A stretch of DNA of 41,798 bases, from NCBI GenBank assembly GCA_005777805.1, contig SXLG01000158.1, positions 1-41,798 of the forward strand, read 5' to 3'. The notes beneath the pieces were generated by a model, which was not told where the DNA came from, made no database searches, and saw only the letters and a list, made by a program, of their open reading frames with translations. The position numbers were made by a program, and so were the translations under genes. How positions within the stretch are numbered: the first letter of the stretch is position 1; every line of letters starts with the position of its first letter. Source of the stretch: Pseudomonadota bacterium. Lineage in GTDB: Bacteria > Desulfobacterota > Binatia > UBA12015. This document shows positions 1 through 41,798 of this stretch, one piece after another.

Positions 1-480
1 CTCTCGTTGCAGCGGCTCTGCGGCCGCGACCGACTGGACGATCAGCGCTTGATCGACGTCGGCTCCGGGAGCGGGCTGTCCTCGTTGGCCGCGCGCCGGC
101 TGGGCGCGCGCGTGCACTCCTTCGACTACGATTCCGTGGCTTGTACGGCCCGGCTTCGGGATCGCCAGCGACCGTCCGACGCCGACTGGAGCGTCGAGTA
201 GGGATCGATCCTGGATCCGCTCTATCTGGCCGGTCTTGGAACCTTCGACATCGTCTATTCGTGGGGCGTCCTGCATCACACGGGCGCCCTGCAAGACGCA
301 CTAGCCCGCGCGGCGTCGCTCGTCGGGGCCCGGGGTCTGTACGAGTCGATCACGCCCGTCGATGTCGCGGCGAGCATGGATCGTCTCGGCCTCGAACATG
401 TGTGCAGCTTCGTGACGCCGGCAGGGTCGGGAATCTTCGGATCCGGCTGCGACGAGTACGTCTACCGACGGGCTGGGTGA
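1..480 (+). pseudogene. Decayed SAM-dependent methyltransferase (5' end outside window)
   Basis: The reading frame beginning before the window encodes a class I methyltransferase: motif I VGSGSGLSS (codons from about base 58), then an acidic post-I strand (HSFDYDS) and, further on, the motif VYSWGVLHHTG. The frame is broken by an in-frame TAG at 199-201. The flanking residues, WSVE before it and GSILD after it, match the usual family pattern W-T-V-E-Q-G-S-V-L-D, so the stop most likely replaced a CAG glutamine codon. After LVGARG the protein jumps straight to a C-terminal part ending CDEYVYRR; the roughly 80-120 residues that normally lie between are absent, which points to an internal deletion. 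Two independent lesions make this a pseudogene rather than a sequencing error. It lies at the distal edge of the polysaccharide cluster, where such methyltransferases normally decorate sugars or lipids. Stop TGA at 478-480. Confidence 0.8.
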
Positions 481-531
481 CGGGAGCCGCGAGCCCGCTC
501 GTGGCCGGAAGTCCGCGAGGCGCGCGCTTTG

Positions 532-905
532 TCAAGCAGTCGGGAGGACGTTCACCCGCAGAGCCTTGCGGGCGGTGAAGACCTGGCCCATCAACTTCCG
601 GACGATGAAGACCTGGATTCCCGCGGTAGCCACGAGGCCAATCTTCGCCGTGGCCCCAGTCTCTCTTGCAGCCAGCGATCCTCGAGATCACAGCGATCGG
701 AGAAAAGTCGAGCGTAGGCGCGGAGAATCTCGCCCCTTTCACGATAATACGTCCAGCGATCGAGCCAGTCACCGAAATCGTGGCTCCAGCGCAGGATGCT
801 CTTGTCTCCCTTGTAGTAGCCAAGGCCGAACGAAGGCAGCACCACTGCATAGCCAGTGCGGAGCGGGTTGTTGCGGCTAAAGCGATGGAGGAAGTAGTTG
901 GTCAC
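532..905 (-). pseudogene. Frameshifted small ORF, possible C-terminal methyltransferase-like fragment
   Basis: A GTG start at 905-903 overlaps the TGA of the upstream sulfotransferase (904-902) as GTGA, so the gene looks translationally coupled. The first frame reads about 84 sensible residues (FGLGYYKGDKSILRWSHDFG, then DWLDRWTYYRERGEILRAY) and then turns into Arg/Ser-rich junk. Adding one base at the four-base C run at 654-657 restores a plausible hydrophobic C-terminus (ATAKIGLVATAGIQVFIVRK, ending NVLPTA) with a stop at 534-532. The intact product would be about 124 aa. The aromatic pattern resembles the C-terminal end of some class I methyltransferases of polysaccharide loci, but no SAM motif is present. 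I cannot tell true decay from a homopolymer sequencing error. Confidence 0.55.
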
Positions 906-1828
906 GAGCGGGTGCCTGATCCGGAGGGGTCCAGCCAGGCGCGCAGGTCGCGGCCGAGCTGGTCAGAGAGAAGCGCCACGTCGTCTCGCAGCGCCGCGCC
1001 GATCTCGACTCGAAGCGCTGGCGCCATCGAACTTCTGGTGGCGGACCGCGTGTTCCATTCGCGCAACCGATCGAGCACACCGAGACGGCGCAGGCCGAGC
1101 CTGTCGCGCAGCGCTAGCGTGTTGCGAACGAGGCCGGGCGAAGGTCGCTGCACGAAATCACCAAGGAGCGTCGAGCGGTGTTCGCGGGCCTCGTTGATCA
1201 CGGTAAAGTTGTGCTGTCCGTCGTCGGGTAGATCGAGAAAACCGAGCACTCGTGCGTAGACCGCACCCGGATCCCGGACCAGATCGTCGAAAACGATGAC
1301 GTGCAGGCGCTCGGCCGGAACCAGGGCGCGCAAGCGGGCCACTTGCGTGCCCAGCGCGGCGACCTGCGCGTATTGCAGGATCCTGGGCTCGCGGCATGAG
1401 CGGGGGAGACTGCGTCCAGCGGCACGCTCGCCCTGCAGAGCCCAGGCCGCGGCGAGATCCGCCACGGTCTCGTCCCGCGTGTAGAGCAGCTGGGTATGGT
1501 GCGAACGCACGAGGTCGATCGGATTGCGGATCATGGCGATCAGGCGCGCGTGGGGCGCCACCCGCAGCAGATTGGGCACGGCCTCGTTGGAGAACATGGT
1601 CCAGACCGAGGCCTCGCCAATCGCCCGAACATTGCCCGGCACATGTGCAAAGCAGGCCCGGTATTCGTCCTCGGTCGAGACCTGACCGAAGCGAGGCGAG
1701 AAGTCAGTACAGAAATAGTGTGGTTCCTTCGGTCGCGAGAACCCCACCTGCGGATGAGCGCGCAGGTACTCGCTGAGCGCCGTCGTGCCGCATTTGGGAG
1801 CGCCGACGATAAAAAAATCAGGCCACAT
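902..1828 (-). CDS. Sulfotransferase family protein
   Basis: Predicted PAPS-dependent sulfotransferase of 308 aa, which would transfer sulfate to a hydroxyl of a sugar or lipid. The N-terminus FFIVGAPKCGTTALSEYLRA is the 5'-phosphosulfate-binding loop, close to residue 1 as usual for bacterial members. The 3'-phosphate-binding segment is RNPIDLVRSHH, and the later VFDDLVRDP segment is typical of the heparan-sulfate sulfotransferase-like group. The ATG at 1828 is chosen because the P-loop-like motif starts only seven residues later; an upstream extension in the same frame lies inside the flippase gene. The flippase stop is 14 bases upstream and the next ORF overlaps its stop, so it belongs to the leftward polysaccharide operon. 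The acceptor is not visible from sequence; sulfation of the exported polysaccharide is inferred from context. Confidence 0.9.
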   Translation of the reverse strand: MWPDFFIVGAPKCGTTALSEYLRAHPQVGFSRPKEPHYFCTDFSPRFGQVSTEDEYRACFAHVPGNVRAIGEASVWTMFSNEAVPNLLRVAPHARLIAMIRNPIDLVRSHHTQLLYTRDETVADLAAAWALQGERAAGRSLPRSCREPRILQYAQVAALGTQVARLRALVPAERLHVIVFDDLVRDPGAVYARVLGFLDLPDDGQHNFTVINEAREHRSTLLGDFVQRPSPGLVRNTLALRDRLGLRRLGVLDRLREWNTRSATRSSMAPALRVEIGAALRDDVALLSDQLGRDLRAWLDPSGSGTRS

Positions 1829-1842
1829 GCCGTGCTGCCTCT

Positions 1843-3177
1843 CTACCACCCGAGTGCGCTCGGCCGAATGCCGAGACGGCGGCGAACCAGGAGAGTAAGT
1901 GCGATGCTGCGCGCCGCAGTCGCCACGAGCGTGGCCGTGGCGGCACCCCACGCCCCGAAGCGAGGGATCAGCGCCAGGTTGAGGACGACCGTCAGCGCGG
2001 CGCCTCCAGCAACCACCACCAATGCGTCGCGTTGATGTCCCGTCATCGAGAGCAGCAGGCCGACTGAACCGCTTGCGGCCAGCACGAGCTGGGCCGTGCC
2101 GAGAAGCAGCAACAGAGGCGCGGCTGTCACGAATTCCGGGCCAAAAAGCGTGAGCAGAGGTCGCGCGAGGAGCAAGAGCAGGGCAACCGCGCACACCGAC
2201 CAGGCCAGTGTGAGTCGGGCCGCGTGCGTGACCGAGGCCTGCAACTCTTCGGGGCACTGGCGGGCGTGAAGATCGGCGATCCGCGGTGCCAGAACTGAAT
2301 TGACCGAGACGATGCCGAATGTGACCAGCGAGGCGAGGCGGGCGCCTGCGGCGTAGACACCGGCCGCGGCGGTGCCCGCGAGCGTACCCAGCAGGAGCAC
2401 GTCAGCCTGGGCGATGAGCGCCTGCCCCAGGGCCATCCCGAGCATCGCGCTGGAGACCGCCCGCCACTGAGCGCGATCGACGCTGGCTCGAGCGACCGCG
2501 ACCTCCCGCTTGTCGGTCGGGACGCCCGTGACGGCTTCTTGGGCCCGACTCGCGGCAAACGCGAGCACGGCCAGACAGGCCAGCGCGTTGGCGATCAGCG
2601 CTTGACTGGCGGCAAGCGGTTGCGTCACGAACGAACGCCACGCGGCGAGCAGCGCCAACAGGAGGAGCGGGCGAGCGATGCCCTGGAGGACCTGCGAGAG
2701 CACCGGACGGCCGAGGGCTACGAGCTGGGACGTGCTGAGCTGCAATGCTGTGTTCGGCAGCAGCAAGCCGGCCGCGAGGCTGAAGGCCAGGCTCCCGCCC
2801 GCGGCGAGGCGCTCGCCAAGGCAAGCGGCGGCGACCGCCACCAAGGCGGCGACCACGATGCTGCTTGCCAGTGTACGGCGTCGTGCGAAGGCGATGAAGC
2901 AAGTAATTGACCCCGTCAATCCCTGTCCCGCGTAGGCGGCGACGAAGCGCAACGTCGCGGTGTCGGTGCCGCGCAGCGCGACCAGTCCGAGCAGCGCTAC
3001 CCACGCCAGCGCGTAAACATAGAGTCCGTAGGCGGCGACCCCGAGCCAGCGGGCGAGGATGACCTGGGAGACCAACGTCAGCACGGCACCTGACGCGTTG
3101 GCGAGCAGAACGCCCGCCGCGCCCTGCGCCAGCGCGGTTGCACTGCTCGCGCGGGAGGCCTCAGGCGCCGACGGCAT
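1843..3177 (-). CDS. Wzx-like polysaccharide flippase (MOP superfamily)
   Basis: Integral inner-membrane protein of 444 aa with about 12 hydrophobic segments in two similar halves. The first helix region (LANASGAVLTLVSQVILARW followed by LGVAAYGLYVYA) is the conserved opening of O-antigen and teichoic-acid flippases of the polysaccharide-synthesis (PST) branch, and a basic loop separates the halves. Such proteins move undecaprenyl-diphosphate-linked oligosaccharides from the cytoplasmic to the periplasmic face. The ATG at 3177 lies inside the end of the preceding DUF2142 gene (17-base overlap), indicating one transcript. It is the only candidate exporter in the window, so repeat units made by the neighbouring glycosyltransferases are its likely cargo. 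Family assignment is from overall pattern, not from a catalytic motif, since the family has none. Confidence 0.85.
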   Translation of the reverse strand: MPSAPEASRASSATALAQGAAGVLLANASGAVLTLVSQVILARWLGVAAYGLYVYALAWVALLGLVALRGTDTATLRFVAAYAGQGLTGSITCFIAFARRRTLASSIVVAALVAVAAACLGERLAAGGSLAFSLAAGLLLPNTALQLSTSQLVALGRPVLSQVLQGIARPLLLLALLAAWRSFVTQPLAASQALIANALACLAVLAFAASRAQEAVTGVPTDKREVAVARASVDRAQWRAVSSAMLGMALGQALIAQADVLLLGTLAGTAAAGVYAAGARLASLVTFGIVSVNSVLAPRIADLHARQCPEELQASVTHAARLTLAWSVCAVALLLLLARPLLTLFGPEFVTAAPLLLLLGTAQLVLAASGSVGLLLSMTGHQRDALVVVAGGAALTVVLNLALIPRFGAWGAATATLVATAARSIALTLLVRRRLGIRPSALGW

Positions 3178-5842
3178 AGCGTCCCCCGAGGAGCGCGAGA
3201 GCCGCGAAGATCTGGATCAGGGCGCTCGCGCGGATGAGGGGCACGAGGATTCGCTCCGGGCTCGATACATCGATCCGTGCCAGCAGGGGCAAGACGATGA
3301 GCACGAGCCAGGGCATCACAAAGCGACCCTGGGGATGAACGAGTGCGCCATGCCGCAGCGCCAACGTCAGCGCGGCGAGCGAGGTGGCCGCACCCGCCAG
3401 CACCAACAGGCAGGCGGCTTCAGCGGGTCGCTCGGCACGCCGGCGCGCGCTCAGGATCGGCAGCGCGATGAGCAGAGCCACGGACGCCCAGCGCAGCACG
3501 GCGTGCAGGGCGTCGGGGTAGGCGACGTCGTGCCAGCCGCCTGCACCCACCAGCAATTTCCACGACAGGACATCCTGATCCCAGGCCAGCGCCGTCGAGA
3601 GCAGTGTCCGGATCCAGGTGGCGAGCAACTCCACCGGCGGGAGGAGGCGCGTCTCGTAGGGGATGGTGGTGCGGGGAACGAGCACGAAGCCCGCGAGCGC
3701 GGCACAGGCGAGGACGAGACTCAGGCGCCGTGCCCGATGGCCGAGTGCGCGCCGCTCCTCGGGTGCGGTGCGCAGGGCGCGTCGAGCCAACAGGAGCGAG
3801 AGCACGAGCGGCAGCGCAACGACGCCGTAGACCAGGGACTGCGGCTCGCGCAGCGTACGGGCGAGCCGTGCCATCGCCTCGGGATTGCCGGCACCCGAAA
3901 TCGCCATGAGCCCGATCAGCCCGAGGGCCATGGTGGCGCCAAGCGCGATTGCGCCAGCCTTGCCCGGAGCGATCGTGCGCGTGGCCCGGCGCCGGCCCCT
4001 TGTCTGGATCATGTCCGTCGAGAGACGCTTGCGATCCGCTCTCGTTTCGTTCCGGGCAGCGGGCCCCTGGTCGCCAAGCGCGGTATCACCGCCTGCCACG
4101 GGCTCGCTGGGGATGGGCAGGGCCGACGCCGCGCCACGCCCGTGGAGGCTATGCATCAAGGGAAACAACATGGCAGCAAGGCCTGCTCCAAGAGCAAAAT
4201 CGGCCCACAACACCGTGCCGAGCAGCAGCGAGCCCACCGCCAGCCACTTGCTCCGGAGGCGCTGTGCCGCATCCCTGGCCACCACGGCGGCAACAGCGGC
4301 CGCGGCGGCGAGCGCACCCATGCCCACCGCCGGGGCGTAGTTCGACGTGCTGGCCAGGACGATCACGGCATGGGGCCAGAGCAGGATCAGGCAGTAGCCG
4401 AGCTGCAAGGTTTTGTCGCAGCCGGTGCGACAGAGCCAGAACAGTCCCGCTCCGGCAAGGAGGAGGCCCGTCGCTGTCGAGAGCAGGCGGTAGAGCGTGA
4501 GGCGATCGAGGATCGAGAGCTTCCGCGCGAAGCTGGCGAGCAGCCTGAAGGGCTCGTAGAAGCCCCCGGCGCGCAGCGTCGAGTCGAGAATATACGTTCC
4601 GGCCGGAGGTGTCTCGGCCTGATCGATCTGGTGGCGCATCGGCCGGCGCAGGGTCGCCGCGACTCGCCTGCGTGCGGCTTCCCCGGCGAGCGGCAGAATC
4701 TCGTGCGGGTGATGCTGCACGCGCTCCTGCTCGAGCGCGCGAGCGACGTGCGCGAGCGAGCGCGGGTAGCGGACGGCGTGTCGTTCGAGACCGCTCGCGA
4801 CCAGGACTTCGATCGTTCCGGCGTGCGAGGTCTCGTCGGCCGCCTGCAGGGGCGGCAACAAGGTCGCGTGCAGGACGACCGTCGATGCGACCAGGAGACC
4901 GGCCCCGGCGGCGCGTCGGCGTGGCCGCCCGAGCCAGGCCCAGCCCACCACGAAAGCGAAGAGCGCAGCTCCCAGTGCCGGCGCCAGCAGACGACCAGTC
5001 GCGACAAAGAAGAAGATCCGTCGCAGCGCCTCACCGAGCGCAACGGGCGCCACCTCCACAATTTCATGCAGGACGGGGTCGTTCGCGTGGGTGGGCGGCG
5101 TGGCGCCGGGGCTGCCGTCGCGGGCCGCGGCGGGCATCTCTGCCGCGTCGTGTACCCGCACCCCAACTGCGGCCAGCGCGGGGGTGCCCGCCACGGCCGC
5201 GGCGTTGGCGCGTGCGAAGGCGAAGGGTGCGGGCAGGAGGCCGATCACGCGGGTCTGGGTCGGGGGGGCTGCACCGTCCGCGCTGGGTAGAGCGCCGACA
5301 TCGATCCAGTCGCGATCACGTGCGAGCACGAGCCGAGCCCGGCCGGCGAGCCACTCGCCCAGGGCGTGGAAGCGCGAGCTGTTGCCATCGCTGTCCAGCA
5401 CAAAGAGCACGCGCGTCGTACCGCTGGAATCGAGGCGCAAGCGCACGCGCCGGGCCGCAGCGGGGGCGCTGCCGTGAGTGGCGGGAAGGGCGCGTTCCGC
5501 GGCGGCGCTGGCGCTACCCGTGGTTCCTTCGCGCGATACCGCGGCCTGGTCGAGAGCGGGTAGCGGCACTCCCGGCTCAAGCGTGATCGCGAAGACACGC
5601 GCCCGCTCGGTAGTGCCGCGGATCCAGCCCAGTGCCGCGGGATCGACCGCGCCGAGGGGCACCGGCAGCATCCGGGCCACGACCCAGGCGTGGGAGTTGG
5701 CTCGTGCGGCGAGTTGGAGCAGTGCCAGCAGCACGACGACCAGTGGCGCGAGCCCGAGGGCGACGGCGCGCGTCGTCGAGCGGAGGTCGCGTGCCCCGGA
5801 ACCGGCGAGTCGAGCGCTATTTTTGACCCTGCCCGCGCTCAT
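3161..5842 (-). CDS. DUF2142-type large polytopic membrane protein
   Basis: Protein of 893 aa. An N-terminal membrane helix (about residues 27-46) is followed by a long soluble, probably periplasmic part of some 210 residues, then by many membrane helices. The segment around residues 325-340 (LLPPLQAADETSHAG) carries the P-x-Q-x-x-D-E-x-x-H signature of DUF2142 proteins, which are GT-C-like membrane proteins found in capsule and exopolysaccharide loci. The acidic pair just after a membrane helix matches the GT-C-type active-site arrangement, so a polyprenyl-phosphate-sugar-dependent transferase role is possible but unproven. The start ATG at 5842 overlaps the upstream glycosyltransferase stop as ATGA, and its end overlaps the flippase start. 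It is longer than the typical 450-600 aa of the family, mainly through the soluble N-terminal region and long Arg-rich cytoplasmic loop near residues 590-640. Confidence 0.75.
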   Translation of the reverse strand: MSAGRVKNSARLAGSGARDLRSTTRAVALGLAPLVVVLLALLQLAARANSHAWVVARMLPVPLGAVDPAALGWIRGTTERARVFAITLEPGVPLPALDQAAVSREGTTGSASAAAERALPATHGSAPAAARRVRLRLDSSGTTRVLFVLDSDGNSSRFHALGEWLAGRARLVLARDRDWIDVGALPSADGAAPPTQTRVIGLLPAPFAFARANAAAVAGTPALAAVGVRVHDAAEMPAAARDGSPGATPPTHANDPVLHEIVEVAPVALGEALRRIFFFVATGRLLAPALGAALFAFVVGWAWLGRPRRRAAGAGLLVASTVVLHATLLPPLQAADETSHAGTIEVLVASGLERHAVRYPRSLAHVARALEQERVQHHPHEILPLAGEAARRRVAATLRRPMRHQIDQAETPPAGTYILDSTLRAGGFYEPFRLLASFARKLSILDRLTLYRLLSTATGLLLAGAGLFWLCRTGCDKTLQLGYCLILLWPHAVIVLASTSNYAPAVGMGALAAAAAVAAVVARDAAQRLRSKWLAVGSLLLGTVLWADFALGAGLAAMLFPLMHSLHGRGAASALPIPSEPVAGGDTALGDQGPAARNETRADRKRLSTDMIQTRGRRRATRTIAPGKAGAIALGATMALGLIGLMAISGAGNPEAMARLARTLREPQSLVYGVVALPLVLSLLLARRALRTAPEERRALGHRARRLSLVLACAALAGFVLVPRTTIPYETRLLPPVELLATWIRTLLSTALAWDQDVLSWKLLVGAGGWHDVAYPDALHAVLRWASVALLIALPILSARRRAERPAEAACLLVLAGAATSLAALTLALRHGALVHPQGRFVMPWLVLIVLPLLARIDVSSPERILVPLIRASALIQIFAALALLGGRYAVGA

Positions 5843-7029
5843 TGCGGTTCAGCTCGTCGAGAGACCAGTGACTCGTAGAGGGCCACCATGCGAGCGGTGG
5901 TGCCTTGCTGCGAATAGCAGGCCTCGATCCGCGCTCGTGCCCGGGCGCCCAGAGCGTGGCGTGTATCGAGAGACAACCGCTGCATCGCCGCGATGCCCTC
6001 GGCCAGCGCCGGCGCATCGGCTGGTGGCACGACCAGCCCGGTGTCCGAGACGATCGTGGCCGAATCGGCGCGATCGGTCACCACACAGGGCACGCCGCAG
6101 GCCATGGCCTCGGCGACCACGTTGGGGAAGCCCTCGCCCCAGGGCGACGCCGATACGAGCACGTCGAGCGCCGCCATGATTTTTGGCACGTCGGCACGCA
6201 CGCCGAGAAAATGGCAGCGATCGTCCTCTACTTCGCCCACGCCGGCCTGGACGATCGCGGGGTTGTCGCGCGTAGCCCCCAGCCCGACGAGGATGGCGTG
6301 CAGCCCTGCCCCGGCCGACTGGAGCCGCGCCAGTGCGGCGAAGAAGAAGGCGTGGCCCTTGAGCGGATGGACGCGCCCGATCAATCCAACGACGAAGGCC
6401 TCTTCGGGAATGCCGAGTTCCGCGCGCACCTCCGCACGCGCCCGTGCGTCCGGCCTGAAATATTTCGTATCAAAGCCGTTCGGGATCACGACGAACCGGC
6501 TTCGGTCGTAGCCCAATGCGACGTGGTCGCCGACCGCCCGCGCGCAGTTGCTGACGATCTTGTCCGGGCGCGACGAGAGGCTCGCCCCGAGCCGGATCGC
6601 CAGACGAGTGCCGGCAGGTTCGTGGTCGAGCGACGTGAGCGTTTGACGGATCCCCCAGACCAGCGCGGCCCGGGGCGTGGCCAGGCATCGACCGAGCCAG
6701 GCCGCGACGTTGCCATGGTACATCCAGCCCTGGATCACATGTGGATTTTGCCGGCGCAGGCCGTGACAAAGGTGCGCCGTGGCGCCAAGCGCGCCGAACC
6801 CCGCCAGGCCGCTGCGGAAGCCGGCCGAGACCACATCGATCCCGGCATCCCGGAAGTGCGGTGCCAGTGCACCTGGCGCGCCGAGCGTGAACACCGACGA
6901 GTGGAAGCGCTCGGGGTCGAGCGATTCGACCAGGCGCAGTAACGCCATTTCGGCACCGCCCACGGCAAGACCAGGAATCACGTGCGCGATCCGCAGCGTG
7001 GCGGGGTTGCCCTGGGTGCGAATGAACAC
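5839..7029 (-). CDS. Glycosyltransferase family 4 (GT-B fold)
   Basis: Predicted retaining glycosyltransferase of 396 aa. The N-terminal nucleotide-sugar fold opens with LRIAHVIPGLAVGGAEMALL, the GGAE loop being diagnostic of GT4 enzymes that act on lipid-linked oligosaccharides. The C-terminal half has VVIPNGFDTKYF, GLIGRVHPLKGH and the donor-binding E-x7-E stretch SPWGEGFPNVVAEAMACGVP. The frame stays open upstream to 7242, but that would overlap the divergent epimerase gene and add about 70 low-complexity residues. I chose the GTG at 7029, 15 codons before the first beta-strand; a GTG five codons further upstream is also possible. Its TGA overlaps the ATG of the DUF2142 gene, so it heads the leftward operon. 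Acceptor and donor sugars cannot be read from the sequence. Confidence 0.85.
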   Translation of the reverse strand: MFIRTQGNPATLRIAHVIPGLAVGGAEMALLRLVESLDPERFHSSVFTLGAPGALAPHFRDAGIDVVSAGFRSGLAGFGALGATAHLCHGLRRQNPHVIQGWMYHGNVAAWLGRCLATPRAALVWGIRQTLTSLDHEPAGTRLAIRLGASLSSRPDKIVSNCARAVGDHVALGYDRSRFVVIPNGFDTKYFRPDARARAEVRAELGIPEEAFVVGLIGRVHPLKGHAFFFAALARLQSAGAGLHAILVGLGATRDNPAIVQAGVGEVEDDRCHFLGVRADVPKIMAALDVLVSASPWGEGFPNVVAEAMACGVPCVVTDRADSATIVSDTGLVVPPADAPALAEGIAAMQRLSLDTRHALGARARARIEACYSQQGTTARMVALYESLVSRRAEPQ

Positions 7030-7207
7030 CCCCGCTCGTCTCACGGCGTCTGCCGGCCTGCAAGGCCAGATCGACCTGGATCGGGTAGGCCCGGGAGTTG
7101 TCCGAGGTAGGGGCTGTCCGGGCTGGTTGTCCGAAGTTGACACGGTCGGTTCGCGGTGAGAGTGTCGCTGCGGTCGTCTGCAATCGAATCCACGGGGGAG
7201 GGGGATC

Positions 7208-8221
7208 ATGCGTGCGTTGATCACGGGGGGCGCCGGCTTCATCGGTTCTCATCTGGCCGACGGCCTGTTGGCCGCGGGCCACGAGGTCAACATCCTCGAC
7301 GACCTCTCGACCGGTGCGATCGAGAATGTCGACCCGCTCATCGGCAAGGCTGGTTTTCGCTACTGGATCGACTCGGTGATGAACGAGCCGCTGCTGGCCG
7401 AGCTGGTCGACCGCGCGGACGTCGTCTTCCATCTCGCTGCCGCGGTCGGGGTACAACTCATCGTCGATCGGCCGACGCATACCATCGAAACCAACGTCGG
7501 TGGCACCGAGGCCGTTCTGCGTCAGGCGGCCAAGAAGAAAAAAAAGGTCGTGATCGCCTCAACCTCCGAGGTCTATGGCAAGAGCATGGACCTGCCCTTC
7601 CGCGAGGACGCCGACCTCGTGCTGGGCGCCACCAGCCGCCACCGCTGGGCCTATGCCTGCAGCAAGATGCTCGATGAGTTCCTCGGACTCGCGACCCATC
7701 GCGAGAAGGGCGTGCCGGTCGTGGTGGTGCGCCTCTTCAATACCATCGGGCCCCGCCAGACCGGGCGCTACGGCATGGTGGTGCCCCGCTTCGTCGAGCA
7801 AGCCCTGCGCGGCGAGCCGATCACGATCTACGGCGACGGCCGCCAGTCGCGCAGCTTCACCTGGGTCGGCGATGTGGTGCGGGCGTTGACCTTGCTCGCG
7901 ACAGAGCCTCGCGCCGTGGGTGAGGTCTTCAATGTCGGTCATGGTGCGGAGATCACGATCGCCGAGCTGGCCGAAGAGATTCGTAGGCTGACGGGCAGCA
8001 CCTCGCCCCTGATCCGTGTGCCCTATGAGAGAGCCTACGGCCCGGGCTTCGAGGACATGCCGCGGCGCGTGCCCGATCTGACGAAGATTCGCCGCTTGAT
8101 CGGCTACGTCCCGAGCGTCGCGCTGCCCGTGATGTTGCAAGCGATCATCGACGACGCGCGCCTTCGCCACGGCCTGGAAGCGTCTGATCCAGCGCTCCAT
8201 TTCGCTGCCGCTGGGGGCTGA
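7208..8221 (+). CDS. NAD-dependent nucleotide-sugar epimerase/dehydratase (extended SDR)
   Basis: Extended short-chain dehydrogenase of 337 aa. The Rossmann fold begins at residue 2 with ALITGGAGFIGSHL (GxxGxxG), followed by the acidic NAD-selecting LDDLSTG. HLAAAVGV lies at about residue 75, the catalytic Ser in STSEVYG and the YxxxK pair in YACSK. The C-terminal substrate part includes RLFNTIGPRQ and the common IYGDGRQSRSFTWVGDV motif of UDP-sugar epimerases and UDP-glucuronate decarboxylases. It therefore supplies an activated sugar; which one is uncertain, with UDP-glucuronate decarboxylase or UDP-hexose 4-epimerase both possible. A purine-rich GGGGAGGGGG lies just before the ATG. It stands alone on the plus strand, divergent from the GT4-led operon, so the 178 bases between 7030 and 7207 must hold both promoters. 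Confidence 0.88.
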   Translation: MRALITGGAGFIGSHLADGLLAAGHEVNILDDLSTGAIENVDPLIGKAGFRYWIDSVMNEPLLAELVDRADVVFHLAAAVGVQLIVDRPTHTIETNVGGTEAVLRQAAKKKKKVVIASTSEVYGKSMDLPFREDADLVLGATSRHRWAYACSKMLDEFLGLATHREKGVPVVVVRLFNTIGPRQTGRYGMVVPRFVEQALRGEPITIYGDGRQSRSFTWVGDVVRALTLLATEPRAVGEVFNVGHGAEITIAELAEEIRRLTGSTSPLIRVPYERAYGPGFEDMPRRVPDLTKIRRLIGYVPSVALPVMLQAIIDDARLRHGLEASDPALHFAAAGG

Positions 8222-8247
8222 GCCACGCGGGGCGACCCGTCCGGGAA

Positions 8248-8275
8248 TCGGGTTGGCGTCAGGCAGGCAACCCGA
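8248..8275. terminator. Inverted repeat between convergent genes, possible terminator
   Basis: A perfect 8-bp stem, TCGGGTTG at 8248-8255 and CAACCCGA at 8268-8275, encloses a 12-base loop in the 80-base gap between two convergent genes. It could fold on transcripts from either side. There is no T-run on either strand, so a classical intrinsic terminator is not shown; this is a positional guess. Confidence 0.35.
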
Positions 8276-8301
8276 CATCATCGTCGATTACGAAATACGC
8301 A

Positions 8302-10119
8302 TCAGTGCCCGCGCTCGATCCGTAGCTGTGCGCGCACCACCGGGATGCCGCGTTGCGCACATGCCGCGACGAGCTGTTCCAGATGCAGTTCGGGGATTCG
8401 GGCGGAGGACACGATTACCTCGTCGATGCGGTGGAGATCGAGGATCTGGCCGATCTCGGTGAGCGCGCCCACCACGGGTACGCCGCGAACCGAGCGGTGG
8501 TGCTTGCTCGGGTCGTCGTCGAGGAAGGCGACCGCCCTGCGCCCGAGTTCGGCGTTGAGCTGCAGCTCGCGCAAGGCCAGCGCACCGGCGTCGCCAGCGC
8601 CATAAATCAGCGTCCGACGGGTGGTCGAGCTGCCATCGGCCTGCGGCATCATCACGGGGCGCAGCTCTTCGCTGAGCAGGCGGAAGGCAACCCGACTGCC
8701 GTAGAGGAAGACGATCAAGAGCAACCAGTCGAGGACGAAGACGGCGCGCGAGAATCCCTCGAAGCGGAAGGCGAGAGCGGTGATCATGACCGCGAGCGCC
8801 GAACCGACCGAGGCCGCCTTGGCCAGGCGGACGAGGTCGCCAACGCTCGTGTAGCGCCACATCCCGGCGTAGGTCCGGTAGAAGGCGAGCGCTCCGACCT
8901 GCGCGAGCACGACGATGGGCAAGCCCCGGCGAAAAACATCTTGCACGGAGTCGAGGTCGCCCTCGAAGCGCAACGCGTAGGCACCCTGGTAGGCTGCGAT
9001 CACCAGACCAAAATCGATCAGGACCGCGAGAACCTGACGGCGTCGCGTCAGTGCAGCGACCATCGTGCGCAGCGCGAGCCCCGGTGGACCGACATGCTCG
9101 GCGGGCTGGTGGACCTCCACCTGCGAGAGGTGGAAAGCGAGCATCGCGACACCCAGCAGGAGGAGCACGATCAACACTGCCGCCGGCGAGAGGCCGTAGC
9201 GGTACGAGACAAGCGCAATCGTCCCGGAGATCAGCGCGACCAGGTAGAGCAGATCGACGGCACGCTTCTCAGAGAGGCCCAGCGCCACCAGTCGGTGCGA
9301 GGTGTGATCGCGCCCCCCGACCGAGATGGGTCGCCCGGCGAAGATCCGCGTCAGCGTAACGAAGGTCGTGTCGAAGAGGGGCACCAGGACCAGAAGAATG
9401 GGCAAGAGCAGGATCGACACGAGACCGCGCGCGTAGGGATAGCCGCCAGCGAGGCTCATCCCGCCGACGAAGAAGCCGAGGAACATGCTGCCGGTGTCGC
9501 CCATAAAAATCCGCGCCGGGTTGCGGTTTACGACGAGAAAGCCCGCGGTCGCGCCGAGCAGGATGGCCGCAACGGTCGCGGCCTCGAGGTTGCCGTCCCC
9601 GAGCAGGAACACCAAGCGAAAGCCCGCCACGATGGCGGCGATTCCGGCGGCGAGGCCGTCCATGTTGTCGAGCAGGTTGAAGGCGTTGGTCAGAGCCAGG
9701 ATCCAGAGAAGGCTGACGGGCAGGTCGATCATGGCGTTGCCGGTCAAGGGCAGTCGCAAGCCGAGCGCCACGACCAGGACTGCGGCCGCGATCTGCCAGA
9801 GGAGTTTGGTCTGCGGCCGCATGCCGCGCAGGTCGTCCCAGAGACCGACACTCGCGATCAGGGCGCCCCCGCCGAGCAGGGCCAGTAGCCTCGGGTCGCC
9901 ACGTCCGATCGCGGCGAGCGCGGGCACCGCCGTCCCGAATACAATGGCGATCCCGCCGAGCAGCGGGACGTTGCCCTGATGCCAGCGGTCCTCGCGCGGG
10001 CGGGCCACAGCGCCGATGTGGCGCGCGAGCGGCATGACCAGCAGTGTCGTCGTCAGCGAGAGCGCCAGGGCGCAGAGGCCCCAGAGCAGAAGCGGCAGCA
10101 CCGGCTGCGGGAGCGTCAT
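8302..10119 (-). CDS. WecA-like phosphoglycosyl transferase fused to CapD-like N-terminal region
   Basis: Protein of 605 aa with two parts. Residues 1-330 are a polytopic MraY/WecA-type enzyme that would transfer a sugar-1-phosphate to undecaprenyl phosphate. They carry WDD (94-96), NAFNLLDNMDGLA (145-157), MGDTGS (206-211) and the histidine motif DHTSHRL (271-277). Residues 360-485 form another membrane block that starts LIDFGLVIAAYQGAYALRFE, as in CapD/PglF-type sugar dehydratases, and residues 500-600 are a Rossmann domain with GAGDAG (507-512) and LDDDPSKH. The chain ends there, without the SDR catalytic domain (no YxxxK), so the second part cannot act as a dehydratase. The start ATG at 10119 has GGAGG close upstream. 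The enzyme probably initiates repeat-unit synthesis for this cluster; the fused region may sense or bind a nucleotide sugar, which is inference. Confidence 0.88.
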   Translation of the reverse strand: MTLPQPVLPLLLWGLCALALSLTTTLLVMPLARHIGAVARPREDRWHQGNVPLLGGIAIVFGTAVPALAAIGRGDPRLLALLGGGALIASVGLWDDLRGMRPQTKLLWQIAAAVLVVALGLRLPLTGNAMIDLPVSLLWILALTNAFNLLDNMDGLAAGIAAIVAGFRLVFLLGDGNLEAATVAAILLGATAGFLVVNRNPARIFMGDTGSMFLGFFVGGMSLAGGYPYARGLVSILLLPILLVLVPLFDTTFVTLTRIFAGRPISVGGRDHTSHRLVALGLSEKRAVDLLYLVALISGTIALVSYRYGLSPAAVLIVLLLLGVAMLAFHLSQVEVHQPAEHVGPPGLALRTMVAALTRRRQVLAVLIDFGLVIAAYQGAYALRFEGDLDSVQDVFRRGLPIVVLAQVGALAFYRTYAGMWRYTSVGDLVRLAKAASVGSALAVMITALAFRFEGFSRAVFVLDWLLLIVFLYGSRVAFRLLSEELRPVMMPQADGSSTTRRTLIYGAGDAGALALRELQLNAELGRRAVAFLDDDPSKHHRSVRGVPVVGALTEIGQILDLHRIDEVIVSSARIPELHLEQLVAACAQRGIPVVRAQLRIERGH

Positions 10120-10190
10120 GCCTCCGCCCCGGCAGTCGTCGCACGATTTCGGTGCGCAAGGACGCGCAGCATCGGCTGCAGAAGCGTCAC
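10116..10190 (-). CDS. 24-codon ORF bridging two polysaccharide genes
   Basis: A short ORF beginning GTG at 10190-10188 and ending TGA at 10118-10116. Its GTG overlaps the stop of the upstream GT4 gene (GTGA) and its TGA overlaps the ATG of the downstream WecA-like gene (ATGA), so it exactly fills the 67-base gap between them. It encodes VTLLQPML followed by a basic and Ala-rich tail ending AEA. The first 25 bases match the first 25 bases of the downstream gene at 21 positions, so its start looks like a partial copy of that gene's start. It could be a coupling peptide, a remnant of duplication, or chance. No function is proposed. Confidence 0.35.
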   Translation of the reverse strand: MTLLQPMLRVLAHRNRATTAGAEA

Positions 10191-11440
10191 GCCCCCGCAC
10201 CCGCCGCGGCCGCGCGGCGCAGGGGCGGCACCGGCATGAGTGCGGCCAGTGCTTCCGCGCCGAGCTTCGCGCGCAGCAGTTCGCAGTAGAGACGATCGAT
10301 GTCGTCGAGCAGGCGCTGGCTGCCATGCCGTTCGAGGACATGGCGCTGCCCCGCCAGCGCGAACTCGGAGCGGAGGTCGGGGCGGTCGAGCAGCCGGGCG
10401 AGAGCAGTGGCGAGTGCTGGCGGAGCGTCGGGATCGACGAGCAGCCCCGATCGGCCGTGCTCGACCAGGTCGGGCACGCCTCCGACCCGCGTCGCGACCA
10501 CGGCGCGTCCGGCGGCCATGGCCTCGATCAAGGCCACCGGCGAACCCTCGTTACGCGAGGTGAGCGCCACCACGTCCAGCGCCCGATAGATCCGATCGAG
10601 ATCTGCGCGCCAGCCGAGGAAGCTGACGCGCCCCGTCAAGCCCAGAGCCGCCGTGAGTCCTTCGAGTTCCGCCCGGCGTTCGCCGTCGCCCACCACCGCG
10701 AAATGAAGCTCGCGCCGGTCTCTCGCCAGATCGGCGGCCGCGTAGAGGAAGGTTTCGTGGGCCTTGATCGGGACGAGCCGGGCGACGATTCCGATCAGTA
10801 CTGTCGCCGGTGGCAGACCCAGCTCGGCGCGCAGGGCGAGAGTGTCGTTCGGGCGGGCGCCCTCGCGGAATCGCTCGAGCGGCAGCCCGAGCGGCAGCAC
10901 CCGAACGATTGCGGCGGTGCCGATGCCGCGCGCGAGAAGTTCGGCACGGACGGCAGGACTCACCGCCAGCACGGCGTCGGTGCGCCGCGCGAGGCGGCGC
11001 TCGATCTCGACGAAGACGCGCGCTCGGGCCGGAGAGAAGTAGCCCTCGAGGACGTGGCCATGAAAAGTATGCACGACAACAGGCGCTGGCGTGGCCAGGG
11101 CCGCGAGTCGCCCGAGCGTGCCGGCCTTGGCCGTGTGCGTGTGCACGATGTGGGGCCGGAAGGTCCGCAGGAGGCGCGTGATGCCTGCCAGCGCGGCCGC
11201 ATCCCGCAGCGGGTGGATCGCGCGGCGCATCGCCGGTACTCGCACCAGACCGGGCACGTCTCCCCCGCGCAGCTCGAGGTAGTTGCCCTCGCCAGGGTCT
11301 TCCTGTCCCGAGATGAGCAGGGTCTCGTAGCGTTCCGGGTCGAGTTGCTCGGTGAGCAAGGTGGTGTGGATCGCCGGCCCACCGACGTTGAGTCGACCGA
11401 TGATCCGCGCGACCCGGATCCGCTGCGGCGCTGCCCCCAT
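10187..11440 (-). CDS. Glycosyltransferase family 4 (GT-B fold)
   Basis: Predicted 417-aa retaining glycosyltransferase. It opens with IRVARIIGRLNVGGPAIHTT, a GG-P-A variant of the GT4 acceptor loop. HTHTAKAGTLGRLAA (100-114) and HTFHGHVLEGYF (124-135) are typical of the subgroup that acts on undecaprenyl-linked sugars. The C-terminal half has GIVARLVPIKAHETFL (217-232) and the donor site SRNEGSPVALIEAMAAGRAV (295-314) with the E-x7-E pair. The ATG at 11440 lies ten codons before the first strand; the open frame further upstream overlaps divergent genes and is low in sense. It is the first gene of a leftward pair with the WecA-like enzyme, and could well add the second sugar to the lipid carrier. 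The last 30 residues (APPLRR-type, Ala-rich) are not conserved-looking. Confidence 0.87.
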   Translation of the reverse strand: MGAAPQRIRVARIIGRLNVGGPAIHTTLLTEQLDPERYETLLISGQEDPGEGNYLELRGGDVPGLVRVPAMRRAIHPLRDAAALAGITRLLRTFRPHIVHTHTAKAGTLGRLAALATPAPVVVHTFHGHVLEGYFSPARARVFVEIERRLARRTDAVLAVSPAVRAELLARGIGTAAIVRVLPLGLPLERFREGARPNDTLALRAELGLPPATVLIGIVARLVPIKAHETFLYAAADLARDRRELHFAVVGDGERRAELEGLTAALGLTGRVSFLGWRADLDRIYRALDVVALTSRNEGSPVALIEAMAAGRAVVATRVGGVPDLVEHGRSGLLVDPDAPPALATALARLLDRPDLRSEFALAGQRHVLERHGSQRLLDDIDRLYCELLRAKLGAEALAALMPVPPLRRAAAAGAGA

Positions 11441-11532
11441 CCCCGGGTCAACTAGCCCATCACGGGAGCCGTGGGAAGTGACGTGCCGGGCCCTTGCGTG
11501 GCCGCGGGCGCTGGGGGAAAGAGCGTCGGCCC

Positions 11533-11955
11533 ATGCAACCCCCGGATTCCGCTGCGACCCTCCTTGCCCGGGTGACCGGTCGCGGCGGGGCCACTTCGGG
11601 AGCGGATGGTGCTGCGACCCCCGCGAGGCTCGACCAGGCCCCGGTCGGCTCTGCCGCCGCGGGGCCGTCTTCGGCGGCGGACGCCGGTGCTGCCGGCGAG
11701 GCGCTCTTCTGGCGCGCTCGCGCCGCGGGGCTCGAAGCTGAGCTCGAAGGCGCACGCACCCGCCTCCTCCAACTCGCGCGTCATTTGCCGCTCGCTGTGG
11801 CCGAGCACCTCGGCGCTGCCGACGACCGACTCGCGGACCTCGCCGCGGTCGATGATTTGCTCGACGGTTGGGTCGAGACCACCACGCTCTGGCCGTCGAG
11901 CGTTGGTTCCGAACTGGCCCGACTGTGGGGCCGCCTGCGTCGCGACGATGTCTGA
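11533..11955 (+). CDS. Small coiled-coil protein coupled to a GT2-GT4 fusion gene
   Basis: Unrecognised soluble protein of 140 aa. The first 60 residues are Ala/Gly-rich and probably disordered. Residues 57-85 (ALFWRARAAGLEAELEGART and onward) have heptad spacing that predicts a coiled coil. The C-terminal part is acidic and helical and contains two Trp. The ATG at 11533 is chosen because upstream codons are Arg-rich and an alternative at 11494 would leave almost no room for the divergent promoter. Its TGA (11953-11955) overlaps the ATG of the next gene (11948) by eight bases, ATGTCTGA, so the two are translated together. It may be a partner or oligomerisation subunit of the fused glycosyltransferase; that is inference from the overlap only. 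Confidence 0.6.
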   Translation: MQPPDSAATLLARVTGRGGATSGADGAATPARLDQAPVGSAAAGPSSAADAGAAGEALFWRARAAGLEAELEGARTRLLQLARHLPLAVAEHLGAADDRLADLAAVDDLLDGWVETTTLWPSSVGSELARLWGRLRRDDV

Positions 11956-13867
11956 GCGCTGGCGCCCGGTCACGATCATCGTTCTTTGCTGGAACCGGTG
12001 GGCGCTCACCGCGCGCTGTCTCGAGACCCTGGTTGCTGCGACCGATCTCGAAGGGGTCGAAGTGATCGCGGTGGACAACGGCAGCACCGACGAGACGCCG
12101 ACCCGACTCGCTGCGCTGCCCTGGCTGCGCGTGATCCGCAACCCCTCGAACCTGGGCTTCGTGCGCGGCAACAACGTCGGCATCCGGGCCGCCGATCCGG
12201 CGAGCGATGTCGTGCTGCTCAACAACGATATCGAGATCCACGATCCGGGCTGGCTCGAGGCGTTGCGCGAGACCGCCCAGGGCTCGACCGGTGTCGGCGT
12301 GGTCGGCTGCCGCCTCGTGCTGCCGGACGGACGTCTCCTCCATGCCGGCACCGTCATCCTGCCCGACACCTGCCATGGCCAGCAGATCGGGGCCCTCGAG
12401 CCGGACGTCGGGCAGTATGCCGCCGAGCGCGACGTGCAGGGTGTGGTCTTTGCGTGCGCCTACATCCGGCGCGAGACGATCGACCGCGTCGGTCTCCTCG
12501 CGGAGGATTACGAGTCGTATTTCGAGGACACCGACTACTGCCTCCGCGTGCGCCAGGCCGGGCTGCGCGTCGTCTACTGCGGCCGCACGACGCTGGTGCA
12601 CGCCGAACATGGTTCGACGCGCGCGGATCCGACGGCGGCCGAAGCGGGCTCGTCCGGCCAAGCCGCCGATACCGCAACCCAGACCTCGGCTGCCTTCGCG
12701 CGGATCTTCGAGCACAGCCGGCGCACCTTTCGCCGTCGCTGGGCCCGGGATCTCGAGCGCGGCTACGGGCAACGGCTCAGCTGGCAGTCCATCCTAAATT
12801 TCCCGACGGGCTACGCGATGAGCAGCCGGGCGCTCCTGCGCGAACTCGACGCGCAGGGCGTCCGCATGGCCTACGACTACGTCTACGGTCCGGGGACGCC
12901 CTTTCCGGTCGCCGAGCAGCCTGATTCTGGCGACTACGTCCTCAATGTGATTGCTGGCCGCCGCCGTGGCTTCCGCCCGCCGGTGGCGGTGGTCTACGGT
13001 CAAGGAGATGTTTTTCGTCGCAACCGCGGGCGCTACCGGATCGGCTACACCATGCTCGAGGTCGATGGCTTCCCCAGGCGCTGGGTCGAGCAGGCCAATG
13101 CCCTCGACGAGGTCTGGGTCCCCTCCCGCTTCAATCTCGAGGGCTTCGAGCGCTGCGGGCTGCGCCGGCCGATCCACGTCATGCCGCTCGGGGTCGATAC
13201 CGATCATTTTCACCCGGGGATCCGTGGCCACCGCCATCCCGACGGCGACTTCGTTTTCCTCGCCAATTTCGAGTGGGGCGAACGCAAGGCGCCCGAGCGC
13301 CTGCTCGAGGTTTTCAACCATACCTTCCGGCGTGACGAGCCGGTGGTCCTGGTGTGCAAGACGATCAACCGCGACGCCTCGGTCAACGTCGAGCAGCGGA
13401 TCCGTGCGCTCGGGTTGGCGGCCAGCGGCGGCCGGATCGCTTTCCTCCACAATCGCGAATTCGCCTACTGCGAGATGGGCGCGCTCTACCGCTCGGCCGA
13501 TTGCTACGTCTCGGCGGGCCGCGGCGAGGGCTGGGACATGCCGCTGCTGGAAGCGATGGCCTGTGGCCTGCCCGCGATTGCCACCGACTGGGGCGCGCAC
13601 CGTGACTTCGCGCACGAGGGCATCTGCTACCCGCTCGCCATCCGCGGCACGGTCCCGGCCGAGAACGTGCGCTGCCCCTACTACGAGGGCTTCGCCTGGG
13701 CCGACCCCGACCCCGAACACCTCGGCGTGCTGCTCCGCCAGGTCTTCGACAACCGGGAGGAGGCCGAGCGGAAGGGCCGCCGCGCCGCGGTCGAGGTCGC
13801 CGAGCGCTGGTCGTGGCACGCGGCGGCCGCACGCATCCGTGAGCGTCTCGTCGCGATCGGCGCCTGA
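11948..13867 (+). CDS. Two-domain glycosyltransferase, GT2 fused to GT4
   Basis: Cytoplasmic protein of 639 aa with two predicted transferase domains. Residues 1-260 are GT-A/GT2: VTIIVLCWNRWALTARCLETL, the nucleotide-binding AVDNGSTDETP, the metal-site region VLLNNDIEIHDPGWLEAL, and the base-bearing EDTDYCLRVRQAGLRVVYCG. Residues 290-639 are GT-B/GT4: VDEVW-type IPSRF-like segment DEVWVPSRFNLEGF, PLGVDTDHFHP, FANFEWGERKAPERLLEVF and the donor site SAGRGEGWDMPLLEAMACGL. The start at 11948 overlaps the preceding coiled-coil gene. Such fusions are seen in capsule, O-antigen and surface-glycan loci, where one chain adds two sugars in succession. The frame open upstream of 11948 covers the coiled-coil gene in a different frame and is not used. 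Acceptor and donors are unknown. Confidence 0.88.
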   Translation: MSERWRPVTIIVLCWNRWALTARCLETLVAATDLEGVEVIAVDNGSTDETPTRLAALPWLRVIRNPSNLGFVRGNNVGIRAADPASDVVLLNNDIEIHDPGWLEALRETAQGSTGVGVVGCRLVLPDGRLLHAGTVILPDTCHGQQIGALEPDVGQYAAERDVQGVVFACAYIRRETIDRVGLLAEDYESYFEDTDYCLRVRQAGLRVVYCGRTTLVHAEHGSTRADPTAAEAGSSGQAADTATQTSAAFARIFEHSRRTFRRRWARDLERGYGQRLSWQSILNFPTGYAMSSRALLRELDAQGVRMAYDYVYGPGTPFPVAEQPDSGDYVLNVIAGRRRGFRPPVAVVYGQGDVFRRNRGRYRIGYTMLEVDGFPRRWVEQANALDEVWVPSRFNLEGFERCGLRRPIHVMPLGVDTDHFHPGIRGHRHPDGDFVFLANFEWGERKAPERLLEVFNHTFRRDEPVVLVCKTINRDASVNVEQRIRALGLAASGGRIAFLHNREFAYCEMGALYRSADCYVSAGRGEGWDMPLLEAMACGLPAIATDWGAHRDFAHEGICYPLAIRGTVPAENVRCPYYEGFAWADPDPEHLGVLLRQVFDNREEAERKGRRAAVEVAERWSWHAAAARIRERLVAIGA

Positions 13868-13898
13868 ACCACGAGCCCCATCGCCCGCGCGGTCGCGG

Positions 13899-16274
13899 CT
13901 AGAAATAGACGTGGAAGATGTAGTCGGCCGAGGTTTGCAGCACCTGCGCGACACCCATCAAGGGTCCGGGCGGGGTGGCCGGCGCGCCCACCGCGGGTGG
14001 CACTGCGAGATCGAGGTGGCTTGCCCACTGGGAGAACTGTGCCGGCGAGGGCTGGTCGTCGAGCAGGGCCGCGTGCTGCACCACGATCGAGGCAAGTCCG
14101 CTCCAGCGATTGCGTGCCTCGTCCGCGTTGCCAATCTCGATCGTGATCCTGGCCGCGCTGCCGAGGTTGGCGAAGGCGATCGCCGTGGCATTGTCGACGG
14201 TTCGTCCGAGCAGATTCTGGAACAGGACATTGACCAGCGAGACCAGGTTCATCGAGTTGCCGCTCTGGCCGAAGCGGGCAATGAACGCGGGCGAGCCGAG
14301 CACGGCGGCGGCGAGCGACTGGAGTTTGGGCCCGAGGCAGGTGTCTGTGGTGCAGGCCGGGAACTGTGCAAGGGTCGTCTCGGCGGCGGCGACCTCGGCC
14401 TGCGTGGGATTCCGCCCTGCCAGTGCCAGCGTGAGCCGGGCCATGAAGGCCAGTGCCTGCGGGCGTCCGAGCGACGCGGTCAGGTCGACGACCAGACGTG
14501 CGCGCGGCGTCGAGCCATCCTCGATGCCGGCCGTGGCCGCGAGGAGTTCCGCGTCGGTCGGGACGCGGCCGAGCAGGTCGAGGTAGAGCTGCTCCACGAA
14601 GAGCTCGTCTGTGGTGTAGGGCGCGTCGATGCGCGGGCCACGGCGCACTTCCGAGAGGAACTGACCCAGCGCCGGTCCGTTCTGTGTCAGGTCGAAATGA
14701 GGCCAGGGCGTGAGTCCGAACATGTGGACTCCACTCGCGTAAGCCCGGTGGAACTGGGCCTTGATGCGGTCCGGATCGGGGTCCGGAGCGACGTCGATGT
14801 GCCAGGAGGGGGCGTATTCGGGCAGTCCCCAGTTGGGCAGCGCGAGACTGCGGAGGCGCTCGAAGAGGGCCTCGCTGGTGCGGTTGTAGCCGCCTCCCGG
14901 TCCGAAATCAGCCTGCTCGAGGCGATCGAGACAGGTGAGCCCCGGGCTGCCCGTGGCGGGATCCATCAGCGCGGTCCACATCGAACTGGCCGAGGTCTGG
15001 AGGCGCGGATCGGCGTTCCCGTGGCCGGGCTCGCGTCCAAACAAAAAATCACCGGGGATCTGATGACTGTACCAGCGGTCGGCCGAGAGCGTGGTGCCGG
15101 TCGTTCCCGGAGTCGTCGTCATCCAGCGCGCGACGTCGCTGCCGTAGTTGGCGATCATCTCGCGACGGAAGCGCAACCAGAGCCGCCACAGCCGTGTCGA
15201 GCCATCGCGGATCGAGCGCGGCGCATCGAAGCCGCCGGCGATGTATCCGGCGCCGGTTTCGGGCGTCGGATCGAAGCCGCCGGCGCTCCATGTCGCCCAT
15301 GGAATCGCCTGGATGTCACCGGCGAGAGGATCGTCGAGGCTCCAGTCGAAGGACTCCAGGCGCCAGCTCGCGAAGCTCGTTCCCATCGAGGCATTGAAGG
15401 CGGCCAGATTGGCGGTTGTGAGCGCGCTTGCGCCCTGCGCGAAGGTGTCGTGGCGAGATTTACGGAAGGCGTCGGCGGCGTAGGTGGCCCCGGGCGCGTA
15501 GAGACCCGTGCCGAGGAGCCAGTCGCGGAACTCGAGGATGGCAAAGGGGCTGTAGTCGGCGATCATCTGATCGCGCACGCGCACGGCGGGATCGAGGCGA
15601 TCCATGTTGAGTTCGGCCTCGGCATCGCCGCTGGCGCTGATCAGCGTCGAGGGGAACGACTGGCGGAGGTCGAGAAAAAGTCGCGCGAAGGCACGGGTCT
15701 TGGCCTCGAGATGAGATCGAAGCTTGCGCGCGTAGCGCGAGGGCGTGATCCAGGCGCGTGCCGCTTGCGTCGCGGCACTCGCGCCGGGGACGTCGATCAG
15801 CCCGTCATGGAACCATTGCGCGTTGCGCCGATCGGCGCGCTTGGCCGCGTCGTAGACCTGCATCGCTCGACTCATGCCGAGCATCGCCGACACGTGATAG
15901 GTGAGCCCGCGCGATTGCAGGCGGGCCAGGAGGGAGCTGAGCTCCCCGCGCGAGGGACGGGACAGCTCCGGTGTCGTGAGGTTGGCCGTCCAGGGCAGAT
16001 CGACCGTGTAGTACTCGACGAAGCCGAGCCGGGCGTAGGTCCCCCCCTGAGCCAGCGCCAGCAACCGGTCGGCGGCCGCGTCGAATTCTGCCTGCGTCGC
16101 GAGGCTGGAGGGCTGGTAGACGAAGGCGTGGAGGGTGTTCTCGTAGGTCGCCGCGGGCGGGCTTGGCGCGGCCATCGCCCGCGCTGTCAGGGCGCAGATC
16201 AGCGCAAGCGCCAAGGTGCACGCTGTGCAGAGACTCCTCGTACGCTGCCCCAATTGCGGCCCCTCTTGCCCCAT
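13899..16274 (-). CDS. Secreted glycosidase-like protein with C-terminal DUF4214-type repeats
   Basis: Protein of 791 aa. The chosen ATG at 16274 gives a signal peptide: basic start with QRTRSL, hydrophobic core CTACTLALALICALTA and an A-x-A-type site near AMAA. Residues 40-540 look like a (beta/alpha)8 sugar-hydrolase-type domain with many Trp and acidic residues, for example FVEYYTVDLPW, ISASGDAEAELNMDR, ILEFRDWLLG and NWGLPEYAPSW, but I cannot assign a CAZy family or fix the catalytic pair. Near residue 556 (LYLDLLGRVPTDAELLA) and 680 (LFQNLLGRTVDNATA) are two DUF4214-like repeats, found on surface and secreted proteins of polysaccharide-producing bacteria. It converges on the GT2-GT4 gene with a 31-base gap. 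A role in trimming or releasing the local polysaccharide is inferred. Confidence 0.65.
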   Translation of the reverse strand: MGQEGPQLGQRTRSLCTACTLALALICALTARAMAAPSPPAATYENTLHAFVYQPSSLATQAEFDAAADRLLALAQGGTYARLGFVEYYTVDLPWTANLTTPELSRPSRGELSSLLARLQSRGLTYHVSAMLGMSRAMQVYDAAKRADRRNAQWFHDGLIDVPGASAATQAARAWITPSRYARKLRSHLEAKTRAFARLFLDLRQSFPSTLISASGDAEAELNMDRLDPAVRVRDQMIADYSPFAILEFRDWLLGTGLYAPGATYAADAFRKSRHDTFAQGASALTTANLAAFNASMGTSFASWRLESFDWSLDDPLAGDIQAIPWATWSAGGFDPTPETGAGYIAGGFDAPRSIRDGSTRLWRLWLRFRREMIANYGSDVARWMTTTPGTTGTTLSADRWYSHQIPGDFLFGREPGHGNADPRLQTSASSMWTALMDPATGSPGLTCLDRLEQADFGPGGGYNRTSEALFERLRSLALPNWGLPEYAPSWHIDVAPDPDPDRIKAQFHRAYASGVHMFGLTPWPHFDLTQNGPALGQFLSEVRRGPRIDAPYTTDELFVEQLYLDLLGRVPTDAELLAATAGIEDGSTPRARLVVDLTASLGRPQALAFMARLTLALAGRNPTQAEVAAAETTLAQFPACTTDTCLGPKLQSLAAAVLGSPAFIARFGQSGNSMNLVSLVNVLFQNLLGRTVDNATAIAFANLGSAARITIEIGNADEARNRWSGLASIVVQHAALLDDQPSPAQFSQWASHLDLAVPPAVGAPATPPGPLMGVAQVLQTSADYIFHVYF

Positions 16275-16513
16275 CGGCCGGGTCGAAGGAATGCTGAACT
16301 CCCCGATTCTCCCGCCCGTCGTGGCTCTTTTCGAGCGTGGCGGAAGCGGATCCAGGCCGCAAGCCCAGGGCGTCGAGATCGGCCGGTGCGCGCGCGTGTG
16401 ATGAGCGTCTTCCGAGGCGGGGCCGTCGGCGTGGTCACGGCAGACGGCCCCGCACCGCGCACGCTTCATGCCGTGTGGCGGTGCGGGAACCTCGGCTTGG
16501 CAGAAGGAGGCTG
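16275..16513. other. Foldable GC-rich intergenic stretch
   Basis: This stretch lies between the start of the secreted glycosidase-like gene and the end of the frameshifted methyltransferase, both leftward. On the plus strand 16412-16495 can fold without gaps into a three-way junction: P1 CCGAGG/CCTCGG (16412-16417 with 16490-16495), P2 CGGGGCCGTC/GACGGCCCCG (16418-16427 with 16443-16452), P3 CACCGC/GCGGTG (16453-16458 with 16478-16483). P1, P2 and P3 abut each other. The promoter of the glycosidase-like gene should also lie here, but no clear -10 or -35 is visible. Confidence 0.45.
16453..16483 (+). repeat. Hairpin repeat, copy 1
   Basis: A 31-base hairpin: 6-bp stem (16453-16458 with 16478-16483), a 1-by-2 internal loop, a 4-bp stem CACG/CGTG (16460-16463 with 16472-16475) and an 8-base loop. 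The same architecture recurs 74 bases downstream. Of five differences between the copies, four are in the loop. Confidence 0.5.
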
Positions 16514-17586
16514 TCAAACTCCGTCGCGCCGCGCACGCTGCGCCCCGTGTGGCGGTGAGGGGCCACACCGCCCACAGGCCGGTCGCGTCGCGATCATGCT
16601 GAGCGGCAGCGAGGCATAACGGCAGAAGCAGCGGCCCGTCATACGACCCCCGACCAGCGTCTCGATGAGCCGCCGGCCGGCCCGGGTCGCGCGCACGAAT
16701 CGAAACGGTGCCGGCAGTCCGTCGATGAAGGCCGGGTCGGGGTAGAACAGGCGGTAGCGCACGGAACGGGGCCGCAAATGCCGAAGATGCAGTCCGGCAG
16801 CGCGCAACGCCCGGGCGTACTCCATGTAGGTGTAGATGTGTTCGTTGATGCCGGCTTCGACTTCCACGTTCCGCGGCCGGCGTTCCTTGATCGCGACCTT
16901 CTTGACGGGCTCGCTGACGAACGCGAACGAGCCACCTGGCCGCAGCACGCGGGCGACCTCGCGCGCCAGTGCCGGAAGGTTCGAGGAATGATGAAGGGTC
17001 GCGCTGCTGACGACGTGATCGGCCCAGGCATCGGGCAGCGGTAGGCGATGGAGGTCGCAGCAGGGCCGCTCGAGCCAGATGCGGTGGGCGCCCATATAAA
17101 ATCGGTGGTCTCGAGTCCGAGCCAGCGCTTGGTCAGGACATCGACCGCCACGACCTCGGCGGCGCGCCCCATCGTCGCCAGCAAGCGGCTCGACCAGCAA
17201 CGGCCAGCACCGAGGTCGATCACGCGCTTGCCTGTGAAATCGATCTCCTCGGAGAGCTGAAAAAAATCGGGGGCGACGTGCAGCCGGGGCTCATGCGGGT
17301 AGGCCGGCAGTGCCATCATGGTGAGTGCCTGATCGTCGCCGAGTGGTCCGGCGAGCTGCTCCCAGCCGCGGATTTCGCTGGCGATCACGGCATCTGCGGG
17401 ATCGAGCAGATGGACGATGCCTTTCTCGATCCGGTACTCGCGGCAGCACGGGGTGCAGAAGAGCGCGCCCTCGCGCACCTCGACCGCGTCTGCGTGCGCG
17501 ACCGTCAATCCATCCAGAGGCAGCCGACAGGTGGGGCAGAGAAGTTGGGCGGCAAGCGCGGCCTTGATAGCGGCCCCTGCTACCAC
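16514..17586 (-). pseudogene. Frameshifted zinc-ribbon SAM methyltransferase
   Basis: The gene begins with a Trm112-like zinc ribbon: LLCPTCRLPL and, about 25 residues on, LFCTPCCREYRIEKGIVHLL, giving four cysteines. The methyltransferase fold follows with KRVIDLGAGRCWSSRLL and VAVDVLTKRWLGLETTDF. At the four-base A run at 17098-17101 (T run on the coding strand) the frame slips. One extra base would join DF to YMGAHRIWLERPCCDLHRLP, then LHHSSNLPALAREVARVLRP and the C-terminal part in the second frame. The GTG at 17586 is the best start since further upstream would enter the divergent MBL gene. The second frame runs on through a hairpin repeat to 16514, so the native stop may also be lost. 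Its family includes sugar or lipid methyltransferases of surface-glycan loci. A homopolymer sequencing error is possible. Confidence 0.7.
16527..16557 (+). repeat. Hairpin repeat, copy 2
   Basis: Second copy of the hairpin at 16453-16483, with the same stems (16527-16532 with 16552-16557; 16534-16537 with 16546-16549) and an 8-base loop of different sequence. The single stem change turns an A-U into a G-U pair if read as plus-strand RNA, and would be a C-A mismatch on the other strand. It lies inside the run-on 3' end of the frameshifted methyltransferase gene. Confidence 0.5.
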
Positions 17587-17670
17587 GGATCTCGGCCCCG
17601 CAGCGTCCGCGAGCGACCTCCGGGACGAGCCGGAGTTGCGTCGCGGGCCGGCGCTATGCGAGGGCGGACC

Positions 17671-18681
17671 ATGAAGAGGATTCTGGTCGGATTCCTGATC
17701 GTCACCGGGCTCGCGCTCGCCCTGGCCGCAGGTGGACTTGTGCAGGCGCACCTGGCCCTGCGCGAGCGGCGATCACCTTTGCCGGAAATCGGGGCGGTCG
17801 GGCCGGCGCTCGAGGCCGATGTCGATCTCCCCGTGCGCCTGTCGTGGATCAACTCCGCGAGTCAGGATATGCCGCGCTCGGCGGTGCTCGATCCGGGCAC
17901 CGACCCCGAGCCCGAGGCGCCCTACCGCATGAGCCATCCCGCCTTCGTGCTCGAGTGGGCCGACGGGCGCCGGCTCCTGATTGACACCGGAATGGGTCCC
18001 GACCTGGCGCGGGATTTCGGCGGGCCGGCCGAAACCTTTGCAGGCGCGTCACCGATCGAGCCGCACGCCGCGGTCGCGACCGTGCTCGCCCGTCGCGCGG
18101 CCCCGCCGAGTGGAGTGCTCCTCTCTCACCTCCACAGCGATCACGTCGATGGCGTCAAGGAGCTCTGCGCCGGGCGCGTGCGGCCGTTGCCCGTGTTCGC
18201 CGGGCCAGCCCAGATGGAACATGTCAACTATACCACGCGACCCGGCGTCGCGATCCTGGAGGGGGCCGGCTGCGTCGAACGCACGGCGCTTGCCGGCGCG
18301 GGTCCGCTTTACGCGGTGCCGGGATTCCCCGGCGTGCGGGTGATCGAGGCGGGCGGGCACACGCCCGGCAGTCAGATCGTGGTGGCGGCGCTCGGCGCTG
18401 GCCCGGGTGGAGCCCGGCAGCGTTGGGCCTTCACCGGCGACATCGTGAATGCGCTCGACGGTATTCGTTTCGACGTGCCCAAGCCGTGGCTCTACTCGAC
18501 TCTGCTCGTCCCCGAGGATGGCCCCCGTTTGAGCGCACTCCGGCACTGGCTGCGCGCGTTGCACCAGGACCAGGGCTTCGGCCTGCTCGTGCCCCATGAC
18601 GAGCGGGCGATCGACGCGAGCGGCATCGGGTCCTGGGCAGGCCCCGGAGAGGGTTGGACACAGCCGGCGCCCGGGCGATAG
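17671..18681 (+). CDS. Membrane-anchored or secreted metallo-beta-lactamase-fold hydrolase
   Basis: Protein of 336 aa with an N-terminal signal or anchor segment (MKRILVGFLIVTGLALALAA) and then an MBL fold. The metal-binding motif is SHLHSDHVDG (HLHSDH at 153-158), preceded by LLIDTGMGPD (103-111). A further histidine is in EAGGHTPGSQ, the acidic bridging ligand in FTGDIVN and the last histidine in LVPHDERA. This set matches the dinuclear-zinc lactonase and AHL-lactonase-like group rather than true beta-lactamases. The ATG at 17671 is preferred over one at 17656 because it starts right at the basic n-region. Its stop is 10 bases before the amidase start, so the two are likely co-transcribed. 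The substrate is unknown; a lactone or ester is inferred. Confidence 0.8.
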   Translation: MKRILVGFLIVTGLALALAAGGLVQAHLALRERRSPLPEIGAVGPALEADVDLPVRLSWINSASQDMPRSAVLDPGTDPEPEAPYRMSHPAFVLEWADGRRLLIDTGMGPDLARDFGGPAETFAGASPIEPHAAVATVLARRAAPPSGVLLSHLHSDHVDGVKELCAGRVRPLPVFAGPAQMEHVNYTTRPGVAILEGAGCVERTALAGAGPLYAVPGFPGVRVIEAGGHTPGSQIVVAALGAGPGGARQRWAFTGDIVNALDGIRFDVPKPWLYSTLLVPEDGPRLSALRHWLRALHQDQGFGLLVPHDERAIDASGIGSWAGPGEGWTQPAPGR

Positions 18682-18691
18682 CTTCCGCCCC

Positions 18692-20125
18692 ATGTCGAAG
18701 AACCCGCTCTCTCTCGATCTCTGCGGACAGGCGGAGCTCGTCCGCCAGGGAAAAATTTCACCCGGGGAGCTGGTCGAACTCGCGCTCGCCCGGGCCGCGA
18801 CGATCGGGGCCGAGCTCGGCGTGTTCGCGACGCCCCTCTTCGACAAGGCCCGGGCACAGGCGCGTGCCGGGAAGCTGCCGGCCGGCCCCTTCCACGGCGT
18901 GCCCTTCGTGCTCAAGGACATCGGCGGCGAGTCCGAGGGCGACCCCTACGGCGGCGGAATGGGCGCACTCAAGCGTGCCGGTTACGTCGCCCCGGCGGAT
19001 TCATTCTTTACCGCCCGCTTGCGCGCCGCGGGCCTGTGCTTCATCGGTCGTTCGATCGCGCCCGAGCTTGGCATCGTGCCGGTCTCGGAACCCGAGGCGT
19101 GGGGGCCGGCACGCAACCCCTGGAACCCCGAGCACTCGCCGGGCGGTTCGAGCGGGGGAGCGGCGGCCGCGGTCGCAGCCGGCATCGTCGCCGCGGCACA
19201 CGCCAGCGACGGGGGCGGTTCGATTCGGATCCCGGCGAGCCATTGCGGGCTGGTCGGGCTCAAACCCTCGCGTGGCCGCACCTCGTTTGGCCCGGGCGCA
19301 GGCGAGCGCTGGGGGGGCTTCAGCAACGAGGGATTCGTCACGCGCAGTGTTCGCGACTCGGCGACGTTGCTCGATCTGGTCTCGGGCGCGCGGCCCGGCG
19401 ATCCCTACACCGCGCCACCGCTGGTCCGGCCGCTCAAGGAATCGCTCGACGCGGGGGCACGGCTCAAGATCGGGATCATGACCCACGGTCCGCGCCAGCA
19501 GGCCGTCGATCCAGAATGCGCCCGGGCGGCAGAGATCGCCGCGCGCGCCCTCGGCGCACTGGGCCATCGCGTCGAGCCGGGATTCCCGCGCGCGCTGGAT
19601 GACTCGAGTGGCATCCAGGCCTTTGTCACGGTGGTCGCCGCCAGCGTCGCACGCGCGCTCGAGGCGTGGGGCCAGACGATCGGCCGTACGCTCGGTCCCG
19701 AGGATGTCGAGCCGCTCACCTGGGCTCTCGCTCAGAGCGCGCGCTCGCGCGGCGTCACCGACTATATCGCGGCGGTCGAGGCCTCGCATCGTCACGGCCG
19801 GGCGCTTGCCGCGTGGTGGAGCGACGAGGGTTTCGATCTGCTGCTCACGCCGACCTGTGCGGCACCGCCACCGCGCGTGGGTGAACTCGAGCAGTCGCGC
19901 GAGGAGCCCTTCACGCCCTTCATCAAGGCCGCGCCCTACGGCGTGTTCACCTCGGCCTTCAACCAGTCGGGCCAGCCGGCGATCTCGCTGCCGGTGCATC
20001 GGACCCCTTCCGGGCTGCCCGTCGGGGCGCAGCTCGTTGCGGCATATGGCCGGGAGGACATCCTCCTCTCGGTTGCCGCCGAACTCGAGCAGGCGCTCGG
20101 CTGGGACGAGCAGCGCGCGTTCTGA
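18692..20125 (+). CDS. Amidase signature family hydrolase (NylA-like)
   Basis: Predicted cytoplasmic amidase of 477 aa using a Ser-cisSer-Lys triad. The Lys is K75 in PFVLKDIGG. The Gly/Ser-rich signature SPGGSSGGAAAAVAAG includes the cis-Ser S153, and the nucleophile is S177 in ASDGGGSIRIPAS. The 24-residue spacing between the two serines is that of the family. The DGGGSIRIPAS-xx-GLVGLKPSRGR stretch is closest to 6-aminohexanoate cyclic-dimer hydrolase-type amidases, as opposed to GatA, where DTGGSIR is usual. GatA is also unlikely because no GatB or GatC gene is near. The ATG at 18692 follows the MBL gene after ten bases. Natural substrate unknown; cyclic or linear amides are possible. Confidence 0.85.
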   Translation: MSKNPLSLDLCGQAELVRQGKISPGELVELALARAATIGAELGVFATPLFDKARAQARAGKLPAGPFHGVPFVLKDIGGESEGDPYGGGMGALKRAGYVAPADSFFTARLRAAGLCFIGRSIAPELGIVPVSEPEAWGPARNPWNPEHSPGGSSGGAAAAVAAGIVAAAHASDGGGSIRIPASHCGLVGLKPSRGRTSFGPGAGERWGGFSNEGFVTRSVRDSATLLDLVSGARPGDPYTAPPLVRPLKESLDAGARLKIGIMTHGPRQQAVDPECARAAEIAARALGALGHRVEPGFPRALDDSSGIQAFVTVVAASVARALEAWGQTIGRTLGPEDVEPLTWALAQSARSRGVTDYIAAVEASHRHGRALAAWWSDEGFDLLLTPTCAAPPPRVGELEQSREEPFTPFIKAAPYGVFTSAFNQSGQPAISLPVHRTPSGLPVGAQLVAAYGREDILLSVAAELEQALGWDEQRAF

Positions 20126-20276
20126 ACCCGCCGCGTCCGACCTTTCGCGGTTGGGGCGGCGGCACCCGGATGCGTCGGGTGTCGTGAGGCGCGCGTCTCT
20201 TCGCGTCGGCGCGGCGGCAACAGAGTAATGACGTGCTGCGTGCGACTTGCTCGCCGGGACGCTAGGCCGCCGGCAG

Positions 20277-20753
20277 ATGAGCACCTCGCCTGACCTCGCG
20301 CCGCACCGCAACCGGTTTGCAGTTCTGCCGCCCGAGCGCGCGGCGCGCTGGCTCGAAACCTTTCCCCCGCTGGACCCGCCGACGCTTGGCTCGGTGCTCG
20401 GCTTGCGCACCGAGGAAGTCCGCCTCGACTACGCGCGCTTGCGGCTGCCCTACCGTCCCGATCTGATCCAGCCGGCGGGCGTTGTCCACGGCGGCGCGAT
20501 CGCGACCCTGATCGACACCGTGGTCGTACCCGCGCTGGCCAGCCCCTACGAGAGCTTCCCGCAATTGCTGACGATCGACCTGCAGATCCAGTTCATGGCG
20601 GCTCTGCGCGGCGAGGATGCCATCGCCGAGGGCTGGATCGTCAAACGTGGCCGCTCGATCGCTTTCTGCCGGGCCGAAGTGCTCGCGGCATCGGGCGAGT
20701 TGGTCGCCACCGGCACGCTGACCTACCGGGTTCGTTCGCGCGACGCGGCCTGA
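20277..20753 (+). CDS. Hotdog-fold thioesterase, PaaI-like
   Basis: Small protein of 158 aa with the hotdog fold of acyl-CoA thioesterases. The core motif QPAGVVHGGAIATLIDTVV is the PaaI/YigI-type H-G-G-x-x-x-x-x-D segment, with G-H-G-G-like VVHGG and the downstream Asp acting in thioester hydrolysis. It is followed by the central strand TIDLQIQFMAAL and the C-terminal KRGRSIAFCRAEVLA. The ATG at 20277 is taken because the frame upstream is short and has no better start; the spacing to the amidase stop is 151 bases, so it may have its own promoter. Substrate is an acyl- or aryl-acyl-CoA by family analogy. Confidence 0.85.
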   Translation: MSTSPDLAPHRNRFAVLPPERAARWLETFPPLDPPTLGSVLGLRTEEVRLDYARLRLPYRPDLIQPAGVVHGGAIATLIDTVVVPALASPYESFPQLLTIDLQIQFMAALRGEDAIAEGWIVKRGRSIAFCRAEVLAASGELVATGTLTYRVRSRDAA

Positions 20754-20878
20754 CGCCCCGGGTCGCGCCCCCCGGGCCGGGGAATGCCGTCGTCGATGGA
20801 TCGCCGGAGTGTCGCAAACGGCCCCTTCCTCGACGCCACGCTGCCGTGCAAGAGTCAGAGCGTGAAGGGCGGGATGCC

Positions 20879-22174
20879 ATGAATAAACCTTGCTTTGCGT
20901 CTCCTTGGGAGGGCAGCGCCCGCGTGGCGCCACCCGCTGTGCGGGCGGGCGTCTTTCTCGTGGCGTTCGCCCTCTCCGGGGCGGCAGCGGCGACTCCGCT
21001 GCGGCCCTTTCCGCAGCACACGAGTTACGCCGCCGGGACGATCCGGCCAGCACACCTGTCGCAGGCCCAGCAGGACGACGATGTGCGGGCCTATTACGAC
21101 GCCTGGAAGGCGGACTTCCTGATTGCTGCGGGAACCAATGGCGCGGGTCAGCCGCTCTTTCGGATCTCGCTTGGCAGCGCCGCTTCCGACGTCACGGTCT
21201 CGGAGGGGCAAGGCTACGGCATGATGATCGTTGCCCATCTTGCCGGATACGATCCCGACGCACAGCAGATCTTCGACGGCCTGTGGCGCTTCAGCCGCGA
21301 GCACCCGAGCGACATCGACGGCCGGCTCATGGCCTGGCGTGTGCCGCCTGACCCGGCCGGAAACGACAGCGCCTTCGATGGTGACGCGGATATTGCCTAC
21401 GGTCTGCTGCTCGCTGCTGCCCAATGGGGAAACGAAGGACCGATCGACTACGCGACCGACGCCGCGACGGTGCTCGCCGGCCTCCTCGAGTCCACGATCG
21501 GCCCCGAGAGCGACCTCCCGCTGCTCGGTGACTGGGTCGATCCCGACGGGTCGCGCTACAGCCAGTGGACGACCCGTTCCTCTGACTTCATGCCAGGGCA
21601 CTTCCGTGCCTTCGCGAGAGCCAGCTCCGAGACGCGATGGAGCCAGGTCATTGCCGCTGTTCAGACTTCAGTCACCCAGTTGCAGGCGAAGCAGTCGAGG
21701 CAATCCGGCTTGCTGCCGGACTTCCTCCGCCTTGCCGGCAGGAGAACCCGGACGGCGAAACCCGCGCCACCGTATTTTCTGGAAGGTCCCTTCGACGGTG
21801 CGTTCTACTACAACGCAGGTCGGGCGCCGTGGCGGCTTGGGGTTGATGCCCTGATCAGCGGTGATCCGGTTTCGGCGGCGCAGGTGCAGAAGATGAGCCG
21901 TTTCGCTGCGACGACTGCTGGTGGCGATCCGCTGGCGCTGCGCGCCGGCTATCGCCTCAACGGCAAGCCCCTTCCGGAAACCGACTATTTCACCATCTTC
22001 TTCGCAGCGCCCCTCGGCGTGGCCGCGATGGCGGATCCGGCGGCGGGCGCCTGGCTCGAGGCGATCTACGACCAGGTTCGCACGCGGCACGAAGACTACT
22101 TCGAGGACAGCATCGCACTTCTCTCCCTGCTGGTTTTGACCGGCAACTGGTTTGATCCGACTCTCCCGCAGTAG
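20879..22174 (+). CDS. Secreted glycoside hydrolase family 8 (endoglucanase-like)
   Basis: Predicted inverting endo-beta-1,4-glucanase of 431 aa with an N-terminal export signal (hydrophobic core VFLVAFALSGAAAA, residues 25-38). GH8 hallmarks are VSEGQGYGMM (general-acid E109), the DxxW-like segment IFDGLWRFSR, and AFDGDADIAYGLLLAAAQWG, where the acidic cluster binds substrate. These match BcsZ and bacterial endoglucanases. The ATG at 20879 has an AAGGGCGGGA stretch a few bases upstream. No cellulose-synthase genes (bcsA/B/C) are visible in the window, so it could act on environmental cellulose or on the local surface glycan rather than in cellulose secretion. It converges with the GH36 gene across a 94-base gap that holds only a weak 5-bp hairpin near 22182-22199. 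Confidence 0.9.
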   Translation: MNKPCFASPWEGSARVAPPAVRAGVFLVAFALSGAAAATPLRPFPQHTSYAAGTIRPAHLSQAQQDDDVRAYYDAWKADFLIAAGTNGAGQPLFRISLGSAASDVTVSEGQGYGMMIVAHLAGYDPDAQQIFDGLWRFSREHPSDIDGRLMAWRVPPDPAGNDSAFDGDADIAYGLLLAAAQWGNEGPIDYATDAATVLAGLLESTIGPESDLPLLGDWVDPDGSRYSQWTTRSSDFMPGHFRAFARASSETRWSQVIAAVQTSVTQLQAKQSRQSGLLPDFLRLAGRRTRTAKPAPPYFLEGPFDGAFYYNAGRAPWRLGVDALISGDPVSAAQVQKMSRFAATTAGGDPLALRAGYRLNGKPLPETDYFTIFFAAPLGVAAMADPAAGAWLEAIYDQVRTRHEDYFEDSIALLSLLVLTGNWFDPTLPQ

Positions 22175-22268
22175 GTCTTGGGCCGCGCTCCGCAGCGGCG
22201 CTCGAGTGAAACGGTCGGGAGCGGGCTCGCCTCGTGAACACCGGTAGCAGCATTCCGGGCGGTGGCCC

Positions 22269-24044
22269 TCAGACCAGCGCGCCACGCATGAGGTCGACCC
22301 TCGTCCGGCGTGTCGCGCCCGTGGCCCCGGGCGCAAGGAGACCCGGATGATCGGTGCCAGCCCAGACCCCGATTGCCTCTGCAGGGTGCCCGGCGCGTGC
22401 CGCCGCGTCACTGGCGCGCGCCTCCACCAGCAGCGCATCGAATTCGGCGCGTTCGCGCTCGCCGAGCAGGGCCAGGTCGTCGCTCAGGACGCAGAGGCCA
22501 CCCGAGCGCGCGACGATCGCTGACCAGGCGCGAATCTGATCGTCTGCGAGGCGCGTCACCGTGCGCCGCAGCATCAGGCAGTCGGGGTCGTTGAGCCAGA
22601 GCCGGCGGTGCATGAAGCTGCGCAGGACCGTCTGGACCAGCGCGTTGCGCGTCGCGGGCTGAGTTCGTGCGTAGCCGGGAAGCGGGCCCGGGTTGTCGGG
22701 GCCGAGCCCGTCGACGTCCCAGGCCGGTGCAACATCGGCGCCGATGCGCATGGCGTCGACCACACCGACGCAGGGCAGGAGCGGCGCCCCGCAACCGAGC
22801 AGGAAGGGTTCGTCGCCGGCGCCGCGACGGATGGCGTCGTAGCCGGCGCGCACGCGCTCGGCCGGCGTGCGCGCGGCGTCGGCATAGACGCCGGGCAGGC
22901 GCGGCGCGAAGGTGAAATCGAGCTTGAGATAGCTGTAACCCATGCCGACGAGCGCCCGGGCGGTCGCCGCCAGATGGTCCTCTACTTCCGGACGGGTCGT
23001 ATCGAGGGTGAGCATCAGACCGCCCAGTCCGCCGCCCCAGATCGGATTGATCATGCCGATCAGCGGGTTTCCGTCGGCGTCGTGGGCGAGCCACTCGGGG
23101 TGGTCGCGCGCGACTGTCGAGTCGGGAGCGACGAGAAAAGGCGCAAGCCAGATTCCCGGACGCAGGCCGGCTGCGTGAATCTCGCTGGCGAGCTGGGCGA
23201 TGGGGCTCTGGAAGCGCTCTCCGGGGTGGAGCCAGTCGCCGATCGTGCGCTGATAGCCATCGTCGATCTGGAAAACGTCAAGCGGCCAGTCGGGCGCGCG
23301 CGCGAGATTCGCGCGGACGTCGGCCTCGGTGACGTCCGCGAAGTAATGGTACCAGGAGCACCAGCCGGTGACGAAACCGGCATTTGTCCGAGCGCGGCTA
23401 TTCCGGCCGACGGTGCTAGCCCACTCGAGGAGAAGCTCGTGGGTCGAGGCCCCGCTCGCGTGGACGACGTCGTGCAGGGCGATCGCAGCACCGGGGGCCA
23501 GCGTGATTTCCCCGAGGAACGCTTCGACCACGAGTTCGATACCGCCCGCCGTCTCGCGTAGCCGGATCGTGCCGTCGTGCCGTGTGCCGCTGGCGAAGCC
23601 AATCAGCAGCGGCTGCGCCTCTCCACGGCGCAGCACCGTCACGCCCTCCGAGCGGATCTCGTTCGCTTGATGGACGGGCCGTTCGTCGGCGTTGTGCGCG
23701 GCGTGGAAGGCGTCGGGCAGGGTGCTTTGCCACGACGGATCACGCGCGAGGCCGAAGGTCGCGACGTCGACGACACTCCACGATTGCAGACCGTGGCGCA
23801 GCATCCGCAGTGCTTCGCCCGGCCGCCCGAGGGATTGCACGAGTGCGATCGAACGCACGCGGCGCGGCTCCGATCCAGAATTGCGGATGGACCAGCAGAT
23901 ACGACCGGGGTGGAGCTCGACGCTCAGCTCGAAGCCGCCTAGCCCGAGTGGCCCCGTACCGATCCGATGCTCGACCCCGCCCGGTTCCAGGCGCAAGCAC
24001 TCCGGCTGCAGGGCCAACGCGGCCGTCACCACGGCACCCGACAC
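22269..24044 (-). CDS. Alpha-galactosidase-like glycoside hydrolase family 36
   Basis: Protein of about 591 aa. A beta-rich N-terminal domain (HGLQSWSVVDV and beyond) leads to a TIM barrel with WCSWYHYFADVTEADVRANL and the GH36 sequence DVFQIDDGYQRTIGDW. The nucleophile Asp is in GYSYLKLDFTFAP, and the acid/base Asp in MRIGADVAPAW. These are clan GH-D signatures of retaining alpha-galactosidases, including raffinose-type and plant seed-imbibition-like members. There is no signal peptide, so it would act in the cytoplasm on imported sugars. The start is uncertain: the GTG at 24044 is 40 bases from the helicase stop and gives a sensible N-terminus, but the frame is open upstream into the helicase gene. 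Its likely partner genes for sugar uptake are not nearby. Confidence 0.85.
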   Translation of the reverse strand: MSGAVVTAALALQPECLRLEPGGVEHRIGTGPLGLGGFELSVELHPGRICWSIRNSGSEPRRVRSIALVQSLGRPGEALRMLRHGLQSWSVVDVATFGLARDPSWQSTLPDAFHAAHNADERPVHQANEIRSEGVTVLRRGEAQPLLIGFASGTRHDGTIRLRETAGGIELVVEAFLGEITLAPGAAIALHDVVHASGASTHELLLEWASTVGRNSRARTNAGFVTGWCSWYHYFADVTEADVRANLARAPDWPLDVFQIDDGYQRTIGDWLHPGERFQSPIAQLASEIHAAGLRPGIWLAPFLVAPDSTVARDHPEWLAHDADGNPLIGMINPIWGGGLGGLMLTLDTTRPEVEDHLAATARALVGMGYSYLKLDFTFAPRLPGVYADAARTPAERVRAGYDAIRRGAGDEPFLLGCGAPLLPCVGVVDAMRIGADVAPAWDVDGLGPDNPGPLPGYARTQPATRNALVQTVLRSFMHRRLWLNDPDCLMLRRTVTRLADDQIRAWSAIVARSGGLCVLSDDLALLGERERAEFDALLVEARASDAAARAGHPAEAIGVWAGTDHPGLLAPGATGATRRTRVDLMRGALV

Positions 24045-24084
24045 CGGACGACGAGCGCAGGCGATGGCGCTGTGGGCGCGCGGC

Positions 24085-25533
24085 TCACGCTTCTCCCTCG
24101 AAGAGCTGCGCCTGGCGCGGGCGGCTCCACACACCTTGGCGGAGCTCCTCGCCAAAGGTGCGCACCCGCTCGCTGACCCGCAGGTCGCTGGGCCGGATCG
24201 GCCGCAGCAAGAGCAGATCATCGAGACGCCGGCAGCGGCTCAGCGCGACGTAGAGCTGGCCCTCGGCGAAGGCGCCGCGGCCGAGATCGAGCGCCGCCCG
24301 GTCGAGCGTCATGCCCTGCGCCTTGTGGATCGTGATCGCCCAGGCCAGCACGAGCGGCAGTTGACGGTAGGTGCCGACGACCCGGCTCACCACCCGCCCC
24401 TGTGCACGGTCGTAGTCGAAGGTCTGTTGCTCCCAGGTCACGGGCCCGACCTCGTGCACGTTGCCGGTCTCGGGGCCCCACAGGACTTCGACCAGGGCTG
24501 CCTGCGGCAAGAGTTCGACGATCCGTCCGAGTGTGCCATTGACCCAGCGGCCGCCGGGATCGTTGCGGGTGAAGAGCACCTGCGCGCCTCGGGCCAGGTG
24601 CAGGTCGAGTGGAGCGGGTAGCCGCTCCTGCGTCGGCTTGAGGTCGCCCGTGACCTCGCCGCGAAAGAGTTGCGACCGATCGGGCAGCGCCTGCAGACGC
24701 TGGCGGTTCACGCGCTCGGCGACGGCGATATGCGCGGTGAGAGTGACCCGGCCCTCGAGCACCTCGGGGTCGTCGGGCATCCAGGCCGGCACGCAACGCC
24801 GGTTGATCTCCTCGAGTGCCGCCAGCGCGGGCGAACCGCCCTCGCGCACGGCGTTGAGCAGGGTGAGGTCGCCGATTTCTTCCTGGCGGTGGACGCGTTC
24901 AAGTTCGATGCTCGCAAGCTGCAATTCTTGCCGCACGTCGTGCTGCGCGCCTTGCAGCGCGCGTGCGTCGAAGAACCACGGGCTCGGGTACTGTTCCTCG
25001 AAGAAGGCGCGCTCCTCCTCGCGGACGACCGGCGAGAGCTGGAAGAGGTCGCCGACGAGCACCATCCGCACTCCCCCGAAGGGCAACGCGCGGTGGCGGC
25101 CGTTGAGGCGCAGGAAGAGATCGACTCCATCGAGGATGTCGGCGCGCACCATCGAGATTTCGTCGATGATGACGAGGTCGAGCTTTTCGAAGACCGCGCG
25201 CTCGCGCAGGCGCCGGATGGACGAGGGGTCGATTGCGCGTGGTGGCAGGCGACAGAAGGAATGGATCGTCTGGCCACCGGCGTTGATCGCGGCGAGTCCG
25301 GTCGGGGCGAGGATGGCGACGTTCAGGTGCTCGGCCACGCTCTCGCGCAGCAAGTGGATCAGCGTCGATTTGCCGGTGCCGGCGCGGCCCGTGATGAGCA
25401 GGAGAGGGTGTGCGCCTGCCACGCCGAGCGCGGCGCGGCGGAAGCCTTCGTCGATCTCGAGGCCGCGCCGCTCGGCGGCCGCCTCGAACTCGGCCAGCAC
25501 TTCGGGCATGGCTCCAATCGCGGTGCGGGGCAT
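24085..25533 (-). CDS. Pif1-like DNA helicase (SF1B)
   Basis: Helicase of 482 aa. Walker A is GRAGTGKST (49-57). Motif Ia follows with APTGLAAINAGGQTIHSF, the Walker B DLVIIDEISM (119-128), motif III LVGDLFQLSPVV and motif IV/VI region ITIHKAQGMTLDRAALDLGR plus LYVALSRCRRLDDL. These are typical of Pif1/RecD2-like superfamily 1B helicases, which unwind DNA 5' to 3' using ATP. It carries no N-terminal nuclease and no extra C-terminal domain; the length matches short bacterial Pif1 proteins. The ATG at 25533 or an internal one at 25509 could be used. It sits 32 bases downstream of an inositol monophosphatase gene and 40 bases upstream of an alpha-galactosidase, an unusual setting for a DNA helicase. 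Confidence 0.9.
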   Translation of the reverse strand: MPRTAIGAMPEVLAEFEAAAERRGLEIDEGFRRAALGVAGAHPLLLITGRAGTGKSTLIHLLRESVAEHLNVAILAPTGLAAINAGGQTIHSFCRLPPRAIDPSSIRRLRERAVFEKLDLVIIDEISMVRADILDGVDLFLRLNGRHRALPFGGVRMVLVGDLFQLSPVVREEERAFFEEQYPSPWFFDARALQGAQHDVRQELQLASIELERVHRQEEIGDLTLLNAVREGGSPALAALEEINRRCVPAWMPDDPEVLEGRVTLTAHIAVAERVNRQRLQALPDRSQLFRGEVTGDLKPTQERLPAPLDLHLARGAQVLFTRNDPGGRWVNGTLGRIVELLPQAALVEVLWGPETGNVHEVGPVTWEQQTFDYDRAQGRVVSRVVGTYRQLPLVLAWAITIHKAQGMTLDRAALDLGRGAFAEGQLYVALSRCRRLDDLLLLRPIRPSDLRVSERVRTFGEELRQGVWSRPRQAQLFEGEA

Positions 25534-25565
25534 CGCTGGTCAAGCACCCACGAGCCGTGCGCGGC

Positions 25566-26423
25566 TCAGGGCGTGGCTCCGGGGAGGTGGGCGAAGACCT
25601 CGATCAGTCTCGCGTGCACCGCAAAGGGCGCGACCAGCACTCGCCGGGCATCGAGGACCAGCGCCTTGCCACGAAAATCGCTGGCGACGGCGCCGGCACG
25701 TCGCGCGAGCAAGGCACCGGCGGCGATATCCCAGGAGTGCAGGCCGCACTCGAAGAAGCCGTCGAGCCGACCGCAGGCGACCCAGGCGAGATCGAGCGCT
25801 GCCGCTCCCATGCGACGGACGTCGCGGCAACGCGTGAGCGCGGCGTGGAAGAAGCGCAGATACATGTCGGCATTGTCGCGACGATCGTAGGGGAAGCCCG
25901 TCGCGACCAGGGCCTCACCGAGATCGAGGGTGGAGCGGGCACGGATCGCCCGGCCGCCAAGCAGTGCCGGGCCGTCGCCGGTCGCGACAAAGATTTCCCC
26001 GCGCATCGGGTCGCAGATCGCCCCGGCGATCACTTCCGTGGCGGGGGGGGCCTCTTCCGGCGCGATCTCGCCCGGAAGATTGCGCACGGCCGCGATCGAG
26101 ACCGCGAAATGGGGCACGCCGTGGGCGAAGTTGACGGTGCCATCGAGCGGATCGACCACCCAGGTGATGGTCGCGTTCTCTTCGGTCTCGGACTCGGTGG
26201 CACCGCTCTCCTCGGTCAGGATCCTGTGCCCCGGAAAGCGCGCACGCAGTCGTTCACGGATGAGTTCGTCGGCGGCATGGTCGGCATCGGTGACGAGATC
26301 GACCGAGGCCGATTTGGTGGCGATCCGGCGCGGCTGCTCGAAGCGCTCGCGCAGGAGCGCGCCCGCCTCCGCCGCGATCTCGGCGGCGGCATCAGCCAGC
26401 AGGCGGGGCGACGCTTCGGCCAC
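25566..26423 (-). CDS. Inositol monophosphatase family protein
   Basis: Magnesium-dependent, lithium-sensitive-type phosphatase of 285 aa. The metal-binding acids are TEESG (E71/E72), and VVDPLDGTVNFAHGVPHFAV (motif DPLDGT at 91-96). The second family motif is WDIAAGALLARRAGA near the C-terminus. In bacteria this family includes SuhB, CysQ and histidinol phosphatases; CysQ, which dephosphorylates the sulfation by-product 3'-phosphoadenosine 5'-phosphate, is conceivable here because a sulfotransferase lies elsewhere in the window, but the distinguishing residues cannot be read. It heads the leftward set with the helicase and alpha-galactosidase; its promoter must lie in the 198 bases up to the divergent VOC gene. 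Confidence 0.9.
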   Translation of the reverse strand: MAEASPRLLADAAAEIAAEAGALLRERFEQPRRIATKSASVDLVTDADHAADELIRERLRARFPGHRILTEESGATESETEENATITWVVDPLDGTVNFAHGVPHFAVSIAAVRNLPGEIAPEEAPPATEVIAGAICDPMRGEIFVATGDGPALLGGRAIRARSTLDLGEALVATGFPYDRRDNADMYLRFFHAALTRCRDVRRMGAAALDLAWVACGRLDGFFECGLHSWDIAAGALLARRAGAVASDFRGKALVLDARRVLVAPFAVHARLIEVFAHLPGATP

Positions 26424-26488
26424 CCTCGCCTCCTATCAGACGCACGCCGCGCGGTAAGGCGGAGGCCAGCCGATCCGCTGCCGGGCGC

Positions 26489-26519
26489 GCCGGGGGCGTG
26501 CCGGGGGCGTGCCGGCGTG
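26489..26519. repeat. Short tandem repeat of 11 bases
   Basis: GCCGGGGGCGT occurs twice in tandem (26489-26499 with a C/G boundary variation, 26500-26510) followed by a partial third copy, GCCGGCGTG. It lies in the divergent 198-base gap between the inositol monophosphatase and VOC genes. GC-rich slippage is the likely origin; no function is proposed. Confidence 0.4.
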
Positions 26520-26621
26520 GCCTGCGCTACGGCCCAGGCGGGGTCTGGTCGCTCGACGCGACGCGTTTCTGACCGGGGGCCGCGTGCTGCGGGAGCAGGG
26601 CCAGGAGAACGGGAGGCCAGG

Positions 26622-27047
26622 ATGGAGATCAACGGCATCGCACACCTCTTCGTGACGGCGGGGGATTTCGCCCGCGCGCGTGCTTTCTACGCCGAACTCT
26701 TGCCCTTCCTCGGCATGAAGCCAGTGCTCGACGGCGAGGGCTTCTACTACTGCGTCGGGGGGCGCACCGCGTTTGGTGTGCGCGCCGCCGATCCGGCTCA
26801 CGCGGGCGAGCGCTTCGATCAGGGCCGGCCGGGGCTGCACCACGTCTGTTTCCGGGCGCGCTCACGTGAAGACGTGGACGCGGTCTGCGCGCGTGTCGCC
26901 GCGCTCGGCGCGAAGATCGTTCACCCGCCCGAGGAGGGCGCCTGGGCACCGGGCTACTACTCCGTCCTCTTCGAGGATCCCGACGGCTGCCGGCTGGAAG
27001 TCAACTTCGTTCCCGGGCGCGGACTGCTGGCGGAAGAAGGTCGATGA
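26622..27047 (+). CDS. VOC-family metalloenzyme (glyoxalase/dioxygenase fold)
   Basis: Protein of 141 aa with the vicinal oxygen chelate fold. The first beta-alpha-beta unit (IAHLFVTAGDFARARAFYAE) supplies a metal-site histidine (H7). The second unit has GLHHVCFRARSREDVD with another histidine, and the C-terminus LFEDPDGCRLEVNFVPG gives the conserved glutamate ligand. Such proteins are glyoxalase I, extradiol dioxygenase, epimerase or resistance enzymes, and the sequence does not distinguish among them. Two AGGAG-like stretches precede the ATG at 26622. Its TGA overlaps the next gene start as ATGA (27044-27047), placing it first in a four-gene coupled unit with a lipoprotein, a UspA protein and an ion transporter. 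Confidence 0.85.
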   Translation: MEINGIAHLFVTAGDFARARAFYAELLPFLGMKPVLDGEGFYYCVGGRTAFGVRAADPAHAGERFDQGRPGLHHVCFRARSREDVDAVCARVAALGAKIVHPPEEGAWAPGYYSVLFEDPDGCRLEVNFVPGRGLLAEEGR

Positions 27048-27373
27048 GCCCCCGGGGCGGGCCCTCGTGGGCTGGGGTGTCGGCGCGGGCAGGAGCGCCG
27101 ACCAAAGCGGACCGAAGCTACTCCGCAGCGCCCGAGAGGCGGGCCCGACCACGGGCGCGGATCATGAGTATCGTGCTTGTCGCCGGCGTGCTGGCGGGAT
27201 GCCCCGGCGCGGGAGCGGGCGAGGTTCTCGAGACGGCGCGTTTCGAAGAGCTGCAAGGCAATGCCGGCCATGCCCGCCAACTCTATCGCTCGATCCTCAT
27301 GCGCTGGCCCGACCGCCCGGAAGCGGTCACCGCGCGCGAGCGGCTCGTGGTGCTTGATGGCGTGCGCCCATGA
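27044..27373 (+). CDS. Small predicted lipoprotein
   Basis: Short protein of up to 109 aa. A hydrophobic segment ending in a lipobox, IVLVAGVLAGC, follows Arg-rich residues, so the mature N-terminal Cys would be lipid-modified. The mature part is about 57 aa, and its pattern ARFEELQGNAGHARQLYRSI resembles a single TPR-like helical hairpin. The ATG at 27044 overlaps the VOC stop as ATGA and favours translational coupling, but gives an unusually long n-region of about 45 residues; an internal ATG at 27164 (MSIVLVAG) would give a short, uncharged one. The 3' end overlaps the UspA ATG (27370) as ATGA. No close family is recognised. Confidence 0.6.
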   Translation: MSPRGGPSWAGVSARAGAPTKADRSYSAAPERRARPRARIMSIVLVAGVLAGCPGAGAGEVLETARFEELQGNAGHARQLYRSILMRWPDRPEAVTARERLVVLDGVRP

Positions 27374-27864
27374 GCAAAGCGCCAGGAGACCGCGCGGATG
27401 CGGGGGTGGGCCGGATGAAGATCGAACACATCCTGGTACCGACAGATTACTCGGGACACGCGGTTCGCGCCCTGGAGTGGGCCTTGCTCGAGGCGCGAGG
27501 GTCCGGGGCGCGAATCACGGTCTTGCATGTCCTCGATCACGGGCCGCATCTGGCGCTACATGGCTACGCGACGCGACCGAGTGAGGTCGATCAGGCTGCA
27601 GCAGCCGAGGCGCTCGGCGACTGGGTGCGGACCCACGCCGCGCAGGCCTGCGTCGAGACGAACTCAGTGATTGGAGTTGGCGACCCGGCGCACGAGATCC
27701 GCGCCACCGCAGCCCGCCTGGGCGCCGATCTCATCGTGATGGGTTCGCGCGGGCGCACGGGCCTGCGGGAGATTTTCTTCGGTAGCGTGGCCTCGACGGT
27801 GGTTCACCACACGGGCCCACCGGTCGTGGTGGTGCCGCCACCGACCGAGGCGGTGCTCGCGTGA
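27370..27864 (+). CDS. UspA-family universal stress protein
   Basis: Protein of 164 aa with the Rossmann-like Usp fold, beginning HILVPTDYSGHAVRALEWAL. The ATP-binding signature G-2x-G-9x-G(S/T) is present as GSRGRTGLREIFFGSVAS near the C-terminus, together with ADLIVMGSRG, so ATP binding of the UspFG-type is likely. The ATG at 27370 overlaps the preceding lipoprotein stop; a second ATG at 27415 would give a more standard short N-terminus (MKIEHILV). Its TGA overlaps the transporter GTG as GTGA (27861-27864). The coupling with an ion transporter suggests the Usp domain could regulate transport, as in Usp-linked antiporters, but this is inference. Confidence 0.88.
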   Translation: MSKAPGDRADAGVGRMKIEHILVPTDYSGHAVRALEWALLEARGSGARITVLHVLDHGPHLALHGYATRPSEVDQAAAAEALGDWVRTHAAQACVETNSVIGVGDPAHEIRATAARLGADLIVMGSRGRTGLREIFFGSVASTVVHHTGPPVVVVPPPTEAVLA

Positions 27865-29129
27865 ACGCCGTGGCTTCTGCCGTCGCGACGCATGGCGCCG
27901 TGGCGGGGCTTGATCCCTCGCCCCTCTGGGTAGCGCCCTTCGCGGCGCTCCTGCTCTCGATCGCGGTCCTGCCACTCGCCGCACCGCGCTTCTGGCACCA
28001 GCGCTATCCACTGGTGACCCTCGCGCTGGCGGCGCCGGTGATCGCTTGGCTCTCGGCGGTGGATCCCGGTAGGCTGCTTCATACCGGGGGCGAGTACGTA
28101 GCGTTTATCTGCTTGCTAACTGCACTCTTCATCGTTTCGAGTGGCATCGCAATCGAGGGCGGTCTCAGGGCGTCACCGGCGGGCAACGCGCTGGTGCTCG
28201 GGCTGGGGGCCGGTCTCGCCAACCTGATCGGGACCACGGGGGCCAGCATGTTGCTGGTGCGCCCGCTCTTGCGCGCGAATCGACACCGGCCACGCGCCGC
28301 GCACGTCTTCGTTTTCTTCATCTTCATCGTATCGAATCTGGGTGGACTGTTGACGCCTCTCGGCGATCCGCCGCTCTTCCTGGGCTACCTGCAAGGCGTT
28401 CCGTTCGCGTGGACGTTCCGTCTGCTGCCGCAGTGGGCTTTCGCGGTCGGCACCGTGCTCGTCATCTTTGTCTGCGTGGACGCCACCATTGCTCGCCACG
28501 AGGGAGCGGCAAATCCGGACGCCGGACCGCAGCCGCGCGGCATCCGGATCCGGGGCCGGCGCAACGTGCCGTTGCTCGGCGCCATTCTGCTGCTCGTCTT
28601 TCTCGACTCGCCGCTGCGCGAGATCGGCATGATCGTGGTGGCGCTCGTGTCGTACCAGAGTACACCTGAAGCCGTGCATGACGTGAACGAGTTCTCGCTC
28701 GGCCCGATCCGCGAGGTGGCGATCCTCTTCTTCGGGATCTTTGCCACCATGATTCCCGCTCTGGCGCTGCTCGAGCGCCAGGGCGGCGAGCTCGGTCTCG
28801 ATCAGCCGCTCGAGTTTTTCTGGGCGACGGGCCTGCTCTCGAGCGTCCTCGACAACGCGCCGACCTATCTGACCTTCCTCGCGGCGGCGCGCGGGCTCGG
28901 ATTGCCGGCGGAGGTCGGCGGCACGACCAGCGAGTTGCTCGCCGCGATCAGTTGCGGTGCTGTGATGATGGGGGCCAACACCTACATCGGCAACGGGCCA
29001 AACTTCATGGTGAAGGCGATCGTCGAGGAGGCGGGCGTCGTGATGCCGAGCTTCTTCGGATACGTCGGCTGGTCGGCGGCCGTGCTGCTGCCGGTGTTCG
29101 CTCTGGTGACGTGGATCTTCTTTACCTGA
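27861..29129 (+). CDS. ArsB/NhaD-type ion transporter (sodium:proton antiporter-like)
   Basis: Polytopic inner-membrane protein of 422 aa with about 10-12 hydrophobic segments. It belongs to the ion transporter superfamily (COG1055-like). Conserved-looking elements are LGAGLANLIGTTGASMLLVRP (residues about 110-130), the discontinuous-helix motif SNLGGLLTPLGDPPLFLG (154-172) and, in the second half, SSVLDNAPTYLTFLAAARGL and GAVMMGANTYIGNGPNFMVK. The DNAPT and TPLGDPP motifs are the Na+/H+ antiporter and arsenite-exchanger hallmarks. The substrate cannot be fixed between sodium, citrate-like anions and arsenite. The GTG start at 27861 overlaps the UspA stop, making this the last gene of the four-gene unit. 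Confidence 0.85.
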   Translation: MNAVASAVATHGAVAGLDPSPLWVAPFAALLLSIAVLPLAAPRFWHQRYPLVTLALAAPVIAWLSAVDPGRLLHTGGEYVAFICLLTALFIVSSGIAIEGGLRASPAGNALVLGLGAGLANLIGTTGASMLLVRPLLRANRHRPRAAHVFVFFIFIVSNLGGLLTPLGDPPLFLGYLQGVPFAWTFRLLPQWAFAVGTVLVIFVCVDATIARHEGAANPDAGPQPRGIRIRGRRNVPLLGAILLLVFLDSPLREIGMIVVALVSYQSTPEAVHDVNEFSLGPIREVAILFFGIFATMIPALALLERQGGELGLDQPLEFFWATGLLSSVLDNAPTYLTFLAAARGLGLPAEVGGTTSELLAAISCGAVMMGANTYIGNGPNFMVKAIVEEAGVVMPSFFGYVGWSAAVLLPVFALVTWIFFT

Positions 29130-29148
29130 CAAAGTTGTGGGATTGACC

Positions 29149-29190
29149 GCCGCGGGGACGCTGGTCTGACCCCATCCGGGGTGCCGCGGC
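29149..29190. terminator. Two-tier inverted repeat after convergent genes
   Basis: In the 130-base gap between the ion transporter and the convergent enoyl-CoA hydratase, GCCGCGG (29149-29155) pairs with CCGCGGC (29184-29190). Inside, ACCCC (29169-29173) pairs with GGGGT (29178-29182) around a 4-base loop. A large asymmetric internal loop separates the stems and there is no T-tract, so bidirectional termination is only suggested. Confidence 0.35.
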
Positions 29191-29259
29191 TTCTCCAGCG
29201 AGTCGGGTGCCGACAGCGATCGATTCGGCAGGCCGGCGCAGCCCGCCAAGCGGTCAAGA

Positions 29260-30063
29260 TCAGCGGCCGCGGAAGCGCGGTGGGCGTTTCTCCATAAAAG
29301 CGCGCGGTCCCTCGCGCGCATCCTCCGAGGCCATGACCTCACCCGAGATCGTGTTCTCGAGCTCGTGCGCGGCGTCAAGCTCCATGCCGCTCGTGCGCAG
29401 CACGCACTCCTTGATCTTGCGCAGGGCAAAGGGGCCGTTCTGGGCCAACTTGGTGGCGATCTCGGCGGCACGCTCGGCGAGGCCCCCGGGCTCGACCACC
29501 TCGTTGATCAGCCCGAGCCGGCACGCCTCGTCGGCGTCGATCAGATCGCCGAGCAGCAGGATCTCCATGGCGCGCGCCCAGGGAATCTGGCGGGCCAGGC
29601 GGACCATCGAGCCACCGCCCGGGACCAGTCCACGCTTGACTTCGGCGAGACCGAGCCGGGCGCCGCGCGCCGCGATCCGGATATCGGTCGCGAGCAGAAG
29701 CTCGCAGCCGCCCGCGGTCGCGATCCCGTTCACCGCGCCGACGATCGGCTTGTAGAGCTCGAATCCCTTGAGCAGGGACGTCATGGTCAGGCCGAGATCA
29801 CCCATGAGCCGATGATCCCACTCGCTCTCGGGCTGACGCGCGCCGGTAAAGAGCGGGATCAGCAGGCCGAGGTCGCCGCCGACCGAGAAAGCCTCGTCGC
29901 CCGCGCCGGTGAGCACGGCGCAGTGGAGATCGGGGTCGTCGCGCAGCAGCGTCCACGCTTCGCCGAGGCGCACCATCATCTCCGGACTGATCGCGTTGCG
30001 TCGCTCGGGCCGATTCATCACGACCCAGAGAACGTGCCCCCGCCGCTCGACCAGGAGGTCCAT
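29260..30063 (-). CDS. Enoyl-CoA hydratase/isomerase (crotonase) family
   Basis: Crotonase-fold protein of 267 aa. The oxyanion-hole loop is GDEAFSVGGDLGLL, and the second conserved stretch is KPIVGAVNGIATAGGCELLLATDIRIAA with GGG-like GGCE. RLGLAEVKRGLVPGGGSMVRL contains the catalytic-pocket Glu, as expected of family members. It may act in beta-oxidation or in CoA-linked degradation. Its ATG (30063-30061) overlaps the TGA of the upstream lipoprotein gene by one base (TGATG), so both would be translated from one message. An acyl-CoA dehydrogenase lies at the right end of the window and a PaaI-type thioesterase upstream, all fitting acyl-CoA metabolism, but they are far apart and not one operon. 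Confidence 0.9.
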   Translation of the reverse strand: MDLLVERRGHVLWVVMNRPERRNAISPEMMVRLGEAWTLLRDDPDLHCAVLTGAGDEAFSVGGDLGLLIPLFTGARQPESEWDHRLMGDLGLTMTSLLKGFELYKPIVGAVNGIATAGGCELLLATDIRIAARGARLGLAEVKRGLVPGGGSMVRLARQIPWARAMEILLLGDLIDADEACRLGLINEVVEPGGLAERAAEIATKLAQNGPFALRKIKECVLRTSGMELDAAHELENTISGEVMASEDAREGPRAFMEKRPPRFRGR

Positions 30064-30404
30064 CAGGAGGCTCTCGGGATGGAGATCGCGACGCCACGAA
30101 CCGACATGATTTCGACCAGATCGCCCGGCGCGACGCCGTCGAGCCGCTGTGAGTTGCGCACCGCGAGGGTGGTGGCCCTGCCCTCGAGTCCGACGAGAGT
30201 GAGGGTGCGTGTGCGCAGGTCGATGGCCTTGATCGTCGCCGCGAGCATCGCCGAGGTTTCGATGGAACCGCCGTGCTTGCTGCTGACCGAGGAGGCCTGC
30301 GTGGCCGGTGTCGGCGACGCTTCAACCCGGGCGGTGCAGACGCTGGCGCTGACGCATCCGACCAAGCCGGCGAAGCGCAACGTTCTCGGATCCAGACGTG
30401 GCAT
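30063..30404 (-). CDS. Small lipoprotein with DUF1344-like domain
   Basis: Protein of 113 aa. The ATG at 30404 starts a signal with basic n-region (MPRLDPRTLRF) and a lipobox, AGLVGC, so the mature protein begins at a Cys near residue 17. After a Ser/Thr-rich spacer the C-terminal half reads IKAIDLRTRTLTLVGLEGRA and DLVEIMSVRG, the beta pattern of small periplasmic domains that follow a 'x-V-x-x-x-D-x-x-x-x-T-v-T-L' pattern, as in DUF1344. GAAGGG lies about six bases before the ATG. The TGA shares one base with the start of the enoyl-CoA hydratase gene. No biochemical role is known for the family. Confidence 0.7.
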   Translation of the reverse strand: MPRLDPRTLRFAGLVGCVSASVCTARVEASPTPATQASSVSSKHGGSIETSAMLAATIKAIDLRTRTLTLVGLEGRATTLAVRNSQRLDGVAPGDLVEIMSVRGVAISIPRAS

Positions 30405-30900
30405 GAATCGGCCCTTCGCTTGTGCCCGCGCCGGATGCCCGGGCCCCGGCCAGCTAACACCGCCAGCGCTTTGGAGGCCAAGGCCACGCTTGCCCCGGAG
30501 AGGCGTCACACCGCGGGAGTCCTCTCCAGCCAGCGTCCTGAGATCAGTCGAGACTGGGTGTCCAGCCGTGTGGTGCGCGGTCGCGGGTGGTTCCTGGAAC
30601 GAGGGCAGCCATCTCGTCACCTCTCCCCGACATCATCATCGGCCCGGCGGATAGAGACCCCGGGTCGCGGGTCGGCCCAGTGAGCGGGGCCCCACGTAGG
30701 TCGGCTACCGGCCGAATGGGCCGTACAGACTTGCGGCCAGGTTTCCGCTCGCTCCGGATGCGGGCGCCAGGCCCGATCGCGTTGACAGCCGGCGCGCGAT
30801 CGTGGCATGGGGGCCGCACGGGTCCCGCAGGATTGCCGGCCCGCGCGTGCCAGGGCCGGGCTTGCGGCGGCACCTCCGCGTGGCCGGGGGAGGGGCGACG
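30405..30900. other. Divergent intergenic region without recognisable gene
   Basis: About 500 bases separate the leftward lipoprotein gene from the rightward Kazal-domain gene. Open frames exist on both strands but their translations are Arg/Pro-rich and overlap each other, so none is supported. Only weak hairpins are seen (for example CGGCC/GGCCG near 30710-30725). The region must hold the two divergent promoters; a strong GGGGAGGGG ribosome-binding site ends it at about 30887-30897. Confidence 0.5.
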
Positions 30901-33000
30901 ATGCCCAACTCAACGCTTTCAGGTTCGTGTCATGCCGGCGCCGGCCACGGCGTCGGGGGGTGCCGGCGCTCAGCGGGTGCAGCCGTCCTCGGCCTGCTCT
31001 TCGCGGCCAGCGTGCTGAACGCCGCGCCCGCCTCGGGTGCGAATCCGCTCGACCTCTGCCGCATGACGGTCGGCAAGGTGGCGGCCTCCTTCGCGAAGCT
31101 GCGGGCGCGCCAGATTTTCCGCTGTTCGCAGGATCAATCCTGTGACAGTGCCCGCGATGCGGCCGCCCTGGAAACAGTTCGCGAGCGCTCGCGCCAGCAA
31201 CTCGGTGTGGCCTGCGCGAGTCTCACCGGCGCGAGCCTCGGCATGGGCGACGTCTGTCCCGATGCCAGCGGCGTCTGTGACCCGTCGCTCGCGACGACGC
31301 CGGGACTGGTCGAGTGCATGGTCTGTCTGGTGGGTGGTGCGCTCGATCCGGTTCTCAAGCGCTTCAATGGCGCGGATGCCGCGGTCGCCGAGAGTTGTGG
31401 CGGCTGTTCAGCGACGCCCTGTATCGACGGCGCTTTCTGCGAGCCGCCACCGGGACACTGCACGGAGGCGACGAGTGCTGGGGTCTGTGTCGACCCGCCT
31501 GCGGCCTGCCCCGAGATCTCGCAGCCCGTGTGCGGCTGTGATGGCAACACCTACGACAACGATTGCGAGCGGCGGCGTGCGCTCGTCGGTCTCGCGCACG
31601 GGGGCCCCTGCCAGGCGAGTTGTGGCGCGACCAATGGCGACACCTGCCCGGCCGGGACCTTCTGTGATCCCGCTCCGGGGACGTGCGGCGACGGCGAGAG
31701 CGCGTGTGCCGCCGTGCCCGAGGCCTGCCCGGACTACGCGATGCCGGTCTGCGGCTGCGACGGCCAGACCTTCGACAACGATTGCCAACGTCGTCAAGCT
31801 GGCGTCGGGCTCCACCATTTCGGTGCCTGCCATGAATTCTGTGGAAGCGACGCGGCCGGAGATGCCTCCTGTTCCGACACGACGCGCTTCTGCGAGCTGC
31901 CACCGGGGATCTGCGGCGGCTCGAGCGTAGCGGGCAAGTGCATCGAGCGGCCGACCGATTGCGCCGTGGGCGACCAGCAGCCCGTGTGCGGCTGCGACGG
32001 CGAGACCTATCCGAGTGATTGCGAGCGGATGCGGGACGGGGCCGCCAAGTTGCACGATGGTGGCTGCCAGAGTTCGTGTGTCGACGCCTCGGACTGCGGC
32101 GTCGGCGAGATCTGCGAGATGATGCCAGGCTGGTGCGGCACGACGCTGCCAGGGCCGCTGCCGACGCCCGTGCCGTCCGGCCCGAACCCGTGGCCGAGCG
32201 GCGGTACTTGGTCGACCCCCGTGCCGTCGGGGCCGAGTCCCTGGCCCACGGGAGGTTCCTGGACGTGGCCGACGCCCATCATCTATCCGTTTCCGGCCGC
32301 GCGATCCGCCTCGACCATGCCGCCCATCATGATCTCCGGCCATTGCGTTGCCATGCCGGAGGCCTGCCCCGCCGATTTCCACGATCCGGTGTGCGGCTGC
32401 GACGGCCAGACGTATGCCAACGATTGCGAGCGGCAACGGAGCGGGGCTTCCCTCCAGCACTACGGTGCTTGCTACGCCGACTGCGCCCGCGACCCGACGC
32501 AGTGTGGCGAGGGTGAGTTCTGCATGGCGGGGTACGGTTGCGGCGCGAACGGTGGTCCGAGCATTTGCGCGCCGGTCCCGACCGAGTGTCCGCAGTGGGA
32601 GTTTCGCCCCGTGTGTGGCTGCGACGGCCACACCTACGACACCTTCTGCGAGGCTGCCCGTGCCGGTGTGAGCGTGTCCTTCGCGGGGATGTGTCCGACC
32701 GACCCGCCCGAGCCCGGCCCCGTTGGCGAGCCGTGCGGCCCGAACCTCTGCGCGCCGGGGATGAAGTGCATCAAGCCGCCGGGCCACTGCAACGATCCGA
32801 CGACGAGCGGGATGTGCATGCCCGCCACGGACATGACCTGCATCTCGATCTACGATCCGGTCTGCGGCTGTGATGGCCAGACCTACGGCTCCTTCTGCGA
32901 GACGATGCAGAACGGGATTCCAGTCGACCACTGGGGAGCGTGCTGGGGGCACGGATCACCGAGCGATGCGTTGATCGACCCCGTGCCGCCGCATTTCTGA
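30901..33000 (+). CDS. Secreted protein with six Kazal-like domains
   Basis: Exported protein of 699 aa, signal peptide with hydrophobic core AAVLGLLFAASVLNAAPASG. Residues 45-180 are a Cys-rich helical domain starting LDLCRMTVGKVAASFAKLRA. Six Kazal-like units follow, each with the core PVCGCDG-x-TY/F-x-x-x-C: near residues 205-237, 283-312, 361-391, 495-525, 570-598 and 653-683. Most are preceded by a Cys-containing linker of the FCE-x-PPG-x-C type. A Pro/Trp-rich stretch at 414-477 contains two copies of PVPSGP-x-PWP-x-GG-x-W. Kazal domains usually inhibit serine proteases from outside the cell. The P1 residues cannot be assigned confidently, so inhibition is inference. No other gene in the window requires it. 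Confidence 0.85.
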   Translation: MPNSTLSGSCHAGAGHGVGGCRRSAGAAVLGLLFAASVLNAAPASGANPLDLCRMTVGKVAASFAKLRARQIFRCSQDQSCDSARDAAALETVRERSRQQLGVACASLTGASLGMGDVCPDASGVCDPSLATTPGLVECMVCLVGGALDPVLKRFNGADAAVAESCGGCSATPCIDGAFCEPPPGHCTEATSAGVCVDPPAACPEISQPVCGCDGNTYDNDCERRRALVGLAHGGPCQASCGATNGDTCPAGTFCDPAPGTCGDGESACAAVPEACPDYAMPVCGCDGQTFDNDCQRRQAGVGLHHFGACHEFCGSDAAGDASCSDTTRFCELPPGICGGSSVAGKCIERPTDCAVGDQQPVCGCDGETYPSDCERMRDGAAKLHDGGCQSSCVDASDCGVGEICEMMPGWCGTTLPGPLPTPVPSGPNPWPSGGTWSTPVPSGPSPWPTGGSWTWPTPIIYPFPAARSASTMPPIMISGHCVAMPEACPADFHDPVCGCDGQTYANDCERQRSGASLQHYGACYADCARDPTQCGEGEFCMAGYGCGANGGPSICAPVPTECPQWEFRPVCGCDGHTYDTFCEAARAGVSVSFAGMCPTDPPEPGPVGEPCGPNLCAPGMKCIKPPGHCNDPTTSGMCMPATDMTCISIYDPVCGCDGQTYGSFCETMQNGIPVDHWGACWGHGSPSDALIDPVPPHF

Positions 33001-33023
33001 GTCGCTCCCGCTCGGTGGGCCAC

Positions 33024-33061
33024 CGTCACGGTCCGGTCGCTTGCGTGGCCGGACCGTGACG
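33024..33061. terminator. Perfect 13-bp inverted repeat after the Kazal gene
   Basis: CGTCACGGTCCGG (33024-33036) and CCGGACCGTGACG (33049-33061) form a perfect 13-bp stem with a 12-base loop, starting 23 bases after the stop of the Kazal gene. This is the strongest hairpin seen in the window. No T-run follows, as is common in very GC-rich genomes. It probably ends the upstream message; a role as a protein-binding palindrome is also possible. Confidence 0.6.
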
Positions 33062-33285
33062 CGATGCTCGTGCGCCACGAGTGCGCTGCCGGCGCGCGGC
33101 AGAGCGCGCGTCGAGCACAATCGGCCCGCCCCGTCGAGAAGGACGGCCGTGGTGGGCGTGGTCCGAATCTGGGTTGTTTCGGCAGGGGGTGGATGCTCTG
33201 ATCGGCCCGGTCGCGAATTCGATCTCGTCACGTCCCGCGGGGGATCGTGCGGACCGACGGGGCGGAGCGCCTGGGAGGGCCGATC

Positions 33286-34452
33286 ATGATAAGTTTGTTT
33301 TACCGAAGCGCGAATGGCTTGGTGGCGATCGCGTTGCTGGCGCTGGGCGCACTCGTGTTCCCACCGCACGTCTTGGCTGCCAGCGCGGCCCCGGACCCGG
33401 CCAAGCTCCAGCAGCTCGTGGCTCCGATTGCCCTCTACCCCGATGCCCTCGCGGCCCAGGTCCTGATGGCCTCGACCTATCCGGTCGAGATCATCGAGGC
33501 GCAGCGCTGGGTGCAGGACAACCCCGACACCAAAGGCGACGCACTCCAGCAGGCCATGCAAGGGCAGAGCTGGAACGCCAGCGTCAAGTCGCTGACGGCC
33601 TTCCCGCAGGTCCTCCAGATGATGAGCGACAAGCTCTCGTGGACGACCGACCTCGGCAACGCTTTCCTGGCCCATCAATCTGATGTCATGAATGCCATTC
33701 AGACGCTGCGCCAGCGTGCGCAGGCGGCCGGCAATCTGGAGAGCAATGCGCAGCAGACCGTCACGGTCCAGAACCAGCCTGCGGGAACGCAGCCCCAGAC
33801 GATCATCATCGTCCCGGCCAACCCGCAGGTGGTCTACGTCCCGACCTACAACCCGACCCTGGTCTATGGCGTCTGGCCCTATCCCGCCTATCCGCCCTAC
33901 TATTATTACCCCCCCGGCTATGTCGCGACGGCCTCGCTTCTCTCCTTTGGTGCCGGCATGGCGGTCGGTGCGGCGCTCTGGGGCGACTGCAACTGGGGCC
34001 GTGGTGACGTCAACATCAACGTCAATAACTATAACCGATTCAACAACACCAACATCACCCGCAACCAGTGGCAGCAGAACTTCAATCAGCATCGTTCGAG
34101 CTGGCAGGCGGGCAATCAGCAACGCGCGGATCGTTTCGGCAAGGAGGGTTCCCTCTCGGACGCGCAGGCCCGCGACGCCTTCAAGGGGTGGGAGAACAAG
34201 GCGAGTGGGGACCGCGCCCGTTCGGGGGACGGTTTTGACCGTGACGGGAACCGGAGTGCGGGCGGTCGAAGTGACCGCGACCGGGGGTTCCTCGGAGGGG
34301 AGCGTGGCCTCGACGGCGACCGTGGCGGTGAGTTCGGCGGCGGTCGTTTTGGTGGCGACGGCTTCGGCGGCCGCAGCGGCGGCTTCGGCGGTGGTGGTGG
34401 TGGGAGGCGTGGCTTCGGCGGTGGCGGCGGTCGCGGCGGCGGCCGGCGCTGA
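33286..34452 (+). CDS. DUF3300 family exported protein
   Basis: Exported protein of 388 aa with a signal peptide (MISLFYRSANGLVAIALLAL to about VLAAS). The DUF3300 core spans about residues 38-220: KLQQLVAPIALYPDALAAQV, LMASTYPVEIIEAQRWVQDN, SVKSLTAFPQVLQMMSDKLS and VYVPTYNPTLVYGVWPYPAY. A helix-like Gly/Ala stretch and an Asn-rich region (INVNNYNRFNNTNI) follow. The C-terminus is extremely Gly/Arg/Asp-rich with many RGG-like units. All this is normal for the family, whose function is unknown. GGGAGG lies just before the ATG. The preceding 285-base gap holds the hairpin of the upstream gene and presumably its promoter; its stop is 64 bases before the TonB receptor. Confidence 0.88.
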   Translation: MISLFYRSANGLVAIALLALGALVFPPHVLAASAAPDPAKLQQLVAPIALYPDALAAQVLMASTYPVEIIEAQRWVQDNPDTKGDALQQAMQGQSWNASVKSLTAFPQVLQMMSDKLSWTTDLGNAFLAHQSDVMNAIQTLRQRAQAAGNLESNAQQTVTVQNQPAGTQPQTIIIVPANPQVVYVPTYNPTLVYGVWPYPAYPPYYYYPPGYVATASLLSFGAGMAVGAALWGDCNWGRGDVNINVNNYNRFNNTNITRNQWQQNFNQHRSSWQAGNQQRADRFGKEGSLSDAQARDAFKGWENKASGDRARSGDGFDRDGNRSAGGRSDRDRGFLGGERGLDGDRGGEFGGGRFGGDGFGGRSGGFGGGGGGRRGFGGGGGRGGGRR

Positions 34453-34516
34453 CCTTTCGACCCCGCGCAGAACCCGGCCCCTGGTCGTAGCCGCTCCCTG
34501 CTAAGGGACGGGCTGG

Positions 34517-36856
34517 GTGAGGCAGCGTGCGCACGATTTGATGGGCGTCGGAAGGCCGGCGAGGAAGCGCCGCAAGCCCGTCCTCCTCGCCTTGGTGGTG
34601 GCGGCGGTCGCGATGGTCCCCGGAGGGACGCGCGCCAACGCGACTCCGGCCGTCGAGCCTGCGCACCCAGCCGGCGTGGTCGACGATCGGCCGCCCGCGC
34701 GGCCCGCGTCCGGTGGGCACGTGGCACCGTCCGAGCCGGAGCTTCTTGACTGTAGCGCCGTCCCGGATGACCCGGACCACATCCCTTCGCACGAACTGAG
34801 CCGCCCGACGCAGGCACTGGACGCGCACATCGCCCCGGACGACGCAGATCACCCCCACTCGCACGGCTTCCACGACGAGCGGCCGCAGCCCGAGGGCGAA
34901 CCGGGCGAGAAGGTGATGTCGTTTGCGATCGACGAGCTGGTCGTGACCGCCAGCCCACTGCCGCGCACGGCGAGCCAGCTCGCGCGCGCGGTCTCGGTGC
35001 TCGAGGGCAAGGAGCTGCTGCAAGACCAGCAACCGACGATCGGTCAGACGGTCGCGGGCCTGCCCGGGGTCAGTGCGACCTGGTACGGCCCCGGCGCCAG
35101 TCGCCCGGTGGTGCGCGGTCTCTCGGGCCCGCGCGTGCTGGTTCTGGAAAATGCGCTCTCGACGCTCGATGTCGCCAGCGCGAGCGACGATCATGCCGTC
35201 TCGCTCGATCCGCTTGCCGTGACCGAGGTCGAGATCCTGCGCGGTCCGGCAAGCCTGCGTTTCGGGCCGGGGGCCGTGGGCGGAATAGTCAATACTATTG
35301 ACGGTCGATTGCCGACGCGTCCCGCCGAGGCGGCATTCGGCGGCAGCGTCCAGGCGCGCGGCGCGTCCGTGAATGGCAGTTTCAGTGGTGCCGCGGTGCT
35401 CGACGGTGGCGCCGGGCCGCTCGCCTGGCATCTGAGCGGCTCGGGCATGACCTCCGGCGATACCCAGATTCCGGGCTATGCCCGCTCCGCCGAACTCCGC
35501 CAGCGCGAGCCCCTGCCGCCCGGCGAGAAGGAGCCCTACGGCACTCTGCCGAACAGTGCGGTCGAGACCAACGGCTTCTCGGCCGGGCTCGCGTGGGTCG
35601 GCGACGGCTTCCATCTCGGAGCTGCGCCCTCGCTCTTCCAGTCCGATTACGGCGTGGTGGCCGAGCCCAACGTCACGATCGACCTCACGCAGAAGCGACT
35701 CGACCTCGGCGGGGCGATCGAGGACCCTCTGGCCTTCCTCCACGAACTCGCGTTGGACGCCCGTCTCGTCGACTACGTTCACACCGAATTAGAGGGCGAC
35801 GAGGTAGGCACTCGATTCAATAACCGTGGTTACGATCTGCGGGTAGAAGCGCTGCACGAACGGCTGGGCCTGATCGAGGGGGCAGCCGGTTTCCAGAGCC
35901 TCCGTTCGGACCTCGCAGCACTCGGCGAGGAGGCTTTCCTGCCGCCGAGTGTCGCGCAGGCCGAGGGCCTGTTCGTGATCGAGGAAGTCGATCTGTCTCC
36001 CCTCTCGGTCGAGCTGGGTGGCCGACTCGATGGCACGCGGGTCGATTCGAGCGGTGGTGAGGTTTTCGGGCCGCCAGTCGAGCGCAGTTTAGTCACCGGC
36101 AACATCGCCCTCGGACTCCTCTGGGACGCACCGGCCGAACAGAACCTGGCCCTCTACCTGAGCTGGATGCAGCGGCCGCCCAACGCCGAGGAACTCTATG
36201 CGCACGGTCCACATATCGCGCTTGACCGTTTCGAGATCGGCGACCCGAACCTCGGCTCCGAGGACTCGCTCGGCATCAGTGTCGGCGAGATCGGCAACTT
36301 TGGCCCCATCGACTGGTCGCTGAGCGCCTTCTACACCGATTTTTCGCGCTTCCTCACGCTCTTCCCGAACGGTCAGATCGAGGACGGTTTGCCTGTCGAG
36401 GTCTTCGCTGCTGTCCCGGCGCGCTTTGCCGGTGGCGAGGCCGAGCTGGCGTGGCACGTCTTCGACGATGCCGAATCGGCGCTGCACTTTGCCGGCCGCG
36501 TCGACGGTGTTCACGCGCGGCAGACGGATACGGGCGAGCCGCTGCCGCGTATTCCACCGGCGCGGCTCGGTGCCACCGTGACCTGGGAGCGTGGTCCTGC
36601 CCAGGTCGAACTCGATATGCTGCACGCCTTTGCCCAGGACGACGTCCCGCCAGGTGTGTTGCCGACGGCGGGTTACACCATGCTCGATCTCGAACTCTCC
36701 TGGGAGTTCGAGGCGATCGGTCCGGTGAAGCCGCTCCTCTTCTTCGCGATCATGAATCTGCTCGATGCCGAGGCCCGGGATGCGGCGTCGTTCCTGAAGG
36801 ACATCGCCCCGCTGCCCGGGCGCAACTTCACCGGCGGTGTGCAGATGACGTTCTGA
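34517..36856 (+). CDS. TonB-dependent outer-membrane receptor, ZnuD-like
   Basis: Outer-membrane protein of 779 aa. A signal peptide (basic KRRK, core PVLLALVVAAVAM) is followed by a segment with seven histidines between residues 88 and 119 (pattern DHPHSHGFHDE) before the TonB box IDELVVTA (138-145). The plug contains PGVSATWYGPGASRPVVRGL and VTEVEILRGPASLRFGPGAV. The barrel ends in MTF with a terminal Phe, the classical BAM signal. A His-rich N-terminus before the plug is unusual and, with the plug, resembles zinc receptors of the ZnuD group. The GTG at 34517 has AAGGGA about 8 bases upstream; an ATG at 34541 starts directly at the signal. A zinc or metal-chelate ligand is inferred. Confidence 0.88.
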   Translation: MRQRAHDLMGVGRPARKRRKPVLLALVVAAVAMVPGGTRANATPAVEPAHPAGVVDDRPPARPASGGHVAPSEPELLDCSAVPDDPDHIPSHELSRPTQALDAHIAPDDADHPHSHGFHDERPQPEGEPGEKVMSFAIDELVVTASPLPRTASQLARAVSVLEGKELLQDQQPTIGQTVAGLPGVSATWYGPGASRPVVRGLSGPRVLVLENALSTLDVASASDDHAVSLDPLAVTEVEILRGPASLRFGPGAVGGIVNTIDGRLPTRPAEAAFGGSVQARGASVNGSFSGAAVLDGGAGPLAWHLSGSGMTSGDTQIPGYARSAELRQREPLPPGEKEPYGTLPNSAVETNGFSAGLAWVGDGFHLGAAPSLFQSDYGVVAEPNVTIDLTQKRLDLGGAIEDPLAFLHELALDARLVDYVHTELEGDEVGTRFNNRGYDLRVEALHERLGLIEGAAGFQSLRSDLAALGEEAFLPPSVAQAEGLFVIEEVDLSPLSVELGGRLDGTRVDSSGGEVFGPPVERSLVTGNIALGLLWDAPAEQNLALYLSWMQRPPNAEELYAHGPHIALDRFEIGDPNLGSEDSLGISVGEIGNFGPIDWSLSAFYTDFSRFLTLFPNGQIEDGLPVEVFAAVPARFAGGEAELAWHVFDDAESALHFAGRVDGVHARQTDTGEPLPRIPPARLGATVTWERGPAQVELDMLHAFAQDDVPPGVLPTAGYTMLDLELSWEFEAIGPVKPLLFFAIMNLLDAEARDAASFLKDIAPLPGRNFTGGVQMTF

Positions 36857-36928
36857 AGCGTGCCGTCATGGCCTGCCGGAGCCGGCTCACTCGCGCCACC
36901 GGGTCGGCATCACGCGGGAGGAGGGGTG

Positions 36929-37699
36929 GTGAAGATTGATTTCGGAAGAACGGTGGACGACTACGGCACGCATCGGGCCGGCTTCCCGCCGAGTTTTTAC
37001 GATGCCCTCGGGGGCGAGGGCATCGCGATCGCGGGGCGCCATGCGATCGATCTCGGCACCGGCACCGGAACGCTGGCGCGGGGACTCGCCGCACGCGGTG
37101 CGCTCGTGATCGGGATCGATCCTTCAGATACAATGCTCGACGAAGCGCGGCGGCTGGCGCGCGCCGATGCGCTGGCGATCGACTTCCGCCGTGCCACTGC
37201 GGAGGAGACGGGACTGGCGGCCGCGAGCGCCGATCTCGTCAGCGCCGGTCAGTGCTGGCACTGGTTCGATCGACCACGCGCGGCGCGGGAGTGCCGTCGC
37301 CTTCTGCGGCCCGACGGCCTGCTCGTGATCGCGCACTTCGACTGGATTCCGCTGCCAGGCAACGTCGTCGAGGCGACCGAGCAGCTCATCCGGCAGCACA
37401 ACCCACGGTGGCTCCTCCACGGGGGCAGCGGGTTATACGGACTCTGGTTCGCCGACCTTGCCGCCGCCGGCTTCTTCGACCTGCGTAGCCGCTCGTTCGA
37501 CGAGGATGTGCTCTACAGCCATGCCGCATGGCGCGGCCGCATCCGCGCCAGCGCGGGCGTCGGGGCGAGTCTCTCGCCTGCGGCGGTGGCAGTCTTTGAT
37601 GCGGCCCATGCCGCGATGCTCGCCGAGCGCTTTGCAGACGAGCCGCTGCACGTCCATCACCGCGTCTTCTTCGTCACGGGCCGCCCGCCGCGGCACTGA
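36929..37699 (+). CDS. Class I SAM-dependent methyltransferase
   Basis: Protein of 256 aa with the class I SAM methyltransferase fold. Motif I is AIDLGTGTGTLARGLA, the post-I acidic end of strand 2 is VIGIDPSDTMLDEARRLA, and motif II is ADLVSAGQCWHWFDRPRAAR, followed by LLRPDGLLVIAHFDWIP. The QCWHWFD variant is a signature of a subgroup of methyltransferases of unknown substrate, related to small-molecule and quinone methyltransferases. The GTG at 36929 is chosen because a strong GGGAGGAGGGG sits directly before it; a longer frame to 36860 lacks family sense. The stop overlaps the convergent SGNH hydrolase gene by 26 bases. Confidence 0.85.
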   Translation: MKIDFGRTVDDYGTHRAGFPPSFYDALGGEGIAIAGRHAIDLGTGTGTLARGLAARGALVIGIDPSDTMLDEARRLARADALAIDFRRATAEETGLAAASADLVSAGQCWHWFDRPRAARECRRLLRPDGLLVIAHFDWIPLPGNVVEATEQLIRQHNPRWLLHGGSGLYGLWFADLAAAGFFDLRSRSFDEDVLYSHAAWRGRIRASAGVGASLSPAAVAVFDAAHAAMLAERFADEPLHVHHRVFFVTGRPPRH

Positions 37700-39125
37700 G
37701 GCCGCCATGCGCGGCGGCTTGATGCCTCCGGCTGTCACTCTGCGCCGCGTGCTGCGCGATCGATCCTGGAGACGCGGTTGGCCGCGGCGGAAGGACGCGC
37801 GCAAGGAGTGTCTCGGCCACGCCGGCGGCCAGAACACCGGCTCCGCGTGGCGTCATGTGCCCGAAGTCACCGGCAAACCGGTCATCGAACAGCTCCGCGT
37901 AGTCCGCCCCTGCAAGTTGCCCGATGAAGTTGGCCCGATTCTCGACCAATACAATGCCTGCCTGACCCTCCAGCATGGCCGCGAGCGGCTCGACCGGCCA
38001 CAGCGGGTACTGGACGGCCACCAGCGGTACGCCCCGCGCCGCGAGCAGTTCCGCCATCTGGCGGTAGTTCTCGCCCGTCACTGGCGGGAACTGGCCGGCG
38101 CTCGAGGGCCTGGTCAAATCCAGAGTAGCAGGAGCGGCGGCGAGACCCTGGAGCGCAGTGGTGATGCGCTGGCGCAGCAGCTCGGCCTGGGCCTCCGGCA
38201 CCAGCGCGCGGGCGGCCTCGAGCTGCGCTCTGGCCGCGTCTCGCGCGTCCCGGCGTTCGTTCCTGCCGGCCTGATCGAGCAGTCGCTCGGCCACCCACGC
38301 GCGCGCTGCCACGCCGACGCGGGCGCCCTCGGGCGCCTGCTCGATCAGGGCCCGGGCCCGGTCGAGTCGGCCGGCCGTTGCCCAGGCCATCGCCAGCTCG
38401 CCGCGCGTGCGGTGGTCGTCGGGCGCGGCGGCAAGCTCTCCCTCCATCTGGTTGAGCAGTTCGGTCAGGGCGGTCCTGGGCGTGATGCCCTCGCGTGCGG
38501 CGCGCTCGGCCGCCGCGACGAAGAGCCCACCGAGTCCGGCCCCACGGCCATCGGTTCCGGGCGGCGGCGGCGCGGGCGTCCTCACGCCGAGGTGGCGCGC
38601 GAGCTGCTCGGTGCAGAACCGGATCAGTTTGCCCACGCGCAGCGAGCGCGCGAGCCGCTGCCACCACGGCTCCTCGCCGTCGGCATCCCGCTCTGCAAAG
38701 AATCTGTGGTCGTTGACGCCCATCATGGCCACCACCACGTCGGGACGATGCCGCTCGAGCAGCTCCGGCAGGCGGGCCAGGATCCGTGTCGTGGTGGTTG
38801 CGGCGATGCCCTCGTTGACGACCGCGAAGTCGGTGCCGGGCCGGGCGCGTTCGAGCAGGCGCTCAAGCTGGCGGGGGTAGGCGTCCCTGCCGCCGAGTGC
38901 CGTGGTCGATTCGCCAAGGCAAAGGATGGAGACCGTGCCGGGATCAGAGCGGCCAGCGGGATTGAGACCGTGCTGCCGCTCGAGGAGGAGCCAGCCGCCG
39001 AGGCGCAGACCGCCCTCGACAACGACGAGAGCGACCGCGCAGCCCAGCGCCGCCAAGCCGGCGCGCTGGCGCCAGGTCAGGATGGATCGGGTCGAGCTCG
39101 GTTGGTGCGGGGTGGTGTCGGCCAT
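37674..39125 (-). CDS. SGNH/GDSL-type hydrolase with N-terminal anchor
   Basis: Protein of 483 aa. A single membrane segment (AGLAALGCAVALVVVEGGLR, residues 21-41) leads to an extracytoplasmic SGNH hydrolase. The block I Ser is S73 in LCLGESTTALGG, followed by NEGIAATTTTRI with a block II Gly, MMGVNDH (134-140) for block III, and a C-terminal D-x-x-H-like GDFGHMTPRGAG for block V. A helical insertion of about 200 residues with TPR-like character (LAMAWATAGRLDRARALIEQ) sits between blocks III and V, unusual for the family. GESTT is typical of AlgX/DltD-like and glycan O-acetyl esterases. It is 21 bases downstream of an alkylsulfatase-like MBL gene, so both are co-transcribed. Confidence 0.8.
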   Translation of the reverse strand: MADTTPHQPSSTRSILTWRQRAGLAALGCAVALVVVEGGLRLGGWLLLERQHGLNPAGRSDPGTVSILCLGESTTALGGRDAYPRQLERLLERARPGTDFAVVNEGIAATTTTRILARLPELLERHRPDVVVAMMGVNDHRFFAERDADGEEPWWQRLARSLRVGKLIRFCTEQLARHLGVRTPAPPPPGTDGRGAGLGGLFVAAAERAAREGITPRTALTELLNQMEGELAAAPDDHRTRGELAMAWATAGRLDRARALIEQAPEGARVGVAARAWVAERLLDQAGRNERRDARDAARAQLEAARALVPEAQAELLRQRITTALQGLAAAPATLDLTRPSSAGQFPPVTGENYRQMAELLAARGVPLVAVQYPLWPVEPLAAMLEGQAGIVLVENRANFIGQLAGADYAELFDDRFAGDFGHMTPRGAGVLAAGVAETLLARVLPPRPTASPGSIAQHAAQSDSRRHQAAAHGGLSAAAGGP

Positions 39126-39146
39126 GGGCAGTGCGGAGGCGTTGGA

Positions 39147-40397
39147 TCAGGCGCCGCCGGCCTCGCGCGCGGCGGCGCGAAAGACGCCCTTCGCCATCAG
39201 GCTCGACTCGCGGCGCGCGCGGGCCGTGTAGATCGCGGCTGCGCTCTCGCGCACGCCGGGTGCTGTGGCGTCGGCGGCCAGTGCGAATTCGACCAAATGA
39301 CAGGCGAGGTCGAGTCGGTCGCCTTCGGCCTGTGCGTGGGCTGCCCGCGCGAGGGCCGCGGCCCCGCCAGCAAGGTCTGAAATAGCGCGTGCCAGATCGC
39401 GCTCGGGCGCCGGCAACAGATGTGCCGGATTCTGGTCCCACCAGCCGCCATAGAGGCGCCACAGATTGCGGATGATGAAGCGTGGATCGTCGTATGTCGG
39501 CCGGAGGTAGGGACGTGCCAGCAGATCCTCGGGGAGCTGCACACCGGCCAGCACATCGTCGAGCCGGGCGCCCTCGTTCATGAAGCGCAGCGTCTGCTCG
39601 ACGATGGTCTCGAGCAGGCGCGCGCTCTCGTCAAGTGCCTGACGGACGCGGGCCGCGCCGAGGATCGGCGGGCCGTGACCCGGCATCAGCAGCTCGGCGC
39701 CGAGTTCCATCATGCGGCGCAGAGCCCGTGCCCACTCGCGTGGGTAGCGCTGAACCTTCTGTGGATTGCCGCAGTTGGGCGAGGCCCAGATGAAGAGGTC
39801 GCCGGTGTAGAGAGCGCGCCTCTCCGGGAGCCAGGCCCAGAGGTGATCGTCGGTCTCGCCGCGATCGTGGCGCAGCTCGATGCGACAGCCGCCCACATCC
39901 AGCACGTGGCTGTCGCGTACGGTCTCGTCGGGCTCGCGGAACTTCCTCGGGAAGGTCGGCTCGCCAAACCCGAATTGACGGGCGTTGATGAAACCGTTGA
40001 AACCACCGGTCAGGCGATAGCGCTCGAAGCGCTCGGGGCAGCTCTCGTGCGCGATGACATGCGTCGGCGGCTCGCCGCGTTCGCGCGCCTCCTGCTCGAA
40101 GGGCATGAGACCAAAGATATGATCGACGTGACCGTGCGTGTAGACCGCTGTGTGGACCCGTTTGGGCGACCAGCGCCGCACGCCTGCGTGGAGCTGGGCC
40201 GCATGAAAGAAGCTCGAGGTGTCGAGGAAGACGAGACCCTCGTCCGTGTCGACGGTGGCGACATTCGAGAACGCCGACATGAAACCGAGCCCGCTCGCGA
40301 GTTCCTCGAAGCCCACGAACGCGTTGCCCGGATGGACTTGCGTGCCCTCGAGCTCCCCCTGCCAGGCCCGCTCCCCGAGATCGAGAATGTCGCCCAT
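39147..40397 (-). CDS. MBL-fold alkylsulfatase-like hydrolase
   Basis: Protein of 416 aa in the metallo-beta-lactamase superfamily. Metal motif YTHGHVDHIFG (THGHVDH at 87-93), then HDRGETDDHLWAWLPE, LYTGDLFIWASPNCGNPQKV, and the late histidine MPGHGPPI. The C-terminal stretch DDPRFIIRNLWRLYGGWWDQ belongs to the alkyl-sulfatase dimerisation domain of SdsA1-type enzymes. It has no signal peptide, unlike secreted SdsA1. The lack of the third, SCP2-like substrate domain makes it shorter than full alkylsulfatases (usually over 600 aa). Hydrolysis of an alkyl sulfate or a related ester is therefore inference. It heads the leftward pair with the SGNH hydrolase; the promoter lies in or near the tandem repeat upstream. 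Confidence 0.82.
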   Translation of the reverse strand: MGDILDLGERAWQGELEGTQVHPGNAFVGFEELASGLGFMSAFSNVATVDTDEGLVFLDTSSFFHAAQLHAGVRRWSPKRVHTAVYTHGHVDHIFGLMPFEQEARERGEPPTHVIAHESCPERFERYRLTGGFNGFINARQFGFGEPTFPRKFREPDETVRDSHVLDVGGCRIELRHDRGETDDHLWAWLPERRALYTGDLFIWASPNCGNPQKVQRYPREWARALRRMMELGAELLMPGHGPPILGAARVRQALDESARLLETIVEQTLRFMNEGARLDDVLAGVQLPEDLLARPYLRPTYDDPRFIIRNLWRLYGGWWDQNPAHLLPAPERDLARAISDLAGGAAALARAAHAQAEGDRLDLACHLVEFALAADATAPGVRESAAAIYTARARRESSLMAKGVFRAAAREAGGA

Positions 40398-40462
40398 AGG
40401 TCCTCCGTCGAGTCCTCCCTAGCCGCTGCGATCGGCCGGGTGAAGCCGCGCGCTCGTCGTCG

Positions 40463-40625
40463 TGGGGGGCGGTGGTGAGGAAGGGCAGGCACGCAGTTGG
40501 GGTGGCTCGTCGCGGTGGTCCTGGGCGGCGCTGGTGAGGGAGCGCAGGCGCGCAGTTGCGATGGCTCCTCGCGGTGGTCCTGGGGGGCGCAGGCGCGCAG
40601 TTGGGGTGGCTCGTCGCGCTGGCTG
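40463..40625. repeat. 59-base tandem repeat, about 2.8 copies
   Basis: Copy 1 is 40463-40521, copy 2 is 40522-40580 (51 of 59 positions identical to copy 1), and copy 3 is 40581-40625, shortened by a 14-base deletion between GCGC direct repeats. The unit contains GCAGTTG-x-G-x-TGGCTC. The 59-base period is not a multiple of three, so it does not encode a repeated peptide. It fills most of the 249-base divergent gap between the alkylsulfatase-like and acyl-CoA dehydrogenase genes. Confidence 0.75.
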
Positions 40626-40646
40626 CGTCGGGCGGTGGCGGGGGCT

Positions 40647-41798
40647 ATGGCCCGGTCGGGCATGGGCTTTCGCTTCGAGTACGCGCGGCTGCCGGCGTCC
40701 GCCGGTGAGCTGCGGCAAGAGGTGCGCGAGTTCCTCGCCGAGGAACTGCGCGACTTCCCGGCCGAACTCCGGGCGCGTACCTGGATGGGCGTCGATCGCG
40801 AATTCAGCCGGAAGGTGGCGGCGCGCGGCTGGCTTGGATTGACATGGCCGCGACCTTACGGCGGCGCTGAGCGCAGTGCTTTCGAGCGCTACGTCCTGAT
40901 CGAAGAGATGCTTGCTGCGGGTGCGCCCGTCGGCCTGCACTGGATGGGCGATCGCCAGAGTGGCCCGCTGCTGCTGCGCTACGGCACCGAGGCGCAGAAG
41001 CTCGATCTCCTGCCGCGCTTCACCCGTGGCGAGATCTTCTTCTGCATCGGGATGAGCGAGCCCGACACCGGCTCGGACCTCGCTTCGGTGCGCAGCCGTG
41101 CCACGCGTACGGCCGAGGGTTGGCGGCTCGACGGCACCAAGGTCTGGACCAGCGGCGCCCATCTCTCCGACTACATGATCGGACTCTTCCGGACGCGGCC
41201 TGCCGGCGAACACCGCCACGAGGGGCTCTCGCAGCTCGTGGTGCCGCTGCGGACGCCGGGCATCGGCATCCGGCCGATCCGCGATCTCGGGGGTGTCGAG
41301 CATTTCTGTGAGGTCACGTTCGAGGATGCGCACGTTCCCGCGGAGAGTCTGGTCGGCGAGGAAGGTGGGGGCTGGGGACAGGTGATGGCCGAGCTGGCCT
41401 ACGAACGCAGCGGGCCCGAGCGCGTCCTCTCGTGCCATCCGCTGCTGGTCGAGCTGCTGCGCGAACTCGCTGACGGCGCCGCGGCGACCACGGCAACCGA
41501 ACGCGCTCACGTCGAGATCGGCCGGCGGGTCGCTCGCCTTGCGACCCTGCGCGGCATGTCGATCTCGGTCGCAGCTCTCCTCGCGCAGGGTAGGAACCCG
41601 CAGCTCGAGGCAAGCGTCATCAAGGACCTTGGCGCGATCTTCGAGCAGGAGCTGCCCGAGCTTGCCCAGGAACTGATCGCGTTGCCGCCATGTGCCGACG
41701 CGACGGCGCGGCCCTACCAGCGCGCGCTCGCCCATCTCGTGCAGAATGCGCCCTCGTTTTCGTTGCGCGGCGGCACGCGCGAAATTTTGCGCGGCATC
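40647..41798 (+). CDS. Acyl-CoA dehydrogenase family protein (3' end outside window)
   Basis: The frame from the ATG at 40647 stays open for 384 codons to the window end. It encodes a flavin-dependent acyl-CoA dehydrogenase: an all-helical N-terminal domain (GELRQEVREFLAEELRDFPA), the FAD-binding motif FFCIGMSEPDTGSDLASVRS, the strand TKVWTSGAHLSDYMIGLFRT, the hinge RDLGGVEHFCEVTFEDAHVP, and the C-terminal helical domain ending in the family's SFSLRGGTREILRGI. The last helices are cut off. A second ATG at 40662 could be the start. The gene lies divergent from the alkylsulfatase-like MBL gene, with the tandem repeat between. The catalytic Glu position cannot be fixed without an alignment. Substrate unknown; steroid or fatty acyl-CoA possible. 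Confidence 0.9.
   Translation, partial: MARSGMGFRFEYARLPASAGELRQEVREFLAEELRDFPAELRARTWMGVDREFSRKVAARGWLGLTWPRPYGGAERSAFERYVLIEEMLAAGAPVGLHWMGDRQSGPLLLRYGTEAQKLDLLPRFTRGEIFFCIGMSEPDTGSDLASVRSRATRTAEGWRLDGTKVWTSGAHLSDYMIGLFRTRPAGEHRHEGLSQLVVPLRTPGIGIRPIRDLGGVEHFCEVTFEDAHVPAESLVGEEGGGWGQVMAELAYERSGPERVLSCHPLLVELLRELADGAAATTATERAHVEIGRRVARLATLRGMSISVAALLAQGRNPQLEASVIKDLGAIFEQELPELAQELIALPPCADATARPYQRALAHLVQNAPSFSLRGGTREILRGI

Follow-up and report, generated by a model that had tools for sequence, protein, structure and literature searches.

A bacterial six-module Kazal-type protein with rewired cysteines and a layout like that of follistatin domains

Animal follistatin (FS) domains are mostly not inhibitors, and in the classical Kazal domain the first cysteine pairs with a cysteine of the helix (the 1-5 disulfide). 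The family consensus has a reactive loop of seven residues (PMC1236909, PMC4169406); its P3 residue is Cys and its P15' residue Asn (PMC1236909), and several Kazal inhibitors with Glu at P1 act on subtilisin (PMC3082530). In non-classical groups the helix bond is shifted or absent (PMC3082530, PMC4169406); GmSPI-2, which has two disulfides only, inhibits both subtilisin and proteinase K (PMC4169406) and a Kazal domain one disulfide short was found to be a stable subtilisin inhibitor (PMC1236909). Bacterial Kazal proteins are automatically annotated as protease inhibitors. No laboratory-tested bacterial Kazal protein was found in the open-access papers searched, where a single archaeal annotation (PMC6697440) was all that came to light.

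The protein described here is encoded in a window (the whole stretch of DNA that was analysed) of 41,798 nucleotides. Its Cys pattern departs from the classical one and its modules are laid out like follistatin domains, and its family gives a sharp prediction of which units can inhibit, and what.

Gene and module architecture

Translation of the gene (Table 1) gives a product of 699 aa with 71 Cys, 69 of which remain without the signal peptide, and its ATG is preceded by a purine-rich GGGGGAGGGGCGACG leader. A signal peptide had been proposed in a sequence-only reading of the window, and a signal-like region is indeed seen at aa 1-46 when the sequence is read by eye, with no lipobox in that region; the protein is predicted to be exported. 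The inverted repeat beyond the stop codon is a possible end of transcription, and scans for sigma-70 promoters and for intrinsic terminators were both empty.

The same reading had counted six Kazal units with a common PVCGCDG-x-T-Y/F motif, lying downstream of a Cys-rich domain, and all three observations stand. Pfam Kazal_1 matched the protein in six stretches (E=8.1e-29; 99.8 bits against a cut-off of 21), Kazal_2 also scored above its cut-off (E=2.3e-24), the motif is present in 6/6 units and the Cys-rich domain upstream of them is 119 aa long. The same profiles gave zero matches in 14 control genomes and the Kazal_1 and Kazal_2 matches are far beyond chance; among NCBIfam models there was none that matched the protein. 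The true repeat is a module of ~70 aa with ten Cys, about twice the size of the Kazal core, the first third of which is a small Cys hairpin with CxxGxxC and the remainder the Kazal core itself. Five units of the protein were aligned with three units of a paralogue from its own genome, and all ten Cys proved invariant across the eight modules. The paralogue (G000:C146:6132-7736; L002:784-2388, +) is a protein of 534 aa with three 10-Cys modules and another N-terminal part.

Module 4 (aa 393-524) departs from this plan, as its Cys4 (residue 412) and Cys5 (residue 482) have 69 residues between them, against 6-8 in the other modules. A Pro/Trp-rich stretch had been noted as a linker between modules; the stretch exists, but it is an insert between Cys4 and Cys5 of module 4 and therefore parts the hairpin half of that module from its Kazal half. 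Within it are two tandem 17-residue copies of TPVPSGPxPWPxGGxW, a direct repeat at 32162-32212 and 32213-32263.

The N-terminal Cys-rich domain was modelled by AlphaFold as three helices (pLDDT 84.5). No Pfam family was found for it and no PDB fold matched at E<=0.001, the best match having an E of 1.5. Its profile matched 27 of the 148 genomes examined in the class, up to ten times per genome. The domain (31039-31395; loci L075-L104) represents an uncharacterised repeat family with six invariant Cys, in which a further Cys pair seems to be gained or lost jointly.

Table 1. Positions of the gene, its parts and the downstream repeat in the window
Feature	Position	Strand	Basis
Whole gene, exported (predicted) six-module Kazal-type protein	30901..33000	+	translation, Pfam Kazal_1, Cys count
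Signal peptide region (aa 1-46): hydrophobic GAAVLGLLFAASVL, then APASGA	30901..31038	+	sequence reading
N-terminal Cys-rich helical domain (aa 47-165), 8 Cys	31039..31395	+	profile matches, AlphaFold
Module 1 (aa 166-237), hairpin and Kazal core, CPEISQPVC, P1 Glu, P15' Asn, 11 Cys	31396..31611	+	
Cys169 codon, extra Cys of module 1 CGGC; candidate interchain cysteine	31405..31407	+	
Module 2 (aa 241-310), CPDYAMPVC, P1 Asp, P15' Asn	31621..31830	+	
Module 3 (aa 314-389), 8-residue loop CAVGDQQPVC, P1 position Val, without P15' Asn	31840..32067	+	
Module 4, hairpin half (aa 393-412)	32077..32136	+	Cys spacing
Pro/Trp-rich insert within module 4 (aa 414-480, 67 residues)	32140..32340	+	Cys spacing, direct repeat
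Module 4, Kazal half (aa 482-524), 8-residue loop CPADFHDPVC, P1 position Ala, P15' Asn	32344..32472	+	
Module 5 (aa 528-598), 8-residue loop CPQWEFRPVC, P1 position Gln, without P15' Asn	32482..32694	+	
Module 6 (aa 612-681), CISIYDPVC, P1 Ser, without P15' Asn	32734..32943	+	
Perfect 13-bp inverted repeat, 23 bp past stop codon, without T run	33024..33061	.	

Predicted fold and cysteine pairing

The Kazal identity of the six units is supported by sequence and by the predicted fold. An AlphaFold model of module 1, built on 49 sequences with the row from a plasmid record left out, had a mean pLDDT of 84.8, with values of 91-95 in the Kazal half and 64-85 in the hairpin half. The Kazal half of the model resembled leech tryptase inhibitor (1an1_I; TM 0.89 by target, rmsd 0.8 A), GmSPI-2 (4hgu; TM 0.84) and the third domain of ovomucoid (TM about 0.68, rmsd 1.2). 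For the module as a whole the top Foldseek match was follistatin (5jhw_D, probability 1.00, 79 columns) with a moderate TM-score of 0.49; E-values for this model were about 0.003-0.01, as expected at such a small domain size. A profile of 50 modules was colinear with follistatin positions 67-122 (E=9e-7) and with agrin (E=3e-12), while its Kazal part aligned to ovomucoid (E=2e-15) and GmSPI-2 (E=5e-12). Pfam FOLN was absent from the families matched by the 50 modules and the module is therefore termed follistatin-like in layout and not a member of the FS domain.

A structural check for Kazal disulfides had been proposed and its outcome was divided: the hairpin, helix and strand of the fold are all predicted by AlphaFold, but the classical helix disulfide is missing. 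The helix Cys occurs in 0/6 units and an extra Cys, the second of CGCDG (below, the CGC cysteine), in 6/6. Co-occurrence of cysteines was examined in 100 distinct Kazal domains from all retrieved loci. In 92 of the 93 domains with the CGC cysteine another Cys lies 4-13 residues ahead of the loop cysteine, the sole exception being cut off by its frame start, and a Cys one residue ahead of the loop cysteine was present in 9/9 domains with the helix Cys, which were drawn from three genomes so that the counts are not independent. Six domains of one G222 protein have the helix pair but lack the CGC cysteine, three domains (G210, G216) contain all four Cys and thus both pairs, and one archaeal domain has neither, its only upstream Cys being lipobox-like. 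The simplest reading of this pattern is that there are two alternative bonds, one from GxC to the CGC cysteine and one from CxC to the helix, and that the pair which includes the extra Cys of CGCDG has apparently taken the place of the helix disulfide. If so, the family would offer a clear and countable disulfide exchange inside one fold, with rare intermediates carrying both pairs. Absence of the classical 1-5 disulfide is not decisive against Kazal membership, in view of the non-classical groups mentioned at the outset. Four single-module proteins (L139-L142) have a further Cys pair, with FCEC or FCQC in the hairpin and AGVC, AGAC, GGAC or AGTC after the helix, which suggests a bond joining both halves of the module.

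The number of Cys in the mature protein is odd in all six orthologues (69, 69, 69, 59, 61 and 49, with 6, 6, 6, 5, 5 and 4 modules respectively) and follows 9+10n once an additional pair in a C-terminal tail is allowed for. Eight of the nine lie in the N-terminal domain; the remaining one, the second Cys in the CGGC that opens module 1, is found in module 1 of 6/6 orthologues and is absent from their other modules. Counting of this kind predicts, from an odd and conserved number, either a free thiol or an interchain bond, the latter giving a disulfide-linked covalent dimer.

Distribution and gene neighbourhood

A search for homologues, which had been suggested as a check on lineage specificity, recovered the full architecture with the same N-terminal domain in six genomes from six genera and four families, all of one class. 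The five orthologues are 36-42% identical to the window protein. In the genome_contigs collection the whole protein matched only three loci, all of them distant. Modules in the same position are best mutual matches in the case of modules 1 and 2, and largely so for module 4, and the array is therefore probably older than the split of the four families. Of the 148 genomes of the class, 24 had a match to the module profile, irrespective of protein, as did 10 of the 198 genomes in the phylum of Parachryseolinea; in the one other genome of the same genus that was examined (88% complete) the module was absent. Kazal domains had been called rare in bacteria, which is a fair description given that Kazal_1 was found in 6/198 genomes of a phylum sample.

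There were no neighbour genes consistently shared around the Kazal gene in the six genomes, the exceptions being one enzyme-like match in one region and a weak match in another, and it is thus regarded as a stand-alone gene; an operon or defence-island context was rejected on the same grounds. Carriage by phages or plasmids was also rejected, since a phage collection was without a match and the one plasmid record has a single module. The next gene on the 3' side (33247-34452, +) encodes a DUF3300 protein with a Gly/Arg-rich tail and is not conserved beside the Kazal gene.

Related domains were met in other settings. A 1302-aa frame from the same class (G222; L066:514-4419, -) has four Kunitz/BPTI domains together with several Kazal domains that possess the leech-type helix cysteine, and so combines two animal-type inhibitor families within one bacterial protein. 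A single PVCGCDG Kazal unit is present in a small exported protein of IMG/VR contigs (L159:2908-3378, +, and L156-L158). The L159 protein has a sorting tail for type IX secretion, which suggests phages of Bacteroidota.

Reactive loops, function and known relatives

Alignment of the P1 position gave E, D, V, A, Q and S for modules 1-6, and because of this series trypsin is an unlikely target and a subtilisin-type protease fits better. The 7-residue loop and P15' Asn are both kept only in modules 1 and 2 of the window protein; the loop has eight residues in modules 3, 4 and 5 and P15' Asn is missing in 3, 5 and 6, so that each of modules 3-6 fails in loop length, P15' Asn or both. When modules 1 and 2 of the six orthologues were taken together the 7-residue loop was found in 12/12, P15' Asn in 11/12 and Asp/Glu/Gln at P1 in 11/12, with Lys/Arg in 0/12. 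The corresponding figures for modules 3-6 were 14/20, 14/20 and 11/20. Across all 32 units of the six proteins P1 was Asp/Glu/Gln in 22/32 and Lys/Arg in 0/32. These loops suggest that the target would be subtilisin-type (S8) or Glu-tolerant proteases and not trypsin, and as P1-Glu inhibitors act on subtilisin (PMC3082530) two dependable heads against subtilisin-type proteases are predicted.

The explanation put forward, in which our confidence is evenly poised, is that the protein is an exported, stand-alone, multi-head Kazal-type inhibitor, with subtilisin-type proteases as its targets and two heads that are dependable. Each module would join a disulfide hairpin to a short Kazal core and present a rigid reactive loop between the second and third Kazal cysteines. 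The loop would enter the active site of the protease like a substrate and be cleaved slowly or never, which is the canonical mechanism established for the Kazal family and presumed here, and would be braced by a disulfide from the pre-loop Cys of GxC to the CGC cysteine in place of the one to the helix. Modules 1 and 2 would act as the dependable heads, modules 3-6 look relaxed and may be spacers or have drifted, and the odd conserved Cys near the N-terminal domain would link two chains. Inhibition of several external proteases at once, as had been envisaged from the sequence, is possible; inhibition by all six units is not supported and predators or competitors as targets are a guess. Against an inhibitor it counts that an acidic P1 could be found in a non-inhibitory scaffold too, that three of the window's six loops are one residue too long, that the animal FS domain, the nearest in layout, is mostly non-inhibitory and that no protease gene is linked in the six genomes.

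Such a scaffold, extracellular or periplasmic and built of rigid, disulfide-locked binding units like those of follistatin, agrin and SPARC, is a serious though tentative alternative, in which the Kazal loop would be an architectural relic and the ligand a polysaccharide, the envelope or another protein. The follistatin layout of the whole module in Foldseek and the colinearity of its profile with follistatin and agrin point in this direction, as do the loss of loop length or P15' Asn in the C-terminal modules, the fusion to a repeated, class-specific helical domain and the long Pro/Trp insert. However, loop length and P15' Asn are preserved in modules 1 and 2 across six genera and the predominance of Asp/Glu/Gln at P1 is not random. 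It is unlikely that a bacterial lineage has a follistatin-type module of its own with the helix disulfide swapped for one at the hairpin turn, whose covalently dimeric tandem arrays would bind extracellular ligands and not proteases. Regulation of the cell's own exported subtilisin-type proteases, as opposed to defence against outside ones, is quite improbable: the window's genome does have several S8 peptidase genes, but the orthologue-bearing G226 (95% complete) is without an S8 match, which gives slight weight against an internal target, G233 has weak ones only and none of the six genomes shares a protease gene near the Kazal gene. Although it is animals that typically have Kazal and follistatin-like domains, there is next to no chance of a contaminating or recently acquired animal sequence, with bacterial genes flanking the locus left and right (CitMHS transporter, enoyl-CoA hydratase, DUF3300, TonB receptor), a GC typical of the window, a Cys pattern not found in the animal relatives retrieved and, refuting contamination, the orthologues in other genomes of the class.

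Among described proteins the multi-head inhibitor put forward here is likened to Phytophthora EPI1 and shrimp SPIPm2, which have tandem heads, are directed at subtilisin and tolerate an atypical disulfide set. EPI1a is without Cys3 and Cys6, whereas the window modules are without the helix pair, and neither EPI1 nor SPIPm2 has the hairpin half. Bacterial proteins annotated as "Kazal-type serine protease inhibitor family protein", such as that of Eleftheria terrae (WP_301260565.1), have the same 10-Cys module, with 50% identity over the matched part, but have a single module and another N-terminal part. GmSPI-2, domain 1 of CrSPI-1 and leech LDTI, non-classical Kazal proteins of MEROPS family I1, share with the module the C6-x7-C7 loop, as in modules 1 and 2, the PVCGxDGxTY hairpin, the short helix and the short C-terminal strand, and the LDTI loop CPKILKPVC may be set beside CPEISQPVC of module 1. 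The module differs from them in its mostly acidic P1 and in that the helix disulfide gives way to the CGC cysteine and to a Cys placed 6-7 residues ahead of the loop. A follistatin-like two-part module outside animals bears on whether such modules had a single origin or arose by repeated fusion. With the animal FS domain of follistatin, agrin, SPARC and FSTL1 the bacterial module shares ten Cys, the CxxGxxC hairpin and the order of hairpin then Kazal core; it differs in a longer Cys4-Cys5 spacing and in the absence of Cys9, the helix partner of Cys5 in the FS-domain disulfide, in place of which the CGC cysteine has been added.
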